Shown one piece after another: positions 1 through 43,265 of a stretch of DNA of 43,265 nucleotides; within the stretch, counting starts at the first letter, position 1; each line of letters opens with the position of its first letter. The DNA comes from a virus. Where the stretch lies: IMG/VR virus record IMGVR_UViG_3300033146_000838, positions 1-43,265 of that record; one strand, written 5' to 3'. The notes under the pieces were generated by a model. The model was not told the DNA's origin. It did no database searches and worked only from the letters and a program-made list of their open reading frames with translations. The position numbers and the translations under genes are program-made.

Positions 1-114
1 ACTAGATTTTCTTCCTTGTTGTTTTGTGGATTTAAATCCTTGTGATGTATCACTATATCTTCTTTTCCTCCACAAACTACACAAGAAGGATTTGTCTTTC
101 TTATTCTGTATTTC
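1..114. repeat. Left copy of 114-bp terminal direct repeat
   Basis: Bases 1-114 are identical to 43152-43265. This is the usual signature of a circular or circularly permuted genome assembled as a linear contig, giving a unit length of 43,151 bp. The repeat lies inside the HNH/intein part of terL, so it is an assembly overlap rather than a functional terminus. Confidence 0.95.
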
Positions 115-710
115 GCTTGTTGAAACTCTCGTGGATATTTGCTCATCCCCATCCCATGTTTGTAGTTGGGATTTTCCTTGCCCATCAATGTAGCAGAATG
201 ATAATCGTTTTTGCAATCCATCGAACAAAATTTTGTCAAATGACTTAATGGCTTGAATTCCTTTTGACAGAAAAGACATTTTATATTTTTTAATTTGAAT
301 CTGCTCTTTAAATATTCCTTTTTGCAATCTATACAATATTTGCTGTATTTTGTTTCTGGCTCTTTTACCCCACATACTTTGCACATTCTTTTGTTTTTTA
401 TTGCATGATGATTTCTTGAGCATTGTAGAGAACAGTACAGGTCTTTTTGCCCACTCTTTGCCGCACTTCTTATTTCGTGAGCATGTTTTAAACATTTTTT
501 CCCACAAAATTTGCATTCTATTTCTATTTTCGTAAAAGATAATTTCTTCTCCGTTCTTGCAATTCTCCAACGCCTTGTACCCTTGTCCCACAACGAAGAA
601 TTTGTGTTCTCCGGTAGCCTTAATAACGCTTCCTCCACTTGTGACAAGCTTACAAAGTCCTCCTTTGGTTTGCTTTTTTGTAGCGATGACTTTTTTGAAT
701 TCTGTTTCAT
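1..710 (-). CDS. HNH homing endonuclease nested in the +1 frame of the TerL intein (5' part)
   Basis: Read one base off the intein frame, the strand encodes a zinc-rich HNH protein. CxxC pairs occur in IECKFCGKKC, MCKVCG, YCIDC, CLFC and FCSMDC, followed by CVVCGGKEDIVIHHKDLNP (first HNH half) and, across the junction, NLVPVCRICHAKHHH. The first in-frame ATG after a stop is at 710, but homology-like sequence begins only near 545, where frame 0 is already past block B. Start choice is therefore unclear (ATG 710, TTG 593, or +1 slippage at the TTTT run 537-534). Pyrimidine-ending codons followed by AAN, AGN or GAN all end in C (20 of 20 by hand). Elsewhere about 59 of 66 end in T. This is what keeping the overlapping frame free of stops requires. 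Confidence 0.88.
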   Translation of the reverse strand, partial: MKQNSKKSSLQKSKPKEDFVSLSQVEEALLRLPENTNSSLWDKGTRRWRIARTEKKLSFTKIEIECKFCGKKCLKHAHEIRSAAKSGQKDLYCSLQCSRNHHAIKNKRMCKVCGVKEPETKYSKYCIDCKKEYLKSRFKLKNIKCLFCQKEFKPLSHLTKFCSMDCKNDYHSATLMGKENPNYKHGMGMSKYPREFQQAKYRIRKTNPSCVVCGGKEDIVIHHKDLNPQNNKEENL

Positions 711-1284
711 GAGTGTTATGATTATATGTTAATACATAACCATTGTACCCTGACTCGACGAGGGTGTCAATATCAATTTCTCCTTTGTCTGTAATAACTT
801 TTTCTCCTTTGCAAATACAATCAAAACCACGACCTGTAAGTCCACCACCAACACCAATAGAATAATAACCTCCCCCTTTGTTCGTTTCCCAATTACCTCC
901 TTCTTTCTTGTCATCAGCGAGAGCAAAAGCAGGAAATACATTGTGATATAATTCTTCTTTTGTCAAATCCCTAGTCTTTCTACCAAAGTCAGCAGCTAAA
1001 TCACTAGAGTAAGATGTACATACAATATTCTTTTCTGGATATTTCCCAAGTAAATAGGCAGGAAAACGTTTACTAATTATTTCCGACTTACCAGTCCTAG
1101 GGGGCATCTGCACGATTAATCGCTTTAACTCGCCATTTTCTATTCTTTCAAGAGCATCAAAAAGATCGTTATGAAACTTCTCAAAGACAAATTTAGGCAT
1201 TGTATAGTTTATATAATCCCTTAGGTGCATTTTAGCTAGTTTACGTTTAGCAAACTCTATTTGTGCTTGTTGTTGTTTATTCAT
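1..1284 (-). CDS. terL: Terminase large subunit, N-terminal part with intein (continues at 43151)
   Basis: ATPase and nuclease motor that packages DNA into the prohead. The ATG at 1284 overlaps the end of the TerS gene by 8 nt. Residues 1-155 (1284-820) are the N-extein. Walker A is PPRTGKS at residues 61-67, and the N-extein ends ...LTGRGFD. At 819 an intein begins with CICKGEKVITDKG (block A), with a block B T-x-x-H in ATGEHKFFV near 633-590. The frame has no stop down to base 1 and continues in phase at 43151. After splicing GRGFD joins CGIIDDPVKDR, giving a normal terminase of about 492 residues. The precursor is about 815 residues. The intein middle (about 537-1) is overlapped by an HNH gene in the +1 frame. 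Confidence 0.95.
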   Translation of the reverse strand, partial: MNKQQQAQIEFAKRKLAKMHLRDYINYTMPKFVFEKFHNDLFDALERIENGELKRLIVQMPPRTGKSEIISKRFPAYLLGKYPEKNIVCTSYSSDLAADFGRKTRDLTKEELYHNVFPAFALADDKKEGGNWETNKGGGYYSIGVGGGLTGRGFDCICKGEKVITDKGEIDIDTLVESGYNGYVLTYNHNTHETEFKKVIATKKQTKGGLCKLVTSGGSVIKATGEHKFFVVGQGYKALENCKNGEEIIFYENRNRMQILWEKMFKTCSRNKKCGKEWAKRPVLFSTMLKKSSCNKKQKNVQSMWGKRARNKIQQILYRLQKGIFKEQIQIKKYKMSFLSKGIQAIKSFDKILFDGLQKRLSFCYIDGQGKSQLQTWDGDEQISTRVSTSEIQNKKDKSFLCSLWRKRRYSDTSQGFKSTKQQGRKSS

Positions 1285-1882
1285 CTTGAGTTTCTATTTG
1301 TTTAGGTAAAATTTCTACAGCATCTTCAACTGATATATTAGCTAAGTCCCTTAGTTGTGCTTCGGTTAAATCCACAACTTGACCATCCATAGGTTTGACT
1401 TCGATAACTTGTTTCTCTGTCTTATTGTGATTCATCTTTAATATAGAGATAGCTTGGTTACTACCTGCAACGATAGCTATGTTTTCCATATAAGACTCGC
1501 AGAACAGGTCAAAAGAGTCTATAACATCCTCATACGCTTCTCTTTTCTTATAATTAGAAAATGACTTCCTAGATAAACCCATTTGAATTAAGACGTTATT
1601 CTTAGTAATAGGCATACCTTCCTGTGCTACAAGACGTATAGCCTTCTCAAAAGCCTTACCCATATCTTCTGGGGTAGGGTATAACATAGAGTTACCGGCT
1701 CCAGTCGGGTTAGAAGGGGTACTCCATATACCATTTTTACTTGGTCTACCAGCAACGGTAGCAGGAATACCCAATCTTCCCTCATAGAAACGTTTCATCT
1801 GGGCATTGGTCTTAGACCAGCCAGTGCTGTGTTCCTTTCGTGGTTTTTTTGTCTTTGTTTGTTTTGGTGTTATATATGTCAT
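1277..1882 (-). CDS. terS: Terminase small subunit
   Basis: 201 residues. It recognises the packaging site and feeds DNA to TerL. A helix-turn-helix-like segment is visible around residues 93-112 (ITKNNVLIQMGLSRKSFSNY), followed by AISILKMNHNKTEKQVIEV, a pattern common in phage small terminases. The N-terminus is basic. The gene lies directly upstream of terL and overlaps it by 8 nt (ATGAATAA), the usual TerS-TerL arrangement. The family call rests on position, length and the HTH-like segment. Confidence 0.8.
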   Translation of the reverse strand: MTYITPKQTKTKKPRKEHSTGWSKTNAQMKRFYEGRLGIPATVAGRPSKNGIWSTPSNPTGAGNSMLYPTPEDMGKAFEKAIRLVAQEGMPITKNNVLIQMGLSRKSFSNYKKREAYEDVIDSFDLFCESYMENIAIVAGSNQAISILKMNHNKTEKQVIEVKPMDGQVVDLTEAQLRDLANISVEDAVEILPKQIETQDE

Positions 1883-1892
1883 AGTCTGGAAG

Positions 1893-2345
1893 TTATTTTA
1901 ATATTGATTTTCCATTTAGTTTCACATCAGTGATAGTGCCCCCCTCATCTGCGATAGCTTGCTTTGCTTTAATAACTTTCTTTTCATTCTTCTTTTCTTC
2001 AGCTTTAACACGTTTCTTAACTTTTTTCATCTCTTCTTTATCTCCTAATTTCTTTTCAACATCATCAGCGATGAGCTTAGCAGTTAACTGTAATTCTAGT
2101 TCTTGTTCCAGAGTTCCACAAAAAGAGAGCCAGAATTGGTCTTCAGTTAATGGTTTGCCTGATCGGTTCTTTCCAGAGGTAAACTCATCTCTAGCTTTAA
2201 TGATAGCGTCAATCTCAACAGGGATAGCAAAATGTCCTGCCATCTCTCCTTTCTTAAACGACAAGAGGAAAACCTTGCCCTTCTTTTTAACGTCAACTAC
2301 GAATGAGTGAAACTTTAGTTTGTTCCTAAATTCTTTTACTTTCAT
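1893..2345 (-). CDS. Conserved-type phage protein upstream of TerS, unknown function
   Basis: 150 residues. The N-terminal half is mixed (MKVKEFRNKLKFHSFVVDV...). The C-terminal half is strongly charged, with a Lys/Glu helix at about 98-130 that is probably coiled coil. First gene of the terminase operon: its ATG lies about 30 nt after the predicted transcription start of the promoter at 2385-2413, and it ends 10 nt before terS. No family recognised; a packaging or DNA-binding accessory role is only a guess from position. Confidence 0.7.
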   Translation of the reverse strand: MKVKEFRNKLKFHSFVVDVKKKGKVFLLSFKKGEMAGHFAIPVEIDAIIKARDEFTSGKNRSGKPLTEDQFWLSFCGTLEQELELQLTAKLIADDVEKKLGDKEEMKKVKKRVKAEEKKNEKKVIKAKQAIADEGGTITDVKLNGKSILK

Positions 2346-2384
2346 ATTTAATGTGGTTAGTAAATATTATCTTGTCTATAAATA

Positions 2385-2413
2385 TTATACCACACGTGTC
2401 AAGTGAGTGCAAA
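2385..2413 (-). promoter_or_regulatory. Late promoter for the terminase operon
   Basis: On the minus strand TTGCAC (2413-2408), 17 nt, then TATAAT (2390-2385), with the extended TGTGG before the -10. Predicted start near 2378. The TGTGGTATAAT core recurs at 24241, 31793 and 41969, each time upstream of a late gene. Confidence 0.75.
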
Positions 2414-2774
2414 ATAAGTTATATTATAACACATTGCTAATCTTGATATTCTACTAGATATTCATTCAGTCTCCACCCCGTGGGCGACCCTAATTTAATG
2501 GCAAACATAAGCCATCTTAAAAAATAGAACTTTAGACATACAAAAATACTGAATGGCTTAGTTAGGTCAATCGTGTGTCAAGTCCTGTGAGAAGTACTTT
2601 GATTTTTTACAATATTTTTGTTTGGGAGCATCTAGTAACCCCCCCCATTAAAGTATATATCGGTTTCGGGTTTTTGGCTTTCTATAAACGAAAAACAATA
2701 GAACTATAGACCCAAAACATATAGAATCAATTCTAAAGCATTCTAAGCACGTTTTTAAGCGTTTAAACTCTATA

Positions 2775-2797
2775 GGTGGGTGTTGGGTGGGTGGTGG
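2775..2797 (+). other. G-rich stretch with quadruplex potential
   Basis: Three GGG runs and two flanking GG runs separated by 1-3 nt loops (GGTGGGTGTTGGGTGGGTGG). Only three runs reach GGG, so a two-layer quadruplex is the likelier fold. Conspicuous in AT-rich surroundings. Confidence 0.4.
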
Positions 2798-3091
2798 TGC
2801 TAGCGTGCCTTGTGTGCAGTCTATGTGCTTTGCTTAATTCTAAAGTCGCACAATATACATTGTCAGACATTAACAATGGCTTAGATAAGCCGTTTATGTG
2901 TTAAGTGTCCAGTTAAAAGAAAAACACTTTTTCTTTTTTTGTTGACTGTAAGGGAAAGAAAGAGAGTTAAAATACATATTGTAATACAACATTTTGTCTA
3001 TACATAGTTTATATTACATAAATTATTTTGAACCAATACAATATTAATACATTAGCTTTATATATATAGGTATGAGTTAGAATAGTTTATA

Positions 3092-3110
3092 CCCTTTTTT
3101 TCTTTTCCGC
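3092..3110 (+). repeat. Pyrimidine-CCGC intergenic repeat, copy 1 (diverged)
   Basis: CCCTTTTTTTCTTTTCCGC, a degenerate copy of the element seen at 3609, 4121, 4224 and 4821. It lies in the gene-free region upstream of the first early gene. Confidence 0.5.
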
Positions 3111-3217
3111 GAATTAAAATAGTTTATCAATAGTTTTTTTTAAAATACAATTGCCTTACACTAGCTATTAAATACAATTTAGCAACACATTATTCTATAA
3201 AGTCAAGTAATTATCTA

Positions 3218-3246
3218 TTGACAAAGTTAAATAGCAGGTATAACAT
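3218..3246 (+). promoter_or_regulatory. Early promoter for the 3347-4764 cluster
   Basis: TTGACA at 3218-3223 followed by TATAAC at 3239-3244 (15 nt) or TAACAT at 3241-3246 (17 nt). The block CTATTGACAAAGTTAAA is shared with the promoters at 7967 and 8346 and, less exactly, 13121. Confidence 0.65.
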
Positions 3247-3346
3247 GAAGTCGTTCAATCATTATTTATCTTTTAAACTTCTATTGTCGGCTGAATGCTA
3301 ACAGCTAAACAAAGCAAAACTATTTATTATTTAATTTATTTATATC

Positions 3347-3607
3347 ATGAAATACCAAAATCTCAAGCGTCTAAGATGCTTTACAATCTCTTATTTACCT
3401 GCCACCAATACAAAAGGTAGTAGAATTAAGATAAAAGACACTAGACACGAAAAAACAGTTATTATCCCTTTTGATTACAATTTTGATAATATCAAGCAAG
3501 GGGCATTTGAATATCTAAAATCAATAGGCATTGATATCTTAGCAAGTAGCGAAATTAGACAAACTGATTTGCTTTTTGCAGATGATTTTGCTGATAATCT
3601 AATTTAA
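3347..3607 (+). CDS. Small early protein, unknown function
   Basis: 86 residues (MKYQNLKRLRCFTISYLPAT...), basic N-terminus and acidic C-terminus (LLFADDFADNLI). No Shine-Dalgarno; the ATG follows a TTTATTTATATC leader also seen before the next gene. The stop is followed at once by a copy of the pyrimidine-CCGC repeat. No family recognised. Confidence 0.65.
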   Translation: MKYQNLKRLRCFTISYLPATNTKGSRIKIKDTRHEKTVIIPFDYNFDNIKQGAFEYLKSIGIDILASSEIRQTDLLFADDFADNLI

Positions 3608-3608
3608 G

Positions 3609-3627
3609 CCCTTTTTCTTTTTACCGC
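3609..3627 (+). repeat. Pyrimidine-CCGC intergenic repeat, copy 2
   Basis: CCCTTTTTCTTTTTACCGC, beginning 2 nt after the stop of the 86-residue gene. Matches copies at 4121 and 4224 almost base for base. Confidence 0.7.
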
Positions 3628-3670
3628 AATTTTAAAAACCTTTATTTTATTATTTTAACTTATTTATATC

Positions 3671-4120
3671 ATGGAAAAAATCACATTAGGAAAAGTAAAA
3701 ACAGAAATCAAAGAAAGTCAATCCTATAATCCAAAAAAAGATAGCCTTTTTATACAAGGTGAAACAATAGTAATCAAAAAGCATAGCTTTGATTGTGGAT
3801 GGTATTGGGGCTTTGGTTATATAGGAAACAGAAATTTACATTGCCATTCTAGTATATTCACAAATGAATTACTTTGGCATGATGCTAAAGATGTCTTTGA
3901 AAAATCAATCTTTGAAAATAATAAAGATTTTTGGATTTTCAAAGATTTATTAGCTCAAGCGTATGCATTACAAAAAGCATCAGAAGTTTATAGACATGGT
4001 GGTTTTATTACTAGCGGGGCTATTACAGAAATAATCAAAAACAAAGACAAAGAAAATGCAATCAATAAAGATTTAAAAAAGGTATTAGACACTCTATGGA
4101 ATTTTTTAGAAAGTCTTTAG
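3671..4120 (+). CDS. Early protein with a GWYWGFGYIGN motif, unknown function
   Basis: 149 residues. A central aromatic segment (FDCGWYWGFGYIGNRNLHCH, residues 41-60) with Cys and His could form a compact or metal-binding core; the rest is mostly charged helix. Preceded by an AT-rich leader and followed directly by a repeat copy. I recognise it only as a type of hypothetical phage protein and assign no function. Confidence 0.7.
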   Translation: MEKITLGKVKTEIKESQSYNPKKDSLFIQGETIVIKKHSFDCGWYWGFGYIGNRNLHCHSSIFTNELLWHDAKDVFEKSIFENNKDFWIFKDLLAQAYALQKASEVYRHGGFITSGAITEIIKNKDKENAINKDLKKVLDTLWNFLESL

Positions 4121-4139
4121 CCTTTTTTCTTTTTACCGC
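4121..4139 (+). repeat. Pyrimidine-CCGC intergenic repeat, copy 3
   Basis: CCTTTTTTCTTTTTACCGC, starting directly after the stop codon of the 149-residue gene, as copy 2 does after its gene. Confidence 0.7.
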
Positions 4140-4166
4140 CTTTTTATAACTTAACTTTTAAACTTT

Positions 4167-4289
4167 ATGAAAAATCTATTTTATGCACTTATAGGGATAC
4201 AATTTGTTTTTGTAGTGTTTACACCCTTTTTCTTTTTTACCGCAATTTTTAGCGTGTTTATAGCTAAAAAATACAATTTATTTATTTAA
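4167..4289 (+). CDS. Very small membrane protein
   Basis: 40 residues, nearly all hydrophobic (MKNLFYALIGIQFVFVVFTP then FFFFTAIFSVFIAKKYNLFI): one or two membrane spans with a Lys-Lys near the end. Repeat copy 4 lies inside this frame and encodes TPFFFFTA, so either the repeat was captured as coding sequence or the frame is fortuitous. AT-rich leader, no SD. Confidence 0.4.
   Translation: MKNLFYALIGIQFVFVVFTPFFFFTAIFSVFIAKKYNLFI
4224..4243 (+). repeat. Pyrimidine-CCGC repeat, copy 4
   Basis: CCCTTTTTCTTTTTTACCGC. Same element with one extra T. Unlike copies 2 and 3 it falls within a possible small frame (4167-4289). Confidence 0.65.
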
Positions 4290-4313
4290 TTACTTTTTAA
4301 CCTATTTATTATT

Positions 4314-4514
4314 ATGAATTACAATATGAAAAAACACTATGTGCAGTTTCAAGACAATAATGCAAAATATCATGAACTAGGTACAATTTACAATTTTTTA
4401 ATCGATCTAAAAACTTTGCAAGGTATAATTAATAGATGCAAAATAATTAAAAAATATAATAATGATTTTGGTAATAATATCAAAATCGATGGATCAGAAT
4501 ATTCACTTTTATAA
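4314..4514 (+). CDS. Small early protein, unknown function
   Basis: 66 residues (MNYNMKKHYVQFQDNNAKYH...), basic and Asn-rich, with an AT-rich TTATTTATTATT leader before the ATG. It ends 1 nt before the next ATG (4516), so the two are probably co-translated. No family recognised. Confidence 0.5.
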   Translation: MNYNMKKHYVQFQDNNAKYHELGTIYNFLIDLKTLQGIINRCKIIKKYNNDFGNNIKIDGSEYSLL

Positions 4515-4515
4515 A

Positions 4516-4764
4516 ATGAAATACAATATTGAACGCTTATTAAACCATATTATCCAAAAAGAGCAAAATAATGATAATCAATATACTTTGCAAATGTGTT
4601 TTGATACAGTAGATAATTTATCTCAAGATATAAAAACACAAATGCAAGCCGTCAAAGTAAGCAAAAAAATTAATAATAGTTTTTCTTTTTATCTTGAAAT
4701 GTTTTTATTAAATCATACTACTATTAATTTAAGCAAAAAAACAATATCAAAACTTGAAATTTAA
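4516..4764 (+). CDS. Small early protein, unknown function
   Basis: 82 residues from the ATG at 4516. This start is preferred to an in-frame one at 4462 because the upstream gene runs to 4514. Predicted helical (MKYNIERLLNHIIQKEQNND...) with Lys-rich ends. Last gene of the cluster, followed by a terminator at 4768. Confidence 0.55.
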   Translation: MKYNIERLLNHIIQKEQNNDNQYTLQMCFDTVDNLSQDIKTQMQAVKVSKKINNSFSFYLEMFLLNHTTINLSKKTISKLEI

Positions 4765-4767
4765 AAT

Positions 4768-4791
4768 GAGGGGCTTTTTAGCCTCTTTTTT
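4768..4791 (+). terminator. Rho-independent terminator after the first early cluster
   Basis: Stem GAGGGGCT (4768-4775) with AGCCTC (4780-4785), loop TTTT, then a run of six T's. It begins 3 nt after the stop at 4764. Confidence 0.8.
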
Positions 4792-5304
4792 AGTTTTTAA
4801 TTGCTCCTTAACATATTGCACCCATTTTATTTTTACCGCCGTTTAAATAGCGTTTAAATACTTTGTAACATGTTTTTATTTAATACTTTATTATCAAATG
4901 AGTCAATTGTAAAACATTATTACAAGTCAAAATGCTATTGCTTAACACTTTTTTGATAATGGTAAAAAATAAACCTTGCTAGTCTTTTTTGATATACTTG
5001 AAAGATTGCATATATTGCCTTTTTAAGAGTGTTTAATATTGAAGTGGTATGTTTATATTATTTTATAGTTTAATGAGCTAATACATAGCTTAAAATGAGC
5101 CTGCGTTGATTATATACTGTATAAGTCAATAGATATTTCTGTAAACATGCTAAAATGTATACTAATAGACTTTTGCACTTTGGATTTGAAAAAATAAAGA
5201 ATTTGAAAAAGACGATTGGATTTTGGAAATCAGCTATATAGAAGTTCTGAGTGTCAAATATCTCAACGCGCGTATTACTTGGTGGGTAGAAAAGTTGGAA
5301 CGAC
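4792..5304. other. Convergent intergenic region without a credible gene
   Basis: About 500 AT-rich bases between the plus-strand early cluster and the minus-strand operon ending at 5305. It contains repeat copy 5 (4821-4839), a GTTTAAATA direct repeat near 4841-4861, and a minus-strand frame (5330-5070) that I do not consider a gene. Confidence 0.5.
4821..4839 (+). repeat. Pyrimidine-CCGC intergenic repeat, copy 5 (diverged)
   Basis: CCCATTTTATTTTTACCGC, followed by CGTTTAAATAGCG. Two changes from the consensus of copies 2-4. Confidence 0.6.
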
Positions 5305-5541
5305 TTAGTATCTTTTGTTTTCGTCTTCAATATTCAGTACCTCATCAAATTTTCCTTTGATTATCTCTTCTTCTTTGGCTAAAAAACTGTCAACCTTAGT
5401 GTCTGGGTAGTTATAAAAGCGTTGTTTGATGCATTTATCGCACATCATACGCTGTTTAGCTCGTCTAGTTTGGAACTCTTCTCCACAAATAATGCAGTGG
5501 CAAGTCTTAATTGGGTTTAGTTTTTGGTAGTTTGTTTCCAT
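5305..5541 (-). CDS. Zinc-ribbon protein
   Basis: 78 residues from the ATG at 5541. That start was chosen because the upstream gene ends at 5546. Two CxxC pairs (CIICGEEFQTRRAKQRMMCDKC) form a typical zinc ribbon; the C-terminus is acidic. Such small ribbons are common phage regulators or nucleic-acid-binding accessories. Last credible gene of the minus-strand early operon. Confidence 0.65.
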   Translation of the reverse strand: METNYQKLNPIKTCHCIICGEEFQTRRAKQRMMCDKCIKQRFYNYPDTKVDSFLAKEEEIIKGKFDEVLNIEDENKRY

Positions 5542-5545
5542 GTTA

Positions 5546-5797
5546 TTATTTGTTAAATAAATTGCAAATACAATCTCCATTTTCTCTTTCTGGTTTACAT
5601 GGACAAATTGTGTCTTTGTTTCTTTCTATTCTACAAGGACAAAATCCTTGATTGTTTCTTACTGACTCTTTGATTGTAGTATTTACTTTATACCCATGAT
5701 TATCTGCATATTCCTCGATGAGTTCCAAGTTATGTTCTCTTAGTAGGTCTAATTCTTTCTCAGTCATTGTTTTTTGTTGGTGTGATACTCTTGACAT
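5546..5797 (-). CDS. Ferredoxin-thioredoxin reductase catalytic-chain-like protein
   Basis: 83 residues. The C-terminal half has the spaced Cys pattern of the FTR catalytic (beta) chain: CPCR at 53-56, TICPC at 63-67, and CICNLF at 76-81. In FTR these six cysteines bind a [4Fe-4S] cluster and form the redox-active disulfide that reduces thioredoxin with electrons from ferredoxin. The N-terminal helix (ELIEEYADNHGYKVN) also fits the family. It is shorter than typical chains (about 110 residues) because the N-terminus is reduced. It begins 1 nt after the HNH gene ends. Whether it works with the phage glutaredoxin at 18085 is a guess. Confidence 0.72.
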   Translation of the reverse strand: MSRVSHQQKTMTEKELDLLREHNLELIEEYADNHGYKVNTTIKESVRNNQGFCPCRIERNKDTICPCKPERENGDCICNLFNK

Positions 5798-5798
5798 A

Positions 5799-6203
5799 TT
5801 AATTATTAGTTATTAAATACTCATTCATCTGATTTATTTGGTTAAGCCTTTCTTCTAGTTCTTCCATTTGGATTGTCCCTTTTTTTTGATTCGATAGATG
5901 TTTTTCTTGTAGTTTTTCATATCTTCCAGGGAATTTCTTAGTGAACTTATCAGTAGCTTCAAGTGGGTTCTTGTGCCAAAAATTCATGTGACAATGATAG
6001 CAAAGTACCTTGAGATTGTCTGGATCAAATGCCATTCGACCATCAGCAGATACTGGAATTATGTGAGAAGCGTGGCAGTTAGAGCCAGATACAACCTTAT
6101 CGCAGAATTGACAAGTAAATTTGTCACGTTCTTTGACGTAAGTTTTAACTGCTAGTTCTAGCTTCTTTTTAAGCTTTTGTCTTGGAGTTTTTTTTCTTTT
6201 CAT
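5799..6203 (-). CDS. HNH endonuclease, NinG/Rap-like
   Basis: 134 residues. A basic N-terminus is followed by RDKFTCQFCDKVVSGSNCHA, SHIIPVSADGRMAFDPDNLK and VLCYHCHMNFWH: two CxxC pairs framing a His-His-Asn core, as in HNH nucleases and the phage NinG recombination proteins (KYTCQ.C ... GHFIP ... N.R.QCY.CN). The C-terminus is helical. Located in an early operon with small zinc proteins, which favours a resolvase/recombination or nicking role over homing, but both are possible. Confidence 0.75.
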   Translation of the reverse strand: MKRKKTPRQKLKKKLELAVKTYVKERDKFTCQFCDKVVSGSNCHASHIIPVSADGRMAFDPDNLKVLCYHCHMNFWHKNPLEATDKFTKKFPGRYEKLQEKHLSNQKKGTIQMEELEERLNQINQMNEYLITNN

Positions 6204-6315
6204 TTTGTAAGGCTAAATATTCTTTATAACAATACATAGAACAACATTTATCGTTGAACCAGTGGTCTCGGGTTCTGTTTACTGTGGAGTGTCCACAATG
6301 ACAGGTATATTTCAT
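6169..6315 (-). CDS. Small Cys/His-rich protein, first gene of the minus-strand early operon
   Basis: 48 residues: MKYTCHCGHSTVNRTRDHWF then NDKCCSMYCYKEYLALQN and a Lys-rich tail. CHCGH plus CC..YC suggests one zinc site. It overlaps the start of the HNH gene (6203) by 35 nt and is the first frame after the structured leader, with the ATG in an AT-rich context. Confidence 0.6.
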   Translation of the reverse strand: MKYTCHCGHSTVNRTRDHWFNDKCCSMYCYKEYLALQNEKKKNSKTKA

Positions 6316-6537
6316 GTTTTTTGTGTTAAGTGTTAATTAGAGTGAGGAGAGTGGCAAAGCCTTTAAAGTCCAACACTACTCTCCATCGGATTGTTCGGCA
6401 CAATCTGCCACTGTAGCTATAAAAGTTGGAAGACTACAGTCGTTTGTCTATTTTATCACTCTAGTGAGAGTCCTCTCTATCGTGTACTTTAGTAAGAGAG
6501 CCTACAACTCAGTTAATTACTCCTTATTGCACTCTGC
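6316..6537 (-). ncRNA. Structured 5' leader of the minus-strand early operon
   Basis: About 220 untranslated bases between the predicted start (6537) and the first ATG (6315). Perfect stems (plus coordinates): GATTGT 6389-6394 with ACAATC 6400-6405; GTGGCA 6351-6356 with TGCCAC 6406-6411; CTGTAG 6411-6416 with CTACAG 6434-6439; and GGAGAGT 6346-6352 with ACTCTCC 6378-6384. The second and fourth stems cross and share two bases, so they are mutually exclusive or form a pseudoknot, as in a regulatory switch. No known riboswitch class recognised. Confidence 0.55.
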
Positions 6538-6543
6538 ACATCC

Positions 6544-6572
6544 AGTATATCAAGCATTTTTTTTCTTGTCAA
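6544..6572 (-). promoter_or_regulatory. Promoter of the minus-strand early operon
   Basis: Minus strand TTGACA (6572-6567), 17 nt, TATACT (6549-6544). Predicted start 6537. Diverges from the plus-strand promoter at 6632. Confidence 0.75.
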
Positions 6573-6631
6573 GTGAGTACCCTCTTTTTCTTATTCGCCA
6601 CATTTTCAGTTAGATGTAAAGAGCAATACTC

Positions 6632-6659
6632 TTGACAAAGTAAACCAGGTAAGTATAAT
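6632..6659 (+). promoter_or_regulatory. Promoter P1 of the structured RNA region
   Basis: TTGACA 6632-6637, 16 nt, TATAAT 6654-6659: both hexamers are consensus. Predicted start near 6666, followed at once by a long perfect hairpin rather than a gene. Confidence 0.8.
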
Positions 6660-6665
6660 GAGTGT

Positions 6666-6770
6666 ATCAGATGAGGAATAAATAACGAAGTGAACCAGAA
6701 GGGTTCCTTATCTGCAATCGTTTTCGATTGATGGGTTAAATAAGCTCTTCTGGTTCAATACTTCGATAAT
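6666..6770 (+). ncRNA. Candidate hairpin RNA from P1
   Basis: Long near-perfect stem: CGAAGT (6686-6691) with ACTTCG (6760-6765), and GAACCAGAAG (6692-6701) with CTTCTGGTTC (6747-6756). Only a 3-nt bulge (6757-6759) interrupts it. Inside are CTTAT/ATAAG and CAATCG-TTTT-CGATTG (6715-6730). No frame is present. It may be an independent small RNA or an attenuator; the next promoter's -35 begins at 6771. Not recognised as a known family. Confidence 0.6.
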
Positions 6771-6799
6771 TTGACTTCTTAATATATACGCGGTATAAT
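6771..6799 (+). promoter_or_regulatory. Promoter P2 of the structured RNA region
   Basis: TTGACT 6771-6776, 17 nt, TATAAT 6794-6799, with GCGG directly before the -10. Predicted start near 6806. Confidence 0.75.
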
Positions 6800-6805
6800 T
6801 ATTAT

Positions 6806-6982
6806 GTAACGGAAAAACCGTCTTAAATAGATTTCTTTTTCCCAGCTTACGCTTTAGACGGTGCTACAGTTGGGAGAAAAAAGTCTATTTTATTTTAGAC
6901 TAATAAGCCAAACGAATGCTTAATTGCACCGCTTTGGGGAAGACTGCAGGTCTACAGCCATCGTTTATACGATGGCTTTTCT
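6806..6982 (+). ncRNA. Candidate phage small RNA of about 175 nt with its own promoter and terminator
   Basis: Non-coding stretch between promoter P2 and the terminator at 6956-6980. Main feature: a 20-bp rod, AAATAGA (6825-6831) with TCTATTT (6884-6890), extended by TTTCTTTTTCCCA (6832-6844) with TGGGAGAAAAAAG (6871-6883), one C-A mismatch and two G-U pairs. Its apical loop carries CGGTGC (6859-6864), complementary to GCACCG (6926-6931) downstream, a possible pseudoknot. ACCGTCT (6817-6823) can alternatively pair with AGACGGT (6856-6862). Size and rod shape recall 6S RNA, but the pseudoknot does not; no family assigned. Confidence 0.65.
6956..6980 (+). terminator. Rho-independent terminator of the small RNA
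   Basis: AGCCATCG (6956-6963), loop TTTATA, CGATGGCT (6970-6977), then TTTTCT. Perfect 8-bp stem with a U-rich tail. Confidence 0.8.
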
Positions 6983-7229
6983 AGTAATAATAAGATAGTA
7001 CGGTTAAGGCAGAATCTAGCGTACACCAATTTAGTAGTCTTATTATATGTACCCGTTCCTGTGTGCCGTTAAGTCAATTTGGATAATGCTTAATGAACAA
7101 TCTTTGGGGTCTGCTTCCTCTAAATAGCAGCTGAAAGTGATAAAAAAATTGTTTAGCCTCTGACCAAGGGGCTAAACTAACTTAACAGCTGACAAGTGAT
7201 TAAACAATTATCAAGTAATTTAAAACAAT
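6983..7229 (+). other. Structured leader upstream of the DUF559-type endonuclease
   Basis: No gene. Stems: ATAATAAGA (6987-6995) with TCTTATTAT (7038-7046); GTTTAGCC (7151-7158) with GGCTAAAC (7170-7177); AATTGTTTA (7147-7155) with TAAACAATT (7201-7209). A near-direct repeat, CAGCTGAAAGTGAT (7128-7141) and CAGCTGACAAGTGAT (7186-7200), flanks the central hairpin. Probably the 5' leader of the next gene or a third RNA. Confidence 0.5.
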
Positions 7230-7751
7230 ATGAAAAAATTAAAGTTTCCTACTACCACCGAAGAAAGAAAATACATAAATAATATGCAACAACAAAATAA
7301 AAAGATGAGTAAAGAAAACAAAAACGAAAATAAGGCTGATAGATTGCTAAAAAAATATCTTCCTGATGTTAAATTTTCTCGTCAATCTAGATGGGGTTAT
7401 AGAATCTTTGATTTTTGGTCTGCTAAATATGGTATTGCAATAGAATTAGATGGATCAGAACATAATCCTAATTATGATTATTATAGAGATGAATACAATT
7501 TTCGTCGTAGTGGTATTTTAGTATTAAGAATGAAAAATAGTCATATAGATAAAGGAATTAAAGAAATTGCAGATATATTTTTTAATTTCAAAGAATGGAA
7601 AGACAGGAGACTTACATTAGGTATAATAGATGAAAATAATAAGATTATTAAAGATAATATCAAAAAAAGATGTGATGGTTCTGTTAATAGAAGATTATTG
7701 GAAAAATATTTGATAACATTCTTTAAGGAGAAAGTTAGAAGATACTTCTAA
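7230..7751 (+). CDS. DUF559/Vsr-like endonuclease
   Basis: 173 residues. The core matches the PD-(D/E)XK-related DUF559 fold: FSRQSRWGYRIFDFW (residues 49-63), then GIAIELDGSEHNPNYDYYRD, then GILVLRMKNSHI. The D of FDF, E-x-D of IELDG and the nearby His are the expected catalytic residues. The first 35 residues are Lys/Asn-rich. Proteins of this type act as free-standing homing or repair-type nucleases. Its position directly behind the structured RNA region may be meaningful. Confidence 0.8.
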   Translation: MKKLKFPTTTEERKYINNMQQQNKKMSKENKNENKADRLLKKYLPDVKFSRQSRWGYRIFDFWSAKYGIAIELDGSEHNPNYDYYRDEYNFRRSGILVLRMKNSHIDKGIKEIADIFFNFKEWKDRRLTLGIIDENNKIIKDNIKKRCDGSVNRRLLEKYLITFFKEKVRRYF

Positions 7752-7808
7752 TATAGAAGGAGCTTCAAGTACAAATGTGTCTATTTTTATTTAGTTAATA
7801 TAATTTAT

Positions 7809-7958
7809 ATGAAAACAATATTGTATAGTAGTTGGATTAAAGAATATGAAAAAGCATTTAAAAAACATTATCTTAGTGGTGGTGATATAGATATTACAGT
7901 TGATGTTGTAGATTTAGTAGATATGGAGAAAATAATTAAAGAAATAGAAGAAGACTAA
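7809..7958 (+). CDS. Small acidic protein, unknown function
   Basis: 49 residues (MKTILYSSWIKEYEKAFKKH...), ending in an acidic helix (VDMEKIIKEIEED). ATG in an AT-rich context; the stop lies 8 nt before the next promoter. No family recognised. Confidence 0.5.
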   Translation: MKTILYSSWIKEYEKAFKKHYLSGGDIDITVDVVDLVDMEKIIKEIEED

Positions 7959-7966
7959 AAATTCTA

Positions 7967-7995
7967 TTGACAAAGTTAAAAAGTAAGAATATATT
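7967..7995 (+). promoter_or_regulatory. Early promoter, repeat copy A
   Basis: TTGACA 7967-7972, 17 nt, TATATT 7990-7995; predicted start 8002. The 33 bases around it (from AAATTCTATTGACA to AAGAATA) are identical to those around 8346-8370. Confidence 0.8.
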
Positions 7996-8023
7996 TAGAA
8001 TACTTATTATTTAATACAACAAT

Positions 8024-8338
8024 ATGAACGCAATTAGTTTTATTTTAGAATTTATTATAGATTGCGTATTGTTTATCATAACAATACCTTTTCTAATTCT
8101 TGGGTATGTGATTGATTATATTTTTTTTATATCACATAGAAGAATTTTTTCTATCATAATGAACAAAGATTTTAAAATTGGAGATACTACTTATTTTAAA
8201 TCAGAAGGTTTGCTTGGTAAATTGGAAATTAGAGAAGGTATTATATTATGCATAAATAAAGATATATATCTTATTCAAGAAGATAATTTCGATAAATCTA
8301 GGTATTTTAGATATAAGAAAGAATTATATTTATATTAA
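8024..8338 (+). CDS. Small membrane protein with a soluble C-terminal domain
   Basis: 104 residues. One or two N-terminal membrane spans (ISFILEFIIDCVLFIITIPF and LILGYVIDYIFFI) followed by a soluble, beta-rich-looking domain (KIGDTTYFKSEGLLGKLEIR...). Transcribed from the promoter at 7967. Function unknown; early phage membrane proteins often act in superinfection exclusion or host takeover, but nothing here shows that. Confidence 0.6.
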   Translation: MNAISFILEFIIDCVLFIITIPFLILGYVIDYIFFISHRRIFSIIMNKDFKIGDTTYFKSEGLLGKLEIREGIILCINKDIYLIQEDNFDKSRYFRYKKELYLY

Positions 8339-8345
8339 AATTCTA

Positions 8346-8374
8346 TTGACAAAGTTAAAAAGTAAGAATACAAT
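8346..8374 (+). promoter_or_regulatory. Early promoter, repeat copy B, apparently giving a leaderless mRNA
   Basis: TTGACA 8346-8351, 17 nt, TACAAT 8369-8374. Counting the -10 as -12 to -7 places +1 at 8381, the A of the next gene's ATG. It drives the helicase loader and helicase. Confidence 0.78.
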
Positions 8375-8380
8375 GTAATC

Positions 8381-8818
8381 ATGGAAACTAAATTACAACT
8401 ATTCTCGGAGTTAAAGAAAATGGGATTAGAAGACTTAAAGAAAGTTCTAGCTTTCTCTAAGAAGTTAAACAAACCTTTCAACCAAGAAGAGTTTGATACC
8501 TTCTGGAAAGATTACCCTAGAAAGGTAGGTAAACCTAATGCTATTAAGTCTTGGAAGAAACTTAACCCTAAGCTAGATATAGTTCTTGCTTCTTTAACTG
8601 AACATAAGAACTCTGAACAATGGCAAAATCAATCATTTATACCTCACGCTTCGACTTGGTTAAATCGTGAGGGATGGAACGATCAAGTTATTAAGAAGAC
8701 AGAGTTTAAAGACTTACCATTAAATGAACAAAAAATAGCCTTTACAAATATGTCTCCACTTGATAGAATGGAGTTAAGAAAAAACAATGTGCAACTTTAT
8801 TGTAGACTTACTATTTAA
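8381..8818 (+). CDS. Replication protein / helicase-loader-like
   Basis: 145 residues. The segment FDTFWKDYPRKVGKPNAIKS (38-57), followed by W..L and FIPHASTWLNREGWNDQ (residues 87-103), is the signature C-terminal block of many phage replication initiators and helicase loaders (FW..YP.K.GK..A...W ... F.PH..TWLN...W.D). The N-terminal DNA-binding part seen in larger relatives is absent, replaced by a short helical region. It sits directly upstream of the helicase, as expected. Leaderless start predicted. Confidence 0.72.
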   Translation: METKLQLFSELKKMGLEDLKKVLAFSKKLNKPFNQEEFDTFWKDYPRKVGKPNAIKSWKKLNPKLDIVLASLTEHKNSEQWQNQSFIPHASTWLNREGWNDQVIKKTEFKDLPLNEQKIAFTNMSPLDRMELRKNNVQLYCRLTI

Positions 8819-8851
8819 TTAACTATTTATTTATTTAACCATTTAACCATT

Positions 8852-10774
8852 ATGACTAATACAGTAGATGATTATGAAAAAGGATTTGAAGAAAGAAAAA
8901 TATTTTATAAACTTTCAAAACTAGACCTTAGTGATGAAGATCCAATATTCTCAAAAGAAAAAAGATTAACTTGGGGAACTAAAGGATTAGATGATGAACT
9001 TCCTCCAATAGAGAAACATCATTTGATGGTTATTGTTGGGGCTGGAGGAGTTGGAAAATGTCTTGGAAAAGGAACAAAAGTTAGAATGTTTAATGGAGAT
9101 ATTAAAAAAGCAGAAAATATTTGCGTAGGAGATTTAGTAATGGGAGATGACTCAACTTCGAGAAAAGTTTTATCTCTTGCTAGAGGAAAAGAACAAATGT
9201 ATTGGGTAAGACAAAATACTGCTATGGATTATAGAGTTAATGAGTCTCATATTCTTTCACTTAGAAAAACAGCCAAAAATAAAATAACTAAAAAAGATAT
9301 TAGTGTAAGAGATGTATTGCAGGAGTGTCCAAATTTTTTGAAGAACAACTTTAAAGGATATAAAAATCCAATAGAATATCCAGTCAAAAAGTTATCAATA
9401 GATCCATATTTTTTAGGTTTATGGCTAGGAGATGGTAGTGCTAGAGATGTTAGAGTTACTATAGCGGATAAAAAGACAGGGATAATAGATTTTCTATATT
9501 CTTATGCTTCTCAGCTTGGAATGAAAGTTAATATTAACAGCAATAAAGATGTAAAAGCAAAATCATTTGGCATTACCACTGGTAAACGAGGAAATCCTAA
9601 CCACGAGTGTCTACAAAAAAAATTAAGGCTATTAAATTTATTGAATAATAAACATATTCCAAGAGATTTTTTAATAAATTCAAAAGAGAATAGGTCTAAA
9701 CTCCTAGCTGGATTATTAGATACTGATGGCTATCAAAATTCTAAATGTTGTTTTGATTTTATACAAAAGAGAAAAAAGTTAAGTTATCAAATAAAACAAC
9801 TTGCAGATTCTTTAGGTTTTAAAACTTCGATTAGAAAATGCAAAAAAGGTATTAAATCAATAGGGTTTATTGGTGAATATTATCGCTTGACTATTTCTGG
9901 TGATTTTTCTGATATTCCTTTTAGACACCATACAAAAGGGGAATGGACACAACTTGGTCATTGGGGTAGCACTGGAATCAGCATAGAGAAAGATATAGTT
10001 GATAATTATTATGGATTTTCTCTAGATGGAAACCATAGATTTTTATTAGAAGATGGAACAGTAACTCATAATAGTACATTCACTTTAGACTTAGCTGAAA
10101 AAAATAGCAAGTTAGGACATAGAGTTCTCTACTTATCATTAGAAGAAGAAGTTGAGAATTTTGTTCGTAAAGTTTGTATAAAGACAGCAGGAATTGATAA
10201 AAATCAATGGAGAGATAGAGCAGAAAGACCAATACCACAACGTCAAGTAGATACTTATATTAATAAACAGGCAGAAATATATGATAATGAGAATTTAATC
10301 ATAGCCTCACTGAAGAAAGGAGAAATATGTTTAGATGCTAATATAAAAAATATAACAAAGATGATAGAAGTACATGACCCAGACTTTGTTATAATAGATA
10401 ACTTTAATTTAGTTGAAGCTTCAAAATATGCCAAAGGAAATGAGATAGATGACAGTATAATAAAATTCTTTCTAACATATACTAATAAAGTTAAGATACC
10501 AATCTTATTTTTACACCATACAAACAAAGAAGGTAAAATACGTGGATCAGAAAAAATTAGAGACTCAGCAGATATAGCTCTTTCTATAACAAGAGAAATT
10601 GATGAGCATGCTTCACCAGAAGATAATGCTACTACTCTTATATCATCAGCTAAAGACAGAGATTGGGGAACATTTCAAGCAGCTAAGATATTTTTTAATA
10701 GAGGAACATTTAATGACGAATATATTGAACCACAAATTGTATCTTATAACAAGGGAAGTTTCCTTGACAATTAA
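8852..10774 (+). CDS. RecA-fold replicative helicase interrupted by an intein
   Basis: 640-residue precursor. Exteins (residues 1-69 and 408-640) join to a 302-residue ATPase: Walker A GAGGVGK|STFTL is restored by splicing, Walker B is DPDFVIIDN, followed by ILFLHHTNKEGKIRGSEKIR (sensor/DNA-loop-like) and DIALSI. The size and motif order fit the RepA/AAA_25 or DnaB-core type of hexameric helicase without the N-terminal DnaB domain. The intein occupies 9059-10072. The upstream TTTATTTATTTAAC leader replaces an SD. No separate primase gene is visible. Confidence 0.88.
   Translation: MTNTVDDYEKGFEERKIFYKLSKLDLSDEDPIFSKEKRLTWGTKGLDDELPPIEKHHLMVIVGAGGVGKCLGKGTKVRMFNGDIKKAENICVGDLVMGDDSTSRKVLSLARGKEQMYWVRQNTAMDYRVNESHILSLRKTAKNKITKKDISVRDVLQECPNFLKNNFKGYKNPIEYPVKKLSIDPYFLGLWLGDGSARDVRVTIADKKTGIIDFLYSYASQLGMKVNINSNKDVKAKSFGITTGKRGNPNHECLQKKLRLLNLLNNKHIPRDFLINSKENRSKLLAGLLDTDGYQNSKCCFDFIQKRKKLSYQIKQLADSLGFKTSIRKCKKGIKSIGFIGEYYRLTISGDFSDIPFRHHTKGEWTQLGHWGSTGISIEKDIVDNYYGFSLDGNHRFLLEDGTVTHNSTFTLDLAEKNSKLGHRVLYLSLEEEVENFVRKVCIKTAGIDKNQWRDRAERPIPQRQVDTYINKQAEIYDNENLIIASLKKGEICLDANIKNITKMIEVHDPDFVIIDNFNLVEASKYAKGNEIDDSIIKFFLTYTNKVKIPILFLHHTNKEGKIRGSEKIRDSADIALSITREIDEHASPEDNATTLISSAKDRDWGTFQAAKIFFNRGTFNDEYIEPQIVSYNKGSFLDN
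9059..10072 (+). mobile_element. LAGLIDADG intein inside the helicase Walker A motif
   Basis: 338 residues, from Cys1 (CLGKGTKVRMFNGDIKKAENI) to HN followed by Ser+1. Block B is VNESHILSL. Endonuclease motifs are YFLGLWLGDGSA (first LAGLIDADG) and LLAGLLDTDGYQ (second). The end is NYYGFSLDGNHRFLLEDGTV then THN, with penultimate His and terminal Asn. Insertion between Lys and Ser of GVGKS inactivates the ATPase until splicing. All motifs are intact, so it is probably active for both splicing and homing. Confidence 0.95.
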
Positions 10775-10798
10775 TATTTATTAATCTAAACTCTAAAC

Positions 10799-11020
10799 AT
10801 GGAAGAAATAACTATCGAAGATTTGGGGATTAGTGGTACTCAACTAGAGAGACTATTCACCGAAAAACAATATGAAGATTTTATAAACTTTATGGTTGGT
10901 CAAACAGTAGGAGTAATAGACGGCAAGTCAGTCTATTATTATGGAGATGTATCACTATTTATTCAAAACCTTATTCAAAATAATACTGGAGAAGAAATTA
11001 GATCAGCGATATGGGATTAA
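10799..11020 (+). CDS. Small acidic protein, unknown function
   Basis: 73 residues (MEEITIEDLGISGTQLERLF...), acidic, mixed helix and strand. 24 nt after the helicase and probably co-transcribed. No family recognised. Confidence 0.6.
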   Translation: MEEITIEDLGISGTQLERLFTEKQYEDFINFMVGQTVGVIDGKSVYYYGDVSLFIQNLIQNNTGEEIRSAIWD

Positions 11021-11045
11021 CATTTTATTTATTTAACTAACAACT

Positions 11046-11189
11046 ATGATTTACGGAAAATGTAAAGAATGTGATAAAGAAATCACAGACACAAAAGACC
11101 TTAGGTCTATATACAGAAACAAATATTGTGCTAAGTGTTATACTAAGAGACTATTAGTACATCGAGAATATGAACTTTGTAACAGATAA
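11046..11189 (+). CDS. Small zinc-ribbon protein
   Basis: 47 residues with two CxxC pairs (CKECDKE... and YCAKCYTKR), a simple zinc ribbon with basic linker, probably nucleic-acid binding. ATG preceded by TTTATTTATTTAACTAACAACT, the non-SD leader seen on several genes here. Confidence 0.6.
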   Translation: MIYGKCKECDKEITDTKDLRSIYRNKYCAKCYTKRLLVHREYELCNR

Positions 11190-11212
11190 CTTTAATTTTT
11201 AATACATATATC

Positions 11213-11455
11213 ATGGCAAAAAAAGACAAAGGAGCAGTAGCAATAGAAACTCCAGATGTACAACCTCAACCTAATCCACTTACTCCTGAACAACAAGCAG
11301 AAGTAAATAGGATTATCCAAGAGAACAATCACATGAAGATGGAAGCTTTAGACTTATACAGAATGAACAAAGCTTTAGAAGATAGAAACCAGTTCTTAGA
11401 AAGACAAGTAGAACACTTCCAGAAAGAAGCAGGAGTTAATCCAGATACATTATAA
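11213..11455 (+). CDS. Small coiled-coil protein
   Basis: 80 residues. Pro/Gln-rich N-terminus (PDVQPQPNPLTPEQQ), then a long heptad-type helix (VNRIIQENNHMKMEALDLYR...). Followed by a terminator at 11465. Function unknown. Confidence 0.6.
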   Translation: MAKKDKGAVAIETPDVQPQPNPLTPEQQAEVNRIIQENNHMKMEALDLYRMNKALEDRNQFLERQVEHFQKEAGVNPDTL

Positions 11456-11464
11456 TCACGACCG

Positions 11465-11488
11465 AAGGGGGAGCAATCCCCCTTTATT
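11465..11488 (+). terminator. Rho-independent terminator with GCAA tetraloop
   Basis: AAGGGGGA (11465-11472), GCAA, TCCCCCTT (11477-11484), then TATTTA. Ends the helicase transcript. Confidence 0.8.
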
Positions 11489-11507
11489 TAAACTAACTTA
11501 AAAGATT

Positions 11508-11714
11508 TTGAAATTTATTACATTCGTTATATTCACTCCAATAGTCTTATTATCCTTATATGGATTATATATTCTTTATGTAACTATTGTAACTGGTCAA
11601 TGGATAGTATGGCTGTTTATCCCCTTAATAGTGGGAATATCTTATGTAACTGCGAAACTATTACCACCTTTATTGAAAAAATGGGAGGAATTTACTAAAA
11701 ATCTATATAAGTGA
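11508..11714 (+). CDS. Small two-span membrane protein
   Basis: 68 residues starting at a TTG (11508), the only start codon ahead of the first hydrophobic stretch. Two membrane spans (TFVIFTPIVLLSLYGLYILY and WIVWLFIPLIVGISYVTAKL) and a charged tail (KKWEEFTKNLYK). Function unknown; position outside the lysis block argues weakly against a holin. Confidence 0.5.
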   Translation: MKFITFVIFTPIVLLSLYGLYILYVTIVTGQWIVWLFIPLIVGISYVTAKLLPPLLKKWEEFTKNLYK

Positions 11715-11757
11715 GTGCATATAGGCTACTAAACTTTAATTTTTAATCAAATACAAC

Positions 11758-11982
11758 ATGAATTACCCAGGACTAGAAAGCTTTGATGACTTCGAAACAT
11801 TAGAAGAAGTCGAAGACGAAATAAACAAAGCAGAAATGGAAATTAACGACCTTAGAGTATATACCTCTTACTTAAAAGACTTAAAAGATGATTTTATGTC
11901 TGATGAAGTGATTGAAGAAATTGACGAGATAGAAGAATTACAAGCTAGAGTAGCTTATCTTGAATATCTTTTAACCGATTAA
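11758..11982 (+). CDS. Small acidic coiled-coil protein
   Basis: 74 residues, very acidic, heptad-like (FDDFETLEEVEDEINKAEME). It ends 3 nt before the metallophosphoesterase start, so the pair is probably translationally linked. Such acidic helical proteins can mimic DNA or act as adaptors; no evidence for either here. Confidence 0.6.
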   Translation: MNYPGLESFDDFETLEEVEDEINKAEMEINDLRVYTSYLKDLKDDFMSDEVIEEIDEIEELQARVAYLEYLLTD

Positions 11983-11985
11983 ACC

Positions 11986-12744
11986 ATGAAAAAAATTCTT
12001 TCAATAGGAGATATACATTATCCTGACCAGCATACTCCTACGTTATCAATATTCAAGCAAGTGGTTAAAGACACTAAGCCTGATATTATTGTCTTTGGAG
12101 GAGATGAAATTAATGCTGATGGAATATCACGTTTCACAGCTAAGACAGGAATGAATGGAATACACGATACCGAGAAGGAACTAAAAGGATTCAGAAAAGA
12201 TATATACAATCCTATATATAAGCTAGCTAAGAAAGCTAATAGAAAAGTAGAGTTTGTTAATGTAGGAGGTAATCATTTCAACCAACGTAAACTAGACCTT
12301 TTGGAGAAATTAGAACAGAAGCAGGAATATGGTATTGCTGAATATGTTCGAACCAGACTAGACAAGTCGATTTATATGCCTGATTGTGTTATGCTAGAAT
12401 ATAACGACTTTTTCAAGTTTGGTAAACTATGTTATACACATGGTGAAAATGTTTGTGATAATCATGCTAAAAAAACAGTTTTGACATGGGGTGCTAATGT
12501 CATATATTTTCATACTCATACAGCACAGCTGTATACTAATTGTTCAAAAGTTAACGAACCTCATCAAGCCATATCTAATCCTTGTGCTTGCAATCGAAAT
12601 CCAGATTATATGAAAAAAAGAAGTAATAAGTGGGTAAATGGATTTGGAGTTACTTATTTTGACGAAGATGGAAATTTTTGGCATTATATAATAAATATTA
12701 TAGACAATAAAACTATATTTAATAATAAAGTATATAATGGCTAA
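11986..12744 (+). CDS. Calcineurin-like metallophosphoesterase
   Basis: 252 residues with the family's metal motifs in order: GDIHYPDQH (residues 8-16), FGGDEIN, GGNHFNQR, THGENV, and YFHTHTAQ with C-terminal HxH-type ligands. This matches phage phosphoesterases that hydrolyse phosphodiester or phosphomonoester bonds, using two metals. The in-vivo substrate is unknown; nucleotide or DNA-end processing is plausible beside the replication genes. Overlaps the next gene by 8 nt. Confidence 0.85.
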   Translation: MKKILSIGDIHYPDQHTPTLSIFKQVVKDTKPDIIVFGGDEINADGISRFTAKTGMNGIHDTEKELKGFRKDIYNPIYKLAKKANRKVEFVNVGGNHFNQRKLDLLEKLEQKQEYGIAEYVRTRLDKSIYMPDCVMLEYNDFFKFGKLCYTHGENVCDNHAKKTVLTWGANVIYFHTHTAQLYTNCSKVNEPHQAISNPCACNRNPDYMKKRSNKWVNGFGVTYFDEDGNFWHYIINIIDNKTIFNNKVYNG

Positions 12745-13000
12745 AGAATATAAAGGATATACCTACATTCTCGATGAATGTAAAGAACTGTCAGTAGATA
12801 GAGGAAAGTTCTACGGAACTGCTAAAGACAACTTAGAAAGAACGGCAGAAGTTTGTCGAGCCTTCGGATTAGATTTAAAAGCTAAAGACATAGCACTAAT
12901 CATGGCTGCAAATAAAATGGCTAGAGAAAGAAATGTACATAAACATGATAATCTAGTAGATATGATAAATTATCTAGCAATATATGAGAGCTTGACATAG
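12737..13000 (+). CDS. DUF6378-like phage protein
   Basis: 87 residues. The pattern VDRGKFYGTAKDNLERTAEV, then LKAKDIALIMAANKMARE and HKHDNLVDMINYLAIYE, follows the small helical phage domain annotated DUF6378 (R...YG...N...... D......K.AR.......DN..D...Y.A). It resembles the MazG/dUTPase helical fold, but its activity is not established. Followed by a terminator. Confidence 0.68.
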   Translation: MAKEYKGYTYILDECKELSVDRGKFYGTAKDNLERTAEVCRAFGLDLKAKDIALIMAANKMARERNVHKHDNLVDMINYLAIYESLT

Positions 13001-13054
13001 AATATTATCTTTGATAAAGTAGATATAGAAGTTTTGCTGACTTTCAATATCATT

Positions 13055-13080
13055 AACGCTCTATTACAGGGCGTTTTTGA
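13055..13080 (+). terminator. Rho-independent terminator
   Basis: AACGCTC (13055-13061) with GGGCGTT (13069-13075), one T-G pair, 7-nt loop, then TTTGATTT. Ends the metallophosphoesterase transcript. Confidence 0.75.
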
Positions 13081-13120
13081 TTTACAACACATTATTCTAA
13101 TAAATTCAATAAAAAATCTA

Positions 13121-13149
13121 TTGACAAATTAAAAAAGTAAGAGTAAACT
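13121..13149 (+). promoter_or_regulatory. Early/middle promoter, repeat copy C
   Basis: TTGACA 13121-13126, 17 nt, TAAACT 13144-13149; predicted start 13156. Shares CTATTGACAAA-TTAAAAAAGTAAGA with the promoters at 7967 and 8346. It opens the lysis/recombination block. Confidence 0.72.
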
Positions 13150-13237
13150 TAGAACATAACAGTCGGAACTAGGAGAAAGATTTGCTCCATGAATCCAGAT
13201 GAACTGTAACCTTTTTATTTATTTAACTAAATTTATT

Positions 13238-13417
13238 ATGAAAGACCTTATTTTATCCATATTAATGATAGCGATGTTATTCGTTATGCTTATAGGATTG
13301 TATCAACAGAGACAAACTACTATACAATTATGGAACACAAATGTTGAAAGTTGCCAATGGGTAGCTGATAACGGAATGGAAGTTCCAGAACATTGTTTTA
13401 TTTATTTAACCAAATAA
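13238..13417 (+). CDS. Small single-span membrane protein
   Basis: 59 residues from the ATG at 13238, chosen over an in-frame one at 13199 because TTTATTTATTTAACTAAATTTATT precedes it. N-terminal membrane span (LILSILMIAMLFVMLIGLYQ), then a soluble tail with two Cys (SCQW, HCFIYLTK). The last codons double as the TTTATTTATTTAAC leader of the next gene. Possibly part of the lysis set. Confidence 0.6.
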   Translation: MKDLILSILMIAMLFVMLIGLYQQRQTTIQLWNTNVESCQWVADNGMEVPEHCFIYLTK

Positions 13418-13419
13418 TT

Positions 13420-13557
13420 ATGGACTTAATTTACTTATCACTAGGGATTTTATTCCCTATACTATTAATCGGAGCGTTCTTTAAACCTCGATTATTTATC
13501 TTGCTGATTGTTCTAAATATATTAGCATTTCCTTTGACTAATTTATTAACTAACTAA
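13420..13557 (+). CDS. Very small two-span membrane protein
   Basis: 45 residues, almost wholly hydrophobic (MDLIYLSLGILFPILLIGAF, then FKPRLFILLIVLNILAFPLT). Hairpin topology with a short basic turn. Located just before the lysin, so a holin role is possible; not provable from sequence. Confidence 0.5.
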   Translation: MDLIYLSLGILFPILLIGAFFKPRLFILLIVLNILAFPLTNLLTN

Positions 13558-13565
13558 CCTAAACT

Positions 13566-13868
13566 ATGAAAAACTTAAAGAATTTAAAGAACTACATTAT
13601 CGGAATACTTATGCTTACTACATTAGTAGGTGTAACTTATGCTTCTCTTTCATCTTATGATGAGGTAGAAGCAATTACAAAACGAAATACAGAACAAATG
13701 ACTCAATTCAACAAAGGAGCAGAAATGCTTAGAGCAGAGAATAGAGAACTGCAGGAACAAATAGATGGTTTACAGCTTAAACTCGATAAAAACAACCAAG
13801 CTATTGAGAAGTTTCAATCTGATTGGACTGACCTAGATAACCTTAATAGACTTTTAATGACGGAATAA
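13566..13868 (+). CDS. Membrane-anchored coiled-coil protein; possible N-terminal part of the lysin
   Basis: 100 residues: signal-anchor-like span (YIIGILMLTTLVGVTYA) then a long coiled coil (RAENRELQEQIDGLQLKLDK). The stop at 13866 lies inside a 16-nt window in which the -1 frame is already open into the lysin. The lysin frame has no ATG, GTG or TTG of its own before 14171. Either a -1 shift at CTTTTA joins the two, or a base is missing here. A spanin-like separate protein is the alternative. Confidence 0.65.
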   Translation: MKNLKNLKNYIIGILMLTTLVGVTYASLSSYDEVEAITKRNTEQMTQFNKGAEMLRAENRELQEQIDGLQLKLDKNNQAIEKFQSDWTDLDNLNRLLMTE

Positions 13869-14560
13869 CTGTCGCCGAAAAGACACAGTATTATCCATCG
13901 GTAGTAGAACAAGAGTATGAGCGTGCAACTCCTACAATAAAACACGTTGTAGATAATTTAAAGAATGTACCAGACATCCACATCACTAATATCTGTGGGC
14001 AATATGCTTCTGGTATTAGTGCAGCTCATAGAGATTGTGCAGGTATAGATTTAAGTGGTAGACAATTAAAAGAATGGCAAAAGATTTTAGAACAGGATTT
14101 CGATTTAATATGTGAGGGTCACTTAAATAATACAGGGGTAATAGTAGACCCTGATATAGGTGGAGCACATTTGCACTGCGAATCAGTCCCTTGGCAAAAG
14201 GAACAGGGGTTATTGGAACCATATTTATTACAAGGTTCTGATAAACAGAACGAAAGAGTAAGTTATGCTTGGCAAATATCGAAAGACCCTAACTTTATAG
14301 GAACATTAGACTGCGAGAATGGCAAATGGAATGAAGATCGATGGCATGATCCATCAGCTAATACAGTTGGTACGGACTACGGATGGGGAGTCAATGATTT
14401 TTACCATCCACATATAGTTTGGGCTGACGGAGATAGATTCTTCTGGGATTATAAATTCAACCTAGATAAAACATACGAACTTTATGCGTCAGGAACAAGA
14501 TTCTATTGCAACACACCATCTAAGATAGCAAAATCATTAGAGAAATTTGGATGGAGATAA
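13850..14560 (+). CDS. Two-domain lysin: M15-like peptidase plus SLT/lysozyme-like domain (start unclear)
   Basis: About 236 residues from the upstream stop at 13847 to 14560. Domain 1 carries a Zn-peptidase pattern (SAAHRDCAGIDL and GAHLHCE: H, D and HxH as in M15 D,D- or L,D-peptidases). Domain 2 (about 14230-14550) has FIGTLDCENGKWNEDRWHDP, TDYGWGVNDFYHPHIV and FFWDYKFNLDKTYELYASGT, typical of transglycosylase-type lysins, with the Glu of CENG as likely catalytic acid. It therefore should cut both peptide and glycan of the wall. No normal start codon precedes domain 1. It is probably made by a -1 frameshift from the 13566 gene; TTG 14171 would lose domain 1. Confidence 0.75.
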   Translation, partial: TFNDGITVAEKTQYYPSVVEQEYERATPTIKHVVDNLKNVPDIHITNICGQYASGISAAHRDCAGIDLSGRQLKEWQKILEQDFDLICEGHLNNTGVIVDPDIGGAHLHCESVPWQKEQGLLEPYLLQGSDKQNERVSYAWQISKDPNFIGTLDCENGKWNEDRWHDPSANTVGTDYGWGVNDFYHPHIVWADGDRFFWDYKFNLDKTYELYASGTRFYCNTPSKIAKSLEKFGWR

Positions 14561-14584
14561 ATTTTATTAATTAATCAAAATACT

Positions 14585-15157
14585 ATGGGAGTCATTACAC
14601 ATGGGATGTGCAATACTAAGCCTTATAATAGCTGGAGAGCCATGAAGGAAAGATGCTACAATAAACACAATAATCAATATCACAATTATGGGAATAGAGG
14701 TATTACAGTTTGTGATAAATGGTTAAAATTTGCAGGATTTTGGGAAGATATGGAATCTAGTTATAAAGATGGATTGAGTATAGATAGAATCAATAGCAAC
14801 GGTAATTATTGCAGTGGAAATTGTAGATGGGCAACTGATAAAGAACAAGCTAATAACAGTTCTAGGTGTCATTATATAACTTACAAAGGAGAAACAAAAA
14901 CTATGACGCAATGGTCAGAACATCTAAACATAAATTATAATGTATTAAGAGGTAGACTGTATGCTGGTTGGTCTATCGAAAGAGCTTTCTTTGAAAAAAG
15001 TATTAAAAATGAAGTCTGCTGGAGAGGAGAAATAAAGACTTTAAAAGAGTGGGCAAAAGAAACAGGCATTAGCTACCATGCTCTCTATAGTAGAATTTGT
15101 AAACTTCATTGGTCAATACACCGAGCTATGACCACCCCTTATCCTATAATTTATTAA
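14585..15157 (+). CDS. Free-standing HNH-type homing endonuclease
   Basis: 190 residues. The N-terminal block MKERCYNKHNNQYHNYGNRG, then VCDKWLKFAGFWEDM, SIDRINSNGNYCSGNCRWAT and KEQANN is the hallmark of a common phage HNH homing nuclease. Two C-terminal helix repeats follow (TMTQWSEHLNINYNVLRGRL and TLKEWAKETGISYHALYSRI), the DNA-recognition type often called NUMOD-like. It sits between the lysin and small genes with its own leader and looks like an independent insertion. Confidence 0.85.
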   Translation: MGVITHGMCNTKPYNSWRAMKERCYNKHNNQYHNYGNRGITVCDKWLKFAGFWEDMESSYKDGLSIDRINSNGNYCSGNCRWATDKEQANNSSRCHYITYKGETKTMTQWSEHLNINYNVLRGRLYAGWSIERAFFEKSIKNEVCWRGEIKTLKEWAKETGISYHALYSRICKLHWSIHRAMTTPYPIIY

Positions 15158-15162
15158 ATAGT

Positions 15163-15306
15163 ATGGAACTAACACTAACTCAATTAAAAAACCGCAACAA
15201 AAAAGCTATGGAAAAATTTGGACTTGAAAACTTATCCAAAAAGAATGTTGCATTTTATCTCTCTAAACCACCTAGAAAATGGACTTTAAAAACAAAGAAG
15301 AACTAG
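15163..15306 (+). CDS. Small basic protein, unknown function
   Basis: 47 residues from the ATG at 15163 (MELTLTQLKNRNKKAMEKFG...), strongly basic C-terminus. Overlaps the next frame by 28 nt. No family recognised. Confidence 0.5.
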   Translation: MELTLTQLKNRNKKAMEKFGLENLSKKNVAFYLSKPPRKWTLKTKKN

Positions 15307-15449
15307 AAACTTATCTTAGTACACTTACAGAGGCAGTTGATTATCAATTCGACCTTGATATGAATACAGTCCATGTAATTGAAGGAGATGATGAAGATGT
15401 CTTTATCTATGACCTAGAAACTGGCATTTGCCACACTTATACTTATTAA
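15279..15449 (+). CDS. Small acidic protein, unknown function
   Basis: 56 residues (MDFKNKEELETYLSTLTEAV...), acidic C-terminal half (GDDEDVFIYDLETG). Start overlaps the end of the preceding basic gene, suggesting coupled translation. No family recognised. Confidence 0.55.
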   Translation: MDFKNKEELETYLSTLTEAVDYQFDLDMNTVHVIEGDDEDVFIYDLETGICHTYTY

Positions 15450-15458
15450 CATTTTACA

Positions 15459-15773
15459 ATGGAACATCCAATGAGACCAGAACAAATCAAAGAATATGCA
15501 GAAGCTACAGAGAAATACTTAACAGGTATATCAGAAGAACTATGGATTTTTGATGCTGATGTAGCACAACCACTTCCTTATACTGACCACCTTGTTGCAG
15601 AAGTAACACACATTTTTACTCATGTTTTGATGAATAAAATGTGGGAGAAACAAGAGAAAGAGGATATGGCTAATGAGGAAAGAGAAGATGATGCCTTCAG
15701 AGTTGGGTCTAAACTTCATGAACTTATTAAAGACTTTACTGATATAGATACACATACTTTATTTAATAACTAA
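15459..15773 (+). CDS. Acidic helical protein, unknown function
   Basis: 104 residues, acidic, predicted mostly helical (EQIKEYAEATEKYLTGISEE; MWEKQEKEDMANEEREDDAF). 9 nt after the previous gene, ATG in an AT-rich non-SD context. No family recognised. Confidence 0.6.
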   Translation: MEHPMRPEQIKEYAEATEKYLTGISEELWIFDADVAQPLPYTDHLVAEVTHIFTHVLMNKMWEKQEKEDMANEEREDDAFRVGSKLHELIKDFTDIDTHTLFNN

Positions 15774-15780
15774 CTACACT

Positions 15781-15933
15781 ATGGAAAATTTAAAAGCTTG
15801 GGAAAAAGATTATATCATTGATATTCTTGAGGAATTTCTTGATAACATGAAACCATCTCTTAAAGCTCTAGGCTCTTATTATGAAGAACAAGAAAAGATG
15901 AACGGAGTTATTTATCATTTAAAAGAATTATAA
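15781..15933 (+). CDS. Small helical protein, unknown function
   Basis: 50 residues (MENLKAWEKDYIIDILEEFL...). Its TAA overlaps the next ATG (TAATG), a clear coupling signal and the main reason to accept both small genes. Confidence 0.55.
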   Translation: MENLKAWEKDYIIDILEEFLDNMKPSLKALGSYYEEQEKMNGVIYHLKEL

Positions 15934-16097
15934 TGAGAAATATGGATAACACCCAAGGCTTTTCTTTCGGGGAAACCTATTGTGCTAATAAGTACAAACA
16001 ACACTTAAAAAGATATGTCAATAGGAAACACTTGATAGTTTCAGCCTTACGATATATACTATTAATAGTTAGTATTTTAATATTTTTTAACTTATAA
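15933..16097 (+). CDS. Small tail-anchored membrane protein
   Basis: 54 residues: soluble N-terminus, basic stretch (KQHLKRYVNRKH) and a C-terminal membrane span (YILLIVSILIFFNL). Overlaps the preceding stop by one base and ends 2 nt before the SSB-like gene. Function unknown. Confidence 0.55.
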   Translation: MRNMDNTQGFSFGETYCANKYKQHLKRYVNRKHLIVSALRYILLIVSILIFFNL

Positions 16098-16099
16098 AC

Positions 16100-16720
16100 A
16101 TGCCAGGAACAACATTCGAAGGTGGCAAAATCTACCTCAAAATTATCGGTGGTAATCTTGTACAAGAGGTTACAGAAACAACAGAAGGAGCTGTACTAAG
16201 AAAGTACGAACTCAAAGACGGAACAAAGGGAGAGAAGTGGGAGAAACAGTTTATCAACTGGACTGGCTTTATCTGTGGTATCACATTTAAAGATACACAA
16301 TTTGGTAAGTTCTGTAACATAGATTTAGGAGATGCAGTCCTTACATTAGGAACAGAGTCAAGATACTTCAAAGACTTCGGTTGTAAAGTGTCTAACTTAG
16401 ATTTCTCTAAAGAAGTTACATTCCATCCATTTGATTTTGAAGTAGATGGTAAACGTAAGACTGGTATTTCAATCAAACAAGGAGGAGAGAAGATTGGAAA
16501 CTATTTCTATGACTATGAAAAGAAAGAAGCATTATATGATTTCCCTCAACCAGATAATTGTGAAGATTCTGATGATTGGAAAATATACTTTGCTCAAGTA
16601 AAGAAGTTTCTTGTTAAACATATTGAAAACAATATTGAAACTCCTGAACTAAAGATAGAAGAGTCTAAAACTACTCTGCCTGAAAAAGATGAAATAGATA
16701 TCAGCGACCTCCCTTTTTAA
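16100..16720 (+). CDS. Single-stranded-DNA-binding-like protein
   Basis: 206 residues. The acidic C-terminal tail ending DEIDISDLPF resembles the SSB tip that docks partner proteins. The body is beta-rich (GGKIYLKIIGGNLVQEV..., FGKFCNIDLGDAVLTLG) as expected for an OB fold. Location immediately before a recombination-type nuclease supports an SSB or recombination-mediator role. No unmistakable family motif in the core. Confidence 0.6.
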   Translation: MPGTTFEGGKIYLKIIGGNLVQEVTETTEGAVLRKYELKDGTKGEKWEKQFINWTGFICGITFKDTQFGKFCNIDLGDAVLTLGTESRYFKDFGCKVSNLDFSKEVTFHPFDFEVDGKRKTGISIKQGGEKIGNYFYDYEKKEALYDFPQPDNCEDSDDWKIYFAQVKKFLVKHIENNIETPELKIEESKTTLPEKDEIDISDLPF

Positions 16721-16738
16721 TATTAACCTCAATTCCTC

Positions 16739-17605
16739 ATGAATATACATTTAGCTGGAATTTCTTTCACAATTAAAGATAACCCAAAGGTATCAGACCT
16801 TAAACCAGAGGGATCATTAACTGTGATACCTGAACCAGAAAACAAATACGATAAGAAAGCTAAGAGAGTAGAGTTCAATGGAGTTAAATTAGGATACTTA
16901 CCTAGTGGAATAGACTACGATAAACCTACAATAAGTATTAAACAAGTGTTCTATTGGGAAGATAAAATGACAGGAATTGAATTTGATTTCGACCCTGATG
17001 AGAAATTAGAACAGCTACCTTTCAACCTAGAGTACGATGTAAAGAACCACATATACTACCGAGATGGAAAGAAGTTACTGTCAGCTTCCAAATTGGCAGG
17101 ACTTCTACCTAGTGATACAGATAGATTAATTAGGTGGGCTATGGACTTTAAAACATACGATGATTACAAAGAAGCTCTGCAAGGATATGCAGATAGAGGT
17201 ACTAAAGTTCATGAGATATGTGAGAAGGCATTAGAAGGGAATGTTCCTAGTGACCACCCTATTAAGAACTTTATTGATAAATTTAAACCTAAATTGATCA
17301 GTAAAGAAGAAGTTGTATATGATGAAGCTATATCTGTTATAGGTCGTTATGATGCTTTGGTTGAGATAGGGTCTAAAGACGGTGAGTCTAAGAAAATATT
17401 GATCGATTGGAAAAATGGCTTATATAGAAAGAAATATAATGTTCAAATTGCCTTCTATGCTCACTGCTTAAAAGCAGATGAAGCTTGGGTAGTCTCATTC
17501 AAGAGTAAGACTAAACAAGGTTATACTATAAGTAAAGTCAAAGATATAGAAAAGTGGTATAATATAGGAGTGAACTTATCTAAAAATTATTACTTAATGA
17601 ATTAA
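16739..17605 (+). CDS. HIRAN domain fused to a PD-(D/E)XK (RecB/Cas4-like) nuclease
   Basis: 288 residues. Residues 1-60 read as a HIRAN domain (NIHLAGISFTI ... VIPEPENKYDKKAKRVEF ... KLGYLP), a module that binds 3' ends of single-stranded DNA. Residues about 85-270 carry RecB-family nuclease motifs: RGTKVHEICEKAL (motif I His/Glu), GRYDALVEIG (motif II Asp), ILIDWKNGLYRKKYN (motif III D-x-K) and VQIAFYAHCL (QxxxY). Likely an end-processing exonuclease acting with the SSB-like protein upstream. The domain fusion would target the nuclease to DNA ends. Confidence 0.8.
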   Translation: MNIHLAGISFTIKDNPKVSDLKPEGSLTVIPEPENKYDKKAKRVEFNGVKLGYLPSGIDYDKPTISIKQVFYWEDKMTGIEFDFDPDEKLEQLPFNLEYDVKNHIYYRDGKKLLSASKLAGLLPSDTDRLIRWAMDFKTYDDYKEALQGYADRGTKVHEICEKALEGNVPSDHPIKNFIDKFKPKLISKEEVVYDEAISVIGRYDALVEIGSKDGESKKILIDWKNGLYRKKYNVQIAFYAHCLKADEAWVVSFKSKTKQGYTISKVKDIEKWYNIGVNLSKNYYLMN

Positions 17606-17607
17606 AT

Positions 17608-17925
17608 ATGGACAAATATGATTTCGTTCTACCAGATATAACTTGCCATCAAGGAGTAAAAGAGATAATGGAAAATGCACCAATGAAATTAGCACAATTA
17701 GAAAAGTGTGTTTCAGAGGAAGAGATTAAATTAGCGTCATTAAAAGCTAAGATAATTATTGGTAACCCAAGTGAAAAACAATTCTTTCTTAGGGCATTAA
17801 CAGACAGTGATGATTTAGTTAAAAAAACTATGACAGAAGTATCTAAATGGAAAGCACTACAAACTATGTGGAACTCTGCATTTCAATCAGCTAAAACATT
17901 TTATAGATCCTCTAACCAAATTTAA
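17608..17925 (+). CDS. Helical protein of the recombination block, unknown function
   Basis: 105 residues (MDKYDFVLPDITCHQGVKEI...), mostly helical. Starts 2 nt after the nuclease stop, so it is part of the same operon; a recombination accessory role is inferred only from that. Confidence 0.62.
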   Translation: MDKYDFVLPDITCHQGVKEIMENAPMKLAQLEKCVSEEEIKLASLKAKIIIGNPSEKQFFLRALTDSDDLVKKTMTEVSKWKALQTMWNSAFQSAKTFYRSSNQI

Positions 17926-17926
17926 T

Positions 17927-18073
17927 ATGACTGAAAAAGAAACTATCAAAGACTTAAAACAATACAGAGATACTAAGCCTTTTTATATCCAAGACGTAAA
18001 TGATATAATTGAGAAAAATAAAGAATTTGAAGAATTTGAAGAAATTAGTTTTGAATCCGATTTTAAACTTTAA
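17927..18073 (+). CDS. Small acidic protein, unknown function
   Basis: 48 residues (MTEKETIKDLKQYRDTKPFY...), acidic C-terminus (EFEEFEEISFESDFKL). Begins 1 nt after the previous stop and is followed by the glutaredoxin gene. Confidence 0.55.
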   Translation: MTEKETIKDLKQYRDTKPFYIQDVNDIIEKNKEFEEFEEISFESDFKL

Positions 18074-18084
18074 CATAAATTAAC

Positions 18085-18318
18085 ATGATTACAGTATACT
18101 CATCGACCACATGTTCAAAATGCCAAGAAGCAAAATCTAAACTGAAAGAAGCAGGTGTAGAATTTGAAGAAATATTATTAGACAACATTGAAAAGCAAAA
18201 AAGCCTAAGACTTTTATTAGCTTCGTTACATGCAGATAATGTTACAACACTTCCTGTATTCTATGTCAATAAGAAAGGGTTAGAATGGATAGAAGTTGAT
18301 GTAGATAAACTGATATAA
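18085..18318 (+). CDS. Glutaredoxin-like protein
   Basis: 77 residues of thioredoxin-fold type: beta strand MITVYSST, active site CSKC (residues 9-12), and the cis-Pro motif TTLPVFYV. Size fits NrdH/Grx-like proteins that donate electrons to ribonucleotide reductase. The genome also holds an NrdD-tail-like fragment (24495) and an FTR-like chain (5546), so phage redox functions are spread over three units. Confidence 0.85.
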   Translation: MITVYSSTTCSKCQEAKSKLKEAGVEFEEILLDNIEKQKSLRLLLASLHADNVTTLPVFYVNKKGLEWIEVDVDKLI

Positions 18319-18331
18319 TGAGTCTGAGCTA

Positions 18332-18414
18332 TTCTAAGGGGTGTATTAGCGACTTTAACCTTAAAGTGGACTAATGTACCAAGTGTATGGTTTAAACGTC
18401 TTATATACCCCTAT
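18332..18414 (+). ncRNA. Structured element with an 18-nt repeat, possible small RNA or 3' UTR structure
   Basis: Bases 18332-18349 (TTCTAAGGGGTGTATTAG) recur exactly at 24710-24727. Here they start a fold: AGGGGTGTAT (18337-18346) pairs with ATATACCCCT (18403-18412) with one G-U. Inside are ACTTTAA-CC-TTAAAGT (18352-18367), with ATTAG/CTAAT extending it, and ACCA-AGTGTA-TGGT. The element is about the size of a tRNA but lacks a T-arm. It lies between the glutaredoxin and a small membrane gene and is followed by a T-rich stretch, so termination is another possible role. Confidence 0.5.
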
Positions 18415-18441
18415 TTTATTACTTTATTAACCTAAATTATT

Positions 18442-18591
18442 ATGGACACATTTCTTATGATATTAACAGTCCTTGTTTTTATCACAGTTACACTTTTCAC
18501 AATATTTGCTGGATTCTACTTAATAGGAACTTTCGGTTTTTTTGTAGGAGTTATATTATGGGTGATATTCTTTAAGATTATTTGGGGTTAG
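18442..18591 (+). CDS. Very small hydrophobic protein
   Basis: 49 residues with two membrane spans (ILTVLVFITVTLFTIFAGFY and GFFVGVILWVIFFKIIWG). The ATG follows a TTATTAACCTAAATTATT leader. Its end overlaps the end of the convergent late gene by 14 nt, so the early and late arms meet here without an intergenic gap. Confidence 0.55.
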   Translation: MDTFLMILTVLVFITVTLFTIFAGFYLIGTFGFFVGVILWVIFFKIIWG

Positions 18592-20293
18592 TCAACAATG
18601 GTAATTTTTCTTTACCTGATGTCTTATTTATATCCCCAACAATTTTATTTATTCCTTTTACATTACTAGCTATAATCATATCTGCTATTTGAGTTTTCAT
18701 TCTAGCTGATAAAGTATTCCATAATGTTGAATCAACTGCACTACCTAACCATTTCATAACAGTAGCACCTCCTATTGCTCCGAGAGGTCCACCAGTTGTA
18801 CCACCGATAGTAGCACCTGCTATTGTTTGTAGTCCTTTCTTTAATGCTCCACTCTGCCCTACTTTTCTTTGTACTGTTTTATCTAACACATCACGAGCAG
18901 TTTCCCATAAGTGGAACTCTGCATTGAGTTTCGCTAAGTCTGGATTAGTTTTTGCTAATTCACTTCTGAATACATTAGTAGCGTCTTTCTTAATAGACTT
19001 ACTGAAATCTATCATTTCATCTGCTAAGACAAAACCACCTCCTTTAGGTCCTGCAACAGCTTTGTCAAAAACCCTCCTTATTCTTACAGCTGTTTCAGCA
19101 GGAATGTCATCTGGGAATTTATTAATAACCTTTTGGAAATTTTCCACAGCCTTTGTTTTAACTGGGTCTAAATCTACACCATCAACTATAAACTCTTTTT
19201 TAGTTTTATCGAGAACATCTAATACTTTCTTCTTTTCGATTGTTCCTTTTAATTTGCCATTATCAATCAACTCTCCTATAGACCTACCAGCACTCTCTGC
19301 TTTATCTGTTATTTTTTCTAGTAATGATTTACGAGAAGTAGATATAGGTATTTCACGTGCTAATTTAGGAGCTATCTTTTGTGTTTGTGCTTTGGCTATT
19401 TTTGTAGTTGGAGCTAATATCTTCTCTATATTTTTAACACCAACTTGAGAAGGTGTTTCTTTAACTGTTTTCTTAACTACCTCTTTAGTAGATTTTTTTG
19501 CTACTTGTTCAACTGCCTCTTTACCAAGTTGAGAAGTAATTTTTTTACCTACACCAGCCACCCCAGCTATATCACCAGACACTTCCATTATATCTAATAA
19601 CGAAGTCAATCTGCTTTTAGACTCTTGGTCTAATCCATCATACCATTGTGTTATTCCTTTAATTGCTTCAGTAGCTCCTGTTTGTTCTGCTACATTTGCT
19701 AATACTCCCCCAATTCTTTTTTCTTGTGCTTGCATGTCCTCAGATGAAGTTAAACCAATTTTATCAGTAATTAATTCTAATGGTGCGAATGGTGCTTTAG
19801 CAATCTCTCCAGCAGCACCTAAAACATCACCTTCGTATAAAGCAGCACCTGCTCTTTCTGCAGCTCCATAAGGACTATATTGTGCGACTGTTTTAGCACC
19901 TTCTATAACAGCACCCCCAACAGGGTCTGTTACATGTGTTTTAATATCCTTAGCAGTAGAACCCATTTGGTCAAAAAATGATTTTGTCATTCCTCCAGCC
20001 CACCCTGCTACATCTCCACTTTTAAGAGCCTCAGTAGCTTGCTTGGCTCCTACTTGAGATAAACCTCTTTTATATTCAGCACTCTCTGATGCTATTCCTT
20101 TACTTAGTTCTGTATTAGGATATTTAGGTGGGTTTTGTTTTAGCCATTCCTCTTGACGAGTAGGCTTCTTTTGTGTAGATTGTCTTTTCTTAAACTCATC
20201 TACAATAACCTTAGCTTCTTCTTTTGTAGCTCCTTTAGTTTTCATTTGAGATAGCACACTATCTAAATCTTGAATTGTTTTAGGAAATTCCAT
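18578..20293 (-). CDS. Large internal virion or ejection protein
   Basis: 571 residues from the ATG at 20293. This start was chosen because the upstream gene ends at 20295; an in-frame ATG at 20341 would add 16 residues. Long helical N-terminus, Ala/Gly-rich central segments (GAAERAGAALYEGDVLGAAG), Lys-rich coiled regions, and a hydrophobic Gly-rich patch near the C-terminus (TIAGATIGGTTGGPLGAIGG) typical of proteins that insert into the host membrane on DNA ejection. It is last in the late operon, next to the CHAP-containing virion protein. Exact family not recognised. Confidence 0.65.
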   Translation of the reverse strand: MEFPKTIQDLDSVLSQMKTKGATKEEAKVIVDEFKKRQSTQKKPTRQEEWLKQNPPKYPNTELSKGIASESAEYKRGLSQVGAKQATEALKSGDVAGWAGGMTKSFFDQMGSTAKDIKTHVTDPVGGAVIEGAKTVAQYSPYGAAERAGAALYEGDVLGAAGEIAKAPFAPLELITDKIGLTSSEDMQAQEKRIGGVLANVAEQTGATEAIKGITQWYDGLDQESKSRLTSLLDIMEVSGDIAGVAGVGKKITSQLGKEAVEQVAKKSTKEVVKKTVKETPSQVGVKNIEKILAPTTKIAKAQTQKIAPKLAREIPISTSRKSLLEKITDKAESAGRSIGELIDNGKLKGTIEKKKVLDVLDKTKKEFIVDGVDLDPVKTKAVENFQKVINKFPDDIPAETAVRIRRVFDKAVAGPKGGGFVLADEMIDFSKSIKKDATNVFRSELAKTNPDLAKLNAEFHLWETARDVLDKTVQRKVGQSGALKKGLQTIAGATIGGTTGGPLGAIGGATVMKWLGSAVDSTLWNTLSARMKTQIADMIIASNVKGINKIVGDINKTSGKEKLPLLTNPK

Positions 20294-20294
20294 A

Positions 20295-22877
20295 TTATTC
20301 GAAATAATTATTAAGTAATGTGTCTGCTTCTGTATCAGCATATGACTGTGCCAGTTTTTCTGGGTCTGACATAAGTTCTTTTTGTTCCATCCAACCGAAT
20401 GTACTATCCATTATACCTTTTAAAATATCTTGAGGTGTACGTTTACCTTTAGATTGTAGATACATAGCTTGTTCTTCAGCAGAAAGTATTTCAGATAATT
20501 CTGTTAATCCTGTTGCTGTATTTAATTGTGTATTAACTTCAGCCATAGTATTATCATAAAGTCCATTCATTAATTCTATATTAACATCATTTGGATTCCA
20601 AGACCCAGGGAAGAATTGTGATAGGAATTTCCTCTCTGGTTCTGATACAGCTACACCAGATATTTGTTTTATATAACTTGCTAGGTTCATTCCCATAGAT
20701 TGTTCAAGACGAGCTAATTCTGGTCCTTTATTATTAACAGCCCATTTCTTAACACTATCCCAAGACTTAGTAACTCTACCTGTCCCACCATGTGCTTTAT
20801 CATAATCCCTATATAATGTACCCATTATGTTCATCTTTTTAAGGAATGTCTTTCTATCTGCCCAATCTTTATCATACTTTATCATATTAGAATCTATTTT
20901 ATCTTGCGCTCTGTTAATAGCAGATAAGTCTTTTGGGTTTTCCATCATCCTTTTAGAAATACTAAATGCCTGTTGTTGCATAGCTTTCTGGTTAGCAGCA
21001 GGAAGAGACATACCTAATGTATTCATAGCTTCTGCATACTTACCTTGTTCTGGTGGTAATACCTGTGTGTAATCACCAGCCTGTATATCCTGTAAAAGAC
21101 TAACAGTTTCCCAATCTCCTTCTTCTCCATATTTATCAATAATCTTTTGTCTTCCAGACATAGTTGGGTTTAACATTGTAACTGCATCTGCAAATATTTT
21201 TGGAGTCTTGAATGTATCACTTAAATATGCTGGCATTTCTGTTCTATTATCATTATTAACAAATCCAGTAAAGCTAGACATAGGCACTGCTGTTCTACTA
21301 GATTCCTTTTGGTCTGTCTTTCTATTGTATTCAACTGTATCAGCTACTAACTTACCATTCTGTTCATATACTTTAGATATGATACCTACATGACCATAGT
21401 CACCAATAGACTCTACAAAGACATCACCTGGATTAACTTCATTAACATCTGTTATATTTATCATACCTTCTTTCTCTTTCTTTCCATTAGGCATACCCAT
21501 ACCAGTAACATCTTTAACAAATTCTCCACATTGTTTACCAGTTTGTTCTGTTACTCTACTTATAGTTTCTGAATAACCTTCTGGTATATCTACTACAAAT
21601 TCATCTCCATCTTGGAAAGAAGTTATACCATGTGTTCCTTCTCTTGTAGGTACTGTACCACTAATTTCAGATGAAGCATTAGCTATCTCTTCTGGAGTAT
21701 ATCCTTCGCTGTATGCAAATTGTTTAGCTAATGTTGGGTTAGATTGTAGTAAAGCTTTATAGTATTCAAAGTTCTCTTTTTCTTTAGATATTTTATCTTC
21801 TGCAACAGCTTCATACTCTCCTGTTAATTCCTGTAAAGCAATGTTGCGTTGTTCTGAGTCTAAGTTCTTATCATCCCAGATACCTTTATATTTAACCATA
21901 AATGAAGCAGCTTGGTCTTCACTTATATAACTATTAGCTGTAAGTGTCTTTAATGATTCAGATGTTAAATCCATATTTCTCATAGCAGCATCATCTAAGA
22001 ATGTCATAGCCTTAGTGGTGTTCTCCATTCTCATTTTGTCCTTATCTTCTGATTGAGACATCTTAGCACCTTCTGCAAGTAATCTCTTTGTAGCTCCGTC
22101 CAAAGAACCATATCTAGTCATGAACTCATCTTGCTGTTCTCTCGATAAAGCTTGAAAGGCAGGATTATCTACTAAGGTTTCTAATTCCTTTTGTTGTGTT
22201 GCTTTTAATTCAGTCTCCGATGTCTTTAGTTTCTCTTCTTGTTCCATAGCAATCTTATCACTAGCGTTTTTAGCGTTAATCAATTCTGCTCTTGCTTCTA
22301 CTATTTCAGTACGTAAGGCAGCTGATGTACTTCTTTTATTTTCTTCTACCAGTCTATCTAGTTGTCTTTGTTTCTCATCAATAGCACTCATACTTTGAGT
22401 ACGAGCTTCATTAAAGATTTGAGCTGTTTCAGCTCCTAATAGTTCTGTCGTTCTAGCAGTCATAGAAGTATCACCCATAGCTTGTGCAGCTCTGGATAAT
22501 GATTCTTGTTGTCTAAGTTCTTTTTGTTTTCGTAACTTCTCTTCTCGTAGTAACTTAGTCTGTATTTTGTTTTGCTTAGCAGACTCTTCCATATTCTCTA
22601 AAGTAATATCAGTCTGAGTTCTGTTAAGGTTCTCATAAGCCTCTTGGTAAGAGATGCCTTGCTTTTCTGCTACATCTTGAACTTCATCAGTACGAGACCT
22701 ATTAATTGTTTTTTGTTCAGGGCTTATTCTAGGAGTGCTAGGTGTAGTTCCATTCTGGTCAGATATAGCTGTCATACCTTCATCATATCTAGCTTGTTCG
22801 TAACCCTTATATCCACCAGCATAAGTATTGCCAGCATCTCTCCATTCTTCGTAACTGTTGTATTTTTTTAATGCCAT
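20295..22877 (-). CDS. Large virion protein with CHAP peptidoglycan-hydrolase domain
   Basis: 860 residues. The N-terminal third is coiled coil (about residues 60-240). A CHAP-like amidase/endopeptidase lies at about 440-530, with catalytic Cys in GKQCGEFVKD and His in GDYGHVGIISKV. The C-terminal third is helical. A structural protein carrying a wall hydrolase in a short-tailed phage is best read as an ejected internal protein that opens the cell wall at infection. A linear search should confirm CHAP; the Cys-His spacing (about 47 residues) fits. Confidence 0.75.
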   Translation of the reverse strand: MALKKYNSYEEWRDAGNTYAGGYKGYEQARYDEGMTAISDQNGTTPSTPRISPEQKTINRSRTDEVQDVAEKQGISYQEAYENLNRTQTDITLENMEESAKQNKIQTKLLREEKLRKQKELRQQESLSRAAQAMGDTSMTARTTELLGAETAQIFNEARTQSMSAIDEKQRQLDRLVEENKRSTSAALRTEIVEARAELINAKNASDKIAMEQEEKLKTSETELKATQQKELETLVDNPAFQALSREQQDEFMTRYGSLDGATKRLLAEGAKMSQSEDKDKMRMENTTKAMTFLDDAAMRNMDLTSESLKTLTANSYISEDQAASFMVKYKGIWDDKNLDSEQRNIALQELTGEYEAVAEDKISKEKENFEYYKALLQSNPTLAKQFAYSEGYTPEEIANASSEISGTVPTREGTHGITSFQDGDEFVVDIPEGYSETISRVTEQTGKQCGEFVKDVTGMGMPNGKKEKEGMINITDVNEVNPGDVFVESIGDYGHVGIISKVYEQNGKLVADTVEYNRKTDQKESSRTAVPMSSFTGFVNNDNRTEMPAYLSDTFKTPKIFADAVTMLNPTMSGRQKIIDKYGEEGDWETVSLLQDIQAGDYTQVLPPEQGKYAEAMNTLGMSLPAANQKAMQQQAFSISKRMMENPKDLSAINRAQDKIDSNMIKYDKDWADRKTFLKKMNIMGTLYRDYDKAHGGTGRVTKSWDSVKKWAVNNKGPELARLEQSMGMNLASYIKQISGVAVSEPERKFLSQFFPGSWNPNDVNIELMNGLYDNTMAEVNTQLNTATGLTELSEILSAEEQAMYLQSKGKRTPQDILKGIMDSTFGWMEQKELMSDPEKLAQSYADTEADTLLNNYFE

Positions 22878-22912
22878 TGGTCTATTAAGTTTATATGTTA
22901 AGTTTTAATTTA

Positions 22913-24205
22913 TTAATCTTGGTTGACAGTAGTTTTTGGTTTTAAGGATGAAAACTTTAATTGAAAGTCTTTCCCATATACTGTACTTGCCCCAGTACAT
23001 CTAAGATAAAACTGAATCAAATCGCCTTTTGAAATTCCAGTTATAGTCTGTGACCAATTCTGGTAAGTAGTAACAGAACCTGTAGGACCTGACTCAGACC
23101 CTACTGGGCTTCCATTTATATATATTTGACCTCTTACCTCGCTACCACCTGACGTTTTAACTAAGGCAGTGCAAGTAAATTCTCCACCCAACTCTACTGC
23201 TATTTCTTTGATTTTTGTAGGTGTAGCACCTGTAACTGTTCTTTCAGTATTAGCTTCTGCTAGAGTGGTAGTTGAACCAGAAACTGCTTCGATAGAAGTA
23301 TCGATACTTAAGCTATCATGTGTATGTAAAGCATCAGCGTCACTAGTAGTTCCTTGTGTTAAAGTGTTTAAGTTAGTATCTGTTACATCTACTGTTATGC
23401 CATCTAATGCTTGATTAATTTCAGAAGCATTGGCAGTTATATCTTTCAATACTTGCACACTATCACTGTCAACATATCCATCAGCGTCTAATAATAAAGC
23501 TTTACCTGCATCTCCTGCACCAGCACTTATAGCTTTGAATACATCTGTGTCCGCTCTATCTACTGATATAACACTTGCAGTAAGGTCTATTCCTTCTCCT
23601 CCACTAATAGTACCTACTCCTGCACCAGGTGTAAATGAACTTCCATCTGTTGTCCATATAGTAGGGACTCCAGCAATCTCTCCGAATTTGACATTATTAA
23701 CTCTACCTTCATCAATCTCTATATAAGCTGTTACCTCAGTTTCATTACCTACTTTCAATACAGTTCCACCAGTTGCTATATCTCCACTTAGTGCAGCTTG
23801 AATTGATTCAAAATCAAAACCAGTTATAGCACAACCAATAGCAGAGTCGATAGGCATACCAGCAGAAGGAATGTTGTCTGAGTTTCCAGTAGTCCAATCA
23901 AGTCCAGTTAGCGAGATACCTTGCACAACACTTGTAGCAGATAAACCTTTGTTAGTTGAATCTGGTACATTACCATATCCTTGTACAGCATTAGCTGGTA
24001 CATATACTAAAAGAGTGTAGTTGTTATTTTTAACTCCACATATAAAAGCTTTTGATATAATTTCTCCGTCTTCATTAAGAGGAGGTGAAGTCCAATATAT
24101 TGTGGTGTCAGTTACACCTAAAGACCTAGATAATCTAGGACGAGGTGCATCAACAGTTTCCCATTGAAAGGAAGTTTTGGTTGGTAGTTGTGTTATGTCT
24201 GCCAT
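22913..24205 (-). CDS. Tail fibre or receptor-binding protein
   Basis: 430 residues, beta-rich, Thr/Gly/Ala/Ser-rich, low in Cys and Lys (GGEGIDLTASVISVDRADTD; TVDVTDTNLNTLTQGTTSDA), as in phage fibre shafts and knobs. The C-terminal 100 residues (FTCTALVKTSGGSEVRGQIY...) look like a compact jelly-roll or lectin-like head. It has its own promoter at 24241-24269, unlike most late genes. Confidence 0.7.
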   Translation of the reverse strand: MADITQLPTKTSFQWETVDAPRPRLSRSLGVTDTTIYWTSPPLNEDGEIISKAFICGVKNNNYTLLVYVPANAVQGYGNVPDSTNKGLSATSVVQGISLTGLDWTTGNSDNIPSAGMPIDSAIGCAITGFDFESIQAALSGDIATGGTVLKVGNETEVTAYIEIDEGRVNNVKFGEIAGVPTIWTTDGSSFTPGAGVGTISGGEGIDLTASVISVDRADTDVFKAISAGAGDAGKALLLDADGYVDSDSVQVLKDITANASEINQALDGITVDVTDTNLNTLTQGTTSDADALHTHDSLSIDTSIEAVSGSTTTLAEANTERTVTGATPTKIKEIAVELGGEFTCTALVKTSGGSEVRGQIYINGSPVGSESGPTGSVTTYQNWSQTITGISKGDLIQFYLRCTGASTVYGKDFQLKFSSLKPKTTVNQD

Positions 24206-24240
24206 ATTTGTTTTGTTTTAAATGTTTGTTTCTGTTTATA

Positions 24241-24269
24241 ATTATACCACAGGAAAGCCTATTTCTCAA
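24241..24269 (-). promoter_or_regulatory. Late promoter for the 430-residue fibre
   Basis: Minus strand TTGAGA (24269-24264), 17 nt ending in TGTGG, TATAAT (24246-24241). Predicted start 24234. The -35 lies within the end of the holin gene. Confidence 0.75.
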
Positions 24270-24483
24270 TGTCACTCTCGATTTTCTTAGTTTCAGCTTT
24301 CATTCCTACTCTAAGTGTAGTAAGCCCTGAGGCTGCTAGAATTGAGTTTATAGCCATGTATTGTTCAGGAGTGAGTGTTACTGCCCCTGCGATACATAAG
24401 GCGTTAAAAACGACGATTATTGCACTAATGATGATTGTCTTCTTACCGTCTAGGTAAGCTATGATTTTGTTTACTGTTTCCAT
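24259..24483 (-). CDS. Holin-like membrane protein
   Basis: 74 residues: short N-terminal helix (METVNKIIAYLDGKKT), a membrane span (IIISAIIVVFNALCIAGAVT), a TPEQ turn, a second weaker span (MAINSILAASGLTTLRVGM) and a charged tail (KAETKKIESDIEK). This matches common small phage holins (LDGKKT...ALY..). It lies beside the peptidase and small lysis-type genes. Confidence 0.65.
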   Translation of the reverse strand: METVNKIIAYLDGKKTIIISAIIVVFNALCIAGAVTLTPEQYMAINSILAASGLTTLRVGMKAETKKIESDIEK

Positions 24484-24494
24484 GTTATAAATGG

Positions 24495-24665
24495 TTAAGA
24501 ATTAAAAGTTGCGTTCATAGAGAAGTCTACCCTCTCTTTTTGTTCTTGTTTTTTACCAATGTTATATAGATTGATAGGTCTGTGATAACCCATTACCCTA
24601 CTCCAAATTTCGGCTCGAGTTCTTTGCTCTTCAGGGATGTCATCGATTGTTAATCTTTTGGTCAT
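24495..24665 (-). CDS. Small protein resembling the C-terminal tail of anaerobic ribonucleotide reductase
   Basis: 56 residues. RAEIWSRVMGYHRPINLYNI followed by GKKQEQKERVDF resembles the NrdD tail (E.YSRVVGY.RPV..WN.GKQ.E...R). The catalytic body and zinc cysteines are absent, so it cannot be a reductase alone. Such stand-alone tails occur in phages; a role in binding or modulating the host enzyme is only inference. ATG in an AT-rich leader. Confidence 0.5.
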   Translation of the reverse strand: MTKRLTIDDIPEEQRTRAEIWSRVMGYHRPINLYNIGKKQEQKERVDFSMNATFNS

Positions 24666-24709
24666 ATATATAAGGTTTAAATAATAAGTATTGTAAGCTA
24701 TCTCGCTGT

Positions 24710-24727
24710 TTCTAAGGGGTGTATTAG
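24710..24727 (+). repeat. Second copy of the 18-nt repeat
   Basis: TTCTAAGGGGTGTATTAG, identical to 18332-18349, again followed within 3 nt by CTTTAA. Here it lies in a gap between minus-strand late genes, thus antisense to their transcription. No long closing stem like that at 18332 is visible; TATAATGGTTATA nearby is a short hairpin. Confidence 0.6.
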
Positions 24728-24797
24728 AGCTTTAAAGTATATAATGGTTATAATATGCCACTATGATATTTAAGAGCCTAAAACAAAGGATATATGC

Positions 24798-25640
24798 TTA
24801 AATCCCTGCGTTGTTCATATTATAAAGCGTCTGTATCATCTCAGCTCTAGTAATAGGTTGGTTAGGTCTGAACGAACCATCTTCATATCCTTTTACTATC
24901 TTGTTATCCTTTGCCCATTTAATGGATTCTGCAAAAACTGATTTAGTTGTTACATCTGTAAATATATAATCTACATCTACTTTGTCATAAACTATGTAAG
25001 CTGTAAACAGGTGGTAAGCTTGGTCTTCTTTTATTTTAAACAAACCGTTACTAACTCCCCAATCATTTCCATATGAGTTCATACAAATATAATATCCTGG
25101 TTCATATCCTACTATACAGAAACAATGTCCATAAGACTTCTTATCTCTGTCGAAGGTAAGTATACCTGTCTTCTTAGCTCCAGCCCAGTTAGCATAACCA
25201 CCACACCCTGTATAGAGTGGGTAACCTTTACTAAGGTATCTTTTAAACTCATCTCTATTAACAGAGGCATATCCTTCGATAGGATAGTTACCACCGTTAT
25301 AAGTAAGCCCACTAGCTTTCAGCTGTTTTAAAGCGTCTTGCAAGCTATCTCCTACGCCTCTTCTAGCTGTTCCATTATCTAGCTGATTTTTCCATTGCTC
25401 CCAAGCATCAAAATCTATTTGTATCCCGTGTTCAAGTCTGTTTAGTATTTCGTGGACATTAGTAAGCCCAAAGGCTGTACAAGCATATGTTGATTCTTGG
25501 TCTTGTGAGTTCATCTCTACCTTCTCAGCAAGATTAATACTCTCAGGTAAATTAGCACCTGTAGCAGCTCCAAAGATTTGTTCGGCAGAATAATCTCTGT
25601 CGTCTGGGATGTCAAAACATCCATTATTGAATTTTGTCAT
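24798..25640 (-). CDS. Papain-like (C1) cysteine peptidase with C-terminal SLH domain
   Basis: 280 residues. Oxyanion Gln in SQDQES (Q48), catalytic Cys54 in YACTAFG, His172 in KSYGHCFCIVGYE and Asn188 in MNSYGNDWG: the full papain triad and order. Residues about 227-275 form one S-layer homology repeat (FTDVTTKSVFAESIKWAKDN ... GYEDGSFRPNQPITRAEMIQ). No signal peptide. SLH domains bind wall polysaccharides, so this looks like a wall-anchored or virion-borne protease. It lies in a lysis-like cluster with the holin and spanin-like genes. Confidence 0.85.
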   Translation of the reverse strand: MTKFNNGCFDIPDDRDYSAEQIFGAATGANLPESINLAEKVEMNSQDQESTYACTAFGLTNVHEILNRLEHGIQIDFDAWEQWKNQLDNGTARRGVGDSLQDALKQLKASGLTYNGGNYPIEGYASVNRDEFKRYLSKGYPLYTGCGGYANWAGAKKTGILTFDRDKKSYGHCFCIVGYEPGYYICMNSYGNDWGVSNGLFKIKEDQAYHLFTAYIVYDKVDVDYIFTDVTTKSVFAESIKWAKDNKIVKGYEDGSFRPNQPITRAEMIQTLYNMNNAGI

Positions 25641-25659
25641 AATATAATTAGGTTAAAAA

Positions 25660-25902
25660 TTAATCTTGTTCATCTATATATTTTTGTTTCAATACTTCTA
25701 CATCTATCTTTATATCTGTTATATCACCTGCCATAGTGTCTATCTTTTGATATATCACTTCAAACATTTCCATTCTGGCTTCTATGCTTGATATTTTGAC
25801 ATCGTGTTCATTTACTTGTGAAAAGACATAAGATAGGAACAATGATATTATCACCATTACAGAGCTGATAATTACTGTCGTTATTGGAGATTTTGGAGGC
25901 AT
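25660..25902 (-). CDS. Membrane-anchored coiled-coil protein (spanin- or XhlA-like)
   Basis: 80 residues: N-terminal span (VIISSVMVIISLFLSYVFSQ), then coiled coil (DVKISSIEARMEMFEVIYQK, DIKIDVEVLKQKYIDEQD). This resembles inner-membrane spanins or haemolysin XhlA-like holin partners. Its ATG overlaps the stop of the lipoprotein gene upstream (TAATG). Confidence 0.6.
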   Translation of the reverse strand: MPPKSPITTVIISSVMVIISLFLSYVFSQVNEHDVKISSIEARMEMFEVIYQKIDTMAGDITDIKIDVEVLKQKYIDEQD

Positions 25903-26078
25903 TAGTTACATTTGTTAGGATATAAATTTTGATTTTCTACGCAAGATGGATAGCAAGTAAGCTTTTTATTAGAGTATAAATCTCTACATATTATGTCGCA
26001 AAATTCTACTCCTGTTTTGCATACATCTCTTGCACATCCGATTGATGTTATTATTATTAATAATATTAATATTTTCAT
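25902..26078 (-). CDS. Small Cys-rich lipoprotein
   Basis: 58 residues from the ATG at 26078 (a start at 26129 is less likely as it precedes the signal peptide). Signal peptide MKILILLIIITSIGC with lipobox TSIGC. The mature part holds seven Cys (ARDVCKTGVEFCDIICRDLY...). Paired by overlap with a coiled-coil membrane protein, it could be the outer-membrane spanin of a two-component pair; that would imply a diderm host. The Cys content is unusual for a spanin. Confidence 0.6.
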   Translation of the reverse strand: MKILILLIIITSIGCARDVCKTGVEFCDIICRDLYSNKKLTCYPSCVENQNLYPNKCN

Positions 26079-26139
26079 TTTAATTAGTATTGAGAGGAAG
26101 CCATTTCTGACTTCCACTCTTTCGAGCAAGCCGTTTGAC

Positions 26140-26265
26140 TTATTCGACCATATGGTAGTGATTATAAAACCATATTTTTTCAGCTATTTCCTGCACTTCT
26201 TCTTCAATGTCTTTCACTTCTTTCTCTGTCAAGTCTAGCAGCGTACTCATATCTTCTACGGTCAT
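26140..26265 (-). CDS. Very small acidic protein, unknown function
   Basis: 41 residues (MTVEDMSTLLDLTEKEVKDI...), helical and acidic. It overlaps the 3' end of the preceding gene by 62 nt; accepted with reserve. Confidence 0.4.
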   Translation of the reverse strand: MTVEDMSTLLDLTEKEVKDIEEEVQEIAEKIWFYNHYHMVE

Positions 26266-26455
26266 TTTCTTCCTCATAGTTTCTGGTTAGGTCGTATATT
26301 ATCTCGTGTATTCTTTTATCATCATCTTCTCTCCAAAACTTTTTAAAGAGATTATGTAGATATTCTCTGTCTTCTTTTAGCTGCTTTATCCTTTCTTTGT
26401 TTTCTTTTCTTTCTTCTGTTTCGCTGTTTTCGTTCTTTTTTAGATAGTTTTTCAT
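26204..26455 (-). CDS. Small highly charged helical protein
   Basis: 83 residues of Lys/Glu/Arg-rich helix (NSETEERKENKERIKQLKED; NYEEENDRRRYEYAARLDRE). It overlaps both neighbours, so the exact start is uncertain. No family recognised. Confidence 0.45.
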   Translation of the reverse strand: MKNYLKKNENSETEERKENKERIKQLKEDREYLHNLFKKFWREDDDKRIHEIIYDLTRNYEEENDRRRYEYAARLDRERSERH

Positions 26456-26573
26456 TTGGCTTAGGATTAGTTGATTTAGCTGGCTTTCCCCAACAGTCGA
26501 TAGTTCTACATTCTTCTTCGAACTCTTCTTTTGATATTACATCTCTTGAAAAGTAACTTAGGTATACTGTCAT
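26352..26573 (-). CDS. Small protein with a Lys/Arg-rich tail
   Basis: 73 residues: a short ordered N-terminus (MTVYLSYFSRDVISKEEFEE) and a very basic tail (KKERKQRNRRKKRKQRKDKA). The tail overlaps the next gene by 104 nt in another frame. DNA or RNA binding is suggested only by charge. Confidence 0.45.
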   Translation of the reverse strand: MTVYLSYFSRDVISKEEFEEECRTIDCWGKPAKSTNPKPNEKLSKKERKQRNRRKKRKQRKDKAAKRRQRIST

Positions 26574-26585
26574 TTTTCTCCTTTT

Positions 26586-27023
26586 CTACACGTCTTTCGC
26601 TTCTTTGTATTCGTCTGTTGTTTTTAAATATTCATAAACATCTCCAAAACTACATTCTGATTTTTCCTTTATAAAATTTACTCGTTTTATCTCCAATACA
26701 TTTTCTTTTGTTTCATCTGCAAAGGTAATAGTTTCTGCGTCAATCTTGTATTCTTTTGTTTTGATAATTTCTATTTCAGCAGGTACTGCTTCGACTTCTT
26801 CTACAGCCTCTACTGCTTCAACAGCTTCTACAGCTGGTGTTTCGTCAGTAGCTTCTACTGCCTCGACAGCTTCTACTGCTTCGGCTGGTGCTACATACTC
26901 CACTGCAGGAGTTATGATGTTTTCAGTTGTCTTGACACCTGTTGACATTACTAGAAAATTTACTTTTGTGTAAGCTTTAGGTGCTACTAGACCTTTGAAT
27001 TCTGTTGCTTGTTGTAAAGCCAT
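26586..27023 (-). CDS. Virion-associated protein with an AVEAVEAVEA repeat
   Basis: 145 residues. N-terminus (MALQQATEFKGLVAPKAYTK) and C-terminus look folded. The middle (about residues 45-82) is a low-complexity run of Ala-Val-Glu triplets, a type of hinge that can expand or contract by slippage. It lies directly downstream of the large fibre gene; a small fibre-attached or chaperone protein is likely. Confidence 0.6.
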   Translation of the reverse strand: MALQQATEFKGLVAPKAYTKVNFLVMSTGVKTTENIITPAVEYVAPAEAVEAVEAVEATDETPAVEAVEAVEAVEEVEAVPAEIEIIKTKEYKIDAETITFADETKENVLEIKRVNFIKEKSECSFGDVYEYLKTTDEYKEAKDV

Positions 27024-27050
27024 TTTAAATAAGTTTAAAAAATAATAAGT

Positions 27051-30000
27051 TTATTTGACTTGCTCGATAAGTGTTTGAAGTTTTGGATATGTTAATTCAT
27101 CTCCACTTCCATCTGATGTTGTTACTAGTTGTATTTCGTCATTTTGTGCTAGCTCAACCATAACCACAGCTCCAATATGATAAGGACTGTCAGCTACTCT
27201 ACAAATTGTAGATATATCAGATCCTGTTATAAGTGTGCCATTTTTCTTGACTCCTATTGTAGCAGTAGTATTTGTGCTATCAGATTCAACTTGTCCTTGT
27301 ATAAGGATTTTGAAGTTTCTTGTTAGAGTTCCTGTATATTTTATTCCAGGAGTGTTGGTAGTCGCTGCACCAAAATCTGTCATATCATTTACGAAAGTTC
27401 CTTGTATTGGGTAGTAAGTTCCTGCAGTCGTTACAGTAGTTACAGCAGAAGCTGAAACATAAGCCCAGACATTTGATAGTTTAGACTGAACATATCCACC
27501 CCAAGTAAGCGTACCTCCTACATTATAAAGTTTATCTGTAGTAATTGCAGGTGCTGTTGTTTGTCCTAAGTGTAATCTACCTGTCATTTCTAGTTGTTCA
27601 TCTGGACTTATTGTTCCTATACCTACATTACCAGCTGTGTCAAAAGTCATAACATCTGTCAAGACTCCTGTGCTGGCGATATTAGTTCTGTTTTGCATTG
27701 CTATATTGAGCTTTCCACTGTCATCATATATCAAATTCATATCAGTAGAACCGACGCTCATTTTCATAAACTTTCCATCAGTTCTATCTACATCGAATGA
27801 AAAGCCAGCTCCTGTTTTTTTGATACTTAATAGATTATTAGGTGTAGTTGTTCCTATACCTACTTTACCATCTGCACCAACCGTCAGTCGTTCTAGGCTA
27901 TTAGTGAATAATCCAATATTTCCAATCGTAGAATAGTTTTTTATTGTTAAATTGTCTGCTGAAGCGTGTCCAGCCCCATATTGAATAAACGCAGACTTTA
28001 GTGATGTACCATTGTCATCTTTTAAAAATAATCCACCATAACCTGTGCCATAAGAGTCCCATTCTGATTGGATAATCCCGCTTACAGATAAGGGACTGGT
28101 AGGGGCAGTTGTTCCTATACCTACATTGCCTGCACTAGTGATTCTCATTCTTTCACTTGCAGCTACACCAAAAGACATAAAATTAGTTGCGTGTTCATAC
28201 CTTATTGTACCAATATCTGTGTCGTCAGTATCTCCGAATCGTATTTGCTGTATTCCTGCATTACTTGTCAAGATTTGTAATTCTTCTACTGCATTTGTGC
28301 CATCTCCAATTTGGAATTTTGAAGTAGGTGTAGGTGTTCCTATACCTACTTTCCCAGCATTGGTAATAGTTAAATCAATTCTATCTATAATGTGATTAGA
28401 GTCATTATTCGCAGTAGAAAAAGCGATGGGTCTATTTTGTGCGTGTATAATAGTTCCATTAGCTCCTAATGCTGTTGTAGCGTCTGCTTGTCTTATTTCC
28501 AATGCAGGTACAGCAAGAGTTGGATTATCATATCTAGGAATAAACAATGTAGGTTCGCCTGCACTTGCACTCGTCATTGCGTCTGGTTCTACAATTGCCA
28601 ATTTACCATATGGAGTAGTTGTTCCTATGCCTACTTCACCATCTTTATTCCAGGTTAAAACATCTGTGTTTACATTGCTATATCTAGCACCAAGAGTAAA
28701 TGCATTTGCTGTTTTAGCAGAAATATACCCGAAAGAATTATCTCCTGCTGCATCACTTGATTGATAGTTTCTGATTTTTAATACTTTCTCTTGATTTGCC
28801 TCTCCATCTATCATAACAGAGGTTGTTTCTGGTGATTCTGTATTAATATGCAGTTTATGTGTTGGATTTACTTTCCCTAGTCCTAAGTTTCCACTAGAAG
28901 TAAGTATCATTTTAGTATCTGTAACAATCGTATTCCCAACATCGAAAAGTAATGATTGTCCTCCATTTAGCCATATTCTAGCTTGTTCAGCGTCTGAATT
29001 TTCAAATAATAATGACGCACCAGAGCCAGGTGCACTATCTCTAACCAATTTTAAAACATCTATATTTGCACTTGATACTTCTAATTTTGTAGTAGGTGTA
29101 GATGTTCCTATACCTAAGTTTCCATTTTGCAATCTCATCCACTCAGAAGCATTACCTCTGAACTCATATCTTGTGTCAGCAGGAGTTCCATTATAATAAT
29201 GTCTAATTTGTGAACCATCTAAATCTTCTCCCTCGTTGAAGAATATACCTTTAAAGGTTCCTGATGGTGTAATAAATTGTTCATAAATTGAAGTACTATT
29301 TTCTAATGTAAGAGCAACTGAGGGTGTTGGTACAGCTGTGATACCAGCATCTGCCATTTTTATATGTGCTTTTGATTCTGGTGTAGATGTTCCTATGCCT
29401 ACATTACCATTATGATCGATTCTCATCGCTTCTGATAGTACATTAGAGTAAGCCGTAGAAAAAGCCATTTGCGTCTTTGACGGGAAATTCCCAGTTGTAG
29501 TTGTCAATAGTTTGATACTTCCTACATTCTTTTCAGAAGCAGAAGCGTCTGTAATTCTGAAATCAATAGTGCCTATTTTATCCCCAGCAGTCCAACCTCC
29601 CTCTGCAGTGTTTGTAAGTGATAGAATCGCCCCATTTGTTATATTACTATCAGCTATTTCAAGATTAGAAACTGGTGTAGATGTTCCTATACCTACATTA
29701 CCTGCAAAAGAAGTATTTCCTGTAGAAGTAAAAGTATTAGCTTGGTCTAGGTAGGCTACATTAGTTAATGTGCCTCCTGTGTTTATATCTGTTCCAGCTA
29801 TTTGTAGGTCATCTGCAGAAAAGCCACCTCCCCATGTTAAATCCCCACTAAGACTGTATAGCCTGTTTGTAGCTATAGTTGGTGCTACTGTATCACCTAT
29901 GTACATAGAATGACGAGTACCAGTCAAATAAAGAGAGGTGTGATCTTGTGCAGATGCACCTGTATCTATATCTATACCAGTGATTTTATTTGTCTGGGTA

Positions 30001-31766
30001 TCTCCTATAGATATACGTTGTCCTTTTGTGCTATGCCCAGTACTGTCAGGAATATCGATAGCAAGTTGCGTATCATTGTTTCCACCTTGTATTGTGATGG
30101 TTCCTGAATCATTATAAATATATCCAGTATAAGAAGAAATAGTCGTTTTTGCTGTTCCTGAATTAAAGTCTATTCCGTTTGTTCCACCATTAGAAGCACT
30201 ATGGGCATAAGAACCAAGCGTTAAAACACCTCTATAATCAAGACTAGCTTTACTAGTTGTAATGCCATTGTTGCCAAAGCTGAAGGCCATACCTCCTTGA
30301 TAATCAGATGCCGATGTTTTAGAAAATGTATAAGGTTGCAACTGTGCTATTGTTCTTACGTTTGTGTCTACTAACATTCTTCTAAAATCAATAAAGGCAA
30401 AAGTATTAGAGTCTCCACTGTAATTTTGGAGTAATTCGATATTTGGACTCCCATTATAGTTTGTGCTTAAAGATAAATTATAATCACTTCCTCCTGTTTT
30501 CGCCAGTGTTAATCCATCTCCAGTATCTCCACTTACACTCTCTCCCCAAGCGAAGCTTCCTCCTCCTGTAGGTATAGCCCAAGTACCATCTCCTCGTAAG
30601 AAGTTTGTAGTAATATCGTTAAGTTTAGGTAAAAATCCGTGTTTAGCATTAGTAGCATTATTTGTTGTTATATCTGCTGTAGTGATTGTTGCATCACTTA
30701 TTATTTGATCGCCTGTATTGGTTCCAGTAGCTGTACCGCCTCCAGTAGCAAAACTACCATCAGAAAGTGCAGTGTTAAATTGTGCGGTGGTACCAGATAT
30801 GCCTACTATCGATGTTTGGTCACCTGTGTTAGTGTTGCTTTGGTTTCCAAGCAAAGTCTTTTCTGCGTCTGTGAATGCGTTTGTGTCTGCGTTAGCTTCA
30901 TAAGCTGTCTTTACATCAGCGTTGCTCATATCACCTGTATTTGTTCCACTTGTATTACCTATTACTACTTTTTCTGCATCTGTAACATAGTTAGCGTCTG
31001 TGTCAACTGGTATATCATTTGTATTTAATATTACTACACCAACTTCTCCATTTACACTTGTCACACCACCTGCAGAAGCAGCAGACCATTTCATTCCGCC
31101 ACTAGCAGCACTATCAGCAGTAAGAACATAATCGTTAGTAGGTGCTGTGTCTAATTTCAAGTTAGCTTCATCTATAACGTTATCTGCGATTGTCAAAGCT
31201 TCGTTTCCTGTTACTTCTCCTGTGTGAGTAGCATTTGTTACTTTAGCTGTGTTGGCCACTACGTTTGCGTTGTTATTTACTTCTGTATCAAAATCAGAAA
31301 TAGCAGCAGCTTGTATTGTCCCACCTTCTGTTGGGTCAGTATGTGTATGAGTAGCATTAACGAAATTAATAATAGCAGGACTCGTTAAAGTCTTGTTACT
31401 TAAAGTCTGTGTAGCTGTAAGACCAACTAGCTGTTCTTCAATCTCGGAAGGATCATACATAGTCTTTTTCATATCACCTACACCAACATTAGCCCATACA
31501 GGCTTTGTCCCGTCTGATTGTAATATTCTACCATTAGTGCCTATTTCTAATGTAATATACTCTGTACCGTTATAGTACAATAAATCACCTAAGACATTAA
31601 GAGTAGGTAGTTTGACAAAATCACTATTAAGTTTTGTGACTAAGCCACCAACGGTAGTTTGATAGTTCTGTTCAGATGTTGATTCTATTGTAAGATCTAC
31701 ACCAGTTAAAATATCTGCTGTATCTGGCGTGGTTTTTGTGTTTAACTCTGTAATTTTTTTTGCCAT
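27051..31766 (-). CDS. Giant tail fibre/spike with nine GIGTxxP repeats
   Basis: 1571 residues, the largest gene. The N-terminal domain (MAKKITELNTKTTPDTADIL...) is paralogous to that of the protein at 34318-35028 and probably attaches the fibre to the tail. The central part is Thr/Asn/Gly-rich. The second half carries nine repeats of the type GNVGIGTSTP...L.I, spaced 50-90 residues apart, characteristic of trimeric fibre shafts in gut and environmental phages. A globular C-terminus follows (YIQSKLSNVWAYV-like context, ATIGVKKNG). Own promoter at 31793. Confidence 0.82.
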   Translation of the reverse strand: MAKKITELNTKTTPDTADILTGVDLTIESTSEQNYQTTVGGLVTKLNSDFVKLPTLNVLGDLLYYNGTEYITLEIGTNGRILQSDGTKPVWANVGVGDMKKTMYDPSEIEEQLVGLTATQTLSNKTLTSPAIINFVNATHTHTDPTEGGTIQAAAISDFDTEVNNNANVVANTAKVTNATHTGEVTGNEALTIADNVIDEANLKLDTAPTNDYVLTADSAASGGMKWSAASAGGVTSVNGEVGVVILNTNDIPVDTDANYVTDAEKVVIGNTSGTNTGDMSNADVKTAYEANADTNAFTDAEKTLLGNQSNTNTGDQTSIVGISGTTAQFNTALSDGSFATGGGTATGTNTGDQIISDATITTADITTNNATNAKHGFLPKLNDITTNFLRGDGTWAIPTGGGSFAWGESVSGDTGDGLTLAKTGGSDYNLSLSTNYNGSPNIELLQNYSGDSNTFAFIDFRRMLVDTNVRTIAQLQPYTFSKTSASDYQGGMAFSFGNNGITTSKASLDYRGVLTLGSYAHSASNGGTNGIDFNSGTAKTTISSYTGYIYNDSGTITIQGGNNDTQLAIDIPDSTGHSTKGQRISIGDTQTNKITGIDIDTGASAQDHTSLYLTGTRHSMYIGDTVAPTIATNRLYSLSGDLTWGGGFSADDLQIAGTDINTGGTLTNVAYLDQANTFTSTGNTSFAGNVGIGTSTPVSNLEIADSNITNGAILSLTNTAEGGWTAGDKIGTIDFRITDASASEKNVGSIKLLTTTTGNFPSKTQMAFSTAYSNVLSEAMRIDHNGNVGIGTSTPESKAHIKMADAGITAVPTPSVALTLENSTSIYEQFITPSGTFKGIFFNEGEDLDGSQIRHYYNGTPADTRYEFRGNASEWMRLQNGNLGIGTSTPTTKLEVSSANIDVLKLVRDSAPGSGASLLFENSDAEQARIWLNGGQSLLFDVGNTIVTDTKMILTSSGNLGLGKVNPTHKLHINTESPETTSVMIDGEANQEKVLKIRNYQSSDAAGDNSFGYISAKTANAFTLGARYSNVNTDVLTWNKDGEVGIGTTTPYGKLAIVEPDAMTSASAGEPTLFIPRYDNPTLAVPALEIRQADATTALGANGTIIHAQNRPIAFSTANNDSNHIIDRIDLTITNAGKVGIGTPTPTSKFQIGDGTNAVEELQILTSNAGIQQIRFGDTDDTDIGTIRYEHATNFMSFGVAASERMRITSAGNVGIGTTAPTSPLSVSGIIQSEWDSYGTGYGGLFLKDDNGTSLKSAFIQYGAGHASADNLTIKNYSTIGNIGLFTNSLERLTVGADGKVGIGTTTPNNLLSIKKTGAGFSFDVDRTDGKFMKMSVGSTDMNLIYDDSGKLNIAMQNRTNIASTGVLTDVMTFDTAGNVGIGTISPDEQLEMTGRLHLGQTTAPAITTDKLYNVGGTLTWGGYVQSKLSNVWAYVSASAVTTVTTAGTYYPIQGTFVNDMTDFGAATTNTPGIKYTGTLTRNFKILIQGQVESDSTNTTATIGVKKNGTLITGSDISTICRVADSPYHIGAVVMVELAQNDEIQLVTTSDGSGDELTYPKLQTLIEQVK

Positions 31767-31792
31767 AGTTTTTGTTTATGTTATCTAATATA

Positions 31793-31798
31793 ATTATA
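31793..31798 (-). promoter_or_regulatory. Late promoter (-10) for the giant fibre
   Basis: TATAAT on the minus strand (31798-31793) preceded by TGTGG and followed by TA, as in the other late promoters. Predicted start 31786. The -35 (TAGGTA-like) is weak, so recognition may depend on the extended -10. Confidence 0.6.
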
Positions 31799-31830
31799 CC
31801 ACAACTGTATGTTTTTACCTAAGCTAGTTA

Positions 31831-33054
31831 TTAATAAACTACGTTTGTTCCTGTAGTAGTGTCTGTTCCACTGTCTAAAATAGCTGCGTCTGTTCTACAA
31901 CCTGAGATTATTGTTCTATTAGAGTTAGATGTAACTGTGATTGTATTAGAACCTCCTCCTGCGTCATCTCCTATTTGGCATCCTGTTATAGTATTATCAT
32001 TGGCATCAACTTTCACACCACCAATCATTGTTGAATTACAAACAGAGTTGTTAATAGCACCTAAATCTATATCAAAGAATCCATTGCATATAACATTATT
32101 TATTTTATTATAATCTCCGTCAATATCGAAAGAAAGTGCGTTACCAACATTACTAACACAATTATAAGCACTTGATATAACTATTTGAGCTTTATTGGCT
32201 GAATAAATACCTGATACAATACATCTAGTCCCAATATTGATAGTTAGCGTGCTACCAACATATATATTGTCAACAGAAACACCAGAAGCTAAATATAGCG
32301 ATGAATATGTCTTTGAGGTGTTGAATGTTCCTTCAAAACGAAGGTTATTATAATTTCCAGTACTCAATGTGCAAGCAGTATAACAATCCGAGCCTCCTCC
32401 ATTAAAAGTGCAGTTAGAAACAAAAGCACCAATCTGAGCAGCCCCTGCTATGTTTATTCCACAAGTATTATAATTTGGTAAATCAAAATAGCAATTTTGT
32501 ATTGTTATATTTTTATCAGAGCCTTGATATACATAGCAAATATTAACTGTGCTATTATTATCGAAATAAACATTGTCAAATTTAATATAATCAATATGTA
32601 AAAACAATCTTCCTGCAACTGTTTTAGCAAAAGTTATTTTTAAGTTACTAAAATTAAAGTGTGTATTTGATCCAGAATTATCAAGAAAACTATAAGCACC
32701 CATATTAATATTAACATCATTCATCCCTGTCCCATCTACAACTAAATTAGAAGGCATAGTTATATCTCCTGTTTCAGTAGTGTCATCTATTACTAATACT
32801 CTAGTCTTTCCATCTGCTATTGCAGAACCAAGTGTTGTGTAGTCTGCACCTGTAGCTCCTACTGTTGCTTCGTATATTGAAACACCACCACTGCCACCTC
32901 CACTCTCCTCTAGTGATTGAGTACTTCCATCAGCGTGAATTGCAGTCAATTTATTGCCATTTGCACTATCAGCAAAAATCCCAGTAAAATCCGTATCAGG
33001 ATTACTAGGTGTTGTTTGTTTTCGGTAGTCTTTTCTACTGAATATTTTAGCCAT
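31831..33054 (-). CDS. Beta-helix tail spike or fibre protein
   Basis: 407 residues. The N-terminal adaptor (MAKIFSRKDYRKQTTPSNPD) precedes a right-handed beta-helix-like body of short alternating N/G/S/V/I strands (NSVCNSTMIGGVKVDANDNT), as in pectate-lyase-type spikes. No catalytic acidic cluster stands out. Likely a receptor-binding or polysaccharide-binding appendage. Confidence 0.7.
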   Translation of the reverse strand: MAKIFSRKDYRKQTTPSNPDTDFTGIFADSANGNKLTAIHADGSTQSLEESGGGSGGVSIYEATVGATGADYTTLGSAIADGKTRVLVIDDTTETGDITMPSNLVVDGTGMNDVNINMGAYSFLDNSGSNTHFNFSNLKITFAKTVAGRLFLHIDYIKFDNVYFDNNSTVNICYVYQGSDKNITIQNCYFDLPNYNTCGINIAGAAQIGAFVSNCTFNGGGSDCYTACTLSTGNYNNLRFEGTFNTSKTYSSLYLASGVSVDNIYVGSTLTINIGTRCIVSGIYSANKAQIVISSAYNCVSNVGNALSFDIDGDYNKINNVICNGFFDIDLGAINNSVCNSTMIGGVKVDANDNTITGCQIGDDAGGGSNTITVTSNSNRTIISGCRTDAAILDSGTDTTTGTNVVY

Positions 33055-33078
33055 ATTATATTTACTTAAATTATAAGT

Positions 33079-33117
33079 GCCTTCCTAAGGCTTCGGGGGA
33101 GGTTTTAAACTACCTCC
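33079..33117 (-). promoter_or_regulatory. Tandem intergenic hairpins
   Basis: GGAGGT (33098-33103) with ACCTCC (33112-33117), and GCCTT-CCT-AAGGC (33079-33091). No T-run follows on the minus strand, so processing or stabilising hairpins are likelier than a terminator. Confidence 0.4.
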
Positions 33118-33131
33118 AAAAGCTTTGTTTG

Positions 33132-34298
33132 TTATCCCACAATGATTGTACTTCCAGTGAATTTAGTATTACTTGAAATAACTACATCTCCGTCAGCTTG
33201 TATCTCTACGTCTGTTTCTACCACATTCCCACTGTCATCTCTTACCTGCACTTGTAGTAAGTCGTCAGTTGTTAGAGCGTGTGTTGCAGCAGCTACAGTG
33301 AAAGTGTAAGGTGCAGCACCTCCTACCCAATCAGTAGTGTTATTAAATGATTGTTTAGATTTACTAATTACAGAAGCTAATACATCAGTTCCGTTTATTT
33401 TATATGTTTGTCCACTTGGTAAGTCAATAGAACCACTGTCATCAATACTTACGTTTGAAGCTTGAATTACTTTACCAGTTATACTGTCAAATCTTGCGAT
33501 TGTATTATCAGTTGAACTCGCACTTGCAGAAGTTACAGCGTCTGTAATATTACCTTGCATTGCAAAGAACTCAGAAGCTTCATCAGCTCCATCTACGGTA
33601 GCAGTTAATACATCTCCTACTTCTAGTTCTCCGATACCAGATATTGTACCAGCTACTGATACTCTCCAGTAATCACCAGCTACAATAGAACTTCCTGATC
33701 CTGTACCAGTTGTTGGAAAAGCTCCGCCAGAAGCGTCGTGAGAACCTGCAAAAGTTCCCATAGCTGTAATTTTATTATCTACGTAAGTTTTGATTGCGTC
33801 TGCTCTTGCAATTTGAGTTGCAGAAGCACTTGAAGCAATATCAGTTGTTAATGCTGCAGTTGCAATATCAGCTACCTCAATGTTCGAGATACTATTACCT
33901 GTTCCATTAGCGTCAAAGGTTTTGTTTGTTAATGTGTTAGTTGAAGCACCAGTTAAATAATCTGTACCAGCAGTTGCAGCACTAATTACTCCACTTGTAG
34001 ATTTTAAAATCCCATTACCAGCGTCATAAGTCTTAGCAGTTCTATCTGCACCAGCAGAAACTACCATCTCTCCTGCACCACCAGCTACACTTCCACGAGT
34101 GATAGCATTACTCATATTACCTCCAGTCGCTACTTCTTGGATAGTAGAACCATCATAATACTTCTCTGTTTTAGAAGTTGTGTTATACCAATGTTGACCT
34201 TCTACTGGACTTCCAGGGTCAGATGATAAATTTTGCCATACTGCATTTTGCAACTCATTTTGGTCTAAGTTAATGCCAATCTTGAATGTTTTAGCCAT
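33132..34298 (-). CDS. Tail fibre/appendage protein
   Basis: 388 residues. N-terminus MAKTFKIGINLDQNELQNAV then SSDPGSPVEGQHWYNTTSKT (a fibre attachment module common in phages). Then Ala/Thr/Gly-rich shaft with GTDYLTGASTNTLTNKTFDA, typical of fibre repeats. Likely structural, third in the fibre cluster. Confidence 0.68.
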   Translation of the reverse strand: MAKTFKIGINLDQNELQNAVWQNLSSDPGSPVEGQHWYNTTSKTEKYYDGSTIQEVATGGNMSNAITRGSVAGGAGEMVVSAGADRTAKTYDAGNGILKSTSGVISAATAGTDYLTGASTNTLTNKTFDANGTGNSISNIEVADIATAALTTDIASSASATQIARADAIKTYVDNKITAMGTFAGSHDASGGAFPTTGTGSGSSIVAGDYWRVSVAGTISGIGELEVGDVLTATVDGADEASEFFAMQGNITDAVTSASASSTDNTIARFDSITGKVIQASNVSIDDSGSIDLPSGQTYKINGTDVLASVISKSKQSFNNTTDWVGGAAPYTFTVAAATHALTTDDLLQVQVRDDSGNVVETDVEIQADGDVVISSNTKFTGSTIIVG

Positions 34299-34317
34299 TT
34301 TATAAAGTGTTAAAAAA

Positions 34318-35028
34318 TTAATTACATGTGATAATACCTGTTTCGTTGTTATTTAATGTTACGATGCAAGTGTTTTTGTTTGCATGTTGTACTGAACATA
34401 CTATTTCATATCCTGCTGTATCTATTACTAGCACTGAAGGATATTTATTTAGATTGTGGTTAACCGTTATATTGTCTGTTGATAAGAATGATTGTTCGAA
34501 GTTTTTATCGTTGATGATTGTAGGTTGGTCGCTTAGGTCGTTATAACTGCCACTTGTCGCTACTGTCGCTAGCCCAGGTATATCATCAGTTGTTATTGTT
34601 AATTCATGTGTGTGTGAGTTTAAGGTTACTGCGTTGGTTGTGCTTCCTGTTAGGGTAGTAGGTGTCCCGAGTGTTACACTTCCTGTCATCGTTATCTCCG
34701 AGAAGTTCATACCATTACCAGCAGCAACAGATGTAACTCCTTCATCTCCAGCAGTTGACCATACAGGCTTTAAACCATCTGATTTCAAAACTCTATCTTC
34801 TTCGCCTATCGGTATAGCTACATAGTCTGTACCATCGAAGTAGAATAAACTACCATACCCTCCTACTGGAATTATCATAAAGTTATCTTTCAACCTCTCT
34901 GTTAATCCACTTACCGTTGTTTGAAAGTTTTGATTCCTAGTCTCAAGTTCTGTTAAATCTACACCAGTTAGTATATCTGTTTCAGCAGGTATAGCTTTAA
35001 CGACTAAATCAGTAATCTTTTTCGCCAT
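34318..35028 (-). CDS. Short tail appendage protein, paralogue of the giant fibre N-terminus
   Basis: 236 residues. The first about 100 residues (MAKKITDLVVKAIPAETDIL, GVDL, QNFQTTVSGLTERLKDNF, YGSLFYFDGTDYV, RVLKSDGLKPVWS) align well with the N-terminus of the 1571-residue fibre. The C-terminal end (IPGLATVATSGSYNDLSDQP) also occurs in many fibre proteins. Probably a second fibre using the same tail socket. Confidence 0.7.
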   Translation of the reverse strand: MAKKITDLVVKAIPAETDILTGVDLTELETRNQNFQTTVSGLTERLKDNFMIIPVGGYGSLFYFDGTDYVAIPIGEEDRVLKSDGLKPVWSTAGDEGVTSVAAGNGMNFSEITMTGSVTLGTPTTLTGSTTNAVTLNSHTHELTITTDDIPGLATVATSGSYNDLSDQPTIINDKNFEQSFLSTDNITVNHNLNKYPSVLVIDTAGYEIVCSVQHANKNTCIVTLNNNETGIITCN

Positions 35029-35043
35029 TGTTTACAAGTTAAG

Positions 35044-37269
35044 TTATTCTGTAATAATAGTAGTTTTGTCTTCTGTAATGAACCCTATAGAATCTTCTGT
35101 AATTAAAGCATTAGAACCAGGTAAGGATGTTGTAGACAAACTTCTTTCACGAATATTACTTTTAACTCTTGTCTCTATTTTTATAAGGTTTATCTCATGT
35201 GGTAGCTGAGAGCTTTCACTCATTTCTATAATAAGTCTTCTAAAGTTCTTAATTGTACCTGAACCACCTGCAAAAGCAGAAGCTAAGTCACTAGAATAGT
35301 CTGCGCTATCTCCTCCTATTGTGTCACCTATCTCACCACTACCTATTCCTACGATACCAATACCATCAGAGTCTGTTGACCATACTAGGTTCAACTTGTC
35401 AACAATAAGAGTGTTGTCATAGTTGTATGTGTTGAACGCAACATCAACTACTGTCCCACTAGAGAATAATCCGTCAAACCATTGCTTAGTTAAGTCTTTG
35501 CGTGAACTGAAATCTCCTACGTTTAATTCTTGTCTATATTTTGTGAATATATTTTTACCTGAATCGTTATTCCCTGAAAATAATTCATATACTATTGCAC
35601 CAAGCTCATCACCTGCATATAACTTACCATCTTTTAAAACAAAGGAAGATACGTTTAAACCAGAGAATGTTCCCCATGCTTGTTGTTGAAAATAGTAACA
35701 AAGGATAGAATTGTTTGCATCTGAATCCTTACGACAAGATATAAGTACCATATCGTATTTAGGATAATAAACAGAAGCACTACCAGTAAAGTCATAATCT
35801 TTAAATGTACCTAGTTTACGAGATATACTATTCTGATGATCTGAATAAGGTATGTCAGAAGCTGCACCAGCAGTAGAAATGAACACCCCGTCTACAGTAG
35901 AAACTATAAGACCATAAGGTGTTTGGCAAGTCCCAGATGTTGCACCAGAACTAGCATGATTGTAATCAAATACATCTCTTTTAGATCCATCACTTTGTAA
36001 CTTTATACGATGTCCTACTTGACCATTAGCATAAAAGACTTTCAATTGATTACCTATTGTTTCCATTGCTTGTACCTTCCCATGATTAGAAGTGAACTCT
36101 CCACCACCATCAGCTGTAGTAACAACTGCGAAGTTTGCAGTAGGTGGATTGTCTGCTAACCCTGTATCTGAGTATACTACCTTTGTTTCATCTTCTGGGT
36201 AATCAGCAAGATATAATCTATTGTTTATAATTTTTAATATAGAACCTCTTTCCTCGCTGAACTTCTCAATTTGTAATTCATCTTCTAATATCTCTACAAC
36301 AGAAAAAGATGTTATTTCAAATGGAACTTCTGATTTATCAAAGTTTTGTATTTCAATACTTGTAGTAGGAGCTGTTGGCACAATCAAATCACGACCATCC
36401 CATTCAACACCAGAGATAACTTGTACTCCGTCTACAAAAAGACTGCCTATATCTTGATATGATAAATGGTTAGCAGTTCTAAATTCTTTATTAACACCGT
36501 CAATAGTACCAGTAGGTGTTTCGTTAGCTACACTTGTTCTACCTATAACACCACTGAAAGTGATGTCTAAAACCCCATTATTAGAAGCATTAAAATAAAA
36601 TGTCTGTGTTGCTCCTGAAGCTGCCAATCTTATATCAGTGGCACCAGATATTTCACATTTGCTATATGTATTGCCACTACCAGCTATAAAAGATGTATAG
36701 TTTGTAGCTATTTCTAATTTATATTGTTTACCTGCTGTTATTCCAGCTGCGTAAATAAGGCTTGTGCTAGGTTTTAGACAAACTTTATCATCTACTGCCC
36801 AATCTTGATATGTTCCATTAGATACAGCTGTTTCAGTTGTTGTAGGTGTCATAGTTATAATTTCAGATCCTTCTGGGTGGCTTATCTCCCATACACCTGT
36901 ACCATTAGTTATGTAAAAGTAATCTCTATTTGAATCTCCATAGAATCTACCACCACTTGCGAAGTCATCTTTCAATTCAGTGTAAATACCAGTAGAAATA
37001 TTAATATATCCAACTGTTGTTCCATATCCTACTATTAATGTATTTTCTAATACCCCTATGACGTACATAGTTGCGTTTTCAGAGCCGATAGAGTGTAGAG
37101 TGGTACTACCCTTCCTCTTTACCATTTTACCAGCCCCTAAAGGGATATAATTGCTTAAAACTTCTGCCTCTTGGATATTTAAAAGTTGTGGTAAGTCTTT
37201 TAAGTTTATTCCTTGAGAAGCACCAGTTATGATTGTACTTTTTGGATTGTAAGGTGTTATTTTTGCCAT
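35044..37269 (-). CDS. Tail hub / nozzle-like protein
   Basis: 741 residues, beta-rich. Opening (MAKITPYNPKSTIITGASQG, LPQLLNIQEAEVLSNYIPLG) and repeated propeller-like blades (GVLENTLIVGYGTTVGYINI; YYPKYDMVLISCRKD; NVSSFVLKDGKLYAGDELG) match the tail nozzle proteins of short-tailed phages. It follows the adaptor gene by 8 nt, the usual order. It forms the channel through which DNA leaves. Confidence 0.72.
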   Translation of the reverse strand: MAKITPYNPKSTIITGASQGINLKDLPQLLNIQEAEVLSNYIPLGAGKMVKRKGSTTLHSIGSENATMYVIGVLENTLIVGYGTTVGYINISTGIYTELKDDFASGGRFYGDSNRDYFYITNGTGVWEISHPEGSEIITMTPTTTETAVSNGTYQDWAVDDKVCLKPSTSLIYAAGITAGKQYKLEIATNYTSFIAGSGNTYSKCEISGATDIRLAASGATQTFYFNASNNGVLDITFSGVIGRTSVANETPTGTIDGVNKEFRTANHLSYQDIGSLFVDGVQVISGVEWDGRDLIVPTAPTTSIEIQNFDKSEVPFEITSFSVVEILEDELQIEKFSEERGSILKIINNRLYLADYPEDETKVVYSDTGLADNPPTANFAVVTTADGGGEFTSNHGKVQAMETIGNQLKVFYANGQVGHRIKLQSDGSKRDVFDYNHASSGATSGTCQTPYGLIVSTVDGVFISTAGAASDIPYSDHQNSISRKLGTFKDYDFTGSASVYYPKYDMVLISCRKDSDANNSILCYYFQQQAWGTFSGLNVSSFVLKDGKLYAGDELGAIVYELFSGNNDSGKNIFTKYRQELNVGDFSSRKDLTKQWFDGLFSSGTVVDVAFNTYNYDNTLIVDKLNLVWSTDSDGIGIVGIGSGEIGDTIGGDSADYSSDLASAFAGGSGTIKNFRRLIIEMSESSQLPHEINLIKIETRVKSNIRERSLSTTSLPGSNALITEDSIGFITEDKTTIITE

Positions 37270-37277
37270 GTGTTTTG

Positions 37278-37853
37278 TTAGTTCATGTTAATTACTTGAG
37301 GTTGTCTATTATAATTGTGTATAAGTTCTGTGATACCTTCTTCCATCCTTGAGATAGCATTTCCTTCAAATGTCCCATCTAAATCCCATTCGCCATATAA
37401 TTTCTTTAAGAACTCTATATTTTGGTTAGTCCATCTCTCGTCAAGAACAATGCTGTCGTAAATATCACTAGCTTGTGTTAGTAATGGTATGTATCTTACT
37501 TTAACTGTTTTAACCACATTCTGGATAACAACTTTGTCGTTCTTTATGTAATAACCTGTTCTATTCACATCTCCTCTTTTAACTTGTGGTAATCTGCGTA
37601 GCACATCTCCATTGTCTTGTAGTTCTTCAAACCCACATTCTCCTCTTGCAAAGTTATCTAAATCATCTGGTAAATCAAATTCGCCAGCACCACTGTATAT
37701 GTATTCTTTATAAAACCTAGCTGGTTCTATATTCTGTACAATTCTGTAATATGTGTTATTAAGAATATTAACCCATTGGTAGAATGAATCTCCAATATCA
37801 GCTGTATCCTTAATCGCATATCCGAATTGAGTGAGTAGGTCTTCTACTGTCAT
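37278..37853 (-). CDS. Head-tail adaptor (tail tubular A-like)
   Basis: 191 residues. N-terminus MTVEDLLTQFGYAIKDTADI and pattern NILNNTYYRIVQNIEPARFY fit the helical ring adaptor that connects portal to tail in podoviruses, as does its place between coat protein and hub. Helical at both ends with a beta core (YYIKNDKVVIQNVVKTVKVR). Confidence 0.65.
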   Translation of the reverse strand: MTVEDLLTQFGYAIKDTADIGDSFYQWVNILNNTYYRIVQNIEPARFYKEYIYSGAGEFDLPDDLDNFARGECGFEELQDNGDVLRRLPQVKRGDVNRTGYYIKNDKVVIQNVVKTVKVRYIPLLTQASDIYDSIVLDERWTNQNIEFLKKLYGEWDLDGTFEGNAISRMEEGITELIHNYNRQPQVINMN

Positions 37854-37875
37854 AATTGTTGTTTAAAGGCTAGTA

Positions 37876-37893
37876 GGGAGGCTTATGCCCCCC
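37876..37893 (-). promoter_or_regulatory. Strong hairpin after the major coat gene
   Basis: GGGAGGC (37876-37882), loop TTAT, GCCCCCC (37887-37893): a 7-bp GC-rich stem with one mismatch-tolerant G-U on the minus strand. Located between coat and adaptor genes, it may attenuate or stabilise the coat transcript; no T-run. Confidence 0.5.
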
Positions 37894-37909
37894 ATATCAG
37901 TCTTTAAGA

Positions 37910-39142
37910 TTACGCACCGTTTACTACATCAGAAGTAACAATTTTCTTTGAATATTCATTGAAAACTTTTCCACCATAAACTTCTTCCATTACCATATTC
38001 TTACGAATAGCAGTTGGAGCATCAGAAAGTTTTAATACACTTTCTTGATTTACAAAATTCACAGCACCATTTTCCAATCCAATGATAACAGTTCCTTTAG
38101 CACTAAGAGCACCATTAGTTAGGTCTTCAGCAACAGCAGCTTGACGATTCATAGTAACGATAGCATCGTTTGAACTGAAAGCACCACAACTTACATAAGC
38201 GTTAGTCATAAGAGTACGGTCAGCTGTACTAAGAGCGATATAATTAGTAGCACCAGGAGTTCCAGTACCGTTAATCATATCTTCGACAATAGCTTGTTGT
38301 CCAGCAGCGTCAGAAGCAATATCAAATTCACCAGCAGCACTTGGAGCAGCTTTAGCAGTAAATACTACGTCAGCAGAAGTTCCTTTGTTGTTTACAATAG
38401 AGAAAGTCAATGTGTCATCAGCAACAGCAACATCAGTAATACTTAATTTGTATTGAACTGGTAAGTTGTTAGTACGGTAACATTTGAATCCAGATACCAT
38501 TCCTACAGCACCTTCAGCACGGTAAGACAAACCTTTGTCAAACGCAGTATAAAGATTTGATGTAAGAATCAAAGCCTCTACTTCTGGGTTTACGAATAGG
38601 TAAGGGTTACGGAAAGCATTTTGTTTCTTCAATGCAGTTGCCATAGCTGTAATTTTGTTAATTACATTTAGAGCGTCACCAGCAGTAACATTCCATGTTT
38701 GAGCGTCACCTTGGTCGATAGCGTTTACAGAAGCAACACCTTCAACAGCTAGAGAAGCTACATATTGGTCGTATGTATTAGCTTTAGCGTAAGCAACACG
38801 ATCTGCAAAACGTCCGATTAAGTCCAAGTTAGATTGGATTTCAGATAGTTTAGCGAAAGGTAGGTTCAACTGAAAGATTTCAGTTACAACTAGACTTTCA
38901 GATGAGATAGCCCAAGAGCTTTCAGCAATGTCAGAACCAGCAGTTCCTCCACGGTTAAAGTCTACATTTGGTACAGTTTGTACTATTACAGTATCACCTT
39001 GACGACGAAGTTCACCTTCAAAGTCACGATTAGCTGTAGGAGTAATAATGAGCAATTTATCAAGTAATTTGATAATTTTCTTCTGCAACATGTTCTCAAC
39101 TATGATAGTTTGATTACTTGCAGGTAGGTTTGTAGCAGCCAT
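37910..39142 (-). CDS. Major capsid protein
   Basis: 410 residues, HK97 fold of P22-coat type: helical N-terminus (NMLQKKIIKLLDKLLIITPT), ANRDFEGELRRQGDTVIVQT, YAKANTYDQYVASLA and YLFVNPEVEALILTSN are typical coat motifs. A beta insertion (SITDVAVADDTLTFSIVNNK) lies in the middle. Preceded by the scaffold and followed by adaptor genes. Balanced, less AT-skewed codons suggest high expression. Confidence 0.88.
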   Translation of the reverse strand: MAATNLPASNQTIIVENMLQKKIIKLLDKLLIITPTANRDFEGELRRQGDTVIVQTVPNVDFNRGGTAGSDIAESSWAISSESLVVTEIFQLNLPFAKLSEIQSNLDLIGRFADRVAYAKANTYDQYVASLAVEGVASVNAIDQGDAQTWNVTAGDALNVINKITAMATALKKQNAFRNPYLFVNPEVEALILTSNLYTAFDKGLSYRAEGAVGMVSGFKCYRTNNLPVQYKLSITDVAVADDTLTFSIVNNKGTSADVVFTAKAAPSAAGEFDIASDAAGQQAIVEDMINGTGTPGATNYIALSTADRTLMTNAYVSCGAFSSNDAIVTMNRQAAVAEDLTNGALSAKGTVIIGLENGAVNFVNQESVLKLSDAPTAIRKNMVMEEVYGGKVFNEYSKKIVTSDVVNGA

Positions 39143-39174
39143 ATTAAGTTTGTTTTAATTAAGTAAATTAAGAT

Positions 39175-39831
39175 TTAGACTACTTGCATCTCTCCTTTAT
39201 CGATTAAGTCATCTATTCTGTTAAATTCAGCTTGAGATAAGCTAGAGTATTCCTCTTGTGTAATTGTATTAGAAGTACGAGGTGTTATCCCACCAGTAGG
39301 AGAACTTATATGAGTCGTTGGTTTTTCACTGACTTCTGACATTAGTTTAGATAGCACTTTACCAGCATCTGCTCCCGTTGACGACCACTCCCGCACTTTT
39401 TTTGTTATTTCTCTGCGTTGGTCGACAGGCAATTCATGATATTTAGCCATGTCTTCTTTTGTCTTCTCTTCAGCTTTGATACGTTCCATCTCGGATCGTA
39501 CATCAACTTTTGGTTCGCTAGGTACCTCAATACCTAAACGAGATTTCACTCTCTTTGCAAGCCATGCTTGCTTTTCTTCAAGTTCTTCTAGTGTTTTGTC
39601 TCCACTAGCAATCTTGTTTGCCCAGCTTTCTTCTGCTTTTTTAGCATAGTCTTCTGGACTTGGTTTAACAGGTGTGGTTGAGTCACTTGGACTTAACTCA
39701 TTAAGGGAAAGTTCCTCGCTTGAATCACCTTCGGTTTGGGATGCCTCGGTGTTCGTAGCATCTGACTTTGGTTCACTTACTTGATTGGCTCCCTCAAGCT
39801 CATTCAAGATTGTGTCGTTTTGTTCAGACAT
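39175..39831 (-). CDS. Scaffold protein
   Basis: 218 residues, acidic and Ser/Glu/Thr-rich N-terminus (NELEGANQVSEPKSDATNTE), helical middle (SRLGIEVPSEPKVDVRSEME), low hydrophobicity. Position immediately upstream of the coat gene and these features indicate the internal scaffold that directs prohead assembly. Confidence 0.75.
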   Translation of the reverse strand: MSEQNDTILNELEGANQVSEPKSDATNTEASQTEGDSSEELSLNELSPSDSTTPVKPSPEDYAKKAEESWANKIASGDKTLEELEEKQAWLAKRVKSRLGIEVPSEPKVDVRSEMERIKAEEKTKEDMAKYHELPVDQRREITKKVREWSSTGADAGKVLSKLMSEVSEKPTTHISSPTGGITPRTSNTITQEEYSSLSQAEFNRIDDLIDKGEMQVV

Positions 39832-39919
39832 AATGAAATGTTTAAAAGATACAAATTGGGTTATAGACCCATCGCAAGCTATGTAACCACAAACATAACC
39901 TGCAATAGACCGACAACAA

Positions 39920-40240
39920 CTAAATCAGATGTTTATAATCCTTTTTAGGTGTACTTTTTTCTTTCTCCTGATTGTCAAGGTGTTGTTTACTCTCTATGAT
40001 AGCGTTCATAAAGTTAAACTGGTATTCTCTTACCCATTTTTCACTCTCGTAGGACATTGCTGGGTTATTTTTACGCATTAAGTATAGGATAACGTCCCCT
40101 AATTCCTCTACTTTGTCTTTATTGTTATTTGCTATGTCAGCCCAGAAGTAGATGTTACTTCCAACCTTAGCTTCTATATAGTTATCAGCTTTTTTAGTTA
40201 TTTTAGCTGCTTTTCTGACTTTGTTAATTTCTTTTTTCAT
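39920..40240 (-). CDS. Small protein between portal and scaffold, unknown function
   Basis: 106 residues from the ATG at 40240. This start was chosen because an in-frame one at 40276 lies within the portal gene. Basic N-terminus (MKKEINKVRKAAKITKKADN), then KVEELGDVILYLMRKNN. No family recognised; a morphogenesis role is inferred from location. Confidence 0.55.
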   Translation of the reverse strand: MKKEINKVRKAAKITKKADNYIEAKVGSNIYFWADIANNNKDKVEELGDVILYLMRKNNPAMSYESEKWVREYQFNFMNAIIESKQHLDNQEKEKSTPKKDYKHLI

Positions 40241-40253
40241 GGTTAAGTTAGTA

Positions 40254-41927
40254 TTAAGATGGTAATGGTGCAACACCTTGTGCAGGTGCTCCTGTGTCTA
40301 GTAATGTAGGTTGGTCTGGTTCTTCTACTACCCCTTGTCCTGCTTCCATCTCTATTCCTTTCATTCTAGCGTACTCTTTTAGGAATCCCGTTCTTTCAGG
40401 TCCTTCAGTAGCCTGTATAAGTTCTCTTAGCCCAGCTTGTCGCTCTGCATCTGTCTTATAAGCACCAGAACGAGCATCAACAGCGACTGTAATCTCTGAA
40501 TCTCTTAATGAATCAGCCACATCACCTAATACAATAGGTTCTTCTTCTGTAAGATTAGTAATAACCTTCATTTTACTGTTTGTAAAGTCTTCTTTGATAA
40601 TATTCATAGTCAACATGTCAACTTCTTTGTAAGCATCTCTGTTTATCTCTTGTATTTGTTGTACAAAAGCAGTAGTAGCTCCTAATTCAGCTTTAGTAGC
40701 AGTAGCTGTTTCTGTAACAGGTCTATCTACTTCATCTAATGGGAAACCACATCTTTTTATCTCTTGTGTCAATTCAGCTTGCATACGTTCGTACTCAGAA
40801 GTCAATGGGTCAGTTCTTAGTTGTTCCATTTTAGCGAAACCTCCTTGGTCGCCACTTTCATTTAAGATAACACCAAACTCACCTGCTTTTTGCATTTCTC
40901 TAGCAGAATATAATTGATTAGCGAAAGAACCACTTGTTCCTCTTGCTACGTTTAATACATTAATAGCATTTACATTGCGTCCAATATGTGCGAAAGCTAA
41001 GTTTCTTAATCTTTGCTGTACAATAGCTAAATCATATATTAGCTGTAACCCTTGACCATAAAGACCAGTAGGTACAGGAAACGCTTGGAAACAAACAACT
41101 GGAATAGCAGGTCTACCATAAAGGTTATATGCCTTAGGATATTTAGCTCCTATATGTTCTTCTACAATAGTAGCACTACCACCAACGAAGATGGCATGTA
41201 TTGGTTTATCTCCTCTAACATAAAAATAATGTCCTATTTCTACTAAGTCTTGTTCTGATTCTATTACTTGTCTGTCAGTTTTCTTCATATAATCTAAATA
41301 TTGGTCTCTGTCTAATGGTAATCTTCCTCCACTGAATTTAGTCTTTGGGAATCTAGCAACAGCGTCTATATAATTAGTTTGTTCTATGTATAAAAACTCT
41401 CCTACATTACTAACTCCATTTGGAGAACGCATAACAGTAGCAGAAGGGTCGAAATAACAATCCATTAAGTTCAAAGGTATATATTTAGCTGGTGTGTCCT
41501 TATCGCCGATAGAAATCATCATAGGTGCATAACCCAGTAAGATTTGTCTATGATATATAGCCCAATCAGAAGTAAGAGTATCTATAAGACCTCCTTTATC
41601 CTGTACTGTATTAACTCCATCTCTATCAATCTCTAATTCATTCTCCATGTGTGAAGCAGAGTCAGATTTAAAAACTCTCCCTGGACGTTGCATTCTATTA
41701 ACAATCCTAGAGTGTGTTTGAAAAAGAAGCTTAGATGTAACTTGGAAGTTCTCATCATCAGCCTGCATGCTAAACGAATCCATATACGCTGTAACAATTT
41801 TCTCCCAACCACCTTCGTAGCCTCGTCTAACTTCCCTCGCTTTCGGGTAGAAGGTTAGTAATTGATTTAATATCTCAGAGTCTTCTTGTGGTACGAACTT
41901 AATTTGTTCGGTGTCTAAACCATTCAT
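40254..41927 (-). CDS. Portal protein
   Basis: 557 residues, typical size for a podovirus portal. Contains a helix-rich stem/wing and the segment MQAELTQEIKRCGFPLDEVD / TETATATKAELGATTAFVQQ seen in portal families; it lies between terL and scaffold as expected. Twelve copies would form the ring at the capsid vertex through which DNA enters. Own promoter at 41969-41996. Confidence 0.85.
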   Translation of the reverse strand: MNGLDTEQIKFVPQEDSEILNQLLTFYPKAREVRRGYEGGWEKIVTAYMDSFSMQADDENFQVTSKLLFQTHSRIVNRMQRPGRVFKSDSASHMENELEIDRDGVNTVQDKGGLIDTLTSDWAIYHRQILLGYAPMMISIGDKDTPAKYIPLNLMDCYFDPSATVMRSPNGVSNVGEFLYIEQTNYIDAVARFPKTKFSGGRLPLDRDQYLDYMKKTDRQVIESEQDLVEIGHYFYVRGDKPIHAIFVGGSATIVEEHIGAKYPKAYNLYGRPAIPVVCFQAFPVPTGLYGQGLQLIYDLAIVQQRLRNLAFAHIGRNVNAINVLNVARGTSGSFANQLYSAREMQKAGEFGVILNESGDQGGFAKMEQLRTDPLTSEYERMQAELTQEIKRCGFPLDEVDRPVTETATATKAELGATTAFVQQIQEINRDAYKEVDMLTMNIIKEDFTNSKMKVITNLTEEEPIVLGDVADSLRDSEITVAVDARSGAYKTDAERQAGLRELIQATEGPERTGFLKEYARMKGIEMEAGQGVVEEPDQPTLLDTGAPAQGVAPLPS

Positions 41928-41968
41928 AATATTTGTTTTTAGGTATTTTTTGTGTGTTTCTATCCTTA

Positions 41969-41996
41969 ATTATACCACAATAAAAGATTACCTCAA
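41969..41996 (-). promoter_or_regulatory. Late promoter for the portal-capsid operon
   Basis: Minus strand TTGAGG (41996-41991, in the last codons of terL), 16 nt ending in TGTGG, TATAAT (41974-41969). Predicted start 41962, about 35 nt before the portal ATG (41927). Confidence 0.75.
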
Positions 41997-43265
41997 AATA
42001 GAGCGTCTCTTGCTTCCGAGTATCTTATTGTTGTATTCTGCCATAGCTTTATCAGGTGTCAAGATGCCCCCCCCTCTTTCTTCCCACATTGAAACTGCCT
42101 GTGCTAAAACATCAGGTAGATCATCATGTTTATCCGCAGGAAACTTGAGTAATTGACGTTCTAATTTAAACCAAGTCTTGTCTGTGTTGTCATTTCTGAA
42201 ATGTAGAGCATGTCGGTTAAAGATAGGCTCTAATGTATATTTGATTCTGTCTTCTTTCTTACCTTTATTGACTGGTCTGAAAGGTAGCACTGTGTAAAAC
42301 TTACCAGAGTCCCTGATAGCTTTATTAAATCCTTTAGAGAAGTCCTGTTGTTTAGTAGATAACGATACTTCCTCCAGCGAGATGAAGTCAAGAGTCCAGC
42401 CAGCAGACTTCCACTTTTCAGCTAGGGAAATAACATAAGCGTAAGATTGACTAGGAGTAACAGTTTCTCCAAAGATGTCAAGAACATATATCTCTCCTGT
42501 CCCTTTGTGTTTAGCAGTTACTACGATAGCTGTATCATCTGAATACTTACGAGTTGAGAAAGCAGGGTCTATACTGATACCTATTGTAAAGTCTTCCTTC
42601 TTTAGGTCAGACAAAGCACAATAACGAAAATCTGATTTTTTAAATATCTCACCAGTAGATGAGATAGGGTCTTGTTGGTATAAGGCTGCGAAGTCACGTT
42701 CACCGATGGCGTCTCTCTGTTGTTCGTAGAACTCTAGTCCTAATCCTGGCCTGTTACATAAGGCTTCATTTTCTTCATTAATAGCAGGGAAAGAAAGTAT
42801 CTCCCAATTATCTCCATCTGTTTCTATAATACGTCCAGCTAAGTCATCTATGTTCCATCGAGTCATCAGTAAGATGATAGCAGAGTTAGAACCTTGCTGA
42901 CGAGTAAAGAATGTAGAAGTGTACCAATCCCATACTGACTCCCTTACTGTCAATGACTCAGCCTGTTGTCTATCTTTAACTGGGTCGTCGATTATTCCGC
43001 AGTTATGAGCCAAAATCCCATTAACAAAGAAATTATGATTGTCTTCTACTTGTAAATCGTACACATCCTCTTCTCCTTTTAAGAAAGTAATTGAGGAAAT
43101 GGTGTCTGTTTTGAGTGATGATGTTTCGCATGACATATCCGACAAACAGGGACTAGATTTTCTTCCTTGTTGTTTTGTGGATTTAAATCCTTGTGATGTA
43201 TCACTATATCTTCTTTTCCTCCACAAACTACACAAGAAGGATTTGTCTTTCTTATTCTGTATTTC
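41988..43265 (-). CDS. terL: Terminase large subunit, C-terminal part (continues from base 1)
   Basis: Second half of terL. Bases 43151-43002 encode the end of the intein, with block F/G motif GEEDVYDLQVEDNHNFF and terminal AHN followed by Cys+1. The C-extein (43001-41991, 337 residues) starts CGIIDDPVKDR (Walker B, IIDD) and goes on through LLMTRWN (coupling motif) to the RNase H-fold nuclease, with ISIDPAFS and a late KHDDLPD acidic motif. The gene ends at 41988. The portal promoter -35 lies in its last codons. Bases 43152-43265 duplicate 1-114. Confidence 0.95.
   Translation of the reverse strand, partial: EIQNKKDKSFLCSLWRKRRYSDTSQGFKSTKQQGRKSSPCLSDMSCETSSLKTDTISSITFLKGEEDVYDLQVEDNHNFFVNGILAHNCGIIDDPVKDRQQAESLTVRESVWDWYTSTFFTRQQGSNSAIILLMTRWNIDDLAGRIIETDGDNWEILSFPAINEENEALCNRPGLGLEFYEQQRDAIGERDFAALYQQDPISSTGEIFKKSDFRYCALSDLKKEDFTIGISIDPAFSTRKYSDDTAIVVTAKHKGTGEIYVLDIFGETVTPSQSYAYVISLAEKWKSAGWTLDFISLEEVSLSTKQQDFSKGFNKAIRDSGKFYTVLPFRPVNKGKKEDRIKYTLEPIFNRHALHFRNDNTDKTWFKLERQLLKFPADKHDDLPDVLAQAVSMWEERGGGILTPDKAMAEYNNKILGSKRRSILR
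43002..43151 (-). mobile_element. TerL intein, C-terminal part with splicing blocks F and G
   Basis: The last 50 intein residues. SSITFLKGEEDVYDLQVED and NHNFFVNGILAHN match intein blocks F and G, with the penultimate His and terminal Asn present and Cys as the +1 residue. These motifs are in the terminase frame (0). The HNH frame terminates at TAA 43081-43079, just upstream of block F. Confidence 0.93.
43079..43265 (-). CDS. HNH homing endonuclease nested in the +1 frame of the TerL intein (3' part)
   Basis: C-terminal end of the nested HNH gene, ending with TAA at 43081-43079. It contains the second half of the HNH fold (NLVPVCRICHAKHHHSK). At the AAAA run 43112-43109 a -1 shift from this frame would give ...HHHSK-TDTISSITFLKGEED, which is the expected smooth HNH-to-block-F join of an ordinary HNH intein. 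Bases 43152-43265 are the duplicated end. Confidence 0.88.
   Translation of the reverse strand, partial: KYRIRKTNPSCVVCGGKEDIVIHHKDLNPQNNKEENLVPVCRICHAKHHHSKQTPFPQLLS
43152..43265. repeat. Right copy of 114-bp terminal direct repeat
   Basis: Exact copy of bases 1-114. Joining the two ends restores one open frame for terL from 1284 down through 1/43151 to 41988, which supports circularity. Confidence 0.95.

Follow-up and report, generated by a model that had tools for sequence, protein, structure and literature searches.

The window, the whole 43,265-nucleotide stretch of viral DNA analysed here, comprises 43,151 unique bases and is a circular contig, as follows from a 114-bp direct terminal repeat (positions 1..114 are identical to 43152-43265). 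The terL gene lies on the minus strand and crosses the contig junction without a stop over 815 codons (1284 to 1, then 43151 to 41988), as had been claimed in the initial annotation. Its frame comprises a TerL N-extein (820..1284, minus strand) ending in ...GGGLTGRGFD, an intein of 323 amino acids (819..1 plus 43151..43002) placed by extein alignment between ...GRGFD and CGIIDDPV..., and a TerL C-extein (41988..43001, minus strand) starting with CGIIDDPVKD, which includes Cys+1 and the Walker B motif. The first part of the intein (1..819, minus strand) contains Cys1 (819-817) and block B with the TxxH motif, here TGEH (604..615 in the nucleotide sequence, minus strand). The second part (43002..43151, minus strand) contains the end of the overlap with the HNH gene, block F (VYDLQVEDNHNFFVNG), and block G with the terminal His-Asn (...ILAHN), followed by Cys+1. 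The joined protein matched Terminase_6N well above the cutoff, the Pfam intein splicing domain PF14890 with 72.8 bits (cutoff 35.8), and the NCBIfam intein end models TIGR01445 (34 vs 24.5) and TIGR01443 (37 vs 15.6), which bears out the earlier assignment of splicing blocks to both ends. No in-frame endonuclease domain was found in the Pfam scan, the terL-frame matches being limited to splicing and terminase domains. Judged by its residues and profile matches, the insertion is a class-1-type HINT intein, its splicing being inferred.

The frame at +1 relative to terL is open from 728 to 43079, directly after a stop at 731, and encodes the zinc-rich HNH protein; the third frame contains about two dozen stops over the same stretch. 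The HNH gene was delimited by the open frame, aligned homologues, and a start-site scan. It consists of a first part at 1..647 (minus strand) and a C-terminal part at 43079..43151 (minus strand), the latter encoding ...CRICHAKHHHSKQTPFPQLLS and ending with a TAA stop at 43081-43079, and the intein/HNH overlap spans the contig junction. A recognisable HNH in this frame had been proposed before and was recovered, with one correction: the stretch between 543 and 43079, previously given as ~535 bases, measures about 616 bases, and both frames are jointly open for ~800 bases. Group I introns often bear HNH genes, and one could suppose that the insertion is a self-splicing RNA intron within which an HNH gene is nested, the host frame being open incidentally. 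This is hardly conceivable, since no Rfam family matched anywhere in the window, both ends encode conserved intein blocks above curated cutoffs, and the host frame is stop-free in all lineages.

In an alignment of 20 HNH sequences, residues H201, H202, N214, H223, and H227 and the CxxC cysteines were invariant. Pfam HNH/HNH_3 models were matched by 13 of 17 family members at E <= 0.01, and PHROGs HNH families matched the family strongly; the window HNH by itself scored under the Pfam cutoffs. Profile searches of both frames therefore agree with the original reading, with intein matches in the terL frame and HNH matches, via family members, in the +1 frame. In some HNH ORFs, the N- and C-terminal ends look conserved, but they merely mirror intein blocks B and F and were rejected as HNH domains. 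AlphaFold models were built for a relative, L005, and not for the window protein. In the terL frame of L005, both ends form a HINT splicing domain with pLDDT >90, matching solved RecA and DnaB (mini-)inteins (E about 2e-6), and the overlap has pLDDT <50. The HNH frame of L005 is predicted to be an ordered multi-zinc protein (mean pLDDT 81), whose first 45 residues, the stretch overlapping the ordered intein part, are disordered. Comparison of this fold with solved HNH domains gave weak matches, none with E <= 0.001.

When the HNH of the window or of L005 served as a single query sequence, no relatives were recovered from viral or genome contigs, while alignment-based searches succeeded. A tblastn search with the HNH gave out-of-frame matches in the terminase genes of two phages, Clown (Gordonia) and S-EIV1 (Synechococcus), and their terL genes, on reading, have the same layout as the window. 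Profile scans found about 46 IMG/VR contigs sharing this layout; these include many near copies and correspond to 31 distinct representatives, the window included. Across the TerL-intein relatives, the HNH is always in host+1 and the host frame is stop-free, the overlap lies between intein blocks in every case that includes the ends, and the TerL site is constant, just upstream of Walker B IIDDP. Among S-EIV1-like inteins, the length of 337 amino acids is constant at up to 39% nucleotide divergence. No in-frame version of the HNH was found among its close relatives. In the HNH tree, the TerL-intein HNHs group together (5 changes vs 19.7 when shuffled). The tree is weakly resolved, and its reading as a single origin is unsafe because of long branches; a single origin of the TerL-intein HNHs is not ruled out.

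Several further loci were noted. The same element is present in the assembly of a Fictibacillus arsenicus isolate, on a short contig (L148:2678-4408); its TerL is apparently GC-rich, and contamination or a prophage is therefore possible. A phage DNA methylase (L039:3283-5790) has an intein-like insert (CLSEDTEILTINGW...FITGN) with an HNH relative in host+2 and is apparently an independent case of a hidden HNH in another gene. Two DNA polymerase genes (L044:1781-4480 and L108:1634-4504) contain a stop-free, ShiLan-like insertion that lacks obvious intein blocks and has its HNH in host+1. L058, L062, L103, and L132 have genes, mostly for DNA methylases, in which similar insertions likewise hide an HNH in host+1.

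The initial annotation had counted, at pyrimidine third positions of the HNH core, 20 C and 0 T where T would create a terL-frame stop, against 7 C and 59 T elsewhere; the recount matched exactly. For the whole HNH ORF, the numbers were 22 C/0 T and 10/66, respectively (Fisher P = 1.5e-14). Synonymous shuffling of HNH codons predicted 16.6 (core) to 19.6 (whole ORF) stops in the terL frame, none of which is observed, and 0 of 5000 shuffles were free of stops. The C-for-T count is not independent evidence because it merely restates that the terL frame is open. Independent support for dual coding comes from relatives, free-standing controls, a recoded relative, and substitution patterns.

In 19 lineages, risk sites had 335 C and 0 T vs 558 C and 787 T elsewhere. 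Open frames by themselves dictate this zero, so the information lies in how many stops would be expected, in the controls, and in L006. In 11 free-standing homologues, the bias was absent (127/295 at risk sites vs 294/627 elsewhere, P = 0.53), and the corresponding frame carries 4-43 stops. In the relative L006, TGA stands at positions where relatives have glycine (code 25 type), and both overlapping frames are open solely if TGA is read as Gly. Frameshifting of this sequence and reading of TGA as Trp were both rejected, since the aligned residues show TGA = Gly. At L006 sites where T would give TAA or TAG, the count was 16 C/0 T; where T gives TGA, it was 0 C/7 T. L006 thus avoids TAA and TAG and uses TGA freely, so that the stop constraint follows translation. 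Related phage terL inteins thus show recurrence of the overlap, in Clown, S-EIV1, and the about 46 contigs, and of the C-for-T bias, in the 19 lineages.

Substitutions were compared in 4 close pairs from one clade (S-EIV1-like), under an assumed transition bias and without the window lineage. Within the overlap, dN/dS was about 0.14 in the HNH frame and 0.79-0.93 in the terL frame, and HNH-silent changes that create a terL stop were absent (0 observed vs about 7 expected). In the splicing blocks the pattern was reversed, the terL frame being under strong purifying constraint and the HNH frame not. If overprinting is recognised by detectable selection in both frames, it is present in these relatives. 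The terL-frame product of the overlap is near neutral at the amino-acid level and constrained against stops in the S-EIV1-like relatives; keeping both frames therefore means an HNH protein and a stop-free spacer. The proposal that selection maintains dual coding is thus supported by the dual-frame substitution test and the recurrent bias, but not in the sense of two conserved proteins. Taken together with the L005 model, these data indicate that the terL-frame overlap is probably a disordered, unconserved spacer.

HNH nucleases occur in frame within inteins, and the window is one assembled contig, so an in-frame HNH intein broken by two frameshifts, through sequencing or assembly error or as a decaying pseudogene, has to be considered. 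It is already contradicted, with almost no probability left to it, by the register being identical in two cultured phages as well as about 46 contigs, by the HNH dN/dS of about 0.14, and by the avoidance of stops in every lineage according to the genetic code of the phage itself.

The persistence of the family in +1 may, by inference, reflect the possibility of writing it there without stops. Any protein can be written in +1 over a stop-free host frame because each stop needs a third-position T, which can be silently replaced by C, and no dipeptide forces a host-frame stop in this register. In +2, a Met residue forces a stop whenever the next residue is Ile, Met, Thr, Asn, or Lys, and at least one of these pairs occurs in each HNH tested.

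The best-supported start of the HNH in the window is TTG647; the upstream ATG710, the earliest ATG, is also possible. A Shine-Dalgarno-like sequence, AAAGGAGGA (658..666, minus strand), precedes TTG647 by 11 nt, a spacing on the long side. The start-site scan of the window revealed no ATG adjoining the HNH and no strong ATG start near its first zinc finger. An ATG with a Shine-Dalgarno sequence before the HNH was present at 9 of 19 loci vs 4.1 expected from synonymous shuffles (P = 0.008). For all three start codons, the result was marginal (14/19 vs 10.6 expected, P = 0.056). Internal initiation is favoured, and frameshifting is not excluded. Programmed ribosomal frameshifting (+1 or -2) would produce a TerL-N / intein-N / HNH fusion; both frames are on one message, and the lack of a strong ATG near the first zinc finger in the window is in its favour. 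We consider this route improbable, since ATG with Shine-Dalgarno sequences exceeds the shuffles at 9/19 loci, AAAGGAGGA is present in the window, and such a fusion would be unable to splice. A shared slippery site was not noticed, in the absence of a systematic search.

At the Walker B site, no intein is present in the two closest TerL relatives (57 and 61% identity); one of these, L145, carries a nuclease-sized intein, in frame, at Walker A. A natural deletion in L065 (988-1620) removed 126 overlap codons and most of the HNH and kept the intein/terL frame, showing that the phage can dispense with the HNH. The empty sites and this deletion fit a homing cycle without proving it, and homing is inferred from the patchy distribution and homology. 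The HNH could instead serve packaging or another phage function, with the intein as a mere parking place. Its location in terL and the weak matches of 7/17 members to a PHROG annotated as terminase small subunit are consistent with such a role, as are some phage HNH proteins that act together with terminases, as cited in PMC11855218. This alternative is doubtful, since in TerL the HNH was found solely inside the intein, which the nearest TerL relatives lack, and L065 has lost most of the HNH with the intein frame retained.

The locus is thus best explained as a phage TerL intein with an overprinted, separately made HNH nuclease over a stop-free spacer (probability about 0.86), in which splicing, cleavage, and homing are inferred. 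Ribosomes on terL would read through TerL-N, the intein, and TerL-C as one chain. The two intein ends would fold as a HINT domain and excise themselves just upstream of Walker B, restoring TerL, and the middle of the chain would be a spacer for which the sole requirement is the absence of stop codons. Translated from an internal start, in the register one base further on, this middle stretch of DNA would also give a separate multi-zinc-finger HNH nuclease. This nuclease probably cuts intein-free terL alleles, and repair would then copy in the whole element. The two frames, their recurrence, and selection on both are observed; internal initiation, like the activities of the products, is inferred. 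We would give slightly better than even odds to the broader view that such phage inteins form an old and widespread class, in which overprinting uncouples splicing from the +1 homing HNH and the constraint tracks the phage genetic code.

As a case of overprinting, the family is unusually clear, with dozens of replicates, free-standing controls, and a recoded relative with shifted codon avoidance. Annotation of the terL frame hides the nucleases: the Clown and S-EIV1 records have the TerL frame alone annotated over the overlap.

Inteins are taught as a splicing domain plus an in-frame nuclease domain. In the window, DNA but not protein is common to the two activities, so that the nuclease is freed from splicing and dose while the mobile unit remains single. 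The window intein resembles canonical class 1 inteins in Cys1, block B TxxH, blocks F/G with His-Asn, and Cys+1, and also in the location of the endonuclease DNA between blocks B and F, but its endonuclease is outside the intein polypeptide, in the other frame. Split inteins and fractured genes with free-standing endonuclease genes, reportedly described by Dassa et al. in 2009, likewise have the endonuclease separate from the splicing domain, whereas the window intein is a single continuous ORF and not two genes. Mycobacteriophage TerL inteins a-g are located in the TerL ATPase domain, as is the window intein, and TerL1-e is likewise in the Walker B motif region (PMC5050341). Gaia gp2, the TerL1-e representative, was rejected as a known member, being a different intein at another position with the nuclease-sized insert in frame; no +1 or +2 ORF above 90 amino acids was found in it.

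The closest described system is ShiLan (PMC11855218, 2025), in which an out-of-frame HNH is inserted in phage methylases and the authors find no splicing domains. The likeness consists in an HNH zinc-finger nuclease in the other frame of a stop-free phage-gene insertion, and the HNHs of ShiLan (E about 4e-5) and Mantra (1e-7) are homologous to the window HNH family. The ShiLan HNH is in host+2, as we checked, within a methylase and without splicing domains, whereas the window has host+1, a complete intein, and TerL. PMC11855218 cites for overlapping frames a 2025 preprint on non-canonical actinophage inteins by Gosselin, Arsenault, and Gogarten (bioRxiv 10.1101/2025.01.02.630785), which, judged from its title and this citation, may describe out-of-frame actinophage intein endonucleases, perhaps that of Clown. 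With this preprint outside the scope, no description of inteins built with an overprinted HNH was found in the open-access literature. The initial statement that no described family is built this way therefore holds for such inteins within that literature, but not for the out-of-frame HNH itself, already published in PMC11855218. An out-of-frame HNH in a phage gene is known from ShiLan and, although the preprint may overlap, the new element here is an HNH overprinted within a complete TerL intein.

What the first reader, a model, noticed from the sequence alone, without database searches (positions are those of the whole stretch)
531..545. Both frame switches fall on four-base homopolymers, suggesting programmed slippage
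At TTTT (537-534) a +1 shift turns ...NGEEIIF into ...F-TKIEIECKFCGKKC. At AAAA (43112-43109) a -1 shift turns ...HHHSK into ...K-TDTISSITFLKGEED. With both shifts the product is an ordinary full HNH intein. Without them it is a mini-intein-like protein with a neutral linker. So one gene could give a splicing-only precursor, a homing-competent intein, and perhaps a free HNH protein.
Basis: inference. Interest (0 to 1): 0.8.

Follow-up and report, generated by a model that had tools for sequence, protein, structure and literature searches.

The report
Endonuclease gene hidden inside an intein
The packaging gene of this phage carries a self-splicing protein insert (an intein) whose DNA, read one base over, also encodes a separate DNA-cutting enzyme; the same two-in-one layout recurs in dozens of unrelated phages and prophages, so it is a maintained arrangement and not a sequencing slip.

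Summary
The sequence observation is right; the slippage explanation is not. The window is a circularly closed phage contig. TerL runs across the contig join as one open 815-codon frame (f0) that contains a complete mini-intein. An HNH/zinc-finger endonuclease lies in the +1 frame of the intein's linker. Over those 192 HNH codons f0 has no stop, where synonymous recoding predicts 16-25. The layout recurs in 52 distinct inteins from viral contigs and phage genomes, nearly all in TerL, including isolates Gordonia phage Clown and Synechococcus phage S-EIVl, plus prophages of Fictibacillus and an actinobacterium. The HNH was +1 in 52 and in-frame in only 3. Substitution periodicity flips inside the linker, showing the +1 protein is under purifying selection; the f0 linker is merely kept open and predicted disordered. 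Homopolymers at the switch points are not conserved. Instead the +1 frame becomes stop-poor and conserved from about nt 120 of the intein, roughly 150 nt upstream of the proposed slip site, where Shine-Dalgarno-plus-start sites are enriched. Best reading: an internally initiated, free-standing homing endonuclease overprinted on a contiguous mini-intein. Closest published case: the ShiLan hidden HNH, which lacks a splicing domain. A 2025 preprint on non-canonical actinophage inteins could not be read.

The parts
820..1284 (-). TerL N-extein (Walker A ...GLTGRGFD)
   Evidence: Pfam Terminase_6N
538..819 (-). Intein N-terminal splicing block, frame 0 (Cys1, TxxH block B)
   Evidence: Intein_splicing E 3.4e-20; intein_Nterm
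658..666 (-). Best candidate Shine-Dalgarno (AAAGGAGGA) for the +1 HNH gene
   Evidence: dG -11.6, spacing 10
645..647 (-). Best candidate start codon TTG of the +1 HNH gene (rivals: ATG 710, GTG 638)
   Evidence: class-level support; the exact codon is inferred
1..728 (-). +1 frame open region, 5' part: HNH/zinc-finger endonuclease (continues at 43151-43079)
43079..43151 (-). +1 frame open region, 3' part, ending at stop 43081-43079
1..537 (-). Frame-0 linker of the intein (no stop, no domain), overprinted by HNH; continues at 43151-43110
43002..43109 (-). Intein C-terminal splicing block, frame 0 (VYDLQVEDNHNFFVNGILAHN)
   Evidence: TIGR01443 intein_Cterm E 2.6e-9
41988..43001 (-). TerL C-extein, starting Cys+1 (CGIIDDPVKD..., Walker B)
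534..537 (-).
43109..43112 (-).
1..114 (.). End repeat identical to 43152-43265 (contig closes on itself inside the HNH region)

Best explanation
A contiguous TerL mini-intein carries an overprinted, free-standing HNH homing endonuclease gene in its +1 frame. The TerL precursor is translated straight through in frame 0 and the mini-intein splices itself out, its 190-residue linker being disordered ballast kept only stop-free. Ribosomes initiate separately on the same mRNA at an internal start inside the N-splicing block (in the window most likely TTG 647 behind AAAGGAGG) and make the HNH protein, which ends at its own stop in the +1 frame. By family analogy it cuts intein-less TerL alleles at the Walker-B site and so spreads the element. 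Shown: dual coding, conservation of the +1 protein, conservation of the layout, early onset of +1 coding, SD enrichment. Inferred: splicing, HNH cleavage, exact start codon, homing.
For: 0 stops in f0 where 16-25 are expected. Same layout in 52 distinct inteins and in cultured phages and prophages. 1581 HNH codons precede AA/AG/GA; none ends in T (which would put a stop in f0), against 29.7% wobble T elsewhere. Mismatch rates by f0 codon position: N block 0.32/0.22/0.40, linker 0.57/0.32/0.26, C block 0.16/0.11/0.38. Amino-acid identity in the linker: 0.62 in +1, 0.33 in f0. The +1 frame loses its stops from intein nt ~120 (19 vs 71.9 expected) but not in HNH-less minis (131 vs 130.6), and synonymous variation falls there. 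SD-plus-start in +1 enriched (z -3.7), not in +2 or in minis. 16 invariant residues in the +1 protein, including zinc cysteines and HNH histidines. AlphaFold: HINT halves pLDDT mostly 93-98, linker mostly 41-57, +1 HNH 82.6. Empty-site TerL relative at this site.
Against: No expression data. No single conserved start codon or spacing; some loci (for example L117, L130) have only weak SD candidates. A frameshift early in the N block (nt 100-180) could in principle mimic the early +1 constraint. Cleavage and homing are not tested, and no close intein-plus/intein-minus pair with near-identical flanks was found.
Confidence: 0.84

Rival explanations
1. Programmed slippage: +1 at TTTT and -1 at AAAA make a full in-frame HNH intein from a fraction of ribosomes.
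For: Homopolymers sit at the switch points and the frame directions are as stated.
Against: Homopolymers not conserved (36 vs 33.1 and 21 vs 26.5 expected). +1 coding starts ~150 nt upstream of the switch. Most relatives have a +1 stop near the C block. SD/start enrichment.
Confidence: 0.05
2. Two compensating sequencing or assembly indels in an ordinary in-frame HNH intein.
For: Both switches fall in homopolymers, and the contig is metagenomic and closes inside this region.
Against: f0 would not be stop-free by chance. Same +1 layout in 52 distinct inteins, in cultured-phage genomes and in isolate prophages.
Confidence: 0.01
3. The +1 HNH is a decaying relic left behind in a mini-intein.
For: Decayed cases exist nearby: L187 has the HNH broken by indels, and HNH-less minis occupy the same TerL site.
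Against: Purifying selection on the +1 protein in 11 independent pairs, 62% vs 33% identity, 16 invariant residues across 48 sequences.
Confidence: 0.04
4. +1 entry occurs by a programmed shift near the start of the conserved +1 stretch (nt 100-180 of the intein), giving a TerL-IntN-HNH fusion.
For: The early +1 constraint is equally expected.
Against: SD/start sites enriched there. +1 stops are more frequent than expected just upstream (133 vs 109.6), as for an independent ORF. No shared slip motif was seen by eye; this was not searched systematically.
Confidence: 0.06

Closest known systems
ShiLan domain, hidden HNH in mycobacteriophage DNA methylase (Arsenault, Gosselin & Gogarten 2025, PMC11855218)
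   Same: HNH endonuclease in a different frame of an insertion that stays open in the host-gene frame; proposed internal (leaderless) initiation at a GTG.
   Different: No splicing domain in the host frame (not an intein or intron), 'third' frame, methylase host, leaderless start without SD. Here the host frame is a complete mini-intein, the frame is +1, the host is TerL, and the start lies inside the N-splicing block with SD enrichment.
Conventional HNH inteins (e.g. dCTP deaminase intein of cyanophage CL131, PMC6293099)
   Same: HINT domain split by an HNH endonuclease; self-excision shown for CL131.
   Different: Endonuclease in frame with the HINT domain, as one polypeptide; here out of frame and separately translated.
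Fractured genes / split inteins with an endonuclease ORF between the halves (Dassa et al. 2009, known from its citation in PMC6801210 and from general knowledge; paper itself not held)
   Same: Endonuclease made apart from the splicing domains, located between IntN and IntC.
   Different: There the host frame is broken and halves splice in trans; here the host frame is continuous. L126 has an HNH of this family in a fractured layout and sits with nested L130/L132 in the tree.
Mycobacteriophage TerL inteins TerL1-a to -e (Kelley et al. 2016, PMC5050341)
   Same: TerL inteins, one site (TerL1-e) in Walker B; splicing and cleavage shown for some.
   Different: The passages read do not describe an out-of-frame HNH; cleavage was shown for inteins with identifiable HEN domains.
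Gosselin et al. 2025 preprint on actinobacteriophage inteins with 'non-canonical architecture' (bioRxiv 10.1101/2025.01.02.630785)
   Same: Possible prior report; Clown is an actinobacteriophage.
   Different: Could not be read; the overlap is unknown.

Membership tests
Intein (HINT protein-splicing element) | Cys1, block B TxxH, C-terminal HN followed by Cys+1, HINT fold | tested here: met
   (sequence); relative L112 modelled, best PDB hits include Ssp and Npu DnaB mini-inteins E ~1e-6
Intein (HINT protein-splicing element) | Self-excision | not testable with these tools
   No assay; inferred from intact motifs
HNH endonuclease | HNH motif (HH..N..H) with zinc-binding cysteines | tested here: met
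   16 invariant residues in 48 sequences; Pfam HNH in 38 and HNH_3 in 32 of 48, PHROG HNH family 8048 in all 48; window's own Pfam hit is weak, E 0.0037
HNH endonuclease | DNA cleavage at the empty TerL site | not testable with these tools
   Only an empty-site relative seen
Conventional HNH-containing intein | Endonuclease in frame with the HINT domain | tested here: not met
   HNH in +1
Programmed ribosomal frameshift gene | Slip site conserved at the frame switch | tested here: not met
Programmed ribosomal frameshift gene | New frame under selection only downstream of the slip site | tested here: not met
Fractured gene with split intein | Host frame interrupted between IntN and IntC | tested here: not met
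   f0 open for 815 codons; feature present in L126
ShiLan-type hidden HNH insertion | No splicing domain in the host frame | tested here: not met
   Host frame has complete splicing blocks
Group I/II intron-encoded HNH | Intron RNA around the ORF | tested here: not met
   No Rfam intron in window, Clown, S-EIVl, L003 or L186

The most novel reading that the evidence does not exclude
TerL inteins include an old, widespread class in which the homing endonuclease is obligatorily overprinted in the +1 frame of a contiguous mini-intein: a natural case of genetic entanglement in which frame-breaking indels in the endonuclease would also break the essential packaging gene. Loss of frame-0 continuity turns the layout into a split intein with an intervening endonuclease (L126), giving a route to 'fractured genes'.
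Probability: 0.55. Interest if true: 0.88.

Novelty: new variant of a known kind. Interest (0 to 1): 0.8.

Why it matters
Intein endonucleases are described as domains nested in frame within the HINT domain. Here a whole lineage keeps the endonuclease as a separate overlapping gene, which pipelines miss: in Clown and S-EIVl only the long TerL is annotated. It changes how 'mini-inteins' should be read, since some have not lost their endonuclease but hide it. It is a long dual-coding overlap (192 codons in the window) recurring in over 50 distinct inteins, including one that seems to use TGA as glycine, and makes questions on intein mobility, endonuclease loss and the origin of split inteins testable. 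It also parallels engineered gene entanglement.

Tried and rejected
Sequencing or assembly error: rejected by chance tests and recurrence. Homopolymer slippage: not conserved. Intron: no Rfam hit. Function in the frame-0 linker: no Pfam hit, no invariant column, identity no better than the third frame. HNH in-frame elsewhere: only L137, L168, L177. Single-protein genome scan with the window HNH found nothing, so a C-block/TerL alignment was used. A single origin of the +1 layout is not resolved: 50 of 54 +1 rows lie on one side, but the tree has few columns and long branches. Recoding as an excuse for open frames: L188 (Gracilibacteria) has 13 f0 'stops', all TGA, and both frames open with TGA as Gly.

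Full report
WHAT IS THERE. The window is a circular phage contig (114-bp end repeat). On the minus strand one frame (f0) is open for 815 codons: TerL N-extein, an intein from Cys (819) to Asn (43002), and TerL C-extein beginning CGIIDDPVKD. Pfam and NCBIfam find intein N- and C-splicing regions and terminase in f0, and nothing in the linker. Read one base over (+1), the linker encodes a protein with several CxxC zinc motifs and a C-terminal HNH motif.

NOT CHANCE, NOT ERROR. Recoding the 192 HNH codons with synonymous codons gives on average 16-25 stops in f0; the sequence has none. tblastn on fetched relatives showed TerL and intein blocks in one frame and HNH in +1 in L003/L004/L005 and L006, then in Gordonia phage Clown and Synechococcus phage S-EIVl, cultured phages whose records annotate only the long TerL. 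Scans of viral contigs and a six-frame HMM search gave 55 distinct inteins with an HNH between splicing blocks in one open frame: 52 in +1, 3 in f0, none in +2. This set was required to have f0 open; among loci excluded for f0 stops only L126 also had a +1 HNH. The HNH model was trained on this family, so 52:3 is not an unbiased ratio. In the intein-led viral scan, 21 distinct inteins at the TerL Walker-B site were +1 HNH and 4 were HNH-less minis. A bacterial genome scan led by the C-block added Fictibacillus arsenicus, actinobacterium OV450 and an Anaerolineaceae MAG, plus a Gracilibacteria MAG whose 13 f0 'stops' are all TGA and whose two frames are open if TGA is glycine.

WHICH FRAME IS SELECTED. 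In 11 independent pairs, mismatches by f0 codon position are 0.32/0.22/0.40 in the N block, 0.57/0.32/0.26 in the linker and 0.16/0.11/0.38 in the C block: the variable position moves to the wobble of the +1 frame inside the linker and back again. Linker amino-acid identity is 0.62 in +1, 0.33 in f0, 0.33 in +2. The +1 proteins have 16 invariant residues and match HNH families. The ten f0 linkers aligned have none and match nothing. Of 1581 HNH codons followed by AA/AG/GA none ends in T, against 29.7% elsewhere. AlphaFold gives HINT halves at pLDDT mostly 93-98 with a disordered linker in f0 of L112 (PDB mini-inteins E ~1e-6), and 82.6 for the Clown +1 HNH (weak resemblance to McrA-type HNH folds).

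HOW THE HNH IS MADE. Slippage at the homopolymers would leave the +1 frame unselected upstream of the switch (intein nt ~283). Instead, +1 stops are as frequent as expected or more so over nt 0-120 (133 seen, 109.6 expected), then nearly vanish (19 vs 71.9 over nt 120-270; 3 vs 30.4 after nt 180); HNH-less mini-inteins show 131 vs 130.6 and the +2 frame 190 vs 181.6. f0 third-position variation drops from 0.48 to 0.24 at the same place, unlike minis (0.29 to 0.31, but only 2 pairs). SD-plus-start sites in +1 exceed synonymous shuffles (z -3.7), with no excess in +2 or in minis. Examples: L121 ATG behind AAGGGAGGTT, L041 ATG behind AGAGGTGG, window TTG 647 behind AAAGGAGGA. Homopolymers at the switches are at chance. 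The +1 ORFs end at their own stops, usually in or near the C block. Internal initiation is therefore favoured; the exact start codon is inferred and differs between lineages.

RELATION TO OTHER LAYOUTS. HNH-less minis share the TerL site. L187 has the HNH broken by indels. L126 has IntN ending in stops, a +1 HNH, then IntC with its own possible start: a fractured layout, grouping with nested L130/L132 in the HNH tree. Other fetched contigs (L064, L071, L082, L088, L090) carry other ORFs, apparently other endonuclease types, between separate intein halves. In close TerL relatives, L008 has an empty site here, and L009 is empty here but has an in-frame LAGLIDADG intein at the P-loop.

PRIOR ART. 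The held literature has one close case, the ShiLan hidden HNH (PMC11855218), without splicing domains. That paper cites an unread preprint on non-canonical actinophage inteins which may overlap. Conventional in-frame HNH inteins and TerL inteins are known (PMC6293099; PMC5050341). I therefore class this as a new variant of a known kind.

Noticed in passing
8852-10774 (+): DnaB/RecA-like helicase with a conventional in-frame LAGLIDADG intein at Walker A (GVGK|C...HN|S), in the same genome as the nested +1 HNH intein.
   Followed up: partly
L009:3029-4000: The TerL relative lacks the Walker-B intein but has an in-frame LAGLIDADG-like intein at the P-loop (type judged by eye).
   Followed up: partly
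L126:2997-4115: TerL intein with f0 full of stops between IntN and IntC and an HNH ORF in +1: likely a fractured gene related to the nested layout.
   Followed up: partly
L188:635-1573: Gracilibacteria MAG copy: 13 frame-0 'stops' are all TGA; both frames are open if TGA is read as glycine, so the layout appears to persist under a changed code.
   Followed up: partly
L064, L071, L082, L088, L090: Contigs with separate intein halves flanking ORFs that look like other endonuclease types (GIY-YIG or Vsr-like by eye); candidate split inteins.
   Followed up: no
20295-22877 (-): 860-aa protein with a marginal CHAP-domain match, possibly a tail-associated lysin.
   Followed up: no

Follow-up and report, generated by a model that had tools for sequence, protein, structure and literature searches.

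The locus and its setting

The window, by which we mean the entire 43,265-nt stretch of DNA that was analyzed, has a 114-bp direct terminal repeat at its ends, and a terminase large-subunit gene that contains an intein runs across these ends (positions 1–1276 and 41988–43265). The genome is therefore complete and either circular or circularly permuted, and it belongs to a poorly known tailed phage with a 43-kb genome. Structural genes are read leftward, and replication genes, including those for a replication initiator, a DnaB-like helicase, and an exonuclease, are read rightward from 7230 to about 18300. The RNA region that concerns us here stands at the head of this rightward block, in the gap between the leftward genes (6315 and below) and a DUF559 gene that begins at 7230. 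The DnaB-like helicase gene (8852–10774) is itself split by a LAGLIDADG intein, and inteins also occur in the terminase genes of two relatives (L088 and L002). Another long noncoding gap, of 1 kb (2346–3346), lies between divergent late and rightward genes. The features of the RNA region are as follows.

6544–6572, minus strand: divergent promoter TTGACA-17-TATACT, serving leftward genes (a 48-aa zinc-type ORF at 6315 and an HNH gene at 6203)
6632–6659, plus strand: promoter P1, TTGACA-16-TATAAT, a perfect 12/12 match
6686–6766, plus strand: RNA1 hairpin (31 pairs; −36.3 kcal/mol), stronger than any other local hairpin in the window
6771–6799, plus strand: promoter P2, TTGACT-17-TATAAT, an 11/12 match with an expected start at G6806
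6806–6982, plus strand: RNA2, about 176–177 nt, the RNA of an earlier sequence-only reading (z = −5.7; start and end inferred)
6809–6821, plus strand: small 5′ hairpin ACGG-AAAAA-CCGU, adjoining the rod (probability 0.4–0.95, depending on transcript)
6825–6890, plus strand: rod hairpin, 6825–6834 paired with 6881–6890 and 6836–6847 with 6868–6879, apical loop 6848–6867
Rod loop of RNA2, plus strand: loop sequence AGACGGUGC
6908–6937, plus strand: middle hairpin with bulges, containing GCACCG (6926–6931), from the centroid fold
6915–6939, plus strand: motif AATGCTTAAT-N7-CTTTGGGG, copy one, before the terminator
6956–6981, plus strand: intrinsic terminator, 9-bp stem at 6956–6977 and tail UUUUCU (pairing probability about 1)
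7085–7109, plus strand: motif AATGCTTAAT-N7-CTTTGGGG, copy two, beyond the terminator
7128–7192, plus strand: third large hairpin (21 pairs; −25.9 kcal/mol), part of the DUF559 leader
7230–7751, plus strand: DUF559 gene (Vsr/homing-endonuclease-like; Pfam PF04480, E = 1.6e-12), the first gene after the RNA region

Two tandem promoter-hairpin modules

Promoter sequences matching at 11 or more of 12 positions occurred 9 times in the window, compared to a mean of 2.55 and a maximum of 7 in 200 shuffled genomes. P1 belongs to a phage promoter family with the sequence TTGACAAAGT[TA]AA, the other members of which, at 3218, 7967, and 8346 on the plus strand, stand before rightward genes, and P1 therefore resembles one of the early promoters of the phage. 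P2 does not have this family sequence; its 11/12 match confirms the consensus promoter that the sequence-only reading had assigned to RNA2, and the expected start, G6806, is a purine 7 nt 3′ of the −10 box. A second promoter family, CTCACTTGACA, is found before leftward genes at 2397–2407 and 6567–6577 (minus strand).

The rod of RNA2 contains 22 bp, arranged as 10 bp (one of them U-G) and 12 bp with a single C/A mismatch between them, and its pair probabilities were mostly 0.9–1.0. The 177 nt of RNA2 folded at −57.2 kcal/mol, compared to a shuffle mean of −36.1 kcal/mol, and none of 200 shuffles folded as well, which bears out the rod-like fold claimed previously. The opposite strand of RNA2 folded worse (z = −4.4). 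On its own, the rod is ordinary, in that shuffled genomes reach −23 to −33 kcal/mol. When hairpins spanning 80 nt or less on both strands of the 43 kb were ranked, the RNA1 hairpin, the rod, and the third hairpin came first, sixth, and eighth, respectively. Three of the eight strongest local hairpins thus lie within 507 nt, share a strand with the early genes, and flank the terminator on both sides. In two cases in the window, a promoter of at least 11/12 has a hairpin of at least −25 kcal/mol in strength no more than 120 nt after it; among 200 shuffled genomes, one such case occurred in 1% and two cases in none.

The promoters, the hairpins, the terminator, and their non-random clustering are all features of the sequence, and as far as these features tell, the RNA-making locus is real and non-random. 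RNA2 is half of a larger unit, being the second of two tandem promoter-plus-hairpin modules. The sequence-only reading had treated RNA2 as autonomous within its own two ends and had missed both the upstream module (6632–6766) and a downstream one (6982–7229).

The terminator and the pairings around it

The terminator had been described as perfect. Its 9-bp stem is, but its tail, UUUUCUAG, is an imperfect U-tract, and the terminator scored only −1.5 to 7.7, depending on register, compared to 14.9 for the terminator at 4768. No alternative antiterminator fold was found, and the terminator formed with a probability near 1 in every transcript tested, which led us to reject a classical attenuator with an alternative antiterminator. 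Because the terminator forms so readily, any gating would need an antiterminator or an effect on polymerase like that of the put RNAs discussed below.

Two further pairings had been proposed for the loop of the rod, and neither was supported. First, CGGTGC in the loop (6859–6864) does match GCACCG in the middle hairpin (6926–6931), but the match has a chance P of 0.17 and brings no gain in energy: 8.5 kcal/mol is needed to open both strands and 9.3 kcal/mol is recovered from the duplex, so nothing is gained once the pseudoknot penalty is also paid. Second, the switch pairing of ACCGTCT (6817–6823) with AGACGGT (6856–6862) has a chance P of 0.011, yet it excludes the rod and costs 10.8 kcal/mol. 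One strand of this switch abuts the base of the 22-bp rod, with a 1-nt linker, and the other lies in the loop, so on geometric grounds the two helices should be unable to coexist. The ACCGUCU/AGACGGU pairing was a minimum only transiently, at about 60 nt transcribed, and would be a brief folding intermediate at most. Thus, the promoter, the rod, and the terminator hairpin of the original description stand, but the loop pairings, the perfection of the terminator, and the autonomy of RNA2 do not.

The 25-nt motif AATGCTTAAT-N7-CTTTGGGG occurs exactly twice, once on each side of the terminator. Local alignment of the two motif regions gave P = 0.034, a similarity that is no more than moderately significant. 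Each copy also reads as the beginning of a short ORF (MLN...LG), MLNCTALGKTAGLQPSFIRWLF and MLNEQSLGSASSK, and the motif may encode a pair of leader peptides, be a site for a protein, or be a small element that was duplicated.

Homologue searches and the likely host

Searches of phages, plasmids, and Rfam returned no homologue of the RNA, and the stems therefore have no support from covariation or conservation. No exact 32-mer of the RNA was present in viral contigs, comparison with the records of 12 relatives gave only short AT-rich matches, and blastn against 379 genomes from the phylum of the Gracilibacteria MAG described below gave scattered matches of 19–45 bases, which is chance level. 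A single-sequence covariance model gave only two weak matches, which we judged to reflect chance or convergence: the first (L233; 20.4 bits) overlaps open frames, and about one match with such an E-value is expected over the 379 genomes, and the second (L178, 6398–6460) agrees as a rod only. A covariance-model search, which the sequence-only reading had called for, was run against Rfam 15 and returned no family for this RNA at the gathering cut-off. The sole Rfam match in 6200–7260 at up to E = 5 was cow-rumen-3 at 7081–7176 (15.9 bits, E = 0.67), which we did not accept. Identification as a tRNA or tmRNA was also rejected after search. TIGR arrays occur in phages and parasitic bacteria (PMC12045711), but the window contains no dual-repeat or stem-loop array and no Nop-domain protein, and a TIGR array or TIGR-Tas system was rejected as well.

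Close relatives of the DUF559, replication, and capsid proteins were not found in viral contigs. A search with a terminase alignment reached only distant phages, and one with a capsid alignment found relatives (L088–L098), the closest of which, L088, stands at 65% for terminase, 53% for portal, and 52% for capsid; L088 starts at the terminase gene, and the RNA region falls outside its span. A portal alignment found no match in genome contigs or in the 379 genomes. TGA serves as a sense codon in the phage L012 and its kin, and translation of L012 positions 1853–6972 with table 25 yields full terminase and portal-position frames. Gracilibacteria and Absconditabacteria read TGA as sense, and one terminase relative sits in a Gracilibacteria MAG (L183). 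No Shine-Dalgarno sequences were found before the genes of this phage. Because distant relatives are among TGA-recoded phages, and from the terminase in the Gracilibacteria MAG and the lack of Shine-Dalgarno sequences, the putative host is likely to be a member of the Patescibacteria. A UUUUUAAY stretch lies about 13–17 nt before many start codons of the phage (for example, those at 11213, 11758, 16100, 24798, and 33132).

An ORF-based count found no noncoding gap longer than 200 nt in the examined parts of the relative G003. Rfam identified two tRNAs and an adjoining abiF RNA in the same relative (L175, 7102–7358), so the ORF-based count understates the noncoding sequence there.

A candidate structured leader of the early operon

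The explanation that we favor, tentatively and on sequence features, is that the locus encodes a structured, partly terminated leader RNA of the rightward early (replication) operon. Host RNA polymerase would start at P1 and P2, and the transcripts from both promoters would fold into long hairpins. A partial stop at 6981 would leave a stable RNA of about 176 nt (from P2) or about 317 nt (from P1), and the remaining polymerase would pass the imperfect terminator and read on through more structured leader into the DUF559 gene. The leader RNA and the terminator would thereby gate or tune early rightward transcription. Transcription, read-through, and gating are what we infer from the arrangement; given two modules, a partial stop, and read-through into the DUF559 gene, the role would most likely be in cis.

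Several observations favor such a leader. First, the combination of a promoter and a large hairpin is doubled, as in none of the shuffled genomes. Second, the locus heads the rightward block, and the DUF559 gene lacks a strong promoter of its own, with no match better than 9/12 in 6982–7229, a level common by chance. Third, the terminator has a weak U-tract and score. Finally, the 25-nt motif is present on both sides of the terminator. Other observations argue against it. Without a homologue, there is neither covariation nor a conserved position; an antiterminator fold is lacking; the nearby replication genes have strong promoters of their own at 7967 and 8346; RNA2 does not clearly match the two balanced stems of put; and RNA3 by itself is no better folded than shuffles (z = −1.2).

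Two known systems offer partial parallels. The lambda 6S RNA is a late leader of nearly 200 nt that runs from the strong promoter pR′ to the intrinsic terminator tR′, with phage genes beyond. Like the lambda leader, the present locus has strong promoters (11/12 and 12/12) directly before the RNA and an intrinsic terminator before codirectional genes; unlike it, the locus heads the early block and has two promoters and large hairpins. Read-through of a leader of the lambda type depends on an antiterminator; searches for a known antiterminator gene came up empty here, and a Q-like protein was likewise not identified. The put RNA binds the zinc-binding domain of the β′ subunit of RNA polymerase and suppresses termination without a protein. 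In HK022, two put RNAs (putL and putR) located 3′ of early promoters let polymerase pass terminators (PMC9378689), and here, too, two structured RNAs follow early promoters ahead of a terminator. In contrast to put, which is about 70 nt long and has two stem-loops, the hairpins here are single and span 66–81 nt, one of them with a 4-bp 5′ neighbor: nucleotides 4–85 of RNA2 form a 4-bp stem and then the 22-bp rod, and RNA1 forms one hairpin.

The main rival, which is almost as likely as the leader but which we hold to be possible rather than probable, is that RNA2 is a trans-acting phage small RNA, transcribed from P2 (and P1) as far as 6981, and using its rod and loop to act on an RNA or a protein of the host. 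Its promoter-body-terminator anatomy is complete, its fold is stable, and a single terminator is fed by two promoters. Several phages encode small RNAs of this sort, including OOP, PreS, and sar (PMC12197685), which share with RNA2 a promoter and terminator of their own. Two of these, OOP and sar, run antisense to phage genes, but for RNA2 no such gene was found here, and we rejected an antisense role. RNA2 has no complementary stretch longer than 12 nt elsewhere in the phage genome, so no internal target stands out. The lack of a homologue or Rfam match and the continuation of the same hairpin style past the terminator also count against a trans-acting RNA.

It is unlikely that the inverted repeats act as DNA, as a replication origin or as regulator sites between divergent operons, with the RNA being incidental. 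The region does lie between divergent promoters and near the turning point of the cumulative GC skew at about 5–6 kb, and both strands of the RNA1 repeat can fold (−36.3 kcal/mol on the plus strand and −28.2 kcal/mol on the other). However, both hairpins fold better on the plus strand and begin shortly after strong plus-strand promoters, a plus-strand terminator then follows, no DnaA-box-like site was found within the RNA region, and the skew also just tracks gene direction. Still less probable is that this promoter-hairpin array in a Patescibacteria phage represents a new class of protein-free antiterminator or polymerase-binding RNA, unrelated in sequence to described families.

The proposal that RNA2 is a complete RNA gene is plausible, with a promoter, a structured body, and a terminator present above chance, but the 6S-like and packaging roles named for it found no support. 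A 6S-like polymerase regulator or a packaging RNA is very improbable: RNA2 resembles bacterial 6S RNA in its length of about 177 nt and its long, rod-like hairpin, but neither RF00013 nor RF00044 was matched at up to E = 5, there is no central bubble between two helical arms of the kind described in PMC8876501, and the terminase of this genome is of the usual two-subunit type.

Whether a phage leader or a small RNA, the locus is of an ordinary kind; what sets it apart is mainly its strength and its likely host. To our knowledge, hardly anything has been established about how genes are controlled in phages of Patescibacteria, and a compact locus that combines the best promoters of the genome with three of its eight strongest hairpins offers an obvious place to begin. 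Should early transcription be gated here, the locus would join the small number of leader or antitermination systems based on RNA; should RNA2 act in trans, it would represent a phage small RNA directed at a type of host for which few RNA regulators are known. In a distant phage (L117, 1431–1550), a perfect promoter with an intrinsic terminator within about 50 nt lies just before the terminase genes, forming a lambda-6S-like late leader with a promoter-terminator layout comparable to that of the present locus.
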